IMG/VR virus record: IMGVR_UViG_3300010885_002037 | Coordinates: 1-33,894 of that record | Reading direction: 5' to 3' (one strand) | From: a virus | Length of the DNA: 33,894 bases | In this document: one piece after another, positions 1 through 33,894 of the stretch | Layout of the letters: each line of letters begins with the position of its first letter | Numbering within the stretch: position 1 is the stretch's first letter | The notes under the pieces: model-generated | Seen by the model: the letters and a program-made list of their open reading frames with translations, nothing else | Databases searched by the model: none | What the model was told of the DNA's origin: nothing | Program-made: the position numbers and the translations under genes

Positions 1-99
1 CTGCTAAAATGAAGGCAGAAACAGATGCGAAGCTGGCTCAAATGCAGGATCAAATGGCCGCTATACTTGCCGCTGTTGGTGAAAAGAAAACCCGTAAAC
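1..99. repeat. Terminal direct repeat, left copy (circular join)
   Basis: These 99 bases are identical to 33796-33894. The reading frame that runs off the right end continues in frame here and stops at 126-128, so the repeat marks the closure of a circular or circularly permuted molecule. It is not a repeated gene. A length of exactly 99 bases is typical of assembler overlap at a k-mer size, which I infer is the cause. The unique circle is 33,795 bp. Confidence 0.93.
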
Positions 100-128
100 C
101 CAAGACGGTAGCCACAGAGGAAGCCTAA
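1..128 (+). CDS. 3' end of the post-capsid conserved phage protein (continues from 33273)
   Basis: This is the C-terminal part of the 216-aa protein that starts at 33273 and crosses the join. The frame enters at base 3 (GCT AAA ATG) and ends with TAA at 126-128. The piece encodes an Ala/Lys/Gln/Met-rich helix followed by a basic stretch (EKKTRKPK) and an acidic end (TEEA). This looks like the end of a coiled coil. The gp4-like gene starts one base after the stop. The left edge is partial only because the circle was cut here. Confidence 0.9.
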   Translation, partial: AKMKAETDAKLAQMQDQMAAILAAVGEKKTRKPKTVATEEA

Positions 129-129
129 T

Positions 130-1032
130 ATGTCATCCACCATGCTCCAATTGGTTCAGCAAGTAACCGCTGAACTGAACTTAGCCGTTCCCACTTATGT
201 AGTCGGAAACACAAGCCAAGACGTTCAACAGATTCTTGCGCTTATGAACCGTGCTGGGTATGACCTAATTAAGGAGCATGACTGGCAAGCATTAGAGGTC
301 GAGTATCGTTTCTATACAACCGCAATAACCACAACCTGTGACACTATCGACAACACTTACGATCTGTTAAATGTTGCCGATACCACAGGTTTGGACAGCA
401 ATTATTCCATCGTTGGGACATCCATTCCCCAAGATACCTACGTTTCAAGCGTTACAGGATCAACCGTAACAACCACCCAATTAGCGTCTGCAACCAGCGT
501 TGGTGGAACAGTGACTTTTAGTAGAACTATATATCCTCTACCGCCTGATTACGAAACCATTACGGATAACACCCACTGGGACAAAACGAAACATTGGCAA
601 ATGTTGGGGCCTGTAGACGCTCAACAATGGCAGTGGCTTAAATCAGGTTATATCTCAACAGGGCCACGTGTTCGTTGGCGTATTCTTGGCAATGAGTTCC
701 AAATATGGCCGCCTTACAACACTCAAGAATATCTAGGCTTTGAGTATCGTTCCAAAGGCTGGGCAAGAAGCGCATCAGGCGAGGTTAAAAACAGCTTTAC
801 AGCCGATAGCGACACAACCGTTCTTGATGACTCCATTGTTGCCATCTTAACTAAGCTTAAATACTTCCAAATTAAGTCGTTTGACACCACTTCCTTGTAT
901 CAGGACTATGTCCGTTATTTGAACGTGGCTAAAGCCAACGACAAAGGCTCTGCTACCCTATCTTTTGCTCCATCGCCAAGTGCTGTGCTTATTGGATGGG
1001 CAAATATCCCTGATACTGGCTATGGCAGTTAA
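130..1032 (+). CDS. Head-tail connector / tail accessory protein, P22 gp4-like
   Basis: The 300-aa protein opens with a helical region (residues 1-60, ending EHDWQALEVEYRF) that I associate with podoviral connector or tail-accessory proteins. A beta-rich centre and an aromatic C-terminal half follow. Its place immediately before the gp10-like gene and shortly after the coat module is where P22-type phages encode the ring under the portal. There is no signal peptide or membrane segment. It starts one base after the preceding stop and ends two bases before the next ATG, so it is tightly packed in the late operon. P22 gp4 is about half this length, so the role is inferred mainly from position and the N-terminal pattern. 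Confidence 0.6.
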   Translation: MSSTMLQLVQQVTAELNLAVPTYVVGNTSQDVQQILALMNRAGYDLIKEHDWQALEVEYRFYTTAITTTCDTIDNTYDLLNVADTTGLDSNYSIVGTSIPQDTYVSSVTGSTVTTTQLASATSVGGTVTFSRTIYPLPPDYETITDNTHWDKTKHWQMLGPVDAQQWQWLKSGYISTGPRVRWRILGNEFQIWPPYNTQEYLGFEYRSKGWARSASGEVKNSFTADSDTTVLDDSIVAILTKLKYFQIKSFDTTSLYQDYVRYLNVAKANDKGSATLSFAPSPSAVLIGWANIPDTGYGS

Positions 1033-1034
1033 TC

Positions 1035-3035
1035 ATGGGCGTAGCTAAAAAGTTTTCAGCAACGACCACATCAGTACCTGCGCCTATAGGAGGTTGGAAC
1101 GCCCGTGATTCGCAAGCAAACATGGCTCCGATGGATGCGGTTCAACTGGTTAACTGGTTTCCAACACCAACCGATGTGACGATGCGTAAAGGCTGGACAC
1201 AGGTTAGCCTTTTGACCTCGCCAACTCCTGCCGTAGCGATCAGCACGATCACTCATGTAAGCAATATTGCAACGCTGACTGATATTTCAGCGCATGGTCT
1301 TGCAACTGGCGATCAGGTGGCTATTTCAGGATGTATTCCAACCGCATATAACGGTGTTTTCACCGTAACCGTGCTAAACAGCACCCAATTTACCTATGCG
1401 ATGGCTTCTGTTCCTGCAAGCAACGCAACAACAATTGGCTCTTATGAGGTAGGTATTGATACCCCAATCAATACTTTGATGAATTACACCGAAGTTGGCA
1501 CTTATAAGCTATTTGCCGCTGCTGGTACTACCATTTATGAAGCCAAAGCAAACCCAGCCGTTAGGGTGTTTACAGGCATTCAAAGCGATAAACTGCAATC
1601 AGTCAATATTACCAACACAGGCGGCCATTATTTGGTGGCTTGCAACGGTGTCGATCCTGTGATGATCTATGATGGCACACGATGGTTTTATGTGGCAACC
1701 ACTACAACCGCTCAAACTATCAGCACAATTACGCACGTTGGGGCTGTAGCAACGGTTACAACGGCTTCTGCTCATGGATTGGTGACCAACAACCGTGTCA
1801 CAATCACTGGGGCAACGCCAACAGAATATAACGGCACTTATGTCATCACAGCAACAGGCGCAAATACCTTTACTTATACGATGGCATCAACCCCAGCCTC
1901 CAACGCAACCGTTGTGGGCGCATATACAACCGTTGGTATTACAGGCATAAACAGCAATAAGTTCATCAACGTGAACTTGTTTAAAAACCGCCTGTATTTT
2001 ACTGAAAAAGACAGCTTAAACGCATGGTATTTGCCTATTGATGCTATTGGCGGTGCAGCTTCACCCCTATATTTTGGTGGAATTGCCCGTAATTCAGGCT
2101 ATTTGCAAGCAATGGGTACTTGGACATTGGATGCTGGTCAAGGTGCTGATGACTATGCCGTATTCGTTACTTCTATGGGTGAAGTGATAGTTTATAACGG
2201 TACAGACCCTGATAGTCCTGATACTTGGGCTTTAAAAGGCGTATGGCAACTGGGACAAACCTTTAACCGTAGGTGCTTTTTTAAATGGTCAGGCGATTTA
2301 TTGCTATTAACGCAAGATGGCCTTGTGCCTTTGGCTTCTGCCCTGCAATCTAGCCGCCTAGACCCCCGTGTAAACCTGACAGACAAGATTTACTATGCTG
2401 TAAGCCAAGCGGCAACCCTGTATTTTGCTAATTTTGGCTGGCAAATTAACTACTTTGCCTCTGAAAATATGCTGATCTTGTCGATTCCTACCAGCGTGGG
2501 AATGGAACAGTTTGTAATGCATACGATCACCAAGTCATGGGCACGGTTTACAGGAATTCAGGCTTATTGCTGGGAAGTTTCAGGCGATAACGATATGCAT
2601 TTTGGTGGCGATGGCGTTGTTGGCACGTTTTATTCCAGCCTTTCAGACAACGGCACAAACATCACAGCGACAGCACAACAGGCTTATTCATATTTTGACA
2701 GCGCAGGTCAGCTTAAACGTTTTATGATGGTTCGCCCAATCCTGCAATCAACAGGTGGTGTTCCATCGGTGCTTTGCGGTCTATCGGTGGACTTTGATAC
2801 ACAAAGCCAGCTTGGAAACGTGAACTTTAACCCAAGCGCACTGCAAGACGGTGTGTGGGACGCATCACGTTGGGATCAAGCAAACTGGTCAGGCGGTCTT
2901 ATTACTACTAAAATATGGCAGGGCGTGACAGGTTTAGGCTTTGCAGGATCAATTAACTTAAACGTGGCAAGCCGCAATATTGAGTTGCATTGGGCATCAA
3001 CCGATTATGTAATGGAACGAGGTGGCGTACTGTAA
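1035..3035 (+). CDS. Packaged-DNA stabilization / tail protein, P22 gp10-like
   Basis: The 666-aa protein begins with the pattern PAPIGGWNARDS...QLVNWFPTP...RKGW, which I recognise from podoviral gp10-type proteins that plug the portal and help bind fibres or spikes. Two related inserts of about 73 residues lie at about 68-139 and 228-300. Each has ISTITHV, then SAHGL, then YNG, F.YAMAS or FTYTMAS, and PASNAT. They resemble the small beta-barrel repeats that databases label FCCH-like in phage proteins. The remainder is beta-rich with many Asn, Gly and Trp residues, as in a beta-propeller, and no membrane segment is seen. The next gene's ATG overlaps the last base of the TAA stop, giving TAATG coupling. 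Confidence 0.65.
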   Translation: MGVAKKFSATTTSVPAPIGGWNARDSQANMAPMDAVQLVNWFPTPTDVTMRKGWTQVSLLTSPTPAVAISTITHVSNIATLTDISAHGLATGDQVAISGCIPTAYNGVFTVTVLNSTQFTYAMASVPASNATTIGSYEVGIDTPINTLMNYTEVGTYKLFAAAGTTIYEAKANPAVRVFTGIQSDKLQSVNITNTGGHYLVACNGVDPVMIYDGTRWFYVATTTTAQTISTITHVGAVATVTTASAHGLVTNNRVTITGATPTEYNGTYVITATGANTFTYTMASTPASNATVVGAYTTVGITGINSNKFINVNLFKNRLYFTEKDSLNAWYLPIDAIGGAASPLYFGGIARNSGYLQAMGTWTLDAGQGADDYAVFVTSMGEVIVYNGTDPDSPDTWALKGVWQLGQTFNRRCFFKWSGDLLLLTQDGLVPLASALQSSRLDPRVNLTDKIYYAVSQAATLYFANFGWQINYFASENMLILSIPTSVGMEQFVMHTITKSWARFTGIQAYCWEVSGDNDMHFGGDGVVGTFYSSLSDNGTNITATAQQAYSYFDSAGQLKRFMMVRPILQSTGGVPSVLCGLSVDFDTQSQLGNVNFNPSALQDGVWDASRWDQANWSGGLITTKIWQGVTGLGFAGSINLNVASRNIELHWASTDYVMERGGVL

Positions 3036-3466
3036 TGCGTAAGGTTACGACTGAAAATCAAGACTATTTAAGAGCGTGGATCAGTGGCGTTTTAGGCATT
3101 AAGTTTGAACCAAATACGATGTGTATTGGTCAAGAAATAGATGGTGAAATTGGCGCAGTGGTTGCATATACAAACTTTCAGGACAAATCCTGTTGTATGC
3201 ATCAGGCGGCAATAGCACCCAATTGGATTAGTAAAGATTTGTTGTGGGCGTGTTTTGATTACCCCTTTAATAAACTTGGTGTTAAGGTTATACTAGCGAC
3301 AGTGGCTTCAACCAACGAAGAAGCCTTAAAGTTAGACCGACACCTCGGTTTTGTTGATAAAGCGTATATCGAAGATGCCCATACCGATGGGGATTTAGTT
3401 ATATTAGCAATGAGGCGTGAGAACTGTCGATGGCTCGACATCAACGCCCCGATAAAAGGAGCATGA
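3035..3466 (+). CDS. GNAT-family N-acetyltransferase-like protein
   Basis: This 143-aa protein starts at the ATG that overlaps the upstream stop (TAATG). A longer in-frame reading from 2990 would bury its start inside the gp10-like gene, so I reject it. The layout fits a small acyl-CoA-dependent GNAT fold: an N-terminal helix, strands with GEIGAVVAYTNF at about residues 37-48, then the segment NKLGVKVILATVASTNEEAL with LDRHLGFV near residues 78-104. The last segment resembles the usual GNAT motif of a neighbouring Asn and a 'LGF' turn. A classical Q/RxxGxG/A acetyl-CoA loop is not clear. Many podoviruses carry such a gene among their tail genes; the substrate is unknown. It is not a virion protein by any visible feature. 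Confidence 0.6.
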   Translation: MRKVTTENQDYLRAWISGVLGIKFEPNTMCIGQEIDGEIGAVVAYTNFQDKSCCMHQAAIAPNWISKDLLWACFDYPFNKLGVKVILATVASTNEEALKLDRHLGFVDKAYIEDAHTDGDLVILAMRRENCRWLDINAPIKGA

Positions 3467-3467
3467 T

Positions 3468-4949
3468 ATGGGTGGCGGTGGCGGTTTATTAAGTCCAATT
3501 ACAAATGCGTTGTTTGGGTCACCCCCTAGCGCACCAGCAGCTCCAAATTACACTGCGGCAGCACAAGCTACGGCATCGGGCAACTTAGATGCAGCTCGTC
3601 AAGCGACTGCGGCTAACCGTGTAAATCAGGTTACTCCTTACGGAAACCTTGATTACGCTATTACAGGCTCTGATCCATACGGAAACCCTACTTGGACAGC
3701 TACTCAGTCTTTAAGCCCTGACCAACAACAGCTTTACAACATGGATATTGCCACAAGCAAAGGCTTGGGTAATCTTCAACAGCAAGGTCTTGGATATGTT
3801 CAAAATATGTTGTCAAACCCGTTTAGCACAAGCGGTTTGCCAAATATTCAAAGCAATGTAAACAACCCAAATATGCAACAGCTTACAGGTCAGGCTAATT
3901 TGCAGACCGTAGGACAAGGCCCACAATTTAATCAGATTGGCAATCCATCACAACTTCAAACTGGTTTAGAAAATCAAGGCATGGCAGGCTGGGATAAAGC
4001 GTCTAATTTGCTGATGCAACGTTTACAGCCACAAATGGACATTCAGCAAAAGTCTTTAGATGCAAAGCTGGCTAATCAAGGCATTGCCTCAGGAACTGAA
4101 GCCTATAACCGTGCCAAAGCTTCTCTTGGAATGCAACAGAATGACTTGTTAACCCAAGCGCAAGTGCAAGCACAAGGCATTGGTCAGAACTTGTTTAATC
4201 AATCATTGCAAGGCGGTCAGTTTACTAATCAAGCCCTTACCCAGCAAAATCAAAACCAGCTGGCTAACACTGGGTTTAATAACCAAATTGGTCAACAAGG
4301 ATTTCAGAATCAATTGGCGCAACAAGCGGCTAATAATCCTGCATTGCAACAAATGTATAGCAATCAGCAAGGTCAACAGCAAGCTAACAATGCTATTGCA
4401 CAACAGCAATTTGCTAATCAAATGTCCAATGCTGGTCTTGCCAATCAAGCGCAACAACAAGGCTTTAATCAGCTTTCTTATATGCGTAATGAACCGCTTA
4501 ATACCCTTAATGCGGTGCGTTCAGGATCACAGGTTACTGGTGCAAACTTTGTAAACCCAGCACAACAAGCCACAACCACAGGTGCAGATTACCTAAGTGC
4601 GGCTCAAGCGCAGGGACAATACAATCTTGGCACATACAACGCTCAACAAGCGGCACAGGCAAGCGCAAATCAAGGCTTGATGGGTCTAGGCGGTACGTTG
4701 GGTGCTGCGGCTATGTTGGCTCCTGTTGGAACATTCTCAGATATTCGCACTAAGGAAAATATCGTTAAGGTTGGCATTCTTGAAAATGGCTTGCCTGTTT
4801 ACCTATATGAATACAAGCCTGAATTTAAAGCCGAAGCTGGTGAAGGTAAATTCTTGGGTGTTATGGCTCACGAAGTTGAAGAGGTTATCCCTGAAGCAGT
4901 TATCACACGTCCTGATGGCTACAAAATGGTGGATTACGCAAAATTATGA
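3468..4949 (+). CDS. Gln/Asn-rich virion protein with C-terminal S74 intramolecular chaperone domain
   Basis: A good ribosome site (AAAGGAG) precedes the ATG. The 493-aa protein has a Gly-rich start, then about 350 residues very rich in Gln, Asn and Ala, often as GQ, NQ or QQ. The last 71 residues (from about 423) form a peptidase S74-type domain: SDIRTKENI followed by LYEYKPEF, GVMAHEVEEVIPEAV and VDYAKL. Ser424 and Lys429 have the spacing of the Ser-Lys self-cleavage dyad of endosialidase chaperones. The domain stops right after DYAKL and lacks the usual trailing helix. S74 domains normally trimerise and then release fibre proteins. Here the cargo looks more like an internal or ejection protein than a beta-helical fibre. 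The next gene overlaps by ATGA. Confidence 0.75.
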   Translation: MGGGGGLLSPITNALFGSPPSAPAAPNYTAAAQATASGNLDAARQATAANRVNQVTPYGNLDYAITGSDPYGNPTWTATQSLSPDQQQLYNMDIATSKGLGNLQQQGLGYVQNMLSNPFSTSGLPNIQSNVNNPNMQQLTGQANLQTVGQGPQFNQIGNPSQLQTGLENQGMAGWDKASNLLMQRLQPQMDIQQKSLDAKLANQGIASGTEAYNRAKASLGMQQNDLLTQAQVQAQGIGQNLFNQSLQGGQFTNQALTQQNQNQLANTGFNNQIGQQGFQNQLAQQAANNPALQQMYSNQQGQQQANNAIAQQQFANQMSNAGLANQAQQQGFNQLSYMRNEPLNTLNAVRSGSQVTGANFVNPAQQATTTGADYLSAAQAQGQYNLGTYNAQQAAQASANQGLMGLGGTLGAAAMLAPVGTFSDIRTKENIVKVGILENGLPVYLYEYKPEFKAEAGEGKFLGVMAHEVEEVIPEAVITRPDGYKMVDYAKL

Positions 4950-5431
4950 GCATAAAAGACGAATTACTCAAATACTTCAGTCAGTTTCAAGACTCTACTG
5001 GTGGTTATGGAATCAACCCACAGCCACAAGGACAGCCTAACTCTCAAAATCCGTTAAGCCCACCCGATCAAACTGCCAGCAATTATGGCAAGCTAAACCC
5101 ACAAATAAATCCTATGGGAACAGGCGGCATTAATCAGTTAGATACTATGCAAAACGCTATGTTTAACCCTATTGATGCAAGTAAAGCTTTTCAACCTTTA
5201 GCACAAAACCCTACAAAAACTGAAGGTATAAGTGATATGGGTAAACAGCTTATAGCTAAAGGTATGAGTTCTTTAGGTGGTGGCAAACAAATGGCACAAC
5301 CTGCTTTAAAAATAATTAATGCACAACAGGCGTTTGCACAGATGCCTGATGCAACACAGCCTCAACAAGTTCAGGAATTTAAACCTGAACAAATGGCTAT
5401 GATGTTAAGGAGAAAACATGGCGGCTTATGA
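4946..5431 (+). CDS. Putative internal virion protein, Gln/Pro-rich
   Basis: This 161-aa protein has no recognised domain. Residues 1-20 look helical (DELLKYFSQFQ), residues 25-75 are low-complexity Gln/Pro/Asn, and the C-terminal half is Met/Gln-rich and helical, ending in basic RRKHGGL. Its start overlaps the upstream stop (ATGA) and its end overlaps the next start by 14 bases, so it is translated with its neighbours. It lies between the S74 protein and two larger ejection-like proteins. That position suggests a small virion or injected protein, which is an inference from order only. Confidence 0.6.
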   Translation: MSIKDELLKYFSQFQDSTGGYGINPQPQGQPNSQNPLSPPDQTASNYGKLNPQINPMGTGGINQLDTMQNAMFNPIDASKAFQPLAQNPTKTEGISDMGKQLIAKGMSSLGGGKQMAQPALKIINAQQAFAQMPDATQPQQVQEFKPEQMAMMLRRKHGGL

Positions 5432-6809
5432 TTACGGCAGTTATCTGCCACCTGAACTGGAACTGCAAAAACAGCAGTTAAACCGTCAGCAAGAAATGGC
5501 TAAAGCTTTGCTTGCTCAAGGTCAGCAAATGTCGCAAGGCCCAGCTGGTCAAATGGTATCTGGAAATTATGTTGCAAACAGCCCATTGCAAATGTTAAAT
5601 GGCCCTATTAATCAATTGGTAGGTGCTTGGTTGTCCAATAAAGGCGATGAATCTTCCACCAAGCTTGCCAATGCTCTGCGTGAGCGTGAAATATCCGATA
5701 TTAATCAATATAACGATCTTTACAAAGGTCGTGAAGCAACTCCTGAGGTTCGTACTGAAATGGCAGGGCCATACGGTGCAAACGTTGGCGAAGGCTTAAG
5801 CGTTCCTAAACCTGAAGCAGTTATGCCAGCCAAAGCCGCAGTTGCCGCTAATCCTGAACAAGCTAACCTGTTTGCCGCAAGTTCTTATTCTCCAATCCTG
5901 CGTCAAATGGGTGTTAAACGTCTTACTGAAGGCCCTAAATGGGAAAAAGCAGAAATGCCTAATCCTGATGGAAGCGTTAGAACTGGTTGGGTTAACTACA
6001 ATTCACCTGATCCAAGAACAACCTTTGTTGAGGGTGGCACTAAACCTGCTTATAACTCTTTGGAAGCCGCTCGTTTCACTTATGAAACTGGTATGGCTCC
6101 TCCAAGTGGCGCACCAAGATCGTATGTGCAAAACCCACCAGTAGTAGGCGGTAATGCTCCTGCCGTAGCTGGCGCACCTTATGTTGGTGGTGTTGCTCCT
6201 AGTGGTGGCGCACCTGCTATGCCATCAGTCGGTGGTATGCGTCCAAGCGGAATGTCACCTGCTGCCGCAAATGCCGCAAGCAAAGAAATCTTTGTTGACA
6301 AAGCCAAGCGTCAAGCTGAATATGCAGAGCAAGCACCTGCCGCTATCGAGGCTATGAATCAAACTGTTAAAAATATCAATGGTTTGATCGGTGATGCACA
6401 AGTAATTAAAAATCCTAAAACTGGCAAAGAAGAAGTTAAATACGGTCAAATTGAGCCACACGCTGGATTTAAGAGCGCAGTGGGCGCACCTACCTTATCT
6501 AGCGGTTTTGGCGTTGCTGGCTATCTTCCTGCAACCGATACGACAAACTTTAAAGAGCGTCTTGAGCAAATCAAAGGTGAGACTTTTTTGCAAGCGTACA
6601 ACACCCTCAAAGGTGGCGGTCAGATCACCGAAGTTGAAGGTGCAAAAGCTACTGCTGCCCTTAATCGCATGAGCAAGTCACAGTCTGAGGTTGAGTTTAT
6701 TAAAGCGGCACGTGAGTTTGAAGAGAACATTCAAAAAGGCATGGAAATTGCTCGTAAACGTGCAGGTATGCCAGCGCAAGCTAATACAGGGACTTGGAGA
6801 GTTAAATAA
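5418..6809 (+). CDS. Putative internal / DNA-ejection virion protein
   Basis: The 463-aa protein begins with YDYGSYLPPELELQKQQLNRQQEMAKALL, a helix start common at the head of internal podoviral proteins. A Pro/Gly/Ala-rich linker at about 215-290 (repeated APSGGAP and PSVGG motifs) joins it to a helical C-terminal third containing the pattern IKGETFLQAYNTLKGGG and ITEVEGAKATAALNRM. I recognise that pattern from predicted phage structural proteins of unknown mechanism. A start site with AAGGAGA eight bases upstream supports the ATG. The last base is shared with the next gene's ATG (TAATG). Size and place match the P22 gp7/gp20/gp16 ejection group, but sequence relation is not demonstrated. 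Confidence 0.6.
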   Translation: MAAYDYGSYLPPELELQKQQLNRQQEMAKALLAQGQQMSQGPAGQMVSGNYVANSPLQMLNGPINQLVGAWLSNKGDESSTKLANALREREISDINQYNDLYKGREATPEVRTEMAGPYGANVGEGLSVPKPEAVMPAKAAVAANPEQANLFAASSYSPILRQMGVKRLTEGPKWEKAEMPNPDGSVRTGWVNYNSPDPRTTFVEGGTKPAYNSLEAARFTYETGMAPPSGAPRSYVQNPPVVGGNAPAVAGAPYVGGVAPSGGAPAMPSVGGMRPSGMSPAAANAASKEIFVDKAKRQAEYAEQAPAAIEAMNQTVKNINGLIGDAQVIKNPKTGKEEVKYGQIEPHAGFKSAVGAPTLSSGFGVAGYLPATDTTNFKERLEQIKGETFLQAYNTLKGGGQITEVEGAKATAALNRMSKSQSEVEFIKAAREFEENIQKGMEIARKRAGMPAQANTGTWRVK

Positions 6810-8575
6810 TGGCTGAGAAAGAATATACAGTCGTTGCCCCCGATGGCAAAGAAATCACCTTAATTGGCCCTACTGGGGCTAGTCAAGAGGAGATCATTGC
6901 ACAAGCCCAGCGTTTGTATAAAGAGCCAAAAGCCGCTCCTGTTGCGCCTGTGGAGCAAGTTTATGCTCCTAAACCCGTAGAAAACCCAGTATGGGAGTCT
7001 ACTGGCGGTGGTGCGGCAATGGGTCGACCAAGACAAGTCGATAGAACCAACGTACAAGCCGAGCCACGCCCTTTAGAGTCAGCATTGGCTGGCGTTACCA
7101 AAGGTGCTGTAATAAACCCCGTGTTGGGCGTTACACAGCTTGCTACGGGGGGTCGTGTTGGTGGCCCTACTGCTGAAAGATACGCACAAGAGGCAGAACC
7201 TTACAAAAAAGCCGCTCCTGAAGCCTTTATGGGTGGTGAGATTGTGGGTTCAGTATTGCCAGCCGCCCGTGTAGGTGGTGCTATAGGGCAAATCCCATCG
7301 TTTGCCAAAGCAATGCCAGCCGCTACCCAAGCTGTTGCCAGTGTTGCCCCTAAATTAGCCCCTTTAGCCGCTCCTATTGCTCAAAGTGCAGGATATGGTG
7401 CTGTTTCTAGCGCATTAAGCCCTGATGAATCAGGCGCAACGGGCAATGAATTGTTGGCAAATCGCCTTAGAAACATGGCTACAGATACCGCAGTTTCAGG
7501 CGCAATTCCCCTAGCAACCCCAGTTATCAAAGAAGCTGGCAAATATGGCGGTAAATTGCTGGCTGAATTATTAGGACAAACAACAGGCGTTGGTGGCTCT
7601 TCTGTGGGTCAAGCCGCAAGATCAGGCATGGAGCGCAATCCGCAGTTTATTGAAAATCTGCGTGGTGATGTATCAGCTAAAGACGTTCTTGAGTCCGCTC
7701 AAAGCGGTATGCAATCATTGGCTCAAAAGCGCAATGAAGCGTATCAAAAAGGCTTTGCTTCTACTAAGGCTAATCAGGTCTTTTTAGACTTTGCTCCGAT
7801 TGAGGACAAGTTTAAGAGCGTGGTTGATAACTTTAATGTTAAAGGTGTGGGTGGCGTTCAAGCTTCTAAAGTTGGCCCTGACACCATGAAAGACGTTAAT
7901 CAGATTCAAGCCATCTTGGGCGAGTGGAAGTCTAAGCCTGAACTGCATACAGCAGAAGGTCTTGATGCGTTAAAACGCAGGGTTGATGACCTATATCGCA
8001 ACGATATGACTAACGAGGCTAAAAGCGTTCTTACTCAAACCCGTGGCGCAATCAAAAACACCATTGTTTCTCAAGACAAAAATTATGCAAAAACCATGCG
8101 TGATTATGAGAAAGCCCGTGAAGTTGAGAAAGAGATTGAGGACGCACTTGGAACTGGCAAACGTAAGTCGGTGGACTCTGCCATTCGCAAGCTTCAGTCC
8201 GTAACCCGTAATGATGCCAACACAAGCTATAGCTATCGACAAGAACTAGCTGATCTGCTTAAGAAAGAGACAGGCGTTGATATATTTCCTGCATTAGCTG
8301 GACAAGCTATGAGTGCCAAGTTTCCACGTGGTATTCAAAAGTTTGTGCCTACTTTGACAGCAGGTGCAGGAGCGGCAAACCCAGCGTTATGGGCAACCCT
8401 ACCTTTGCAAAGCCCACGCTTGGTCGGTGAGGCTGCATACGGTGCTGGTCGTGCAGTAGCCCCTATGGTTGATCTTGCAAATTCCGTAAAATTAACTGAT
8501 GAGCAACGCAAGTTGGCAAGATTATTAGAAATCCAAGCGGCACAACAAGCCACAAGAGGAGTGACAAATGAGTAG
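6809..8575 (+). CDS. Large putative DNA-ejection / internal virion protein
   Basis: This 588-aa protein starts with a short beta motif, YTVVAPDGKEITLIGPTGAS followed by QEEIIAQAQRLYKE. I know this pattern as a small N-terminal module on internal virion proteins of environmental phages. An Ala/Pro-rich linker follows, then a region with Gly/Ala-rich, weakly hydrophobic stretches (about 135-230), which could contact membranes. A long charged helical part (about 290-480; for example EKAREVEKEIEDALGTGKRK) and a final Ala/Pro-rich tail follow. No catalytic lysozyme motif is visible. It is the last big gene before the fibre-adaptor and lysis genes. The function is inferred from position and architecture. 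Confidence 0.6.
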   Translation: MAEKEYTVVAPDGKEITLIGPTGASQEEIIAQAQRLYKEPKAAPVAPVEQVYAPKPVENPVWESTGGGAAMGRPRQVDRTNVQAEPRPLESALAGVTKGAVINPVLGVTQLATGGRVGGPTAERYAQEAEPYKKAAPEAFMGGEIVGSVLPAARVGGAIGQIPSFAKAMPAATQAVASVAPKLAPLAAPIAQSAGYGAVSSALSPDESGATGNELLANRLRNMATDTAVSGAIPLATPVIKEAGKYGGKLLAELLGQTTGVGGSSVGQAARSGMERNPQFIENLRGDVSAKDVLESAQSGMQSLAQKRNEAYQKGFASTKANQVFLDFAPIEDKFKSVVDNFNVKGVGGVQASKVGPDTMKDVNQIQAILGEWKSKPELHTAEGLDALKRRVDDLYRNDMTNEAKSVLTQTRGAIKNTIVSQDKNYAKTMRDYEKAREVEKEIEDALGTGKRKSVDSAIRKLQSVTRNDANTSYSYRQELADLLKKETGVDIFPALAGQAMSAKFPRGIQKFVPTLTAGAGAANPALWATLPLQSPRLVGEAAYGAGRAVAPMVDLANSVKLTDEQRKLARLLEIQAAQQATRGVTNE

Positions 8576-8846
8576 AAACGGATCGGGTACTTATACCCTG
8601 CCAGCTGGCAACCCAGTTGTAACTGGAACATCAATTACCTCAAGCTGGGCAAACACAACGCTTTCAGATATTGCTTCTTCATTAACGGGTTCAGTAGCCG
8701 CAGATGGTCAAACCCCAATGACTGGCAATCTGAACATGACTAATAACACAATTGAAAACGTGGCTGACGCAACCGCTATTGGCGATGCCGTTTCCCTTAA
8801 CTTTCTACAAACTGGGACGTACCTAGTAGATTGTGGAACTTTCTAA
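8568..8846 (+). CDS. Short tail-fibre adaptor-like protein (virion-binding N-terminus only)
   Basis: The 92-aa protein has the pattern MSRNGSGTYTLPAGNPV, VTGTSITSSWAN, DIASSLTGSVAADGQTPMTGNLNM and NNTIENVADATAIGDAVS. This is the conserved virion-attachment start of many podoviral tail fibres. In most relatives a long receptor-binding part follows, but here the protein ends soon after VSLNFLQ. It could be an adaptor that carries a separate fibre, or a fibre that has lost its tip. An AGGAG site lies before the ATG, inside the upstream gene, and the two genes overlap by 8 bases. No frameshifted remainder is visible downstream, where lysis genes begin at once. Confidence 0.65.
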   Translation: MSRNGSGTYTLPAGNPVVTGTSITSSWANTTLSDIASSLTGSVAADGQTPMTGNLNMTNNTIENVADATAIGDAVSLNFLQTGTYLVDCGTF

Positions 8847-8856
8847 GGTGGACGTC

Positions 8857-9087
8857 ATGGCGTTTGAGATCGACCCTGTTAAATACGGGGTACTTTGGCA
8901 AAAAGTGGAAGATTACGAGAAAAAGTTTGATTCTATGGAACGTAAGATCGACAAGATGGAGAACCAGCTAGATAAGCTAGTTGGACTCGCTGACCAATCA
9001 CGAGGTGGTTTTTGGGCTGGCATGATGATTGTGTCAGGACTTAGCACTTTAGCAGGGTGGGCTATTCACTGGTTTAGCGGAAAATGA
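8857..9087 (+). CDS. Small coiled-coil membrane protein, holin-associated (XhlA-like)
   Basis: I start this 76-aa protein at the ATG at 8857 because AAGGTGG lies 5 bases upstream. An ATG 24 bases earlier would overlap the fibre-adaptor gene and has no such site. Residues about 12-46 form a charged heptad helix (KVEDYEKKFDSMERKIDKM), and residues about 54-73 form one hydrophobic segment ending HWFSGK. A coiled coil followed by a single C-terminal membrane anchor is the plan of XhlA-type holin partners. It opens the lysis cassette and overlaps the next gene by ATGA. A signalling or accessory membrane role cannot be excluded. Confidence 0.65.
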   Translation: MAFEIDPVKYGVLWQKVEDYEKKFDSMERKIDKMENQLDKLVGLADQSRGGFWAGMMIVSGLSTLAGWAIHWFSGK

Positions 9088-9269
9088 AGTGTTATAAATC
9101 AAAAACGATGTGGTTCTCCGTAGCCCTTGTCGTTTTTGGTGCTTTGTTGGATAACTTGCCTTATCTGCAATCCGTTATTGACCCCAAGTATTACGGCATC
9201 ATTTTTGCCACCGTGGGCGTGATTACTGCAATCTTAAGATATGTAACCAAAGAGCCAATAAACCCATGA
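9084..9269 (+). CDS. Putative holin, two membrane segments (DUF7940-like)
   Basis: The 61-aa protein has a short basic start (MKCYKSKTMW) and two hydrophobic segments at about 9-25 and 36-53, joined by a short turn with Asp, Pro and Lys (SVIDPKYYG). The tail is KEPINP. This is the size and layout of a class II phage holin, which would form or trigger inner-membrane lesions to release the endolysin. It sits in the middle of the lysis genes, overlapping both neighbours by ATGA. Of the three small membrane proteins in the cassette it is my preferred holin, but the sequence alone does not separate holin from antiholin. Confidence 0.6.
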   Translation: MKCYKSKTMWFSVALVVFGALLDNLPYLQSVIDPKYYGIIFATVGVITAILRYVTKEPINP

Positions 9270-9814
9270 TCTTTTTAATCTATGCAATTCTTGTGCCGAT
9301 TAGCTTACTTTTGACGCTAATTGCCGTTATCACCGCCCCAATTATGCCAATCTTTACTGTTCAAAAAGATTGGTGGTGCGATAACCATAGCTTTCGTGCT
9401 GTTGGCCCAGTTCTTCCAAGCTGGCTTAATTGGTTTATGACCCCTGATAACACGCTAGATGGTGACGCTACGTTTCAAAAGCTAAACGGTCAAAGCTATT
9501 GGTCAAAAGTTAAATGGTTATGGCGTAATCCAGCGTATAGCTTTGCGTTACGATATATAGAAGGCAACCCTGTCTATTGGAAGGGTGATAAGACGATTAA
9601 GGATAATGATGGCGCAAAAGAAGGGTGGCTTTATGTCTATTCTGATGGACTGTTCCAGTTCGTGTATATCAAGCGCATACTTTCTACTAGCCGTTGCATT
9701 TATGTCAATTGTGGCTGGAACATTCGTGTGCTTGTGGATGATAATGTTTCTCCTAAGCCAAATCCTGTCCAAGCTACGTTTGTTTTTAGTCCGAGAATAA
9801 GCGGCTTTAGATAA
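9266..9814 (+). CDS. Phage membrane-anchored protein of unknown function (DUF7338-like)
   Basis: The 182-aa protein begins with one long hydrophobic segment (about 3-29, ILVPISLLLTLIAVITAPIM), and then a Trp-rich soluble domain. Features I recall from a phage-restricted family are WLNWFMTPDN.LDGD, the WLWRNPAYSF segment and the C-terminal half with WN(I)RVLVDD. In related phages it also lies among the lysis genes. A membrane-tethered domain in the cytoplasm or periplasm is inferred. It starts by ATGA overlap with the holin-like gene, and its TAA shares a base with the spanin-like gene start. No catalytic motif is visible. Confidence 0.6.
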   Translation: MIFLIYAILVPISLLLTLIAVITAPIMPIFTVQKDWWCDNHSFRAVGPVLPSWLNWFMTPDNTLDGDATFQKLNGQSYWSKVKWLWRNPAYSFALRYIEGNPVYWKGDKTIKDNDGAKEGWLYVYSDGLFQFVYIKRILSTSRCIYVNCGWNIRVLVDDNVSPKPNPVQATFVFSPRISGFR

Positions 9815-10197
9815 TGTTTGGGTTAAATATTTATGCTATTTATGCTGTCACCGCCATTGTTTTATTTTGCACTGGTTTTGTGTCTGGTTGCCAACATCAG
9901 CAAACCTCCCAAGAAAAGGTGATTCGTGAAAAAGAACATCAGTACCAAGCAGACGCAGATAAGATAAGGATAGAAAAAGATGCTCAAATTAAAGCTATTA
10001 ACAATCAGCTTGTCGATGCTATTAGTGAGTTGCGTAAACGCCCCAGTCGTGCCGCAGAAACCTCAAATGGAAAAGGTTGCAACGGAGCCAGCCTTTATGC
10101 CGAGGATGCAGAGTTTCTTGTCAGGGAAGCTGCCCGATCCGATCAAATAAGGGTGGCGTTGCAAGCCTGTTATAACCAGTACGATTCCATTAAATGA
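9814..10197 (+). CDS. Spanin, Rz-like, with a possible lipobox
   Basis: The 127-aa protein has an N-terminal hydrophobic segment (about 6-24), then a charged helical region (EKVIREKEHQYQADADKIR...QLVDAISELRKRP) and a Cys-containing end (AARSDQIRVALQACYNQYDSIK) of the kind found in Rz inner-membrane spanins. Rz proteins join inner and outer membranes in the final step of Gram-negative lysis. Unusually, the hydrophobic segment ends in VSGC (residues 23-26), which fits a lipobox, so it could instead be exported as a lipoprotein. I found no convincing embedded Rz1 gene in the other frames. TAATG overlap upstream and ATGA overlap downstream tie it to its neighbours. Confidence 0.65.
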   Translation: MFGLNIYAIYAVTAIVLFCTGFVSGCQHQQTSQEKVIREKEHQYQADADKIRIEKDAQIKAINNQLVDAISELRKRPSRAAETSNGKGCNGASLYAEDAEFLVREAARSDQIRVALQACYNQYDSIK

Positions 10198-10415
10198 ATA
10201 AAGAAAACGTAGCACTTTGGGTCACCTTAATAGCCACCATTACGTTGGCTGTTATTTTATTGTCGATGGTGACAGTAATGCTCAAAGGCTTATTTATTAG
10301 CGATATAGACAACCAAGAAGTTTTTAAGGCAATAACACCAGCTTTTCAGATGATCGTAGGGGCGTTTGTGGGTCTTGTGGCTGGGATCAAATTAGGACAA
10401 TCAGATGACGAATGA
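10194..10415 (+). CDS. Small two-segment membrane protein of the lysis cassette
   Basis: The 73-aa protein has two hydrophobic stretches, about 8-30 (WVTLIATITLAVILLSMVTVML) and about 48-66 (AFQMIVGAFVGLVAGIKLG), with a short acidic loop between them and an acidic tail, SDDE. It lies directly upstream of the endolysin, the classic holin position, and overlaps both neighbours (ATGA upstream, 11 bases with the endolysin). It may be the holin, the antiholin or a second holin alongside the protein at 9084-9269. No family name can be given from the sequence. Confidence 0.6.
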   Translation: MNKENVALWVTLIATITLAVILLSMVTVMLKGLFISDIDNQEVFKAITPAFQMIVGAFVGLVAGIKLGQSDDE

Positions 10416-10992
10416 CCAAGCTAAAAAATTAGGCATAGGTGAAGAATGGGTTGAGCCATTAAACGAAACCTTTGCTAAATACGACATAACCACTCCAAAA
10501 CGTCAGGCAGCATTCATCGGTCAATGTATGCACGAATCAGGGGGCTTTAAACACCTCACAGAGAACTTAAATTACTCAGCTAAAGCATTGGTAGCCACAT
10601 GGCCATCACGATTCCCTAACGAGGAATATGCGGCTGAATATGAGCGCAAGCCTGAACGTATTGCAAACAAAGTTTACTCAGGGCGCATGGGAAACACTGA
10701 AGATGGCGATGGCGCAAAGTATATTGGTCGTGGTTTAATTCAGCTAACTGGAAAGGAAAACTATGCCAATTGCGGATCTAATTTGGGTGTGGATCTTGTT
10801 GGTCACCCTGATTGGCTGGCTACTCCTAAATATGCGGCTTTAAGTGCTGGCTGGTACTGGAATAAGCGAAACATCAACACTGACGCTGACAGAATGGACG
10901 TGGATTCCATGACTAAGAAGATTAATGGCGGCAGTATTGGTATCGCTGACCGTAAAGCTAAAATTGAGATGGTTTTAAAATATCTCTCGTAA
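10405..10992 (+). CDS. Endolysin, GH19 chitinase-like muramidase
   Basis: The 195-aa protein is a single-domain GH19 lysozyme that would cut the glycan strands of host peptidoglycan. It has an N-terminal helix, QAAFIGQCMHESGGF with the likely catalytic Glu44, and HLTENLNY with a second Glu53. DGDGAKYIGRGLIQLTG (about 100-116) follows, then the C-terminal helices with GWYWNKRNIN and KKINGG. Length matches phage GH19 endolysins without a separate wall-binding domain. There is no signal peptide, so release depends on the holin-type genes just upstream. Its stop lies inside the 3' end of the oppositely transcribed gene at 10975-11412 (18-base tail-to-tail overlap), leaving no room for a terminator between the two operons. 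Confidence 0.9.
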   Translation: MTNDQAKKLGIGEEWVEPLNETFAKYDITTPKRQAAFIGQCMHESGGFKHLTENLNYSAKALVATWPSRFPNEEYAAEYERKPERIANKVYSGRMGNTEDGDGAKYIGRGLIQLTGKENYANCGSNLGVDLVGHPDWLATPKYAALSAGWYWNKRNINTDADRMDVDSMTKKINGGSIGIADRKAKIEMVLKYLS

Positions 10993-11412
10993 ATCCACAA
11001 ACTTCCATAGTTTTTTAGGCACATCGTAGAAGTATTCGTCCCGTGCCACAGCCGTGTTTGGCACTTCAATTAGTGGACATTCTTTGATCTTGCTGGCTCT
11101 GATCCAGTAAGCGTGGGTCAAATCCCTTGTAACCACATACATAGTAGTTCTTGGGTTGGTGAATAACTTTTCTTTGCGCTGTGCAATATGGATCGTATCG
11201 TATGGGCAGTATTCCATACCCCAATTCCTGACCTCCACCTCTGCAAACCCGATTTTTTGACCATCTTTGCTTAAAACAAGGTCTACAGCATATTTATCAG
11301 GGTTGGGCGTGGCATTTACATACCAAAGGTTATTTAGCCAAGTTGCAACCGCATTACGGGCTGGTGGATCACAATCGTCATGCAGTCGCTGATCAAATGG
11401 CTTATATTTCAT
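10975..11412 (-). CDS. PD-(D/E)XK nuclease-like small protein
   Basis: The 145-aa protein has the segment KYAVDLVLSKDGQKIGFAEVEVR (about 39-61). The D44 ... E58-V-E60 arrangement resembles the D-(D/E)xK core of restriction-type nucleases, although a Lys at the usual position is replaced by Glu or Arg (EVEVR). It may therefore be a nuclease relative with an altered centre rather than an active enzyme. The rest is rich in Trp, Tyr and Pro. It is the last gene of the leftward operon and starts by ATGA overlap with the preceding gene, with an AAAGG site inside that gene's end. No partner methyltransferase is adjacent on this strand. Confidence 0.6.
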   Translation of the reverse strand: MKYKPFDQRLHDDCDPPARNAVATWLNNLWYVNATPNPDKYAVDLVLSKDGQKIGFAEVEVRNWGMEYCPYDTIHIAQRKEKLFTNPRTTMYVVTRDLTHAYWIRASKIKECPLIEVPNTAVARDEYFYDVPKKLWKFVDLREIF

Positions 11413-11594
11413 TTCTCTTGTGCCTTTCTTACTGCATTTGGGTGAAACTGCCCATGTCCTTCAGGGTTATCTTCCATGCCCCTAATTACCAAGTTTCTTT
11501 TTTCTCCGCAAACACAACAGACTTCTACTCTTTGTGGTGGCATAGAGCAAAGCATAGTATTTGTTGAGTGCCAGCAATGTGTGTGAACAGTCAT
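11409..11594 (-). CDS. Small Cys/His-rich protein, possible zinc binder
   Basis: The 61-aa protein contains HTHCWH near its start and CCVCGEKRN near residues 26-34, giving several His and Cys ligands in pairs. A single zinc knuckle is plausible. The C-terminal residues RKAQEK repeat the end of the preceding gene's product, and the underlying 16 bases are duplicated (11416-11431 and 11595-11610). It starts by ATGA overlap with the gene at 11591-11950. Function unknown. Short Cys-rich proteins like this are common in phage early operons, where some regulate host proteins, but nothing here shows that. Confidence 0.55.
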   Translation of the reverse strand: MTVHTHCWHSTNTMLCSMPPQRVEVCCVCGEKRNLVIRGMEDNPEGHGQFHPNAVRKAQEK

Positions 11595-11950
11595 TCTTGT
11601 GCCTTTCTTAGTATTGCTCTAGCAAATTCAACAACACAAACACCCCATTCATATTCAATAGAATCTGTGGCAATTAAAAGTGTTAATGCAATATCTGTTA
11701 TTTCCTCATCTGTTAGTGTCTTTGCTGGTGGTTTTTGCCATAACACTTCAACAATCCTATGTTCGTCATCTGTATAAGTAACAGCTAGTAGTTCACCTGT
11801 TTCTTTACTTTTTTGAAGTGATAGGTGTAGTTCTTTTACTGGATGGGTGTAGAGTGGAATACCGCCATCATAATTAACTTTGTTGTCGTGTTTAATGCAC
11901 ATATATGCACCATCTTTTTCAAACATCCACGCTACTGGTTCATTGTTCAT
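11591..11950 (-). CDS. Conserved phage early protein of unknown function
   Basis: I place the start at 11950 rather than 12013 because this ATG overlaps the stop of the upstream gene as ATGA and gives a 119-aa protein beginning MNNEPVAWMFEKDG. A start of EPVAW.. followed by IPLYTHP (about 30-36) is a pattern I recognise from small phage proteins of unknown role. The C-terminal half is helical and acidic (TLTDEEITDIALTLLIAT) and ends in RKAQE. No catalytic motif or membrane segment is visible. It is coupled to both neighbours in the leftward operon. Confidence 0.65.
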   Translation of the reverse strand: MNNEPVAWMFEKDGAYMCIKHDNKVNYDGGIPLYTHPVKELHLSLQKSKETGELLAVTYTDDEHRIVEVLWQKPPAKTLTDEEITDIALTLLIATDSIEYEWGVCVVEFARAILRKAQE

Positions 11951-12150
11951 GAGTAAATTACCGCTAAAACCAACGCTGTGGCTAGCAAAGTCATATATGC
12001 TACGTTTGCCCAATAGTTGCGTCTTGCCGCCTTGTTATCGCCTATAAACCAGCCTTGAATGGCAATCATGTCGGGATCTTGCTCCACGTATTTGGGTGGC
12101 TCGTAACGTGAACCGATTAAAACTTTACCGTTGTTATATGGGACTCTCAT
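11947..12150 (-). CDS. Small tail-anchored membrane protein of unknown function
   Basis: The 67-aa protein has a polar N-terminus (PYNNGKVLIGSRYEPPKYVEQDPDM) and one C-terminal hydrophobic segment (about 50-66, VAYMTLLATALVLAVIY). This predicts a protein held in the inner membrane by its tail with the N-terminus in the cytoplasm. An AAGGAAAATT site lies just before the ATG. The next gene starts by ATGA overlap. Similar small proteins with YEPPKY..QDPDM occur in other phages to my recollection, without a known role. Confidence 0.6.
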   Translation of the reverse strand: MRVPYNNGKVLIGSRYEPPKYVEQDPDMIAIQGWFIGDNKAARRNYWANVAYMTLLATALVLAVIYS

Positions 12151-12168
12151 AATTTTCCTTATATAGGG

Positions 12169-12235
12169 GGCAGGTCAAAGTCTTTTTAGTCTTTCGTCTT
12201 CGAGTACTTGAGCTGAATAGTGTCGATGACCTGCC
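12169..12235 (-). promoter_or_regulatory. Intergenic stem-loop in the leftward operon
   Basis: In the 92-base gap between the genes at 12243-12521 and 11947-12150, GGCAGGTCA (12169-12177) is the exact reverse complement of TGACCTGCC (12227-12235), a 9-bp stem around a 49-base loop. The loop holds a smaller imperfect dyad around AGTACT. In the leftward mRNA this would form a hairpin about 19 bases before the next start codon, so it may adjust translation or mRNA stability. No T-run follows it, so it is not a terminator. Confidence 0.5.
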
Positions 12236-12242
12236 TTTAAGC

Positions 12243-12521
12243 TTATCTTGCGGTTACTTTTAAAGTGATGACCGCAGTTGTTTTTGTATGTTTTGCTATC
12301 AAATCGGCTGGGATATTGGCCTCTGCAAATACCGCCTTGTTGTCCACCGTTTTGCGTTGGGAAAGGGTTACGCATGATTTGTATAAGTTGCCCTCAACGC
12401 TACCCTCGTTTTGCTTTAGTTTGTTTTTGATCTCTTCGGCTTGGGTTTCCAAGTCTGCGATCTGTGCTAACAACATACCAAGCTGGTCTACTTCTGTGAT
12501 TTGGATGTCTAAAACTTGCAT
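12243..12521 (-). CDS. Small coiled-coil phage protein, unknown function
   Basis: The 92-aa protein has a helical N-terminal half with heptad-like Leu/Ile spacing (QLGMLLAQIADLETQAEEIKNKLK, about 14-37). The C-terminal half reads TLSQRKTVDNKAVFAEANIPADLIAKHT and ends TLKVTAR. I recognise this family pattern from phage early regions but know no function. A strong AAGGAG site lies 6 bases before the ATG. It is the first gene behind the candidate leftward promoter at 12565-12593, and is separated from the exonuclease gene by 386 non-coding bases. Confidence 0.65.
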   Translation of the reverse strand: MQVLDIQITEVDQLGMLLAQIADLETQAEEIKNKLKQNEGSVEGNLYKSCVTLSQRKTVDNKAVFAEANIPADLIAKHTKTTAVITLKVTAR

Positions 12522-12564
12522 TTGATTCTCCTTTATCTATCTCACTGCCCGATGCAGTAATGAC

Positions 12565-12593
12565 AGAATAATTAAGTAATCTTAACTATGCAA
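12565..12593 (-). promoter_or_regulatory. Leftward promoter with internal operator
   Basis: Read on the minus strand, TTGCAT (12593-12588) is followed after 17 bases by TATTCT (12570-12565), which fits a sigma70 promoter. The spacer contains the perfect dyad TTAAG-TAAT-CTTAA (12572-12585). Together with its flank it matches the rightward promoter region at 15215-15237 in 21 of 23 positions. A repressor bound to the dyad would block polymerase. It would transcribe the gene at 12243-12521 and the rest of the leftward operon. Confidence 0.5.
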
Positions 12594-12907
12594 GCTATAT
12601 TTATAGGGACTTTCCCTAGTATTTGGCAAATAAACAACAGGGCTGTATTTGGCAGTTGCAACGAATGGGGCAGAAAGCCGCAAAATTCCCCACTTACTGC
12701 ATCCTACATTGGCGGCTTAACGCCCAAATAAGGTGACCTACTCACAACCAGTATCCACGCCCACAGTTGTCTGCCGAACAGGGTACGCCAATGGCGGTTA
12801 GGAAAGGTAACCCGTGCAAATGCACAAAAGTTGCTTTCGGTCATTGTTTGTTGGGCGGCAGTCCCGTGAAGGAGCATAGATTTTGTCTACCCCACCGCCC
12901 ATGTTGA
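12594..12907. other. Non-coding gap with many short dyads and a 10-bp repeat
   Basis: No convincing gene is seen. The stretch holds a hairpin TAGGGA-CTT-TCCCTA (12604-12618) and a 10-base direct repeat GTATTTGGCA at 12619-12628 and 12645-12654. It also holds GGTTA...TAACC (12796-12812), GTGC-AAAT-GCAC (12814-12825), the dyad CGCCAATGGCG (12786-12796) and a closing GGGCGG/CCGCCC pair (12853-12858 with 12895-12900). TTACTGCATC (12694-12703) is the reverse complement of 12551-12560. Dense dyads plus a repeated 10-mer could mean a replication origin or a structured RNA. Two tiny frames, 12798-12902 (-, 34 codons) and 12588-12731 (+, 47 codons), lack good ribosome sites. Confidence 0.5.
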
Positions 12908-13666
12908 TTATATTCCGTTCTTTATTTGATAAACACGCAATAAATGCTGAAAGCAATCCCAGCCCTTTTGGAGCGCAGATTCTTCAACCTCTATAAGTTT
13001 GACCTCGTTTGTTGTGCCATTTACAAACACAATGGCCGCCCGTGCTTGGGGAATACCTAAACCCTCACGATAGGCTGCCAGTTGCATTTCATGCTCAAAG
13101 TAAACGTCCACCTTATCAAGGCTAGCGTCTTTGGTCTTAAAGTCCACAACGATCCCGTTAAAATCGTGCGCTCCCTTTGCCATCAAATCGCATTTGCCAC
13201 CATACCCCAATTGATGACCAAAAGACCGCTCTGAAAGCCACATTTGCGCCCCAAAGTGATCTTTTAGCGCATTGTCCACCGCATCAAGATACGGAGGCTT
13301 TTGCGGCAGATAAACCTGCTCAAAATAACCCTGAATAATGGCGTGAATGGCTGTTCCACGTTCTGCCGCTTCCCTGCCTGTTGCTTTGGAATCCTGCATA
13401 ACACGGGATAACCACTCGGTTTCAGGCTCGTTTACCTCACGTGGAAGCGTAAGTGCCGCTAGAAGGACTTGTTGCTGTTTCCATGTATCAAGCCCTGCTT
13501 TTGATAGCAGGTTGATAATTGTCGTAACACTTGGCAAAAGTCCAAGCTTCCGTGCGTCCCTGAGTGTGGTGTTCCGTTCCCCAGTTTTGCCGATGGTTGT
13601 ATAGGCTGGAGTGCCGTCTTTTGTATACCAATGACCACTTTCGGCCACCTTTTCTTTAACTATCAT
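12908..13666 (-). CDS. RecB/lambda-exonuclease-like PD-(D/E)XK recombination nuclease
   Basis: The 252-aa protein carries an ordered PD-(D/E)XK nuclease core: Glu146 in SERSF, GYGGKCDL with Asp160, VVDFKTK with Asp175 and Lys177, and MQLAAY with Gln195. The upstream helix GTAIHAIIQGYFE (104-116) is also typical of Cas4/RecB-type exonucleases. Such phage enzymes resect double-stranded DNA ends for recombination or replication. The next upstream gene encodes an ssDNA-binding-type protein, a natural partner for the single strands it would expose. AAGGAT lies just before the ATG. No annealing protein of the Bet/Erf kind is recognisable nearby. Confidence 0.8.
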   Translation of the reverse strand: MIVKEKVAESGHWYTKDGTPAYTTIGKTGERNTTLRDARKLGLLPSVTTIINLLSKAGLDTWKQQQVLLAALTLPREVNEPETEWLSRVMQDSKATGREAAERGTAIHAIIQGYFEQVYLPQKPPYLDAVDNALKDHFGAQMWLSERSFGHQLGYGGKCDLMAKGAHDFNGIVVDFKTKDASLDKVDVYFEHEMQLAAYREGLGIPQARAAIVFVNGTTNEVKLIEVEESALQKGWDCFQHLLRVYQIKNGI

Positions 13667-13674
13667 TTTGATCC

Positions 13675-14289
13675 TTAAAAGGGAATATCGTTTAGGTTGT
13701 CATCTTCAAGCTTGGGTGCAGACTCTTCCCGTGCCTTTTGACCACGCCACTCACTGCTTTCAGTGATCTTTTCTTTGTAATACTTAGGCAGCGCATCGTA
13801 CTTGGCTTGATCGAACTCAGCCAACCAAAAATGCAACGGTGGGTTGATTCCCTCAGGCTGGGCGTTACGCAAGGCAGACGGTACAGGGCTGATGCCGCTG
13901 ATATTGGCGTACTTGCCATCTTCTGTGTGCGTGATGTTAACCATGCAGAACTTGCCAAGCAAACCTTTAAGGTCAAAGTTTTTACGATCTTCCGCAGTCA
14001 TCTTTTTATTGCTCCACGCCTCTAAGTCTTGGCGCAGTCGTGCCTGATCACCTAAACTAACGGTATATCGCTTGGACACGATTAAAGGCTTTCCATCGTC
14101 TGTTTTTAGCGGTTGACCATCATCATCGTCACCGTGCAGTTCCCAAGTAAACACAACCTTGTGCATGATCTTGGTCTCGCCAGCCCATTCGGTGGCTTGA
14201 TGGCCCAAGTCGATGATTGAGTAAAGCCTCGCCATGTGTAAACCAGCAGGGGCTATCTTAAATTCTCTTTGATTGTCTGAAATAATCAT
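13675..14289 (-). CDS. Phage ssDNA-binding-type protein (NGO0469-like)
   Basis: The 204-aa protein starts MIISDNQREFKIAPAGLHMARLYSIIDLGHQ, a pattern I recognise from a phage family described as NGO0469-like putative DNA-binding or replication proteins. An OB-type strand region is plausible (VVFTWELHG, KRYTVSL, KFCMVNITHTEDGKYANISG). The C-terminus is acidic and ends DDNLNDIPF, closely matching the 'DDDIPF' tail with which bacterial SSB proteins recruit partners. It most likely coats single-stranded DNA during phage replication or recombination with the exonuclease downstream. GAGGTG precedes the ATG, which overlaps the upstream stop (ATGA). Confidence 0.75.
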   Translation of the reverse strand: MIISDNQREFKIAPAGLHMARLYSIIDLGHQATEWAGETKIMHKVVFTWELHGDDDDGQPLKTDDGKPLIVSKRYTVSLGDQARLRQDLEAWSNKKMTAEDRKNFDLKGLLGKFCMVNITHTEDGKYANISGISPVPSALRNAQPEGINPPLHFWLAEFDQAKYDALPKYYKEKITESSEWRGQKAREESAPKLEDDNLNDIPF

Positions 14290-14507
14290 TTTTCACCTCT
14301 AATTGTTGGGAAAGATGCCAAAGCATCACCAAAGCCATTAACTACATCACGCAATAATGGATTTACTTGGCTGTTACGGGGAAGGCCACAAGCGTACCGT
14401 AAATCATTTATTTCGGCTTGGGTTATAAAAGTACCATCTTCGAGGTCTTTAAAGATGCGTTCCAAATGTTGCTGGAAGCTTTGAAAGTCTTGATCTTGCT
14501 CACTCAT
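14286..14507 (-). CDS. First gene of the leftward early operon, small acidic protein
   Basis: I choose the ATG at 14507 because AGGAGA lies 6 bases upstream. A start at 14543 would sit at the promoter start point. The 73-aa protein (MSEQDQDFQSFQQHLERIFKDL...) is mostly helical and acidic at the start, with a short motif RYACGLPRNSQVNPLLRD in the middle. No domain is recognised. Being first behind the divergent control region, it should be among the earliest products made. Its stop overlaps the start of the ssDNA-binding gene. Confidence 0.65.
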   Translation of the reverse strand: MSEQDQDFQSFQQHLERIFKDLEDGTFITQAEINDLRYACGLPRNSQVNPLLRDVVNGFGDALASFPTIRGEK

Positions 14508-14545
14508 AAGAGTTCTCCTGTTATCACGGCATATACCGTACACCC

Positions 14546-14574
14546 ATATTAACTTAACTTAACACCATTAGCAA
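14546..14574 (-). promoter_or_regulatory. Leftward early promoter with TTAAG half-site repeats
   Basis: On the minus strand, TTGCTA (14574-14569) and TAATAT (14551-14546) are spaced by 17 bases. The spacer and its edge contain tandem TTAAG half-sites: the plus strand reads TTAACTTAACTTAAC at 14549-14563. The half-site matches the dyad found in two other promoters of this genome, so it is probably an operator. Predicted transcription starts near 14539, about 30 bases before the start codon at 14507. This would be the main leftward early promoter. Confidence 0.45.
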
Positions 14575-14596
14575 GAAATATGTTAAGATTACTTAT
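14559..14596 (+). promoter_or_regulatory. Repressor-gene promoter and operator
   Basis: TTAACA (14559-14564) and TAAGAT (14584-14589) are a possible -35/-10 pair with a long 19-base spacer. The dyad TTAAG-ATTA-CTTAT (14583-14596) covers the -10 and start point. A start near 14596-14598 would make the repressor mRNA leaderless, which fits the absence of any Shine-Dalgarno sequence before the ATG at 14598. The dyad placement implies self-repression. The promoter itself is weakly supported; the dyad is clearer. Confidence 0.4.
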
Positions 14597-14597
14597 C

Positions 14598-14825
14598 ATG
14601 AATACAACAGCCATCATTAAATTATTGGGCGGATGCACTAAAGTTGCCAATTTGGTGGGTGTAAGCGTTCCTGCGGTATCTATGTGGCAAAACGGGGACA
14701 TTCCCCAAGACAAGCTGATCATCTTGGCGGCAACCCTTGAAAAAGAAAGCCACGGTTTAATTACCCGTAAGTCGCTTTTACCCAACACTTATCATTTAAT
14801 TTGGCCTGAGTTGCAAGACGCTTAA
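14598..14825 (+). CDS. YdaS/Cro-like helix-turn-helix repressor
   Basis: The 75-aa protein (from MNTTAIIKLLGGCTKVANLVGVSVPAVSMW) contains a helix-turn-helix at about residues 11-32: TKVANLVGVSVPAVSMWQNG, the layout of YdaS/Cro-type phage regulators. The C-terminal part (LITRKSLLPNTYHLIWPEL) also fits that family, in which 'R..L.P..YP.IW' is common. I prefer the ATG at 14598 to one at 14580 because the upstream one has no ribosome site and adds hydrophobic residues outside the domain. It is transcribed away from the leftward operon and is the obvious candidate to bind the TTAAG dyads. No second, longer CI-type repressor is present in the window. Confidence 0.8.
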   Translation: MNTTAIIKLLGGCTKVANLVGVSVPAVSMWQNGDIPQDKLIILAATLEKESHGLITRKSLLPNTYHLIWPELQDA

Positions 14826-14838
14826 AATTTGATATACT
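14811..14838 (+). promoter_or_regulatory. Promoter for the hairpin RNA
   Basis: TTGCAA (14811-14816), 16 bases, then TATACT (14833-14838): four of six and five of six matches to the sigma70 consensus. The -35 lies inside the 3' end of the repressor gene. Predicted start is near 14845, just upstream of the folded RNA. No TTAAG dyad overlaps this promoter, so it may escape the repressor. Confidence 0.55.
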
Positions 14839-14844
14839 AGCCAT

Positions 14845-14962
14845 ATTGAGGACTGAAACACTCAGATTAGGGTATTAGAGGTGACTTTGTGGGTTTAGGA
14901 AATGAAGTAAAGAGGCATTTCCCAAGCCGTTTCAGCATAAAGCCACCCCTAATACCCTTTTT
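14845..14962 (+). ncRNA. Candidate phage non-coding RNA ending in an intrinsic terminator
   Basis: Downstream of its own promoter, one long imperfect hairpin spans 14870-14957. The paired blocks are GGGTATTAG/CTAATACCC (14870-14878 with 14949-14957), GGTG/CACC (14880-14883 with 14944-14947), CTTTGTG/CATAAAG (14885-14891 with 14936-14942), GGTTT/AAGCC (14892-14896 with 14924-14928) and GGAAATG/CATTTCC (14898-14904 with 14916-14922), with an 11-base loop. TTTTT follows at 14958-14962. The unpaired bulge GTTTCAG (14929-14935) is exactly complementary to CTGAAAC (14853-14859) in the leader, allowing a pseudoknot. No open frame of useful size lies within. It could be a trans-acting small RNA or a regulated terminator/leader for the rightward operon. 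Confidence 0.65.
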
Positions 14963-15214
14963 GTTTGCCTGTCCCCGATGGTTTTGATTGAGCGGGAACC
15001 GACACCAGCGATCAAGATACAAGTGCTACTGGGGGAAAATTGATGCAACAGCACATATATAGGTGGCGAAGTTAGTGCCTATTCAATGAACGACTGACGG
15101 GTTATGCGACTCCGAGAAGGAAGATCATATTAAGGCAAATCTAGGAAAGGGCTAGGTTTGCTCATCCTCAAAGGAAGTGACTAATAGCAACACTAATAAT
15201 TAGTTAATAATTAA
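14963..15214 (+). other. Non-coding leader region with possible pseudoknot and hairpin
   Basis: No credible gene is seen in these 252 bases. CCAG (15005-15008) can pair with CTGG (15029-15032), while GTGCT in its loop (15023-15027) matches AGCAC downstream (15050-15054), the layout of an H-type pseudoknot. GCAAATCTAG (15135-15144) and CTAGGTTTGC (15152-15161) form a 10-bp stem with one G-T pair around a 7-base loop and no T-run. The tiny frame 14978-15043 (21 codons) lacks a ribosome site. The stretch may be a second structured RNA between the terminator and the next promoter. Confidence 0.45.
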
Positions 15215-15215
15215 C

Positions 15216-15245
15216 TTGCATTGTTAAGATTCCTTAAGATATACT
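15216..15245 (+). promoter_or_regulatory. Rightward early promoter with internal operator
   Basis: TTGCAT (15216-15221), an 18-base spacer and TATACT (15240-15245) form a good sigma70 promoter. The spacer contains the perfect dyad TTAAG-ATTC-CTTAA (15224-15237), placed where a bound repressor would exclude polymerase. The block from 15215 to 15237 matches the leftward promoter at 12572-12594 (reverse strand) at 21 of 23 positions. Predicted start is near 15252, leading into the gene at 15286. Confidence 0.6.
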
Positions 15246-15285
15246 GGTTTCACTCAATACCGAGTGATATAGAAAAGGAATAGAC

Positions 15286-15546
15286 ATGACAATCAAAAAA
15301 ACCCCAAAAGCCAAGCCGCTTACAGCTTTGCAACTTGCAGAACGCAAGATCAGCAACCTTGAATATGCAATTTATAGCGCATACAACAATTTTGATGAAC
15401 TCTTTGCTTTGCTACGCATATATCGGGATTTTACGCAATCCGATGAATACAACAAATACACTGCCAAACACGCTTTAAACGGCATTTTTACCAACGCCAT
15501 TAATATTCAGACTAATTTGATGGACGAAGCTGGATTGGAGTACTAA
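15286..15546 (+). CDS. First gene of the rightward operon, unknown function
   Basis: The 86-aa protein has a basic, Pro/Lys-rich start (TIKKTPKAKPLT) and is otherwise helical, with aromatic residues in the middle (NLEYAIYSAYNNFDELFALLRIYRDF). No domain is recognised. AAGGAA lies 7 bases before the ATG. As the first gene after the operator-controlled promoter it is likely an early regulator or host-interaction protein, but that is inferred only from position. The next gene begins two bases after its stop. Confidence 0.65.
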   Translation: MTIKKTPKAKPLTALQLAERKISNLEYAIYSAYNNFDELFALLRIYRDFTQSDEYNKYTAKHALNGIFTNAINIQTNLMDEAGLEY

Positions 15547-15548
15547 TC

Positions 15549-15848
15549 ATGAGAGACTTTTTAGGAGCTTGTTTATTAGGCGCAGTTCTGGGTGGCATGA
15601 TGGCTTACGGTGTTCCTGCCAAAGCCCAAACTTATGCGGTGCAAAACTCACAAGGCTACGTTCAGGGATATATCCAGCAAAACGGAAACACGGTGAACGT
15701 GATCACGCCAAACGGCTACACCGCAAGCCCACCGCTCACGGTTTATCCAACCCAGCTTACCGCCCCAAGCGGCTATGCCATCGGCACACCGAGCTATAGT
15801 GTTCCTCCAAGCCCACCATCACCACCATCACCGAGGGTACTGCAATGA
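15549..15848 (+). CDS. Exported Pro-rich small protein with signal peptide
   Basis: The 99-aa protein has a typical signal sequence: MRDF, a hydrophobic core (LGACLLGAVLGGMMAYGV) and a cleavage site after PAKA (about residue 26). The mature part is rich in Gln, Tyr, Thr and Pro, with QNSQGYVQGYIQQNGNTVNV near its start and a Pro-rich end containing the repeat SPPSPPSP. It would act in the periplasm or outer membrane. A secreted protein in an early operon is unusual and could alter the host surface, for example in superinfection exclusion. That is a guess. The following gene overlaps by ATGA. Confidence 0.65.
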   Translation: MRDFLGACLLGAVLGGMMAYGVPAKAQTYAVQNSQGYVQGYIQQNGNTVNVITPNGYTASPPLTVYPTQLTAPSGYAIGTPSYSVPPSPPSPPSPRVLQ

Positions 15849-15997
15849 ACGCTTATCAGTTAGCTGAATATTTACAATCCTTTGCAAATGAAACAACAGA
15901 TTTTGACATTGATTATCATTTTTACGCTGCAAAAATGTTGATTTTGCAAGCCCAAGAAATTAGAGCTTTGAGAGAACAAATCAATGAACTTCAGTGA
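15845..15997 (+). CDS. 50-aa helical phage protein (short gene)
   Basis: This short gene begins at the ATG overlapping the previous stop (ATGA) and ends with TGA at 15995-15997, 14 bases inside the next gene. The product starts MNAYQLAEYLQSFANE and ends with a charged helix, AQEIRALREQINELQ. Small phage proteins with 'LA..L' at the start and 'A..I..L' helices at the end are common near replication genes, though their role is unknown. The unbroken coupling on both sides is the main evidence that it is real. Confidence 0.7.
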   Translation: MNAYQLAEYLQSFANETTDFDIDYHFYAAKMLILQAQEIRALREQINELQ

Positions 15998-16367
15998 TTT
16001 TTATGCCTTATATCCCCGAAAACAGGGCAAACGTGCCGCAGAAAAGTCATGGGCAAGGCTATCTAGTCAAGAGCAAGATGAAGCCTTTGCTGCCCTGCCA
16101 AACCATATTGAATACTGGAAGCTTAAGCAGACCGAAAAAGACTACATTCCCCACCCAGCCACTTGGTTAAATCAAGGTCGCTGGGAGGACGAGTTAGATA
16201 TGGAGGTTAAAAAGATCAAAAAGCCTGAGTTACCGTGGTATTCCAGCGAAGAGTTAACTAAAGCAAAAGCACAAGAGGTTGGGGTTCAAGCGTATGCAGG
16301 AGAAGGATGGCAACAATGGCGAGCAAGAATCAGCCAAAAGATCAAGCAAATCGAGGAGCAAGCTTGA
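15984..16367 (+). CDS. Replication-organiser-like protein (lambda O-type C-terminal module)
   Basis: The 127-aa protein starts NFSDFYALYPRKQGKRAAEKSWARLSSQEQ. It continues with AALPNHIEYWK and DYIPHPATWLNQGRWEDEL at about 57-75. This 'YPRK.GK..A...W..L....P.PATWLN..RW.DE' module is shared by the C-termini of many phage replication initiators and helicase-loader-type proteins. The N-terminal DNA-binding part of a full initiator is missing, so it may be a separate helicase-recruiting subunit. The C-terminal third is Gln/Lys-rich and helical. No helicase or polymerase gene is present, so it would hand DNA to host replication proteins. Confidence 0.65.
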   Translation: MNFSDFYALYPRKQGKRAAEKSWARLSSQEQDEAFAALPNHIEYWKLKQTEKDYIPHPATWLNQGRWEDELDMEVKKIKKPELPWYSSEELTKAKAQEVGVQAYAGEGWQQWRARISQKIKQIEEQA

Positions 16368-16497
16368 TTATCTTGCCGATTGGTACATTGGCGTTTCAAA
16401 GCGCAGGGGCTGGGCTGAAGTTGTGCGATTGCTTGCTCAATACCCTGATGATGAACACGACCTTAAACAGTTAATTAAAAAGAAACTAGGAAAATGA
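16294..16497 (+). CDS. Small basic protein of unknown function, start uncertain
   Basis: The C-terminal 44 residues (LDYLADWYIGVSKRRGWAEVVRLL...DLKQLIKKKLGK) look like a genuine compact helical protein and run past the upstream gene's stop. The N-terminal part overlaps that gene by 74 bases and is low in hydrophobics, so the true start is doubtful. ATG at 16294 (67 aa) is my choice. TTG at 16279 is next to an AAGAGG and is possible. The stop is shared with the methyltransferase ATG (ATGA). No domain is recognised. Confidence 0.55.
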   Translation: MQEKDGNNGEQESAKRSSKSRSKLDYLADWYIGVSKRRGWAEVVRLLAQYPDDEHDLKQLIKKKLGK

Positions 16498-17279
16498 ATG
16501 AGTTGGCTCTTTTCGCAGGTGCTGGTGGAGGAATACTTGGGGGACATTTGCTCGGATGGCGAACAGTCTGTGCCGTTGAGTGGGAGCAATACCCAGCTAG
16601 CGTACTTGCCGCAAGACAAAATGACGGACTTTTGCCGCCTTTCCCGATTTGGGATGACGTTCAAACCTTTGACGGAAAATCGTGGGCAGGAATTGTTGAC
16701 GTTGTATCTGGAGGCTTTCCATGCCAAGACATCAGTGCTGCAGGAAAAGGCGCAGGAATTGATGGAGAACGATCAGGAATGTGGAAAGAAATGGCACGGG
16801 TCATTCACGAAGTTAGACCAAGATACGCTTTTGTGGAAAACTCACCAATGCTCTCTCGTAGAGGACTTGGAGTTGTCCTTAGAGATTTGGCCACGATGGG
16901 GTTCGATGCGGAATGGGGAGTGTTGGGAGCGTCAGATATTGGAGCTAAACATCACAGACAGAGAATTTGGATTGTTGCCCGACAACAACAAGTTCTTTCA
17001 CACGCCAACCACAGGAGCGGACGGTGGGAGCAACAGTCGCAAAGCATTAAAGAAACGCAAGGAGGCAATATGGCCAACACCGACCACTCCAACGGGGGGG
17101 GGAATGCTGGAGGCTCAGGGGCGCAGAAAAATGCAGTGAAAAATGGGACTTACGTACCATCTTCAATCAACCCGAGCCTGTACGAATGGTTGATGGGTTG
17201 GCCGCAAGAGTGGACAGACTTAAAGCCGTTGGAAACGGACAAGTTCCACAAGTGGCAGCAATTGCATGGGAATTATTAA
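16494..17279 (+). CDS. C5 cytosine-specific DNA methyltransferase
   Basis: The 261-aa enzyme would transfer a methyl group from S-adenosylmethionine to carbon 5 of cytosine in DNA. Motif I is ALFAGAGGGILG (5-16), motif IV is GGFPCQDIS (73-81) with catalytic Cys77, motif VI is FVENSP (113-118) in place of the usual ENV, and motif VIII is KHHRQRIWIVA (152-162). The target-recognition region (about 165-230) is short and polar. The end, YEWLMGWPQEWTDLKPLETDKF, matches the motif IX/X-side tail of phage Dcm relatives. No partner restriction enzyme is present, so it probably protects phage DNA. A second long frame overlaps most of it. Confidence 0.92.
   Translation: MNELALFAGAGGGILGGHLLGWRTVCAVEWEQYPASVLAARQNDGLLPPFPIWDDVQTFDGKSWAGIVDVVSGGFPCQDISAAGKGAGIDGERSGMWKEMARVIHEVRPRYAFVENSPMLSRRGLGVVLRDLATMGFDAEWGVLGASDIGAKHHRQRIWIVARQQQVLSHANHRSGRWEQQSQSIKETQGGNMANTDHSNGGGNAGGSGAQKNAVKNGTYVPSSINPSLYEWLMGWPQEWTDLKPLETDKFHKWQQLHGNY
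16498..17139 (+). CDS. Overprinted frame inside the methyltransferase gene, unknown function
   Basis: A 213-codon frame, shifted +1, begins at an ATG 4 bases after the methyltransferase ATG, so one AGGAAA site could serve both. The product has a Trp/Cys-rich middle: AFHAKTSVLQEKAQELMEN, ECGKKWHGSF, WKTHQCSL (113-120) and WPRWGSMRNGECW (131-143), and later WPTPTTPTGGG. From memory, sequences with 'FxAKTS...ECGxKW...WKT.QCSL...WPRWGSMRNG' are annotated next to or within phage cytosine methyltransferases, which suggests that both frames are used. Random codons would leave 213 codons open only about 1 time in 28,000, a rough estimate. ATG at codon 53 (16654) is another possible start. The function is unknown. 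Confidence 0.55.
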   Translation: MSWLFSQVLVEEYLGDICSDGEQSVPLSGSNTQLAYLPQDKMTDFCRLSRFGMTFKPLTENRGQELLTLYLEAFHAKTSVLQEKAQELMENDQECGKKWHGSFTKLDQDTLLWKTHQCSLVEDLELSLEIWPRWGSMRNGECWERQILELNITDREFGLLPDNNKFFHTPTTGADGGSNSRKALKKRKEAIWPTPTTPTGGGMLEAQGRRKMQ

Positions 17280-17291
17280 CGGAGAGGTTAA

Positions 17292-17627
17292 ATGACAGAA
17301 AAAGAGTATGACCCACACGAAGCAATCAACTATATCTACACGCACAGTGGCGATTTTGCAAAGGCAAAAGGACGTCTTGCTGGGCTGGAGGTTTATAAAA
17401 GTTCGCTTAAGGCAATTATGATGAAGAAGTCTAACGAGACCAGTCTTGGCGGACAGGAACGTGAGGCTTATGCCAGCGAGGATTATCAAAACCTTGCAAA
17501 AGCTATAGATGAGGCAACGATGCAAGCCGAAGAGTTAAAGTGGAAGCTTGAGGCGGCTAAGATGCGCTTTCAGGCATGGCAGACAGAATCAGCAAACAAC
17601 CGACAAATTGAAAGACTTACACTATGA
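17292..17627 (+). CDS. Conserved phage coiled-coil protein, unknown function
   Basis: The 111-aa protein is nearly all helix: EAINYIYTHSGDFAKAKGRLAGLEVYK, a central EREAYASEDYQNLAKAIDEA, then EELKWKLEAAKMRFQAWQTESANNRQIERL. I recognise this order, with 'W.L.AA..R...W....A.NR' at the end, from phage early proteins of unknown function near recombination genes. GGAGAGG lies before the ATG. It overlaps the next short gene by ATGA. Confidence 0.7.
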   Translation: MTEKEYDPHEAINYIYTHSGDFAKAKGRLAGLEVYKSSLKAIMMKKSNETSLGGQEREAYASEDYQNLAKAIDEATMQAEELKWKLEAAKMRFQAWQTESANNRQIERLTL

Positions 17628-17788
17628 TGATCACAGAAGAACTCTTAATTCTTAAAAGCTTAATACGTTTCTTTGAGGAAGCGTTATCTAAAGGTGACCC
17701 TGTTTTGATGCTTGAAATATCGGTAGACATTGCTGAGTCTGGTGAAAAACTAGAGCAGTTGGCTTGCGACCACGCAAATGGCCACTAA
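17624..17788 (+). CDS. 54-aa acidic protein (short gene)
   Basis: The gene starts at the ATG overlapping the previous stop (ATGA) and ends with TAA at 17786-17788, inside the next gene's first codons. The product begins MMITEELLILKSLIRFFEEA and is acidic and helical, with LMLEISVDIAESGEKLEQL in the second half. No domain is recognised. Coupling on both sides and a normal amino-acid composition support it as a gene. Confidence 0.65.
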   Translation: MMITEELLILKSLIRFFEEALSKGDPVLMLEISVDIAESGEKLEQLACDHANGH

Positions 17789-18065
17789 ATCAGAATTAAA
17801 AGCACATTATGCTAAATTGGCACGATTGGGCTGCGTGTTGTGCGCCCATCTTGGACACGACACCTATGATCAGCCAGTTGAAATTCACCATTTGCGAAGA
17901 TACGGAATCCCCCGTGACCAAGCCCCAGCAATCCCCTTGTGCGCTGGACACCATAGACACTTCAAAGATGCAGTTCACCAGCTTGGGGCTAAAGGATTTG
18001 AAAAACACTGGGGTTTTTCCCTCGAGGACAAACTCTTGGAAGTGGAATCTAAGCTAAATGAATAG
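17778..18065 (+). CDS. Ref-like HNH recombination nuclease
   Basis: The 95-aa protein has CVLC (19-22), EIHHLR (35-40), IPLCAGHHRH (52-61) and VHQLGAKGFEKHWG (66-79). This spacing of Cys pairs and His pairs matches Ref (phage P1 recombination enhancement function) and related short HNH nucleases, which bind zinc and cut RecA-bound DNA. The family link is firm in motif order, but activity is unproven. It lies among other recombination genes (RusA is two genes further), fitting a role in processing recombination intermediates. It overlaps both neighbours by a few bases. Confidence 0.78.
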   Translation: MATKSELKAHYAKLARLGCVLCAHLGHDTYDQPVEIHHLRRYGIPRDQAPAIPLCAGHHRHFKDAVHQLGAKGFEKHWGFSLEDKLLEVESKLNE

Positions 18066-18795
18066 AATAGTTTGCTGGTTTAGCTGTGGTGCGGCAAGTG
18101 CTGTGGCAACTAAACTCGCCCTGAAAGAAGTTAAAGAAGGCCAAGAAGTTGTTATTGCATACACAGAAGTTAAAGAAGAACACCCTGACAACAAACGATT
18201 TTTAGCTGAATGTGAAGAATGGTTTGGTCAAAAAATTGTGATTTTGGGTAATGATTTTTACGATAGATCTATTTATCGGGTTTTCGAAAAGAATTACATC
18301 AGAACACCCAAAGGCGCACCTTGCACTCGTTCCCTTAAAAAACAAATAAGAGAGCGTTTTGAAAAACCAACAGACAGGCAAGTTTTTGGTTATACAGCCG
18401 AAGAACAAGCCCGACTGGATAGATTCATCGATGCAAACAACGATGTAAACATTTGGACGCCATTGATAGACAAAGGATTGGGTAAAGAAGACTGCTTGGC
18501 TATCTTAAAAAACGCCAATATTGAATTGCCAGCCATGTATAAATTGGGTTATCACAACAATAATTGCATAGGTTGCGTCAAAGGTGGAATGGGTTATTGG
18601 AACAAAATTAAGGTAGACTTTCCTGAACATTTTGATCGAATGGCAAAGCTAGAACGATTTAAAAGCCAAACAATATTTAAAGACCGTTATCTTGATGAAC
18701 TTAAACCCACTGATGGCAATTATCCGCAAGAACCAAATATTGAATGCAGTATCTTTTGTCAAATGGCAGAACAAGATTTAAATGCTGGTTCTTAA
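18058..18795 (+). CDS. PP-loop ATPase / PAPS-reductase-like protein
   Basis: The 245-aa protein opens with IVCWFSCGAASAVATKLAL. The variant PP-loop SCGAAS (9-14) would bind ATP or PAPS like the SGGxDS loop of the adenine-nucleotide alpha-hydrolase fold. Other features are APCTRSLKKQIRERFE (about 98-113), a common 'C-T...K' segment of phage PAPS-reductase relatives, and a CIGCVKGGMGYW motif near residue 190 with two Cys. Real sulfonucleotide reductases use a C-terminal ECGLH motif, which is absent. It may therefore modify nucleotides, tRNA or DNA sulfur rather than assimilate sulfate. The role is unclear. It begins 8 bases inside the Ref-like gene. Confidence 0.72.
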   Translation: MNRIVCWFSCGAASAVATKLALKEVKEGQEVVIAYTEVKEEHPDNKRFLAECEEWFGQKIVILGNDFYDRSIYRVFEKNYIRTPKGAPCTRSLKKQIRERFEKPTDRQVFGYTAEEQARLDRFIDANNDVNIWTPLIDKGLGKEDCLAILKNANIELPAMYKLGYHNNNCIGCVKGGMGYWNKIKVDFPEHFDRMAKLERFKSQTIFKDRYLDELKPTDGNYPQEPNIECSIFCQMAEQDLNAGS

Positions 18796-19156
18796 TCTTC
18801 CATTGCCGCCAACCGTTAACCATTACTTAAAAAGCAGTGGTTTTAGACGTTATCTATCCAAAGCCGCCATCGAGTTCAGAGAAAAGGTGTCAGACTACGT
18901 TGCTGAATACAATGTTCCCAAACTTGGCACAGCAAGGCTGGAAATGCAGGTTACGCTTTACTTTGCTACTAAGCGCAGGCAAGACATCGACAATCGCATA
19001 AAAGCCTTGTGGGACGCTTTAGCCCACGCTGGGGTATTTGACGATGACGAACAAATAGACGTTTTAATAATCCACCGAGGCGAAATCAAAAAAGGCGGTG
19101 GCTGCCTTGTAATGATTGACACATTAGATGCTAAACACCCACTTCCACAAGTTTGA
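18782..19156 (+). CDS. rusA: RusA-family Holliday junction resolvase
   Basis: The 124-aa protein has the RusA pattern: a LPLPPTVNHYLK start (6-17) and RRQDIDNRIKALWDALAHAGVFDDDEQI (65-92) containing the acidic residues Asp68, Asp70 and Asp87-89 that bind magnesium in this family. A final strand, GGCLVMID, follows. RusA cuts four-way DNA junctions symmetrically and would resolve recombination or replication intermediates before packaging. Length matches the family (about 120 aa). It overlaps the PP-loop gene by 14 bases and the oxygenase gene by 29 bases. Confidence 0.9.
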   Translation: MLVLNLPLPPTVNHYLKSSGFRRYLSKAAIEFREKVSDYVAEYNVPKLGTARLEMQVTLYFATKRRQDIDNRIKALWDALAHAGVFDDDEQIDVLIIHRGEIKKGGGCLVMIDTLDAKHPLPQV

Positions 19157-19664
19157 TAAAGCTTTATCCAAAGACTTCTGCGAGTGCGTTTTGCGGTCTA
19201 TTGATTGGGAAAAGGCGCAAACGGCTGAAATAAACCGTGGCACAGATCATTTGGTTAAAGAGGACACAAGGATTAGTCGGGTGATATGGCAGGATTTGTT
19301 AACACCCATCGGTTGCGTTCTTAAAAACTACCTTTTGCAAGCCAACACGATATGGAACTATGACCTGTCTTATCTTGAACAGGCTCAAATTGCTGAATAT
19401 GGATTAGGCGGTCATTACGATTGGCACATAGATTCCAAAGCACCGATTAACAACGTCCAGCGCAAGCTTTCAATCAGCATTCTGTTAAATGATGACTTTG
19501 AGGGTGGGGGGCTTGAATTTGATTTTCAAAGAGGTGAAAATGTATTAAAATCACAAGGAGATATAGTGGTTTTTCCATCATTTTTGCACCACAGGGTCAA
19601 TCCTGTAACCGATGGCGTAAGATATTCAGCAGTAACTTGGGGATATGGCCCTGCCTTTAGATAA
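19128..19664 (+). CDS. 2-oxoglutarate/Fe(II) oxygenase (PKHD-type)
   Basis: The 178-aa protein shows the iron-binding facial triad: His100 and Asp102 in HYDWHID, and His155 (or 154) in FPSFLHHRVNPV. Arg165 in VRYSAV would bind 2-oxoglutarate. Supporting family features are LSISILLNDDFEGGGLEF (114-131) and the WGYGPAF end. Phage relatives of this prolyl-hydroxylase group are frequent in aquatic phages, with mostly unknown substrates. The start overlaps RusA by 29 bases without a clear ribosome site, so a slightly later start cannot be excluded. Next to two DNA methyltransferase genes it could act on DNA, but a protein target is equally possible. Confidence 0.85.
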   Translation: MLNTHFHKFDKALSKDFCECVLRSIDWEKAQTAEINRGTDHLVKEDTRISRVIWQDLLTPIGCVLKNYLLQANTIWNYDLSYLEQAQIAEYGLGGHYDWHIDSKAPINNVQRKLSISILLNDDFEGGGLEFDFQRGENVLKSQGDIVVFPSFLHHRVNPVTDGVRYSAVTWGYGPAFR

Positions 19665-19672
19665 GGATTTGT

Positions 19673-20032
19673 ATGGAAAAGTCGATGGCGTTGTTTTTAG
19701 CAACCTTGCTTCACGCAGGGACAAACACCCACTTTTTCCATTGGTCTACCAAGTCCTACGCAAAACATAAGACCTTAGGCCATTTTTACGAGAACATTGT
19801 GTCGCTTACAGACGATTTGGCTGAGTGTTTTTTTGGCATATATGGGCAAATAACTCAGTTTCCTGCCACCTATCACCAGCCTAAAGAACCTTTGGCATAC
19901 CTGCAATCCTTACAAACCTTTGTAAAAGATGCCCGTGCCGACCTGCCAAAAGACTCCGAGATCGTTCAATTGATTGACAATATTGCTCAAGAGATCGACA
20001 CCACCATCTACCTACTTAAATTCAAAGGTTAA
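19673..20032 (+). CDS. Ferritin/Dps-like helical protein (DUF5856-like)
   Basis: The 119-aa protein begins with LATLLHAGTNTHFFHWSTKSYAKHKTLGHFYE (about 10-41) and continues as helices with LTDDLAECFFG. 'H..HW.T.SYA.H...G..YE.I..L.D...E' recalls the first two helices of Dps-type ferritins and matches a phage-restricted family I know as DUF5856. The iron ligands of true Dps are only partly present. AAGGA lies before the ATG. It follows the Fe(II)-dependent oxygenase, so an iron-related role is tempting but not shown. Confidence 0.7.
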   Translation: MEKSMALFLATLLHAGTNTHFFHWSTKSYAKHKTLGHFYENIVSLTDDLAECFFGIYGQITQFPATYHQPKEPLAYLQSLQTFVKDARADLPKDSEIVQLIDNIAQEIDTTIYLLKFKG

Positions 20033-20034
20033 TC

Positions 20035-20229
20035 ATGCCATTAGATAAATCAGGAACGGAAGCTTCAGTCGGTAAGAACGTCAAAGCTGAAATGAAAGCT
20101 GGAAAGCCTAAAAAACAGGCACTTGCCATCGCTTTAAACGTTGAGCGTGATAACGCCAAAGGTAGCCGCAAAGCCAAGCTGGAAGAGGCTTATGGTCGCT
20201 TCTTGGGCGCAAGGGACGCTAAAAAATGA
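20035..20229 (+). CDS. Small basic phage protein (DUF6496-like)
   Basis: The 64-aa protein reads PLDKSGTEASVGKNVKAEMK followed by AGKPKKQALAIALNV, a pattern I recognise from a family found beside structural or accessory genes in many phages. It is rich in Lys and Ala and has no Cys or Trp. A nucleic-acid-binding role is possible but unproven. It starts two bases after the previous stop and its TGA overlaps the next ATG (ATGA). Confidence 0.7.
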   Translation: MPLDKSGTEASVGKNVKAEMKAGKPKKQALAIALNVERDNAKGSRKAKLEEAYGRFLGARDAKK

Positions 20230-20375
20230 AACACATGGACAGAAAATACAAAAAAGAGGATGCCATGTTGCGTCCTCACGTTGAAACTACACTTGAAAAG
20301 AACCAACGCTTACGTCTTGAGCGCAGAGCTTTGCTTGCCAACAAACTAAAAGACTTGGATAAAGAAGTTAAATAA
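20226..20375 (+). CDS. 49-aa basic protein (short gene)
   Basis: The gene starts at the ATGA overlap with the previous stop and ends with TAA at 20373-20375. The product is very basic and helical (KHMDRKYKKEDAMLRP ... RLRLERRALLANKLKDLDKEVK). No family is recognised. Tight coupling upstream supports it. It is the last gene before the candidate promoter of the late operon, whose -35 lies in its 3' end. Confidence 0.6.
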   Translation: MKHMDRKYKKEDAMLRPHVETTLEKNQRLRLERRALLANKLKDLDKEVK

Positions 20376-20384
20376 GTGTAGAAT
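20355..20384 (+). promoter_or_regulatory. Possible late-operon promoter
   Basis: TTGGAT (20355-20360), 18 bases, TAGAAT (20379-20384): a good -10 and a modest -35. The predicted start near 20391 gives a 25-base leader to the ATG at 20416. This is the only gap of note between the accessory genes and the packaging/structural block, which makes a promoter here likely even though the boxes are not strong. Confidence 0.35.
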
Positions 20385-20415
20385 TAAGCATCATTAACTA
20401 ACTACTTGGTTAAAT

Positions 20416-21633
20416 ATGCAAATCAAAGAAGTCGCTGTAGATAAGCTAATCCCTTACGCAAAGAACAGCCGAACACATAGCGATCAACAGGTCGCACAAA
20501 TTGCCGCCAGCATTAAAGAGTTTGGGTTCAGAAACCCTATTCTTGTAGATGGGGTTGGCATCATCGCTGGACACGGACGATTGCTTGCCGCCCAAAAGCT
20601 GGGATTGGCTAAAGTTCCCACCATTGACTGCTCAGATATGACCCCAAGCCAAAAGAAGGCTTATATCATCGCTGACAATAAGCTGGCACTCAACGCTGGA
20701 TGGGACACGGCAATGTTAACAATTGAAATGCAAGAGCTAGAGGTTGAAGGATTTGATCTTGAACTGCTTGGATTTGATGAAAAAGAGCTAAACGCCTTGC
20801 TTGAGCCTGAAATTGTCGAAGGTTTAACAGATGAGGACGATGTTCCTGACATTCCTGAAGAGCCAAAGTCTAAGCTGGGCGATATATACATTCTTGGCGA
20901 TCACAGACTGATGTGTGGGGATTCCACCAGCATTGATGCGGTAGAAAAGATGATGGACGGGGATAAAGCTTCGTTAGTGGTCACTGACCCACCGTGGAAC
21001 GTAGCGTATGGCACAAACCTTGCCAATAACGCACAGGGATATAAACAGCGCACCATTATGAACGACAACTTTGAGACTACCCAAGAGTGGGAAGACTTCT
21101 TGTCAGGATTTATGGGTAATATCATCGCCTTTACCATGAAGGGTTGCCCGATCTATTGCGTGATGGGAGCCTCAGAATGGCCCGCAATTGATAAAGCTTT
21201 AAGGGACGGTGGCTTTCACTGGTCTAGCACCATCATTTGGGCTAAAGATACCCTTGTGCTATCCCGTAAGGATTACCACACCCAATATGAACCGATTTGG
21301 TATGGCTGGAAAGACGATGGCCCACGGATCTGGACGGTACAAGACCGTAAACAATCAGACGTATGGGATTGCAAGAGACCTAAAAGATCAGAGTTACACC
21401 CAACCACTAAGCCAGTAGAACTGATAGAGAGAGCAGTCCTAAACTCATCAAATGCTGGCACTATTGTGTTTGAGCCATTTGGCGGATCAGGGTCAACCCT
21501 AATAGCTTGTGAAAAAACAGGCAGGAAAGCCCGTGTAATGGAACTTGACCCCAAATATTGCGATGTAATTGTTAAGCGTTGGGAAGACTTCACTGGTAAA
21601 AAGGCAGTTCTTTCGGAGTTAGAAAAGGTATGA
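20416..21633 (+). CDS. ParB-domain / adenine-N6 (or N4-cytosine) DNA methyltransferase fusion
   Basis: The 405-aa protein joins two domains. Residues 1-130 are ParB/Srx-like: KLIPYAKNSRTHSDQQVAQI, then IKEFGFRNPILVDG and IIAGHGRLLAAQKLG (49-63). Residues about 155-395 are an amino-methyltransferase: GDIYILGDHRLMCGDS, catalytic DPPW (191-194), then SELHPTTKPVELIERAVLNSS, the SAM-binding FEPFGGSGST (about 352-361) and MELDPKYCDVIVKRW. Motif IV before motif I marks the beta class. Such fusions are common in phages and probably modify phage DNA against host restriction. It lies just upstream of the terminase, so modification might be timed with packaging. No clear ribosome site precedes the ATG. 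Confidence 0.9.
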   Translation: MQIKEVAVDKLIPYAKNSRTHSDQQVAQIAASIKEFGFRNPILVDGVGIIAGHGRLLAAQKLGLAKVPTIDCSDMTPSQKKAYIIADNKLALNAGWDTAMLTIEMQELEVEGFDLELLGFDEKELNALLEPEIVEGLTDEDDVPDIPEEPKSKLGDIYILGDHRLMCGDSTSIDAVEKMMDGDKASLVVTDPPWNVAYGTNLANNAQGYKQRTIMNDNFETTQEWEDFLSGFMGNIIAFTMKGCPIYCVMGASEWPAIDKALRDGGFHWSSTIIWAKDTLVLSRKDYHTQYEPIWYGWKDDGPRIWTVQDRKQSDVWDCKRPKRSELHPTTKPVELIERAVLNSSNAGTIVFEPFGGSGSTLIACEKTGRKARVMELDPKYCDVIVKRWEDFTGKKAVLSELEKV

Positions 21634-21959
21634 CACAAGGCGTAGAGCATATTCCTACTGAAGATAGCCGCAAACTGGTCAAAGGTTTAGCGGCTGTTGG
21701 CATTCGTTACGTTGATATAGCCTTAAAGCTGGAGATCACGGACGATACCCTTAGAAAGCACTACAAGGCTGAACTGGAGCTTGGGCGCATAGATGCCAAC
21801 GCACAGCTTGGGAATACCCTGTTCCAGCAAGCCAAAAAGGGAAACACCACCGCTTTGATCTTTTGGTTAAAGACCCGTGCAGGATGGAAAGAAACCCAAG
21901 TAAACGAGCTTACAGGGGCAGATGGCTCAGATTTGCGTATAGCTTGGGCTGATGAGTAA
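21630..21959 (+). CDS. Terminase small subunit-like DNA-binding protein
   Basis: The 109-aa protein has an N-terminal helix-turn-helix (about 12-45: DSRKLVKGLAAVGIRYVDIA, then LEITDDTLRKHYKAEL). A second helical part follows (NAQLGNTLFQQAKKGNTTALIFWLKTRAGW), as in small phage terminase subunits that pick the packaging start site. It overlaps the methyltransferase stop (ATGA) and the large subunit start by 8 bases. Position directly before the large subunit is the strongest argument. The 'FWLKTR.GW' end is also seen in other phage small terminases to my recollection. Confidence 0.8.
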   Translation: MTQGVEHIPTEDSRKLVKGLAAVGIRYVDIALKLEITDDTLRKHYKAELELGRIDANAQLGNTLFQQAKKGNTTALIFWLKTRAGWKETQVNELTGADGSDLRIAWADE

Positions 21960-23292
21960 CCTTGTAAAGCTGAGATACCGCCCTAGAGCCGTATTTGAGG
22001 ACTTCCACAAGCGTAAACAACGCTGGGCAATCATAGTGGCCCACAGAAGGGCAGGAAAGACCTGTGCTTGCATCAACGAGCTGGTGGTACGTGCATTGCT
22101 AGAAGGCAAGAAAGACGCACGTTACGCCTATATAAGCCCTTACCACAGCCAAAGTAAGACCATCGCTTGGGACTATTTATTACGTTACTCCCAGCCCGTT
22201 CTTAAAAAGAGCAATCAGTCGGAATTATGGGTAGAACTGATCAATGGGGCAAAAATCAGGCTGTTTGGGGCTGATAATCCTGACAATCTCCGAGGTTTGT
22301 ATTTGGACGGTGTAATTTTGGATGAATATGCCGACATGAAGCCCTCAGTTTGGGGTGCTGTCTTGAGGCCGTTATTAGCCGACAGAATGGGCTGGGCCGT
22401 CTTTATTGGGACGCCAAAGGGACACAACGCCTTTTATGAGGTTTATTCTGAAGCTCAAAAGAATCCTGCTTGGTACGTTAAGACACTTAGGGCTGATGCC
22501 ACAGGATTGCTGCCTGAGGCTGAATTAGAGGATGCACGGCAATCAATGACCCCCGATCAATATGAACAAGAGTTCTTGTGTTCATTCGAGGCGGCAATTA
22601 TGGGAGCTTTCTATGGCAACGAGATGCGTCAGCTTACTGACTTGGATAGGATTACTACTGTTGAGTATGATTCTATGTTCCCCTGTCATACTGCTTGGGA
22701 TTTGGGCTTCAACGACAGCACCGCAATATGGTGGTTTCAGGTGGTGTATGGTGAAATTCGTGTGCTAGATTATCACCAGTCAGATGGTAAGGCGATCCCA
22801 TATTACACAGGTCTTTTGTCTCAAAAAGAAGAAGAGTTTGGCTACAAATATGGCACTCATTATCTGCCTCACGATGCAAGAGCAAAAACACTAGCGAGTG
22901 GCGGCAAGAGCATAATCGAGCAAATTTCTGCAAAAATTGACATAAAACACCTAAAAATTGTCCCAAACCTGTCACTTCAAGATGGAATACAATCATCAAG
23001 GCTTGCATTAACAAGAGCTTGGTTCGATAATAGATGTGAAGAAGGCATCGAGTGTTTGCGTCAATATCAGAGGGAATACGATGAAGACAAAAAAGTATTC
23101 AGAGACAAGCCACGGCATGACTGGACGTCACACGGTGCGGACGCATTTCGGTATCTGTCAATCGTATGGAAAGATGAAGACTCACCTATCCTCAAAGACA
23201 CAAGAATTAAAGGTATTGGCGTTGGCGAAACGGATGTAACGCTTAACGATATGTGGAAACAAACCCCTAAAATAGTTAATCGCAGGATATAA
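21952..23292 (+). CDS. Terminase large subunit (packaging ATPase/nuclease)
   Basis: The 446-aa motor protein has Walker A AHRRAGKT (30-37), Walker B YLDGVILDEYADM (117-129) with Asp124 and Glu125, and a coupling-type motif IGTPKGHNAFYE (152-163). The C-terminal RNase H-like nuclease has WDLGFNDSTAIWW (249-261, Asp250 and Asp255) and a late HDWTSHGADAFRYL. It would pump DNA into the prohead through the portal encoded next and cut it at the end of each round. Length is normal for this family. The circularly closing sequence is compatible with headful cutting as in P22, but other end types are not excluded. Confidence 0.93.
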   Translation: MSNLVKLRYRPRAVFEDFHKRKQRWAIIVAHRRAGKTCACINELVVRALLEGKKDARYAYISPYHSQSKTIAWDYLLRYSQPVLKKSNQSELWVELINGAKIRLFGADNPDNLRGLYLDGVILDEYADMKPSVWGAVLRPLLADRMGWAVFIGTPKGHNAFYEVYSEAQKNPAWYVKTLRADATGLLPEAELEDARQSMTPDQYEQEFLCSFEAAIMGAFYGNEMRQLTDLDRITTVEYDSMFPCHTAWDLGFNDSTAIWWFQVVYGEIRVLDYHQSDGKAIPYYTGLLSQKEEEFGYKYGTHYLPHDARAKTLASGGKSIIEQISAKIDIKHLKIVPNLSLQDGIQSSRLALTRAWFDNRCEEGIECLRQYQREYDEDKKVFRDKPRHDWTSHGADAFRYLSIVWKDEDSPILKDTRIKGIGVGETDVTLNDMWKQTPKIVNRRI

Positions 23293-23294
23293 AT

Positions 23295-25586
23295 ATGGAT
23301 CATACATACCAAGATTGGTACAACACCATTGCCCAGTACGAGCGTACATTTAAGGAATGGGAAGGTCGATCAGACAAGATTACCAAACGGTATCGTGATG
23401 ATTCCCGTAGCAGAAACAACCCTAACGCTAAATTTAACATTCTGTGGTCTAACGTACAGACAATTACCCCTGCGGTATTTGCTCGTTTGCCACGTCCTGA
23501 CGTAAGCCGTAGGTTCAGAGACAACGATCCTATAGGCAGAGTGGCATCAATGATGCTAGAACGTGCTTTGGAGTATGAGATTGAGCATTATGGTGACTAT
23601 GCCAGCGCAATGAAGCAATCCGTTCAAGACCGTCTTTTGGGTGGTCGTGGCACAGCTTGGGTTCGTTATGAACCGCACATTGTTGGCGAAATGGCTGATG
23701 AAGCAGAAGGCGCACCTGATGATGGATACCAAATCACTGAAGATATTGATGAAGCTGAGACCGAAGGCGGCATTCATCGTGAGAACCAAGAACGTATTGA
23801 ATACGAGTGTGCTCCTGTGGATTACGTCCATTGGCGTGACTTTGGCTTAACTGTTGCCCGTACTTGGGAAGAAGTCACAGCCGTTTGGCGCAAGGTTTAC
23901 ATGGGACGTCCTGCCCTTGTTGAGCGTTTTGGTGAGGAACTTGGTGGCAGAATTCCCCTTGATACCAAGCCTGAAACCTCAAAGACATTTAATGAGAAGA
24001 TGGGCGAGGGCGCATCAGAAGCCGTTGTCTATGAGATATGGGATAAAACCACAGGTCAAGTCTTATGGCTATCTAAGTCGCTGGGCAAAATCCTAGACAC
24101 CCGTGATGATCCACTTCAGCTTGAGAACTTTTGGCCTTGTCCAAAGCCTATGTTTTCAACCCTTACAACTGACAGCCTGATCCCTGTTCCTGACTTTGTC
24201 CTTTATCAAGACCAAGCAAGGCAACTGGACACGTTAGCTGACCGTATTGATGGCTTCATTCAAGCACTTAAGGTTCGGGGCGTATATGACGCTTCTGAGC
24301 CGTCCTTACAGCGTTTGTTTACTGAAGGCGAGAACAACGCATTGCTGCCAGTTAAAAACTACGGTGCATTTAGCGAAAAAGGCGGTATGCAGGGCGCAAT
24401 TAACCTTGTTGATATTGGCCCAATCGCACAAGGCTTGCAGATGGCTTATCAAGCTATGGAGCAAGTTAAGGGTCAAATCTACGAGATTATGGGTATTGCT
24501 GATATTCAGCGTGGTCAAACAGACCCTAATGAGACTCTTGGCGCACAAATCATCAAGTCCAACAACGCTTCAGGGCGTTTAAAGACTATGCAACACGATG
24601 TAGTTAATTTTGCTACAGCTTTATTGCAGATCAAAGCACAGATTATTTGCCAGCACTTTACTGATGACACCATTGTTAAGATTTCAGGTGCAATGCAGTT
24701 ATCCCCACAGGATCAGGCGTTAATTCCACAAGCCTTGCAACTTCTTAAAGATGAACCAGCTAAGAACTTCCGTATTGAGGTGACTAGCGATTCAATGATT
24801 TATCAAGACGAAGAACAAGAGAAGCAGGATCGTGTTCAGTTTTTGACCGCAGTAAGCCAATTTATGCAGACTGCCCTGCCTGTTGCCACACAAAGCCCTG
24901 AATTGACTCCATTATTGATGGAGATGCTTAAGTTTGGCGTTACAGCGTTTAAAGCTGGCAAAGGCATGGAAGGTCTTATTGATGAGACTGCTGATAAGTT
25001 CCGTCAGCAAGCTAAACAAATGGAAGGTCAGCCTAAACCGCCAACTCCTGAAATGCAAAAGCTTCAGATGCAAGCGCAGATGGAACAAGCTAAGATGCAA
25101 GCTCAAACCCAGTCCAAACAAGCTGAAATGCAGATGCAGATGCAATTGGAGCAACAAAAGCTTCAAATGCACATGGAGATTGAGAAGGCTAAACAAGAGT
25201 ATCAAGCCCAAGAAAATCAGCTTAAGTTCCAATTGGAAGATCAGCGCAACCGTCAACAAGCCGAGATGGACTTAAAAGTCGCTCAAATGAAGATGAACAC
25301 CGAGCGCAATACTCAGGTCTTGTTAGCGCACATTAACAACGGTGCAAAGATTGAGGTTGCCCGTATTGGTGCGGCAGAATCCGATGGTGAACAGGCTTAC
25401 TTCACAGAAGAAGATATGGCTCGATCAATGGAACACCCATTAAAGCCTATCGCTGACGCTATCGGTCAAAGCAACCAGCAAATGACCCTTGCGTTGACTG
25501 ACTTGGTAAATACAATCAATGAGAACCATAATCGCCCTAAACAAGTGGTTCGTGGTCAAGACGGTAAAATCATAGGCGTTCAATAA
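23295..25586 (+). CDS. Portal protein (P22 gp1-like)
   Basis: The 763-aa protein is close in size to the P22 portal (725 aa) and starts with helices plus RYRDDSRSRNNPNAKFNILWSN, then TPAVFARLPRPDVSRRF, typical of P22-type portals. A conserved-looking central segment contains PCPKPMFSTLTTDSLIPVPDF, YQDQARQLDTLADRIDGF and IYEIMGIADIQRGQTDPNETLGAQ. The last 200 residues (about 580-680) are an extreme Gln/Met/Lys coiled coil, likely the barrel that reaches into the capsid. It would form the dodecameric ring for DNA entry and exit. It follows the terminase directly. Confidence 0.9.
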   Translation: MDHTYQDWYNTIAQYERTFKEWEGRSDKITKRYRDDSRSRNNPNAKFNILWSNVQTITPAVFARLPRPDVSRRFRDNDPIGRVASMMLERALEYEIEHYGDYASAMKQSVQDRLLGGRGTAWVRYEPHIVGEMADEAEGAPDDGYQITEDIDEAETEGGIHRENQERIEYECAPVDYVHWRDFGLTVARTWEEVTAVWRKVYMGRPALVERFGEELGGRIPLDTKPETSKTFNEKMGEGASEAVVYEIWDKTTGQVLWLSKSLGKILDTRDDPLQLENFWPCPKPMFSTLTTDSLIPVPDFVLYQDQARQLDTLADRIDGFIQALKVRGVYDASEPSLQRLFTEGENNALLPVKNYGAFSEKGGMQGAINLVDIGPIAQGLQMAYQAMEQVKGQIYEIMGIADIQRGQTDPNETLGAQIIKSNNASGRLKTMQHDVVNFATALLQIKAQIICQHFTDDTIVKISGAMQLSPQDQALIPQALQLLKDEPAKNFRIEVTSDSMIYQDEEQEKQDRVQFLTAVSQFMQTALPVATQSPELTPLLMEMLKFGVTAFKAGKGMEGLIDETADKFRQQAKQMEGQPKPPTPEMQKLQMQAQMEQAKMQAQTQSKQAEMQMQMQLEQQKLQMHMEIEKAKQEYQAQENQLKFQLEDQRNRQQAEMDLKVAQMKMNTERNTQVLLAHINNGAKIEVARIGAAESDGEQAYFTEEDMARSMEHPLKPIADAIGQSNQQMTLALTDLVNTINENHNRPKQVVRGQDGKIIGVQ

Positions 25587-27319
25587 TGGCTATAACAGTC
25601 AAGCATAAGTTTGTAAGTGCCATTCCCGATGCTGGCGATCCCACGATTGTCCAGCCATCTAATTGGAACGATGACCATGAGTTAACGGGAACTATCCCTG
25701 TTGCAAACGGTGGCACGGGCGCATCAACCTTGACAGGATATGTGATTGGCAACGGCACAAGTGCCATGACTGCCAGCACAACCATTCCAAACACGGCCAT
25801 TACTGGTCTTGGAACGATCTCCACCCAAAACGCCAATAATGTGGCAATTACTGGTGGAACAATGTCAGGTGTTGCCATTACAGGCTATATACCAAGCACC
25901 GAAAAAGGCGTGGCAAACGGTGTAGCAACCCTTGATTCAGGCGGCACAGTCCCTTTAAGTCAGCTTCCACCGCTTGGTGATCTGAACTATCAGGGCGCAT
26001 GGAATGCCAGCACAAACACCCCAACATTGACCAGTTCTGTAGGCACAAAAGGCTATTACTACGTTGTAAGCGTGGCTGGAACGACCAATTTGAACGGTAT
26101 TACCGACTGGCAAGTGGGAGATTGGGCGGTATTTAACGGGTCTGTATGGCAGAAAATTGATAACACCGACTCTGTATTAAGCGTAAACGGCTATACAGGC
26201 GTTGTTGTATTAACTCAAACTGATATTAGCGGCACAGTTCCAACAAGCAGAACGATCACGGCTGGCACAGGTTTAAGCGGTGGCGGTGATTTATCAGCTA
26301 ACCGCACATTAGCGATTGCAAACACAGGCGTTACAGCGACAACTTATGGATCTGCAAGCGCAGTTCCTGTCATTGCCGTTAATGCTCAAGGTCAAATAAC
26401 CAGCGCAACTACCACCACGATTGCTATTGCAAACACCCAAGTTTCAGGTTTGGGAACAATGTCAACGCAAAATGCTAACAACGTAGCGATTACAGGTGGA
26501 TCATTAAATGGCGTAGCAATAGGTGGCACAACTGCTGGTGATGGCACTTTTGACATTCTTACGGCCAATGTTTCACGGTTAGGCAATTCAACTGCTACTT
26601 ATTACCAAGCAACAAATGGCTTAGTTTCTACTGGTACATTTACCGCAACGCCACCGTCTGATGGCTTGGTAATGGATTATGCGACAGGATTTGGTCGTTT
26701 TAGCAACTTTGCTGGCGATGGTTACCAGTGGTATAACGCTGGTGTTGCCACAACCAAATTGATGGAATTGGGAGCCACAGGCGCATTAAATGTGCTTGGC
26801 AACGTGACGGCAAATGGTGTGTTATTGACAGGCAATTCAGGCACAGTCACTAGCGTTAGCGGAACTGCCCCAGTAAGCGTAGCAACTGGTACAACAACCC
26901 CAGTTATTAGCTTGGCAACAGCTTATGGCGATACTCAAAACCCTTACGCAAGCAAAACAGCTAACTATTTCTTGGCTGCACCTAATGGTTCTGCTGGCGC
27001 ACCTACATTTAGGGCGGTAGTAGCGGCAGATATACCTACGCTGAACCAAAATACAACAGGTAGTTCAGGTTCATGCACAGGTAATGCAGCAACCGTAACA
27101 AATGGCTTTTACACTACTTCTAGTTTTTATTTAGGAACTACAAGTATTGCAGTTAATCGTGCTTCTGCCAGCCAAAGCCTTACTGGAATCAGTATTGATG
27201 GCAATGCAGAAACGGTTACAAACGGAGTTTATACAACAGGAAGTTATGCCGACCCTACTTGGATAACTAGCCTTGCAGGTAGTAAAATCACAGGAACAAT
27301 TGATGGCGGTACATTCTAA
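25586..27319 (+). CDS. Fibre-like virion protein with Thr/Gly/Asn repeats
   Basis: The 577-aa protein starts AITVKHKFVSAIPDAGDPTIVQPSNWNDDHEL, a beginning I know from fibre-type proteins of environmental podoviruses. TIPVANGGTGASTL and a repeated unit, GLGTISTQNANNVAITGG, follow at about 75-91 and 287-304. The rest is low in charge and rich in Thr, Gly, Ser and Asn, as in trimeric beta-structured fibres, and its end (GSKITGTIDGGTF) is abrupt. No enzymatic motif is visible. Its place between portal and scaffold is unusual for a fibre but recurs in this phage type. It shares a base with the portal stop (TAATG). Confidence 0.65.
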   Translation: MAITVKHKFVSAIPDAGDPTIVQPSNWNDDHELTGTIPVANGGTGASTLTGYVIGNGTSAMTASTTIPNTAITGLGTISTQNANNVAITGGTMSGVAITGYIPSTEKGVANGVATLDSGGTVPLSQLPPLGDLNYQGAWNASTNTPTLTSSVGTKGYYYVVSVAGTTNLNGITDWQVGDWAVFNGSVWQKIDNTDSVLSVNGYTGVVVLTQTDISGTVPTSRTITAGTGLSGGGDLSANRTLAIANTGVTATTYGSASAVPVIAVNAQGQITSATTTTIAIANTQVSGLGTMSTQNANNVAITGGSLNGVAIGGTTAGDGTFDILTANVSRLGNSTATYYQATNGLVSTGTFTATPPSDGLVMDYATGFGRFSNFAGDGYQWYNAGVATTKLMELGATGALNVLGNVTANGVLLTGNSGTVTSVSGTAPVSVATGTTTPVISLATAYGDTQNPYASKTANYFLAAPNGSAGAPTFRAVVAADIPTLNQNTTGSSGSCTGNAATVTNGFYTTSSFYLGTTSIAVNRASASQSLTGISIDGNAETVTNGVYTTGSYADPTWITSLAGSKITGTIDGGTF

Positions 27320-27328
27320 GGATTAAAT

Positions 27329-28450
27329 ATGGCAACGACACTAAAGACAAAAAACAGCGTAACAGCGGCATCTGCCCCATCAAGCTTGGCGCAAGGTGAA
27401 TTAGCGGTAAATATTACTGACAAGAAATTATGGGTAGGTAATGCCGCCACAACCCCAGTACAACTGCTAGGTGCTGGTGTAACTGGCGATGTTGTAGGCC
27501 CTGCTTCTGCTACAGACAATGCCCTTGCTCGTTTTGACCTAACCACAGGTAAGCTAATTCAAAACTCAGTAGGTATTCTTAGTGATGCAGGTGCTTTAAC
27601 AGGCATTACCGATTTTACCTACACAGGCACACTTACTGGCGGTACAGGAGTAGTTAATCTAGGTTCAGGACAGTTTTATAAAGATGCTAGTGGTAATGTA
27701 GGCATTGGTACTACTACTCCATCTGCATTAGGCTCTAGTCTTACTGAATTTACTGTTAAAGCAACAACTGCTGACAAATATGGTGCTATTAATTTAATTG
27801 GTGTTCGTGATGTTGGTGGAAATCAAAATGGTGTTATTAGTTTTTGGAATAATTTTAGTACATTAACAAGAACTGCTTACATTCAAGGAACAAATACTGC
27901 GTCAAGCAATACTGCTGGTGAATTGTCTTTTGTTACAAAATCTTCTGCTGGTGCTTTAACTGAGCAATTACGCATAAATTCTACTGGTGCTTTAGCTTTG
28001 CAAGGTGCTTCAACATCTGCTTCAGGCGTAGGAATCACCTTCCCAGCAACTCAATCAGCTTCATCTGATGCAAATACACTAGATGATTATGAAGAAGGCA
28101 CTTGGACACCTACTTGCACTACTACTGGAATAACATCAGTAACAACAGGCGGAAAATATACAAAAATTGGGAATATGGTTTATTTAGTTGGTTTTGTTTC
28201 TATAACAAATGCTGGAACTGCAAGCGGACAAATGGCTGTTAGTAACCTTCCATTTTCTTATTACACATCAGGTGGAAGTATTCAAGGTACTGGAGTTTGC
28301 AGAGAATCAGGAACAACTGGTCTTGAATATTATTTTAATACTCAAGGAAATGCAACAACATTTTTTATAAATTCCGCTACAAATGGCGCAGTAATTTGGA
28401 TAAATGGATATACATATACTTTTAGCATGACTTATCAAACAGCAACTTAA
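27329..28450 (+). CDS. Fibre/receptor-binding-like virion protein
   Basis: The 373-aa protein begins TLKTKNSVTAASAPSSLAQGELAVNITDKKLWVG, a common attachment start in phage fibre proteins. The middle has GNVGIGTTTPSA (about 130-141), a frequent fibre motif. The end has DDYEEGTWTPTCTT, GGKYTKIGNMVYLVGFVSI and a beta-rich tip, as in tail-spike knob domains that touch the receptor. Base composition drops in the C-terminal half: several 60-base lines have about 25-33 percent GC against about 48 percent at the gene start, suggesting an exchanged tip. AAGGAT precedes the ATG. Confidence 0.7.
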   Translation: MATTLKTKNSVTAASAPSSLAQGELAVNITDKKLWVGNAATTPVQLLGAGVTGDVVGPASATDNALARFDLTTGKLIQNSVGILSDAGALTGITDFTYTGTLTGGTGVVNLGSGQFYKDASGNVGIGTTTPSALGSSLTEFTVKATTADKYGAINLIGVRDVGGNQNGVISFWNNFSTLTRTAYIQGTNTASSNTAGELSFVTKSSAGALTEQLRINSTGALALQGASTSASGVGITFPATQSASSDANTLDDYEEGTWTPTCTTTGITSVTTGGKYTKIGNMVYLVGFVSITNAGTASGQMAVSNLPFSYYTSGGSIQGTGVCRESGTTGLEYYFNTQGNATTFFINSATNGAVIWINGYTYTFSMTYQTAT

Positions 28451-28489
28451 TTAGCGTGGATTCGTTAATCAGACACAAGGAGAATTAAA

Positions 28490-28753
28490 ATGGCATTAAC
28501 TAAAGAAGTCGCAGTAGACCAAATTACAGTAACAGAAAATGGTGTTGTTTTGGTGCGTGAAGCTACACGCATTATGGAAGATGGAGTACAACTCTCCCAG
28601 ACTTACCATCGTTCTTCACTTACACCTGACGCTGATTTAACTGGCGTACCAGCTAATGTTGTAGCTATTTGCAATGTAGCTTGGACACCTGAAGTTATTG
28701 CTGCTTATAAAGCACAGCAAGAAGCTAAAAACGCACCGCCATTAGCGGAATAA
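28490..28753 (+). CDS. Small conserved phage protein, unknown function
   Basis: The 87-aa protein has a beta-like N-terminal half (VAVDQITVTENGVVLVREATRIMEDG) followed by YHRSSLTPDADLTG and AICNVAWTPEVIAAYKAQQE. I recall similar short proteins just after fibre genes in phages, without known function. AAGGAG lies 7 bases before the ATG. A short hairpin (CCGC-CATTA-GCGG, 28736-28748) overlaps its 3' end. Confidence 0.65.
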   Translation: MALTKEVAVDQITVTENGVVLVREATRIMEDGVQLSQTYHRSSLTPDADLTGVPANVVAICNVAWTPEVIAAYKAQQEAKNAPPLAE

Positions 28754-28787
28754 GTTTTTTAACCGTAGTACAACTTAGGAGAATGGC

Positions 28788-29006
28788 ATGGGACAAGACA
28801 AAAAGACCCCTATTACCATCAATGAAGTAGAATATTTGTTTGAAGATTTAACCAAAGAACAGCAGGCATTGTTTAATCATTGCGTAGATTTAGACCGCAA
28901 AATTGGTTCTGCCCAGTTCAACCTTGACCAGTTAGCAGTAGGCAAGGAAGCGTTTATTAAGCGTTTGGAAGAATCTTTAGCAGCAAAGCCTGAAGTTACT
29001 CAGTAA
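28788..29006 (+). CDS. Small helical phage protein (DUF6447-like)
   Basis: The 72-aa protein contains ITINEVEYLFEDLTKEQQALFNHCVDLDRKI followed by FNLDQLAVGKEAFIKRLEESL. This order matches a small phage family I know as DUF6447, whose role is unknown. It is acidic and helical. AGGAG lies before the ATG, and the last base of the stop is shared with the next ATG (TAATG). Confidence 0.75.
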   Translation: MGQDKKTPITINEVEYLFEDLTKEQQALFNHCVDLDRKIGSAQFNLDQLAVGKEAFIKRLEESLAAKPEVTQ

Positions 29007-29479
29007 TGTTTGCATCAGCTTTCCAAGCTAATGCGTTTCAAAATAACGCTTTTCAGGTATATGTAGCTCCAACCCCATCGAATAAAACTGGTGGGGATGA
29101 CGCTTCTTGGACACGGGAAGAGTTACGCAGAATCCAGCGCATTCAGCAAAAGATAGCCGAGCGTCAACGCTTATTAGAAAAAGCAACCAAAGACGCAAAC
29201 GCTTCTCGCAAGCAAGCAATCCGTGATCTAGTTTCACCTGTTGCAAAAGTTAAGAAAACTAAAGTACAATTAAAATCAAAGGTTAATGCTGATATACCGT
29301 CAGTTGATACACAAGAGTTACAGCGGTCTATAAGCTACCTTGAAAGACAACGGGAAAATATCCTTGCGGCAGTAGCTTACAGACAAGAAGTTGCCAATAT
29401 TCAAGCGCAACTCCGAGTGCTAGAAGCCAAACGCCTAGAGGAACTAGACGATGAGGCCGCATTATTACTACTACTGTAG
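29006..29479 (+). CDS. Coiled-coil virion-region protein with AFQxNAFQ start
   Basis: The 157-aa protein begins with a threefold repeat, SAFQANAFQNNAFQVYV, a curious motif found at the start of some phage structural-region proteins. A polar linker and a long charged helix (about 33-75, 105-152: RIQQKIAERQRLLEKATKD, SYLERQRENILAAVAYRQ) follow. It ends in LLLLL from Leu codons that are also read in a second frame by the next gene. The function is unknown. Position suggests a fibre- or head-associated protein. Confidence 0.65.
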   Translation: MFASAFQANAFQNNAFQVYVAPTPSNKTGGDDASWTREELRRIQRIQQKIAERQRLLEKATKDANASRKQAIRDLVSPVAKVKKTKVQLKSKVNADIPSVDTQELQRSISYLERQRENILAAVAYRQEVANIQAQLRVLEAKRLEELDDEAALLLLL

Positions 29480-30363
29480 ACGCACAATATAAGTTAGCTT
29501 ACGATCACCTCCACGCAGGACGATACGAACAAGGCTTTCGCCTTTTTGAATATCGCTGGCATCCTGAGATCATTGACCAACAAGCTAACGGTGTTGGCCC
29601 ATCCTTAAAAACCCCTGTTTGGCGTGGTGAAAGCTTGCTTGGCAAGTCTATCGCTGTGCAAATGGAGCAAGGATTTGGGGACATCATCATGTTTGCTCGA
29701 TTCCTGCCAGCTTTAAAAGCTATGGGTGCGGCAAAGGTTGTAGTTCTCCAAGAATCGTCCTTACACCACCTTTTAGGGCAATTAGAGTGCGTTGACGTGT
29801 TTACCAACGAGATCGGCACTGGGGACGCAGAAGCCTGTGATTATTGGATTGGCTCAATGTCTTTGCCTTATTACCTATCTATGGCACATCCTGCCGTAAA
29901 AGCCTTATTCCCCGTCACAACCAGCAAAATTGTGGGTTCTGAGGGCTATCTTCACGCCCAACCGTCCAATATTCCTGCCAAAATCGGGGTAAATTGGGAA
30001 GCTTCCAAGCAAGTCTTGTATTACATCAAGTCTATGGATATGCGTGAGATGGAAAAGCTGACAGGATCGGACTGTTATAGCCTAAATCCCAAGACTGAGG
30101 GCTTATTTCACCCATTACCCAATGATGGCTGGCAAAAGGACTGGATCAAAACAGCCGCCCATATAAAGGCTTGTAAGGGGGTTGTGACCGTAGATACTGG
30201 AACAGCCCACCTAGCAGGGGCACTTGGCGTTAAAACCATCGTATTGCTGCCTAAAGAAGAGTTTGTTTGCTGGCGTTGGAAGCACGGACGTTGGTATGAC
30301 AGCGTTATTGCCCTGCGCCCCGATGAATATCACAAAGTACCCGAACTGATAAGGAGAATGTAA
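29464..30363 (+). CDS. GT9-like glycosyltransferase, start codon unclear
   Basis: The frame is open from 29455 to the TAA at 30361-30363. The product has a TPR-type lead-in, AYDHLHAGRYEQGFRLFEYRW, then VQMEQGFGDIIMFARFLPALK. Near the end lies GVVTVDTGTAHLAGALGVKT, the donor-binding signature of heptosyltransferase-type (GT9) enzymes. It may glycosylate virion or host molecules. No ATG, GTG or TTG lies before the conserved start. ATT at 29464 has GAGG 7 bases upstream. A normal ATG at 29451 with its own AGGA is in another frame; removing one C in GGCCGC would join it. I annotate from ATT (299 aa) and flag an indel or rare start. Confidence 0.65.
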   Translation: MTTTVDAQYKLAYDHLHAGRYEQGFRLFEYRWHPEIIDQQANGVGPSLKTPVWRGESLLGKSIAVQMEQGFGDIIMFARFLPALKAMGAAKVVVLQESSLHHLLGQLECVDVFTNEIGTGDAEACDYWIGSMSLPYYLSMAHPAVKALFPVTTSKIVGSEGYLHAQPSNIPAKIGVNWEASKQVLYYIKSMDMREMEKLTGSDCYSLNPKTEGLFHPLPNDGWQKDWIKTAAHIKACKGVVTVDTGTAHLAGALGVKTIVLLPKEEFVCWRWKHGRWYDSVIALRPDEYHKVPELIRRM

Positions 30364-30755
30364 TGGCTTTAGTCAAAGTCACCGTAACTTGCCCACATTG
30401 CAAGGTTGATCACGAAGAATACGACCCAACCCAATATGATGATAGGGAAAAGTACCTAGCTTATTGGAATATGCCATTTGAGGGTGAAGAAGCCGACAAA
30501 GCTTGGCGTCAAAAGCTGGAAATGACCCCAAGAGAGGCTCCTACGGTTATCCCTGATATTGAGGGGCATATATCTATGGCTGACGGCACTTGGGTCGGTA
30601 GTCGATCCGCTCACCGTGAGAACCTAAAGCGCAATAACTGCATAGAACTGGGTAATGATGTGCCAATGGAGCGCAAAAAGCACGAATTAAGCAGGGCAGA
30701 GAACGAATCCCGTAAACGTCAGATCGCTGAACTGGCTTACGAAAAATTAAGATAA
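30363..30755 (+). CDS. Small CxxC protein upstream of the scaffold, unknown function
   Basis: The 130-aa protein begins with a zinc-ribbon-like strand, VTVTCPHCKVDHEEYDP, with a single CPHC pair. The middle carries PTVIPDIEGHISMADGTWVGSRSAHRENLKRNNCIELGND (about 61-100), a segment I recognise from short proteins encoded beside capsid genes in many phages. The end is a basic helix. Its function is not known to me. A position just before the scaffold suggests a morphogenesis role. TAATG overlap joins it to the glycosyltransferase gene. Confidence 0.65.
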   Translation: MALVKVTVTCPHCKVDHEEYDPTQYDDREKYLAYWNMPFEGEEADKAWRQKLEMTPREAPTVIPDIEGHISMADGTWVGSRSAHRENLKRNNCIELGNDVPMERKKHELSRAENESRKRQIAELAYEKLR

Positions 30756-30765
30756 GGAGCTACAA

Positions 30766-31860
30766 ATGGCTGAAGAATTAGACCGTAGAGAGATGCTTGA
30801 AGCCGCATTGGAACAAGCTGAAGAAGGCACACTTGAAGCACCAATCGAAAAGGAGATAGAGGTAAATGACGATCCAATCCAAGCCGAAAACGCCAGCGAA
30901 GAAGGTAGCAACGAAAACCGTGACGAAAAAGGTCGCTTCAAAGGTAAGCAGGAAGAAGCCAGTAGCCAAGACCATACCAATCAAGAACCTGAATTGGTGG
31001 CAGAAAGCTCTGATGTTTCTGATGAGGAAATAAAGCGTCCAACCACATGGAAAAAGGAATATGTGGAGATTTGGAACAAGATGGAGAAGGGCGAACAGCT
31101 AAATAAGGATGACTTTGTCCGTTTTGCTGAATATGCCAACCAGCGTGAGGCTGAATACAAGCGTGGTGTTTCTGCCTATAAAGCAGAGGCTGACAATGCT
31201 CGTGTTTTGACTGAGGCTATTGGCCCGTTTGTGCCTGAACTGCAAGCGCAAGGTATTCACCCTGCCGCATGGATTAACAACTTAGGCAGAGCGCACCTTG
31301 TTTTATCCAAAGCACCCTATGAGCAGAAGCTACAAATGTTTCATAGACTCGCACAAGATTATGGAATACAATTAAATTCAGATAGCTTACAAATGCCTGA
31401 ACAGGCGTATGTAGACCCTTATCAACAGCAGTTAATGCAACAACTTCAAGCTACCCAGCAACAAGTTCAGCAACTGTCAGCGATTAGGGATCAAGAGGAA
31501 AATGCTCGGTTGACGTCAGAAATCAATCGGGTAAGTAGTGACAGAGAGCGGTTTCCGCACTTTGAGATGGTTCGGGAAGATATGGCTCAATTACTTGAGC
31601 GAGGTTTAGCCCAAGACCTAGAATCGGCTTATGCCAAAGCAGTGCGTATGAACGATGAAGCGTACAAGTTAGAGCAGGATAAACTCCTGAGATCAGCAAG
31701 TACCCAAGCATCTAAGGCACAGCAAGTAGCAAAAGCTAAAGCAACTGCTGTTAGTCCAAAGTCCGTTACTCCTAGCGGTCAGGTGTCTAAGACAGATGCA
31801 AAGGATAGACGCTCTTTATTGATGGCTTCTTTAGCCGATGTAGAGGGTGGTCGGGTTTAA
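30766..31860 (+). CDS. Capsid scaffolding protein
   Basis: The 364-aa protein is highly charged and helical. An acidic, disordered N-terminus (1-85) contains DEKGRFKGK, and RPTTWKKEYVEIWNKM follows near residue 90. A Gln-rich coiled coil spans about 215-250 (QQLMQQLQATQQQVQQL), and a basic tail contains RRSLLMASLADVEGGRV. This composition, and the position directly before the coat gene, are those of P22-type scaffolds that guide prohead assembly and then leave. No protease gene is seen nearby, so it probably exits intact. AAGGAG precedes the ATG. Confidence 0.8.
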   Translation: MAEELDRREMLEAALEQAEEGTLEAPIEKEIEVNDDPIQAENASEEGSNENRDEKGRFKGKQEEASSQDHTNQEPELVAESSDVSDEEIKRPTTWKKEYVEIWNKMEKGEQLNKDDFVRFAEYANQREAEYKRGVSAYKAEADNARVLTEAIGPFVPELQAQGIHPAAWINNLGRAHLVLSKAPYEQKLQMFHRLAQDYGIQLNSDSLQMPEQAYVDPYQQQLMQQLQATQQQVQQLSAIRDQEENARLTSEINRVSSDRERFPHFEMVREDMAQLLERGLAQDLESAYAKAVRMNDEAYKLEQDKLLRSASTQASKAQQVAKAKATAVSPKSVTPSGQVSKTDAKDRRSLLMASLADVEGGRV

Positions 31861-31881
31861 CTTAACTAAAAAGGAAATATC

Positions 31882-32865
31882 ATGGCATTCGCAAATAGCG
31901 CAATCACCGATATTATCGCTACCACCATTCAAAGTCGTAGCGGAGTATTGGCAGACAACTTAACACAAAACAATGCAATTCTTCAGCGTTTGAACTCTAA
32001 AGGTAACGTTCGTCCTTTCTCAGGCGGAAATGTAATTTTAGAGGAGATCATGTACAATGATCCAAACACTAATAATGCTAATTCGTACAGTGGCTACGAA
32101 GTTTTAAACATCACCCCTGACAGCCCAATCAGTGCGGCTCAGTTCAGCATTACTCAGTACGCTGACTCAGTAACAATGAGTGGTCTTGAGATGTTGCAAA
32201 ACAGTTCTAAAGAAGCAATCATCGACTTGTTAGATGGTCGTATGCAAGTTTCCGAAGCACGTTTGCTCAACCGTATCTCTGGTGACCTTTATGGTGACGG
32301 TACAGGTAACGGTGGTAAAAACATCACAGGTTTAGCCGCTGCAATCCCAACAGCAAACACAACTGGCACGTATGGAGGCATAAATCGAGCTAATTGGACG
32401 TTTTGGCAGAACCAATCTTCTACAGGTGCTGACTCTGCTGCATTGATTCAAGCTGCTATGACTACTGCCGCAATCAAATCTGTTCGTGGCACAGACAAAA
32501 CTGACTTGATCGTTGCTGGTAACACTTTGTATCAACGTTATGTTGCATCACTTCAAGCTATTCAGCGTATTGCTGGTGTTGAAGAAGGTGCTGCTGGCTT
32601 TGCTTCATTGAAGTTCTACGGTGGTGGTATGTCTGCTGACGTGGTATTGGGCGGTGGTTATGGCGCACAAGAAAATGCATTGTATATGTACTTCTTGAAC
32701 ACCAATTACATCTTCCTACGTCCACACAAAGAGCGTAATTTCGTTCCTATCGGTGGTGAGCGTCAATCCATAAATCAAGATGCGATTGTTAAGTTGTATG
32801 GTTGGGCCGGTAATTTAACTTGCTCAAACAGCTTCTTGCAGGGCGTGTTGACTGGTACAGCTTAA
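31882..32865 (+). CDS. Major capsid protein
   Basis: The 327-aa protein shows the helix start SAITDIIATTIQSRSGVLADNL, GGNVILEEIMYND as an extended-loop strand, SITQYADSVTMSGLEMLQNS, and AIIDLLDGRMQVSEARLLNRISGDLYGDG. It ends with LYMYFLNTNYIFLRPHKERNF and VKLYGWAGNLTCSNSFLQGVL. This arrangement fits HK97-fold coat proteins of environmental podoviruses. It is shorter than the P22 coat (430 aa) because no large inserted domain is evident. It lies after the scaffold, with AAAGGAA before the ATG. Confidence 0.87.
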   Translation: MAFANSAITDIIATTIQSRSGVLADNLTQNNAILQRLNSKGNVRPFSGGNVILEEIMYNDPNTNNANSYSGYEVLNITPDSPISAAQFSITQYADSVTMSGLEMLQNSSKEAIIDLLDGRMQVSEARLLNRISGDLYGDGTGNGGKNITGLAAAIPTANTTGTYGGINRANWTFWQNQSSTGADSAALIQAAMTTAAIKSVRGTDKTDLIVAGNTLYQRYVASLQAIQRIAGVEEGAAGFASLKFYGGGMSADVVLGGGYGAQENALYMYFLNTNYIFLRPHKERNFVPIGGERQSINQDAIVKLYGWAGNLTCSNSFLQGVLTGTA

Positions 32866-32893
32866 TCAACCGACTAACTAAAGGAAAACTATC

Positions 32894-33187
32894 ATGGCAT
32901 ATTCAGTAACTCCACTAAGTGGAATCGACTTGTACAACACCACTACTACTAACCCAAACTCTGCTAATACAGCAGTTCCAACTTTTGGCCCAACAGGTAC
33001 AGAAGTGTTTGGTTCAGATGGTAAACGTTATGTATTTGCACAAGCTGGCGTGGCTATTGCTGCCTCTACAGCAACCTGCATTGTTAACGCTTCAACATTC
33101 CAAGTAACATTGGGTGCTGGTTCATATATGGCTGGTGCTTCTATGGCATCAGGCGATTATGGCTGGTTCGGTGTAGCTAGCGTTTAA
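32894..33187 (+). CDS. Possible capsid decoration / small head protein
   Basis: The 97-aa protein is Thr/Ala/Gly-rich and beta-like, with GSDGKRYVFAQAGVAIAASTATCIV and SGDYGWFGV near its end. Short proteins of this composition right behind the coat gene often decorate the capsid, but no diagnostic motif is present. AAAGGAAAA precedes the ATG. A strong terminator follows 22 bases after the stop, so this is probably the last gene of the coat transcript. Confidence 0.6.
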   Translation: MAYSVTPLSGIDLYNTTTTNPNSANTAVPTFGPTGTEVFGSDGKRYVFAQAGVAIAASTATCIVNASTFQVTLGAGSYMAGASMASGDYGWFGVASV

Positions 33188-33209
33188 TAGCAAAATGTAG
33201 TAAAAACGA

Positions 33210-33238
33210 GGGGTTACCTTAACTGGTGACCCCTTTTT
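33210..33238 (+). terminator. Strong intrinsic terminator after the capsid genes
   Basis: GGGGTTACC (33210-33218) pairs with GGTGACCCC (33225-33233) with one G-T pair around a 6-base loop, followed by TTTTT. It is the clearest terminator in the late region. It would uncouple the very abundant coat transcript from the downstream gp4/gp10 genes or reduce read-through. Confidence 0.85.
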
Positions 33239-33272
33239 CTTTTAACAACCTAATACCTTAGGAGAATTAAAA

Positions 33273-33894
33273 ATGGCTTTACCATCAGATGAAAACAATG
33301 CAGACAGCCGTTTGCAAGTGCGCTTTTACAAGCGTCCCGTACAACAAGAGCAAGAAACCCTAGCCGCTGGCAGACCAATCTTTAAAGAGTTTGATTTTGT
33401 CCATATTTGCGTGGCTGGTGATTCTTTGACTGAAATAGACACTTATGCGCTGGCAAGCCATAAAGCACGATTCCCTATTCATTGGGCTAATTACATGAAT
33501 AGACAAGGCGCAGATGACCAAGAAGTGGTTGGAACACCTGTATCGGAATGGCCTATTGTGTCTAAATCCCAAGCAGAAGAACTACGAGCATTGAAGTTTC
33601 ACACCGTAGAAGCGATTGCTGGGGCTTCAGATCAACAACTGCAACGTATGGGTATGGCGGCAGGAATGTCACCGTATGCTTTTCGTGATAAGGCAAAGGC
33701 ATTTTTAAATCTAGCTACTAACGCTGCAGAAACTGATAAGCGTGAACAAGAAATTAACGCTTTGAAAGAAGAACTTGCCAATAAGGAGCTAGAAACTGCT
33801 AAAATGAAGGCAGAAACAGATGCGAAGCTGGCTCAAATGCAGGATCAAATGGCCGCTATACTTGCCGCTGTTGGTGAAAAGAAAACCCGTAAAC
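33273..33894 (+). CDS. Conserved post-capsid phage protein, 5' part (continues at 1-128)
   Basis: The gene begins after AGGAG and crosses the circular join. The whole product is 216 aa. The first part, DSRLQVRFYKRPVQQEQETLAAGRPIFKEFDFVHI followed by RFPIHWANYM and VVGTPVSEWPIVS, is a pattern I recognise from proteins just downstream of coat genes in many phages. Next comes a helix-hairpin-helix-like stretch, SQAEELRALKFHTVEAIAGAS, and then a Lys/Glu coiled coil to the end. No function is known; a head- or connector-related role is inferred from place. It is partial here only because of where the circle was opened. Confidence 0.8.
   Translation, partial: MALPSDENNADSRLQVRFYKRPVQQEQETLAAGRPIFKEFDFVHICVAGDSLTEIDTYALASHKARFPIHWANYMNRQGADDQEVVGTPVSEWPIVSKSQAEELRALKFHTVEAIAGASDQQLQRMGMAAGMSPYAFRDKAKAFLNLATNAAETDKREQEINALKEELANKELETAKMKAETDAKLAQMQDQMAAILAAVGEKKTRK
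33796..33894. repeat. Terminal direct repeat, right copy (circular join)
   Basis: Identical to bases 1-99. See the left copy. Counting it once gives the unique genome. Confidence 0.93.

Follow-up and report, generated by a model that had tools for sequence, protein, structure and literature searches.

A conserved, structured phage noncoding RNA with a loop-bulge helix and a predicted promoter of its own, found upstream of an RF02932 RNA

In this study, a viral DNA of 33,894 nucleotides (IMG/VR record IMGVR_UViG_3300010885_002037, positions 1 to 33,894; the window hereafter) was analysed around the region following a repressor gene. A preliminary description, made from the sequence letters, had proposed at this place a promoter-driven, pseudoknot-capable RNA lying between the repressor and the early operon. 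The features of the locus are as follows.

14580..14825, + strand: Cro/YdaS-like repressor gene just upstream (P22_Cro, E = 2.8e-8; phrog_35, transcriptional repressor)
14811..14838, + strand: predicted sigma70-type promoter TTGCAA-N16-TATACT, which overlaps the 3′ end of the repressor gene
14845..14962, + strand: predicted short RNA (RNA1) of ~118 nt, from the promoter and U-tract positions and the conserved structure
14846..14865, + strand: 5′ hairpin with the kissing sequence in its loop (helix paired in 98% of cells, 3 pairs changed on both sides)
14853..14859, + strand: K, the 5′ kissing sequence CTGAAAC, complement of 14929-14935
14869..14958, + strand: long imperfect hairpin, the terminator stem (z = -5.1; 95-96% paired, 15 pairs changed on both sides)
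14929..14935, + strand: K′, the 7-nt 3′-side bulge GTTTCAG (mean probability of being unpaired 0.99 in the window-type set)
14958..14962, + strand: TTTTT, U-tract of the intrinsic terminator, from the sequence (a T-run stands in all sequences of alignments A1 and A2)
14981..15102, + strand: RNA2, Betaproteobacteria-1 RNA (Rfam RF02932; score 97.4 bits, gathering cutoff 49.4, E = 2.6e-17)
15103..15170, + strand: hairpin-bearing 3′ remainder of RNA2, past the end of the Rfam model, between the AAGGAAG copies at 15117-15123 and 15171-15177
15216..15245, + strand: promoter-like TTGCAT-N18-TATACT and a TTAAG/CTTAA palindrome before the early genes (sequence match)

The predicted promoter consists of TTGCAA at 14811-14816, a 16-nt spacer, and TATACT at 14833-14838; these positions and the earlier ones for CTGAAAC, GTTTCAG, and TTTTT were verified in the window sequence. 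Promoter-like matches in the 1-kb region were no commoner than in shuffled sequences, and the match taken alone is weak. The 5′ end of RNA1 was inferred to lie ~7 nt past the -10 box. A small 5′ hairpin is formed by pairing of about 14846-14850 with 14861-14865, and since CTGAAAC sits in its loop, K and K′ would meet as a loop-bulge kiss; this location, like the adjoining RF02932, had been overlooked in the preliminary description. The long hairpin, given there as 14870-14957, is indeed imperfect, with three A/C mismatches and a single 7-nt bulge on the 3′ side, but folds as 14869-14958, one pair longer. The minimum free energy of the RNA1 region was -43.3 kcal/mol, compared with -25.5 ± 3.5 for shuffled sequences (z = -5.1), and none of 200 shuffles equalled it. 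RNA1 thus ends in a stable hairpin with a U-tract immediately behind it, as intrinsic terminators do, and the U-tract is found in all aligned relatives. The terminator was absent from a simple terminator scan, probably because its loop is larger than the 3-8 nt permitted there. For the window alone, a chance match of 7 complementary nt within the ~25 nt at the 5′ end was estimated to have a probability of roughly 0.1%.

Relatives were gathered by sequence patterns, and conservation within the patterns is therefore by construction. The kissing letters lie outside all patterns with one exception: GTT, the first three letters of the bulge, is specified in the second class-A pattern, and the invariance of this end is therefore partly by construction as well. 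Locus totals count related phages more than once, and pair counts use distinct rows. By pattern searches of viral contigs for the conserved parts, 34 window-type copies, 32 of them distinct, were collected as class A. The kissing helix of 7 bp was 100% paired in the 32 distinct sequences, with 3 of the 7 pairs changed on both sides and the most variable pair occurring as GC, AU, UA, and CG; across the whole structure, 96.6% of cells were paired, compared with 34-52% when it was slid. All 34 window-type relatives preserve the long-range helix of the preliminary description, with compensatory changes. Where loss of the complementarity in related phages would have told against that description, the relatives retain it, and the compensating changes it called for were found both in the stem and in the K/K′ pair. 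One relative was found among cultured phages, MW202753, which carries the same RNA with CTGATAAC opposite GTTATCAG, a compensated change. An annotated hypothetical protein of this phage (UOF81610.1; locus L002, 1953-2384) spans RNA1 and the leader and is probably a spurious gene.

A sequence pattern for a second class, B, matched at least 120 viral contigs, and 98 loci of the same architecture and different sequence were present among the matches listed. In 98 of the 102 matches listed, the hairpin interior contained an exact complement, nearly always of 7-9 nt, to part of the 60 nt upstream, whereas interiors compared with the upstream segments of other loci gave mostly 5 nt or fewer; the remaining 4 matches were judged not to be copies of RNA1. 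RNAalifold analysis of 61 class-B copies gave 26 nested pairs, 15 with double changes. A class-B covariance model built without the kissing helix recovered 14 of 14 held-out viral loci and further loci, and a complement of 6-11 nt was kept in 15 of 17 further model matches. The model did not find the window copy; any kinship of classes A and B is therefore judged by their common architecture and not by sequence. This architecture also recurs at about 15 further divergent loci, and loci with the RF02932-like pattern showed upstream promoters and kissing terminators of quite different sequence. A third arrangement, read from the sequence at L183, L186, L196, and others, has the 5′ segment pairing with the apical loop, e.g., GGCGAACACC/GGTGTTCGCC and GGCGCAAACC/GGTTTGCGCC. 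A different RNA precedes RF02932 at L183, L185, L186, L187, L189, L195, L196, and L198, where a variable 5′ 7-10-mer matches the apical loop.

No cultured phage was matched by blastn with a class-B sequence, no match was obtained in a plasmid search, and GC skew gave no clear origin signal at the element. The class-B model also gave no match in 401 genomes of the family of L137, which under the strict filters used is weak evidence. Since over a hundred other viral contigs keep the pairing while the letters change, RNA1 represents a real, undescribed RNA family. These results show that positions 14845-14962 hold a conserved, structured phage noncoding RNA, with a predicted promoter of its own, a loop-bulge helix, and a terminator hairpin with a U-tract. 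The proposal of a promoter-driven phage RNA with a pseudoknot-capable helix is thus backed by comparative evidence; the observation was right, and stronger than could have been known from the window, and the interpretation attached to it is partly supported.

The spacing of the elements was compared among the copies. From the end of the -10 box to K, 14-15 nt were counted in most of the 34 class-A copies and 12-13 nt in most of the 98 class-B copies among the matches listed. This fixed spacing supports the predicted promoter and would place the start of RNA1 near the base of the 5′ hairpin. From the end of the bulge to the U-tract, the distance in every class was ~20-22 nt for nearly all copies (mean of class B, 19.8), and the span from loop to bulge varied from 37 to 82 nt. 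One outlying bulge-to-U-tract value of 11 (L192) came from an internal T-run. RNA polymerase covers ~14 nt of RNA, so the bulge would emerge just as the U-tract is reached. In the nested ensemble, the probabilities of being unpaired were 0.94 for K and 0.99 for K′ in class A, and 0.73 and 0.86 in class B. A 5′ segment competing with the terminator stem, as had been suggested, is not consistent with a bulge that is unpaired in the terminator fold; with both partners free, the long-range helix is predicted to form beside the stem without replacing it.

RF02932 begins 18 nt past the U-tract of RNA1 and is the only Rfam RNA in the window. At least 40 of 86 RF02932-type loci had an RNA1 with at least 7 kissing pairs just upstream, compared with 80 of 4000 (2%) random windows. 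RF02932 also occurs alone, as at L170 and L175, the RF02932 starts of which are near-identical while one has RNA1 and the other lacks it, and RNA1 is therefore a separable module. RF02932 without a detected RNA1 was seen at L039 and L059 as well, viral contigs with IMG numbers resembling those of isolate genomes. A direct repeat similar to that of the window, with one copy following GGCTCC and the other the final CACCA, is found in variable form in most RF02932 relatives; one example is TCGAGCAG, which occurs twice in L064, and the control also gives some matches. No cis complement of this repeat was found beyond the control. A Type II hammerhead ribozyme (38.1 bits) was detected at L083 4325-4382, on the same phage contig as an RNA1 and an RF02932. 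The name "Betaproteobacteria-1 RNA" was not found in the literature searched.

Placement at a repressor/early-operon junction, as described earlier, is true of the window, but the RNA1 family was also found outside such junctions. RNA1 often lies tight behind the stop codon of the upstream gene, commonly a repressor gene in class A, and a terminase, scaffold, methylase, or nuclease gene in class B. At L244 and L355 the upstream protein resembles a T7-type capsid assembly (scaffold) protein, and the next gene at L355 is probably a capsid gene. In the window, half-sites similar to TTAAG/CTTAA also stand before the repressor gene, and the repressor may therefore act at both sites. Downstream of RNA1 is a noncoding stretch of some 200-500 nt, which contains RF02932 in the window and other sequence types elsewhere. 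Loci of the latter kind (L002, L126, L244, L245, L251, L257, L286, L300, L305, L315, L327, and L355) have other long noncoding types, e.g., CCGTACTCC..GCGCGGAAGGAAAC, CCGTCAGGGCGCGTTAGC..., and CATGCGGTACGTCGGTGGTG..., which appear structured and in part alike; none exceeded the Rfam threshold in the loci scanned. No common gene downstream of RNA1 was found among the sampled neighbours. HNH endonuclease genes followed closely upon RNA1 and the leader at L244, L247, L255, L256, L258, L269, L285, L293, L313, L318, and L336; they accounted for 10 of 48 sampled downstream proteins and, by motif, for 11 of 132 loci, many of them from related phages, and their enrichment is unproven.

Scanning of 14500-15300 with cmscan up to E = 5 gave RF02932 and two chance microRNA matches; no family for RNA1, including the Rfam C4 antisense RNA and isrK models, was matched. 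In 13 related loci, nothing exceeded the Rfam threshold except RF02932, a tRNA, and a hammerhead. RNA1 does not belong to RF02932, the match to which begins at 14981, past the U-tract; RF02932 is its neighbour, beside about half of the related loci, and RNA1 lies outside its model. Among known phage RNAs, the put RNA of HK022 is a leader that alters terminator behaviour. It has no U-tract of its own and is located before terminators, whereas RNA1 has a U-tract, and by analogy RNA2 would be a better candidate than RNA1 for a put-like role; besides RF02932 and the chance microRNA matches, that scan offered no Rfam family for this comparison either. The packaging RNA of phi29 is about 120 nt long, and its loop pairs covary between phages; it kisses between molecules and serves packaging, whereas RNA1 has no packaging link. 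P4 CI RNA and P1/P7 C4 antisense RNA resemble RNA1 in being phage RNAs with complementary sequences on one transcript, a property found in K and K′ within one short RNA. CI RNA is made by processing, whereas RNA1 has its own U-tract end and holds both partners.

In a published account (PMC4825925), the complementary sequences of P4 act by premature termination and CI RNA pairs with seqA/seqC. The same account describes IsrK of the Salmonella prophage Gifsy-1, which like RNA1 is a prophage RNA transcribed from a promoter of its own, with a terminator close behind that promoter; its terminated and readthrough forms share the 5′ sequence, and the terminated RNA acts in trans on the readthrough form (PMC4825925). 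The predicted arrangement of RNA1 would allow both forms. The readthrough form of IsrK is, as described there, an mRNA switched on for AntQ/AnrP production, whereas that of RNA1 would be a noncoding leader, and the conserved loop-bulge helix of RNA1 does not appear in the IsrK description consulted (PMC4825925).

The preliminary description had left two possibilities, a small RNA or a two-state leader. The canonical U-tract terminator and fixed promoter favour a discrete short RNA, and the long noncoding leader downstream, which with 18 nt to RF02932 has no room for a promoter of its own, favours regulated readthrough. Judged from the sequence comparisons, our preferred reading, held tentatively and with less than even confidence, is that RNA1 is a conditional terminator (attenuator) heading a long noncoding leader. 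The 5′ loop would meet the bulge as the latter leaves RNA polymerase, ~20-22 nt before the U-tract, and the resulting helix would set the efficiency of the terminator. By default the short RNA would be produced, and bypass of the terminator would let transcription proceed into the downstream leader (RF02932 in the window) and perhaps the genes beyond. Conditional termination is suggested by the fixed bulge-to-U-tract distance and the lack of room for another promoter, and the compensated helix, the single-stranded loop and bulge, the fixed promoter, and the association of RNA1 with RF02932 also count for it. Counted against it are that stem and kissing helix are not mutually exclusive, which leaves the effect of the helix on termination unexplained, that a switch acting purely in cis gives no reason for faster evolution of K, and that RF02932 occurs also without RNA1 and no common downstream gene was found.

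The chief rival, which is possible though rather unlikely, is recognition of self in trans: terminated RNA1 would accumulate, and its loop or bulge would pair with the complementary stretch of this RNA when an incoming phage or a further copy of the genome produces it, and so determine immunity, incompatibility, or timing. As sequence and complement are both present in every RNA, RNA1 would recognise only its own type. This reading best explains why the kissing letters change faster. Among class-A sequences, 14 independent close pairs were compared: 17 of 196 positions differed in kissing columns and 63 of 1452 in the rest (odds ratio 2.1, p = 0.0125). Between certain near-identical RNAs, most differences fall jointly in K and K′ (L202 and L218 differ in 4 of 14 kissing letters and in 2 of 102 others), and the same K recurs on different backgrounds. 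IsrK and P4 CI RNA provide precedents (PMC4825925). The rate excess is only twofold, however, and the other stem pairs of class B are as variable as the kissing pairs, so that the kissing letters are accelerated in class A and not generally hypervariable. Moreover, a partner in the same molecule should beat one in trans unless folding is slow, and no additional trans target was identified among the loci analysed. Conditional termination and trans recognition could both operate, with the short form gating readthrough of other copies. That the family, with its variable "key" loop and matching "lock" bulge, is a widespread RNA-only system of self/non-self discrimination (immunity or incompatibility), gating transcription into leaders of the RF02932 kind, is an unlikely extension of these ideas.

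RNA1 might instead be a stand-alone small RNA, its kissing helix being part of the fold, which acts on a protein or on other RNAs through, e.g., the apical loop. The discrete promoter and U-tract agree with this, as do the most conserved apical part of class A (GGGTTTAGGNAATGA..AGAGGCATT..AAGCC) and the invariant internal-loop arms of class B (ACTCATGC/GCAGCAGT), the conservation of both being partly due to the search patterns. The apical loops nevertheless differ in sequence and size between the classes, and this role would leave unexplained why the bulge keeps its distance from the U-tract and why RNA1 is tied to RF02932-like leaders, so we regard it as quite unlikely. A structural RNA forming dimers or rings by intermolecular loop-bulge kissing is very improbable: covarying loop pairs also mark the phi29 packaging RNA, and RF02932 gave at most one match per record in those searched in full, but a link to packaging genes is absent, the neighbours are varied, and intramolecular kissing seems geometrically possible. 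Scarcely any weight is given to a DNA-level feature, in which K and K′ would be inverted half-sites for the neighbouring repressor. The element does adjoin a Cro-like repressor gene in the window, but of 20 repressor pairs with an identity of 88% or more, 16 have unlike K sequences, and one and the same K can stand beside repressors that share only 49% identity; K does not follow the adjacent repressor, and paired DNA operators were rejected. In addition, the gene immediately upstream is not a repressor gene in most class-B copies, and K and K′ fall exactly in the loop and the bulge. An ordinary intrinsic terminator of the repressor gene, with the hairpin and U-tract of that form and a 7-nt complement by chance, can practically be dismissed, since well over a hundred loci preserve the complement through compensatory changes, and the end of the upstream gene contains a promoter at a constant spacing.

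RNA1 adds a contact between a loop and a terminator bulge to the known designs of intrinsic terminators. It has no Rfam family, although the pattern of one class matches at least 120 viral contigs, and through it the orphan Rfam family RF02932 gains a recurrent partner. If the kissing letters set specificity, an RNA-only recognition between phages would be directly testable by a seven-base swap on each side.

Follow-up and report, generated by a model that had tools for sequence, protein, structure and literature searches.

The methyltransferase locus of a 33.9 kb virus record from IMG/VR (33,894 nucleotides; hereafter the window, meaning the whole stretch of DNA analysed) contains a long second reading frame nested in a C5 cytosine methyltransferase gene. 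This raises the question of whether the nested frame encodes a protein and, if so, what that protein would do. Our analysis indicates that the locus very probably encodes a two-subunit DNA cytosine-5 methyltransferase, whose subunits, here denoted alpha and beta, are encoded in two frames of the same DNA.

Two overlapping frames and a G tract

The locus has the following features.

16485..16493 (+): Shine-Dalgarno-like TAGGAAA region preceding the alpha and beta starts, assigned from sequence
16494-17279 (+), 261 aa: alpha ORF, the C5 methyltransferase frame as assembled
16494..17093 (+): alpha with C5 cytosine methyltransferase motifs I-VIII, to the G tract (PF00145, PHROG 363); FAGAGG at 16512, GGFPCQ at 16710, VENSP at 16833, RQRIW at 16956
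16498-17139 (+), 213 codons: +1 ORF, which carries beta as far as the G tract
16498..17093 (+): beta in the +1 frame, to the G tract (PHROG 1008, E=8e-14); blocks WKTHQCSL at 16834, WPRWGSMRNG at 16888, IWPTPTTP at 17068
17094..17102 (+): G9 tract, the swap point of both frames
17103..17279 (+): beta C-terminus with motif IX, here in alpha's frame (PHROG 26627, 35493 and 1008 matches)
17166-17213 (+): motif IX segment INPSLYEWLMGWPQEW; relatives have the same segment in beta's frame
17195..17308 (+): alpha C-terminus with motif X (VDRLKAVGNGQVPQVAAIAWELL...KRV), displaced to the third frame

As the original prediction had described, the two ORFs begin at ATGs 4 nt apart behind AGGAAA (16494 and 16498; sequence context ...CTAGGAAAATGAATGAG), and the +1 frame stays open for 642 bases (16498-17139). 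Alpha matched PF00145 (E=4.7e-32) and contained the C5 catalytic motifs I, IV (PCQ), VI (ENx) and VIII. However, the claim that the main frame keeps all methyltransferase motifs proved wrong: motifs I-VIII are in this frame, and motif X (GLAARVDRLKAVGNGQVPQVAAIAWELL) lies at 17195-17278 in the third frame of the window copy. The protein search proposed for the 213-aa product returned PHROG 1008 (E=8e-14), and no significant match to the beta sequence was found in PDB, Pfam or NCBIfam. Downstream of the G9 tract, alpha's frame reads INPSLYEWLMGWPQEWTDLKPLETDKF..., where PHROG families 26627, 35493 and 1008 match. Because PHROG 1008 matches both this tail and the upstream +1 ORF, the tail is taken to be beta's own end; beta extends beyond 17139 in another frame, and the nested frame is larger than was predicted.

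Both proteins in the window copy switch frame at the G9 tract (17094-17102). Since the length of this tract exchanges both C-termini, neither chain is complete as assembled. In relatives, motif IX lies in beta and motif X in alpha, while in the window IX lies in alpha's frame and X in the third frame; this is not the layout of single-chain enzymes of the M.HhaI type, in which one chain holds I-VIII together with IX and X. One site in the window's close clade carries a run of 8-11 G. Motifs IX and X were in phase in 160 of 164 relatives, and the out-of-phase copies, the window among them, made up 4 of the 19 with at least 8 G versus 0 of the 145 without such a tract (Fisher P 1.3e-4). Natural slippage and assembly miscounting of the G tract both fit these copies. 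A one-off assembly error was rejected as a full explanation, since independent contigs of relatives share the frames; assembly or sequencing error may possibly affect the length of the tract only. It is conceivable, although doubtful, that the G tract acts as a reversible switch within a doubly coding gene, with slippage swapping the C-termini of both proteins together. If so, one mutation would toggle the phage methyltransferase on or off, or give alpha a motif IX tail.

Other genes of the window were also inspected. An HNH-like protein, read from sequence, is encoded at 17778-18065 and has an 82-codon +1 ORF inside it (17809-18057); its +1 frame was open (>80%) in 39 of 54 relatives versus 2 of 64 for a neighbour gene. 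Positions 18058-18795 encode a phosphoadenosine phosphosulfate reductase-like protein. A ParB-domain DNA methyltransferase fusion lies at 20416-21633, just upstream of the terminase gene, implying that the phage has a second, unrelated methyltransferase.

Conservation of the second frame and selection upon it

The window alone gave weak evidence for a coding +1 frame, since, when its first 200 codons were shuffled synonymously 20,000 times, 978 shuffles (4.9%) matched the observed open length, a rate that reflects the bias of the codon usage itself. Across 288 distinct genes, the longest +1 stretch averaged 257 codons versus 109 in shuffles, and in 229 of these genes it was longer than in all 100 of their own shuffles; the corresponding +2 values were 49 and 56 codons. 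The +1 partner was kept in 425 of 427 distinct loci.

The first set of relatives comprised 80 viral contigs picked via the +1 protein. These had two long ORFs whose starts were 4 nt apart in nearly all contigs, the +1 ORF being the later one, and whose ends usually lay no more than about 30 nt apart. Because of the way this set had been picked, four more sets were drawn by the methyltransferase alone. In loci L092-171, selected in this way, the +1 frame was open over a median of 98% of the gene and the +2 frame over only 16%. The Klebsiella-type set resembled the window type (+1 median 98% open), and the +1 frame was 73% open in the Paenibacillus-type set (versus 14% for +2) and 88% open in the mycobacteriophage-type set, the beta start lying inside alpha in both of these types. 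Openness of the +2 frame in the methyltransferase-selected sets ranged from 14 to 38%. The frequent +1 stops and unreduced synonymous variation that would speak against the original prediction were not seen in the methyltransferase-selected loci.

A genome scan with one genome per species yielded 80 loci, many from metagenome bins. The methyltransferase lay one frame before beta in 78 of them, with overlaps of 506-1261 nt; one of the remaining loci was fused and one was at a contig edge. The loci came from Proteobacteria, Actinomycetota, Bacillota, Bacteroidota, Verrucomicrobia, Planctomycetes, Synergistota, Spirochaetes, Patescibacteria, Poseidoniaceae archaea and others. In a genus sampled from a Pseudomonas locus (149 genomes), beta was found in 9 genomes and PF00145 in 100, indicating that the beta type is one branch of a larger family. 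Within this sample, 30 ordinary single-chain C5 methyltransferases had 7-35 stops in the +1 frame, and the +1 frame was 96-99% open in all eight examined loci with beta. Codon bias as the cause of the open +1 frame was rejected on the basis of these 30 ordinary enzymes.

Selection was assessed in 33 disjoint close pairs. Single changes were classed by their effect in each frame (first letter alpha, second letter beta; S silent, N altering) relative to a neutral expectation with a transition weight of 2. The ratios were SS 8.2, SN 3.5, NS 0.21 and NN 0.07 for alpha codons 1-60; SS 7.4, SN 2.9, NS 0.85 and NN 0.22 for codons 61-172; and SS 2.35, SN 0.88, NS 3.29 and NN 0.21 for the C-terminal region. 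Relative to doubly silent changes, those silent in alpha and altering beta occurred at a normalised rate of ~0.4 (depletion P 8e-4 for codons 1-60 and 4e-5 for codons 61-172), and beta was the protected frame in the C-terminal region (P 5e-136), where beta-silent, alpha-altering changes reached 3.3 times expectation and doubly altering ones 0.21; it should be noted that these P values overstate independence because the sequences are related, although the data represent 195 clusters at 75% identity. Two ordinary neighbour genes showed no comparable depletion in the same test. At about 0.84-0.90 amino-acid identity, differences at fourfold sites were 0.57 in the neighbour at 17292 versus 0.19 in alpha; the contrast with alpha in third-position rates was less clear for the neighbour at 17778. 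Codon 2 of alpha (Asn), which creates beta's ATG, was AAT in 235 and AAC in 1 of 236 cases, against an AAT:AAC count of 1166:1388 elsewhere in the same alpha genes.

These substitution patterns, read from aligned relatives, show purifying selection on both frames. Together, conservation, dual-frame selection and the near-fixed AAT support the overprinting with shared initiation that had been proposed, the starts being near-coincident. An untranslated +1 frame, whose openness would stem from codon bias or from the methyltransferase sequence itself, would account for the shuffles that equal the open length in the window alone; it is extremely improbable given the openness of this frame across distant groups, the selection seen in it and the many +1 stops of ordinary C5 methyltransferases.

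Division of the methyltransferase motifs between two chains

The most conserved part of beta was its C-terminal GxLNPxWVEWLMGxPxGWTDL, preceded by variable blocks headed by WPTP or LPTP. Motif IX lay in beta and motif X in alpha, a layout of the M.EcoHK31I type (I-VIII and X on the large chain, IX on the small one), in 284 of 427 distinct loci; in the remaining loci, IX or X was unrecognised by simple patterns. The window copy lacks this layout because of its G tract. Where alpha ends after motif VIII (e.g., L086, L088, L090, L464 and L473), IX and X both lay in beta. In L473 and L464, the GNGQVP motif X seen in window-type alpha was located in beta, and this relocation is the strongest sign that the two chains form one enzyme. 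In fused mycobacteriophage genes, IX and X both lay in alpha's chain, and in Babsiella-like actinophages a single chain contained motifs I-VIII, then (W/L)PTP blocks and EWMMGWPAGW, and then motif X.

Fused mycobacteriophage genes (L091 1772-2275, L355-L413) had a beta-like +1 ORF opposite the catalytic part, with LPTP blocks of its own, which is either a relic or still expressed.

The predicted structure of a short fused relative (L396) had a pTM of 0.74, with C-terminal blocks mostly at 89-97, and aligned end to end with M.HhaI (Z 23.3, rmsd 3.3, 235 residues). The beta profile matched the fused family (probability 97%, E 1.7e-10), and the fused family profile matched canonical enzymes (E 2.4e-36). 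The L396 fold and this profile chain, from beta through the fused family to canonical enzymes, make motif IX the best reading of beta's end. In a direct profile comparison with canonical enzymes, the beta segment landed on motif IX at ~1% probability, the segment being short. The AlphaFold model of beta alone had a mean pLDDT of 58.6 and was confident only at the motif IX end (81-88); a fold search from this model was dropped because the model was too poor.

The suggestion that the second protein is a partner of the methyltransferase thus gained support from motif IX in beta and, in other lineages, motif X. It had alternatively been suggested to be an anti-restriction factor, for which we found nothing that would not apply to phage methyltransferases in general. 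That beta is produced but serves an unrelated purpose, for example in anti-restriction or regulation, is very improbable. The fused actinophage enzyme lacks beta's middle part (WKT...WPRWG...), fused enzymes have no counterpart of beta's N-terminal part either, and beta has no Pfam or NCBIfam match, all of which would suit an unrelated product; however, the overlapping methyltransferase was nearly always present (78 of 80 genome loci, with one fused and one at a contig edge), and beta carries motif IX and sometimes X.

Programmed frameshifting could instead yield a single chain, in which translation from the alpha start would shift by +1 after motif VIII to give I-VIII, the TRD and IX, leaving the upstream +1 frame idle. 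Natural in-frame fusions exist, and several lineages with an alpha ending just past motif VIII (L086, L088, L090, L464 and L473) have the TRD, IX and X in the +1 frame. However, the near-fixed AAT codon preserves beta's own ATG, beta's first 60 codons are constrained, most alphas retain their own motif X, and several internal beta starts of the Paenibacillus type have a Shine-Dalgarno-like sequence upstream, so that we consider frameshifting quite improbable.

The best reading of beta is as the subunit that confers specificity in a split C5 methyltransferase, a kind of enzyme exemplified by M.EcoHK31I. From the structure of C5 methyltransferases, cofactor binding and catalysis would fall to alpha, with its motifs I-VIII and X, and target recognition to beta, whose variable (W/L)PTP region and motif IX form a putative small target-recognising domain. 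One mRNA with two starts 4 nt apart would allow both chains to be made near each other. The beta start was ATG in 194 of 203 genes, the alpha start was ATG, GTG, TTG or located upstream, and purine-rich runs preceded the start in most sampled relatives. The overlap may be tolerable because wherever one frame is essential the other is relaxed: the catalytic half of alpha would face the less constrained N-terminal half of beta, and the C-terminal domain of beta a relaxed alpha linker. Self-methylation against restriction is the role generally ascribed to phage methyltransferases. Alpha and beta may assemble into one enzyme that methylates phage DNA, probably against restriction.

Known systems, occurrence and significance

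In 1995, Lee et al. reportedly placed the coding sequence of the smaller M.EcoHK31I chain in an alternative frame within the gene of the larger one, and the small chain here also lies in another frame of the same DNA. M.EcoHK31I (E. coli, YGGCCR) is, like the enzyme proposed here, a two-polypeptide C5 methyltransferase, the likeness being one of described motif layout: its larger subunit carries I-VIII and X, leaving only IX to the smaller (PMC3404938). It differs in that here the starts are 4 nt apart with near-complete overlap, beta has 230-380 aa and several (W/L)PTP blocks, and the pair is phage-borne and found in hundreds of lineages, some with motif X moved to beta. The small domain of C5 methyltransferases (motif IX and the variable region) makes specific base contacts (PMC3404938). 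We infer that the target-recognition domain is on beta, unlike in M.EcoHK31I, where the predicted domain is described on the larger chain (PMC3404938).

M.AquI, a split C5 methyltransferase, also has its motif set divided between two chains (PMC3404938), and is resembled by the lineages in which alpha has I-VIII only and beta holds IX and X (L086, L088, L090, L464 and L473). The window type differs from M.AquI in having X in alpha and an overlap over nearly the whole length. M.HhaI and M.HaeIII share the catalytic motifs and the fold of the fused relative, but are single chains without a second frame.

In PHROG, family 363 corresponds to alpha and families 1008, 26627 and 35493 to beta fragments; the beta families are labelled 'DNA methyltransferase' or unknown, and the overlap is not described there. 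We found no description of this overlap in phages in searches of the open-access literature. Two-chain C5 methyltransferases with IX alone on the small chain are already known (M.EcoHK31I). As far as searched, the novelty lies in the size and age of this class, which is spread over phages and genomes and mostly goes unannotated, in its almost complete overlap and coupled starts, and possibly in a poly-G switch.

Annotation usually lists one gene of the pair, and not always the same one. The pair is present with one CDS annotated in E. coli phage SHAK7693, Salmonella phage SEN5 and Lacticaseibacillus phage R23.9; beta and not alpha is annotated in Pseudomonas phage phPA-G; and both are annotated as 'DNA methyltransferase' in Paenibacillus and some actinobacteriophage records. 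An E. coli prophage copy (L497 3000-3761) is a RefSeq pseudogene (internal stop) that retains the beginning of both frames.

In prokaryotes, long same-strand overlaps are considered rare. The present overlap is old, covers two genes over nearly their whole length, and is found again in hundreds of phages and in many phyla of bacteria and archaea. Motif X, which lies in alpha in some lineages, in beta in others and in a fused chain in yet others, provides a natural series for enzyme splitting and overprinting, and the pair is directly testable since it is carried by cultured phages of E. coli, Salmonella, Paenibacillus, Lacticaseibacillus and Mycobacterium, among them Paenibacillus phage BN12 and mycobacteriophages Hammer and Nitzel. 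Since a clone of any such phage methyltransferase includes the hidden subunit, enzymes assayed as 'single' in published work may have been heterodimers. The m5C methyltransferases of Paracoccus prophages showed relaxed specificity in protection assays (PMC3925955); if they belong to the same class, their clones would also have carried the hidden subunit.
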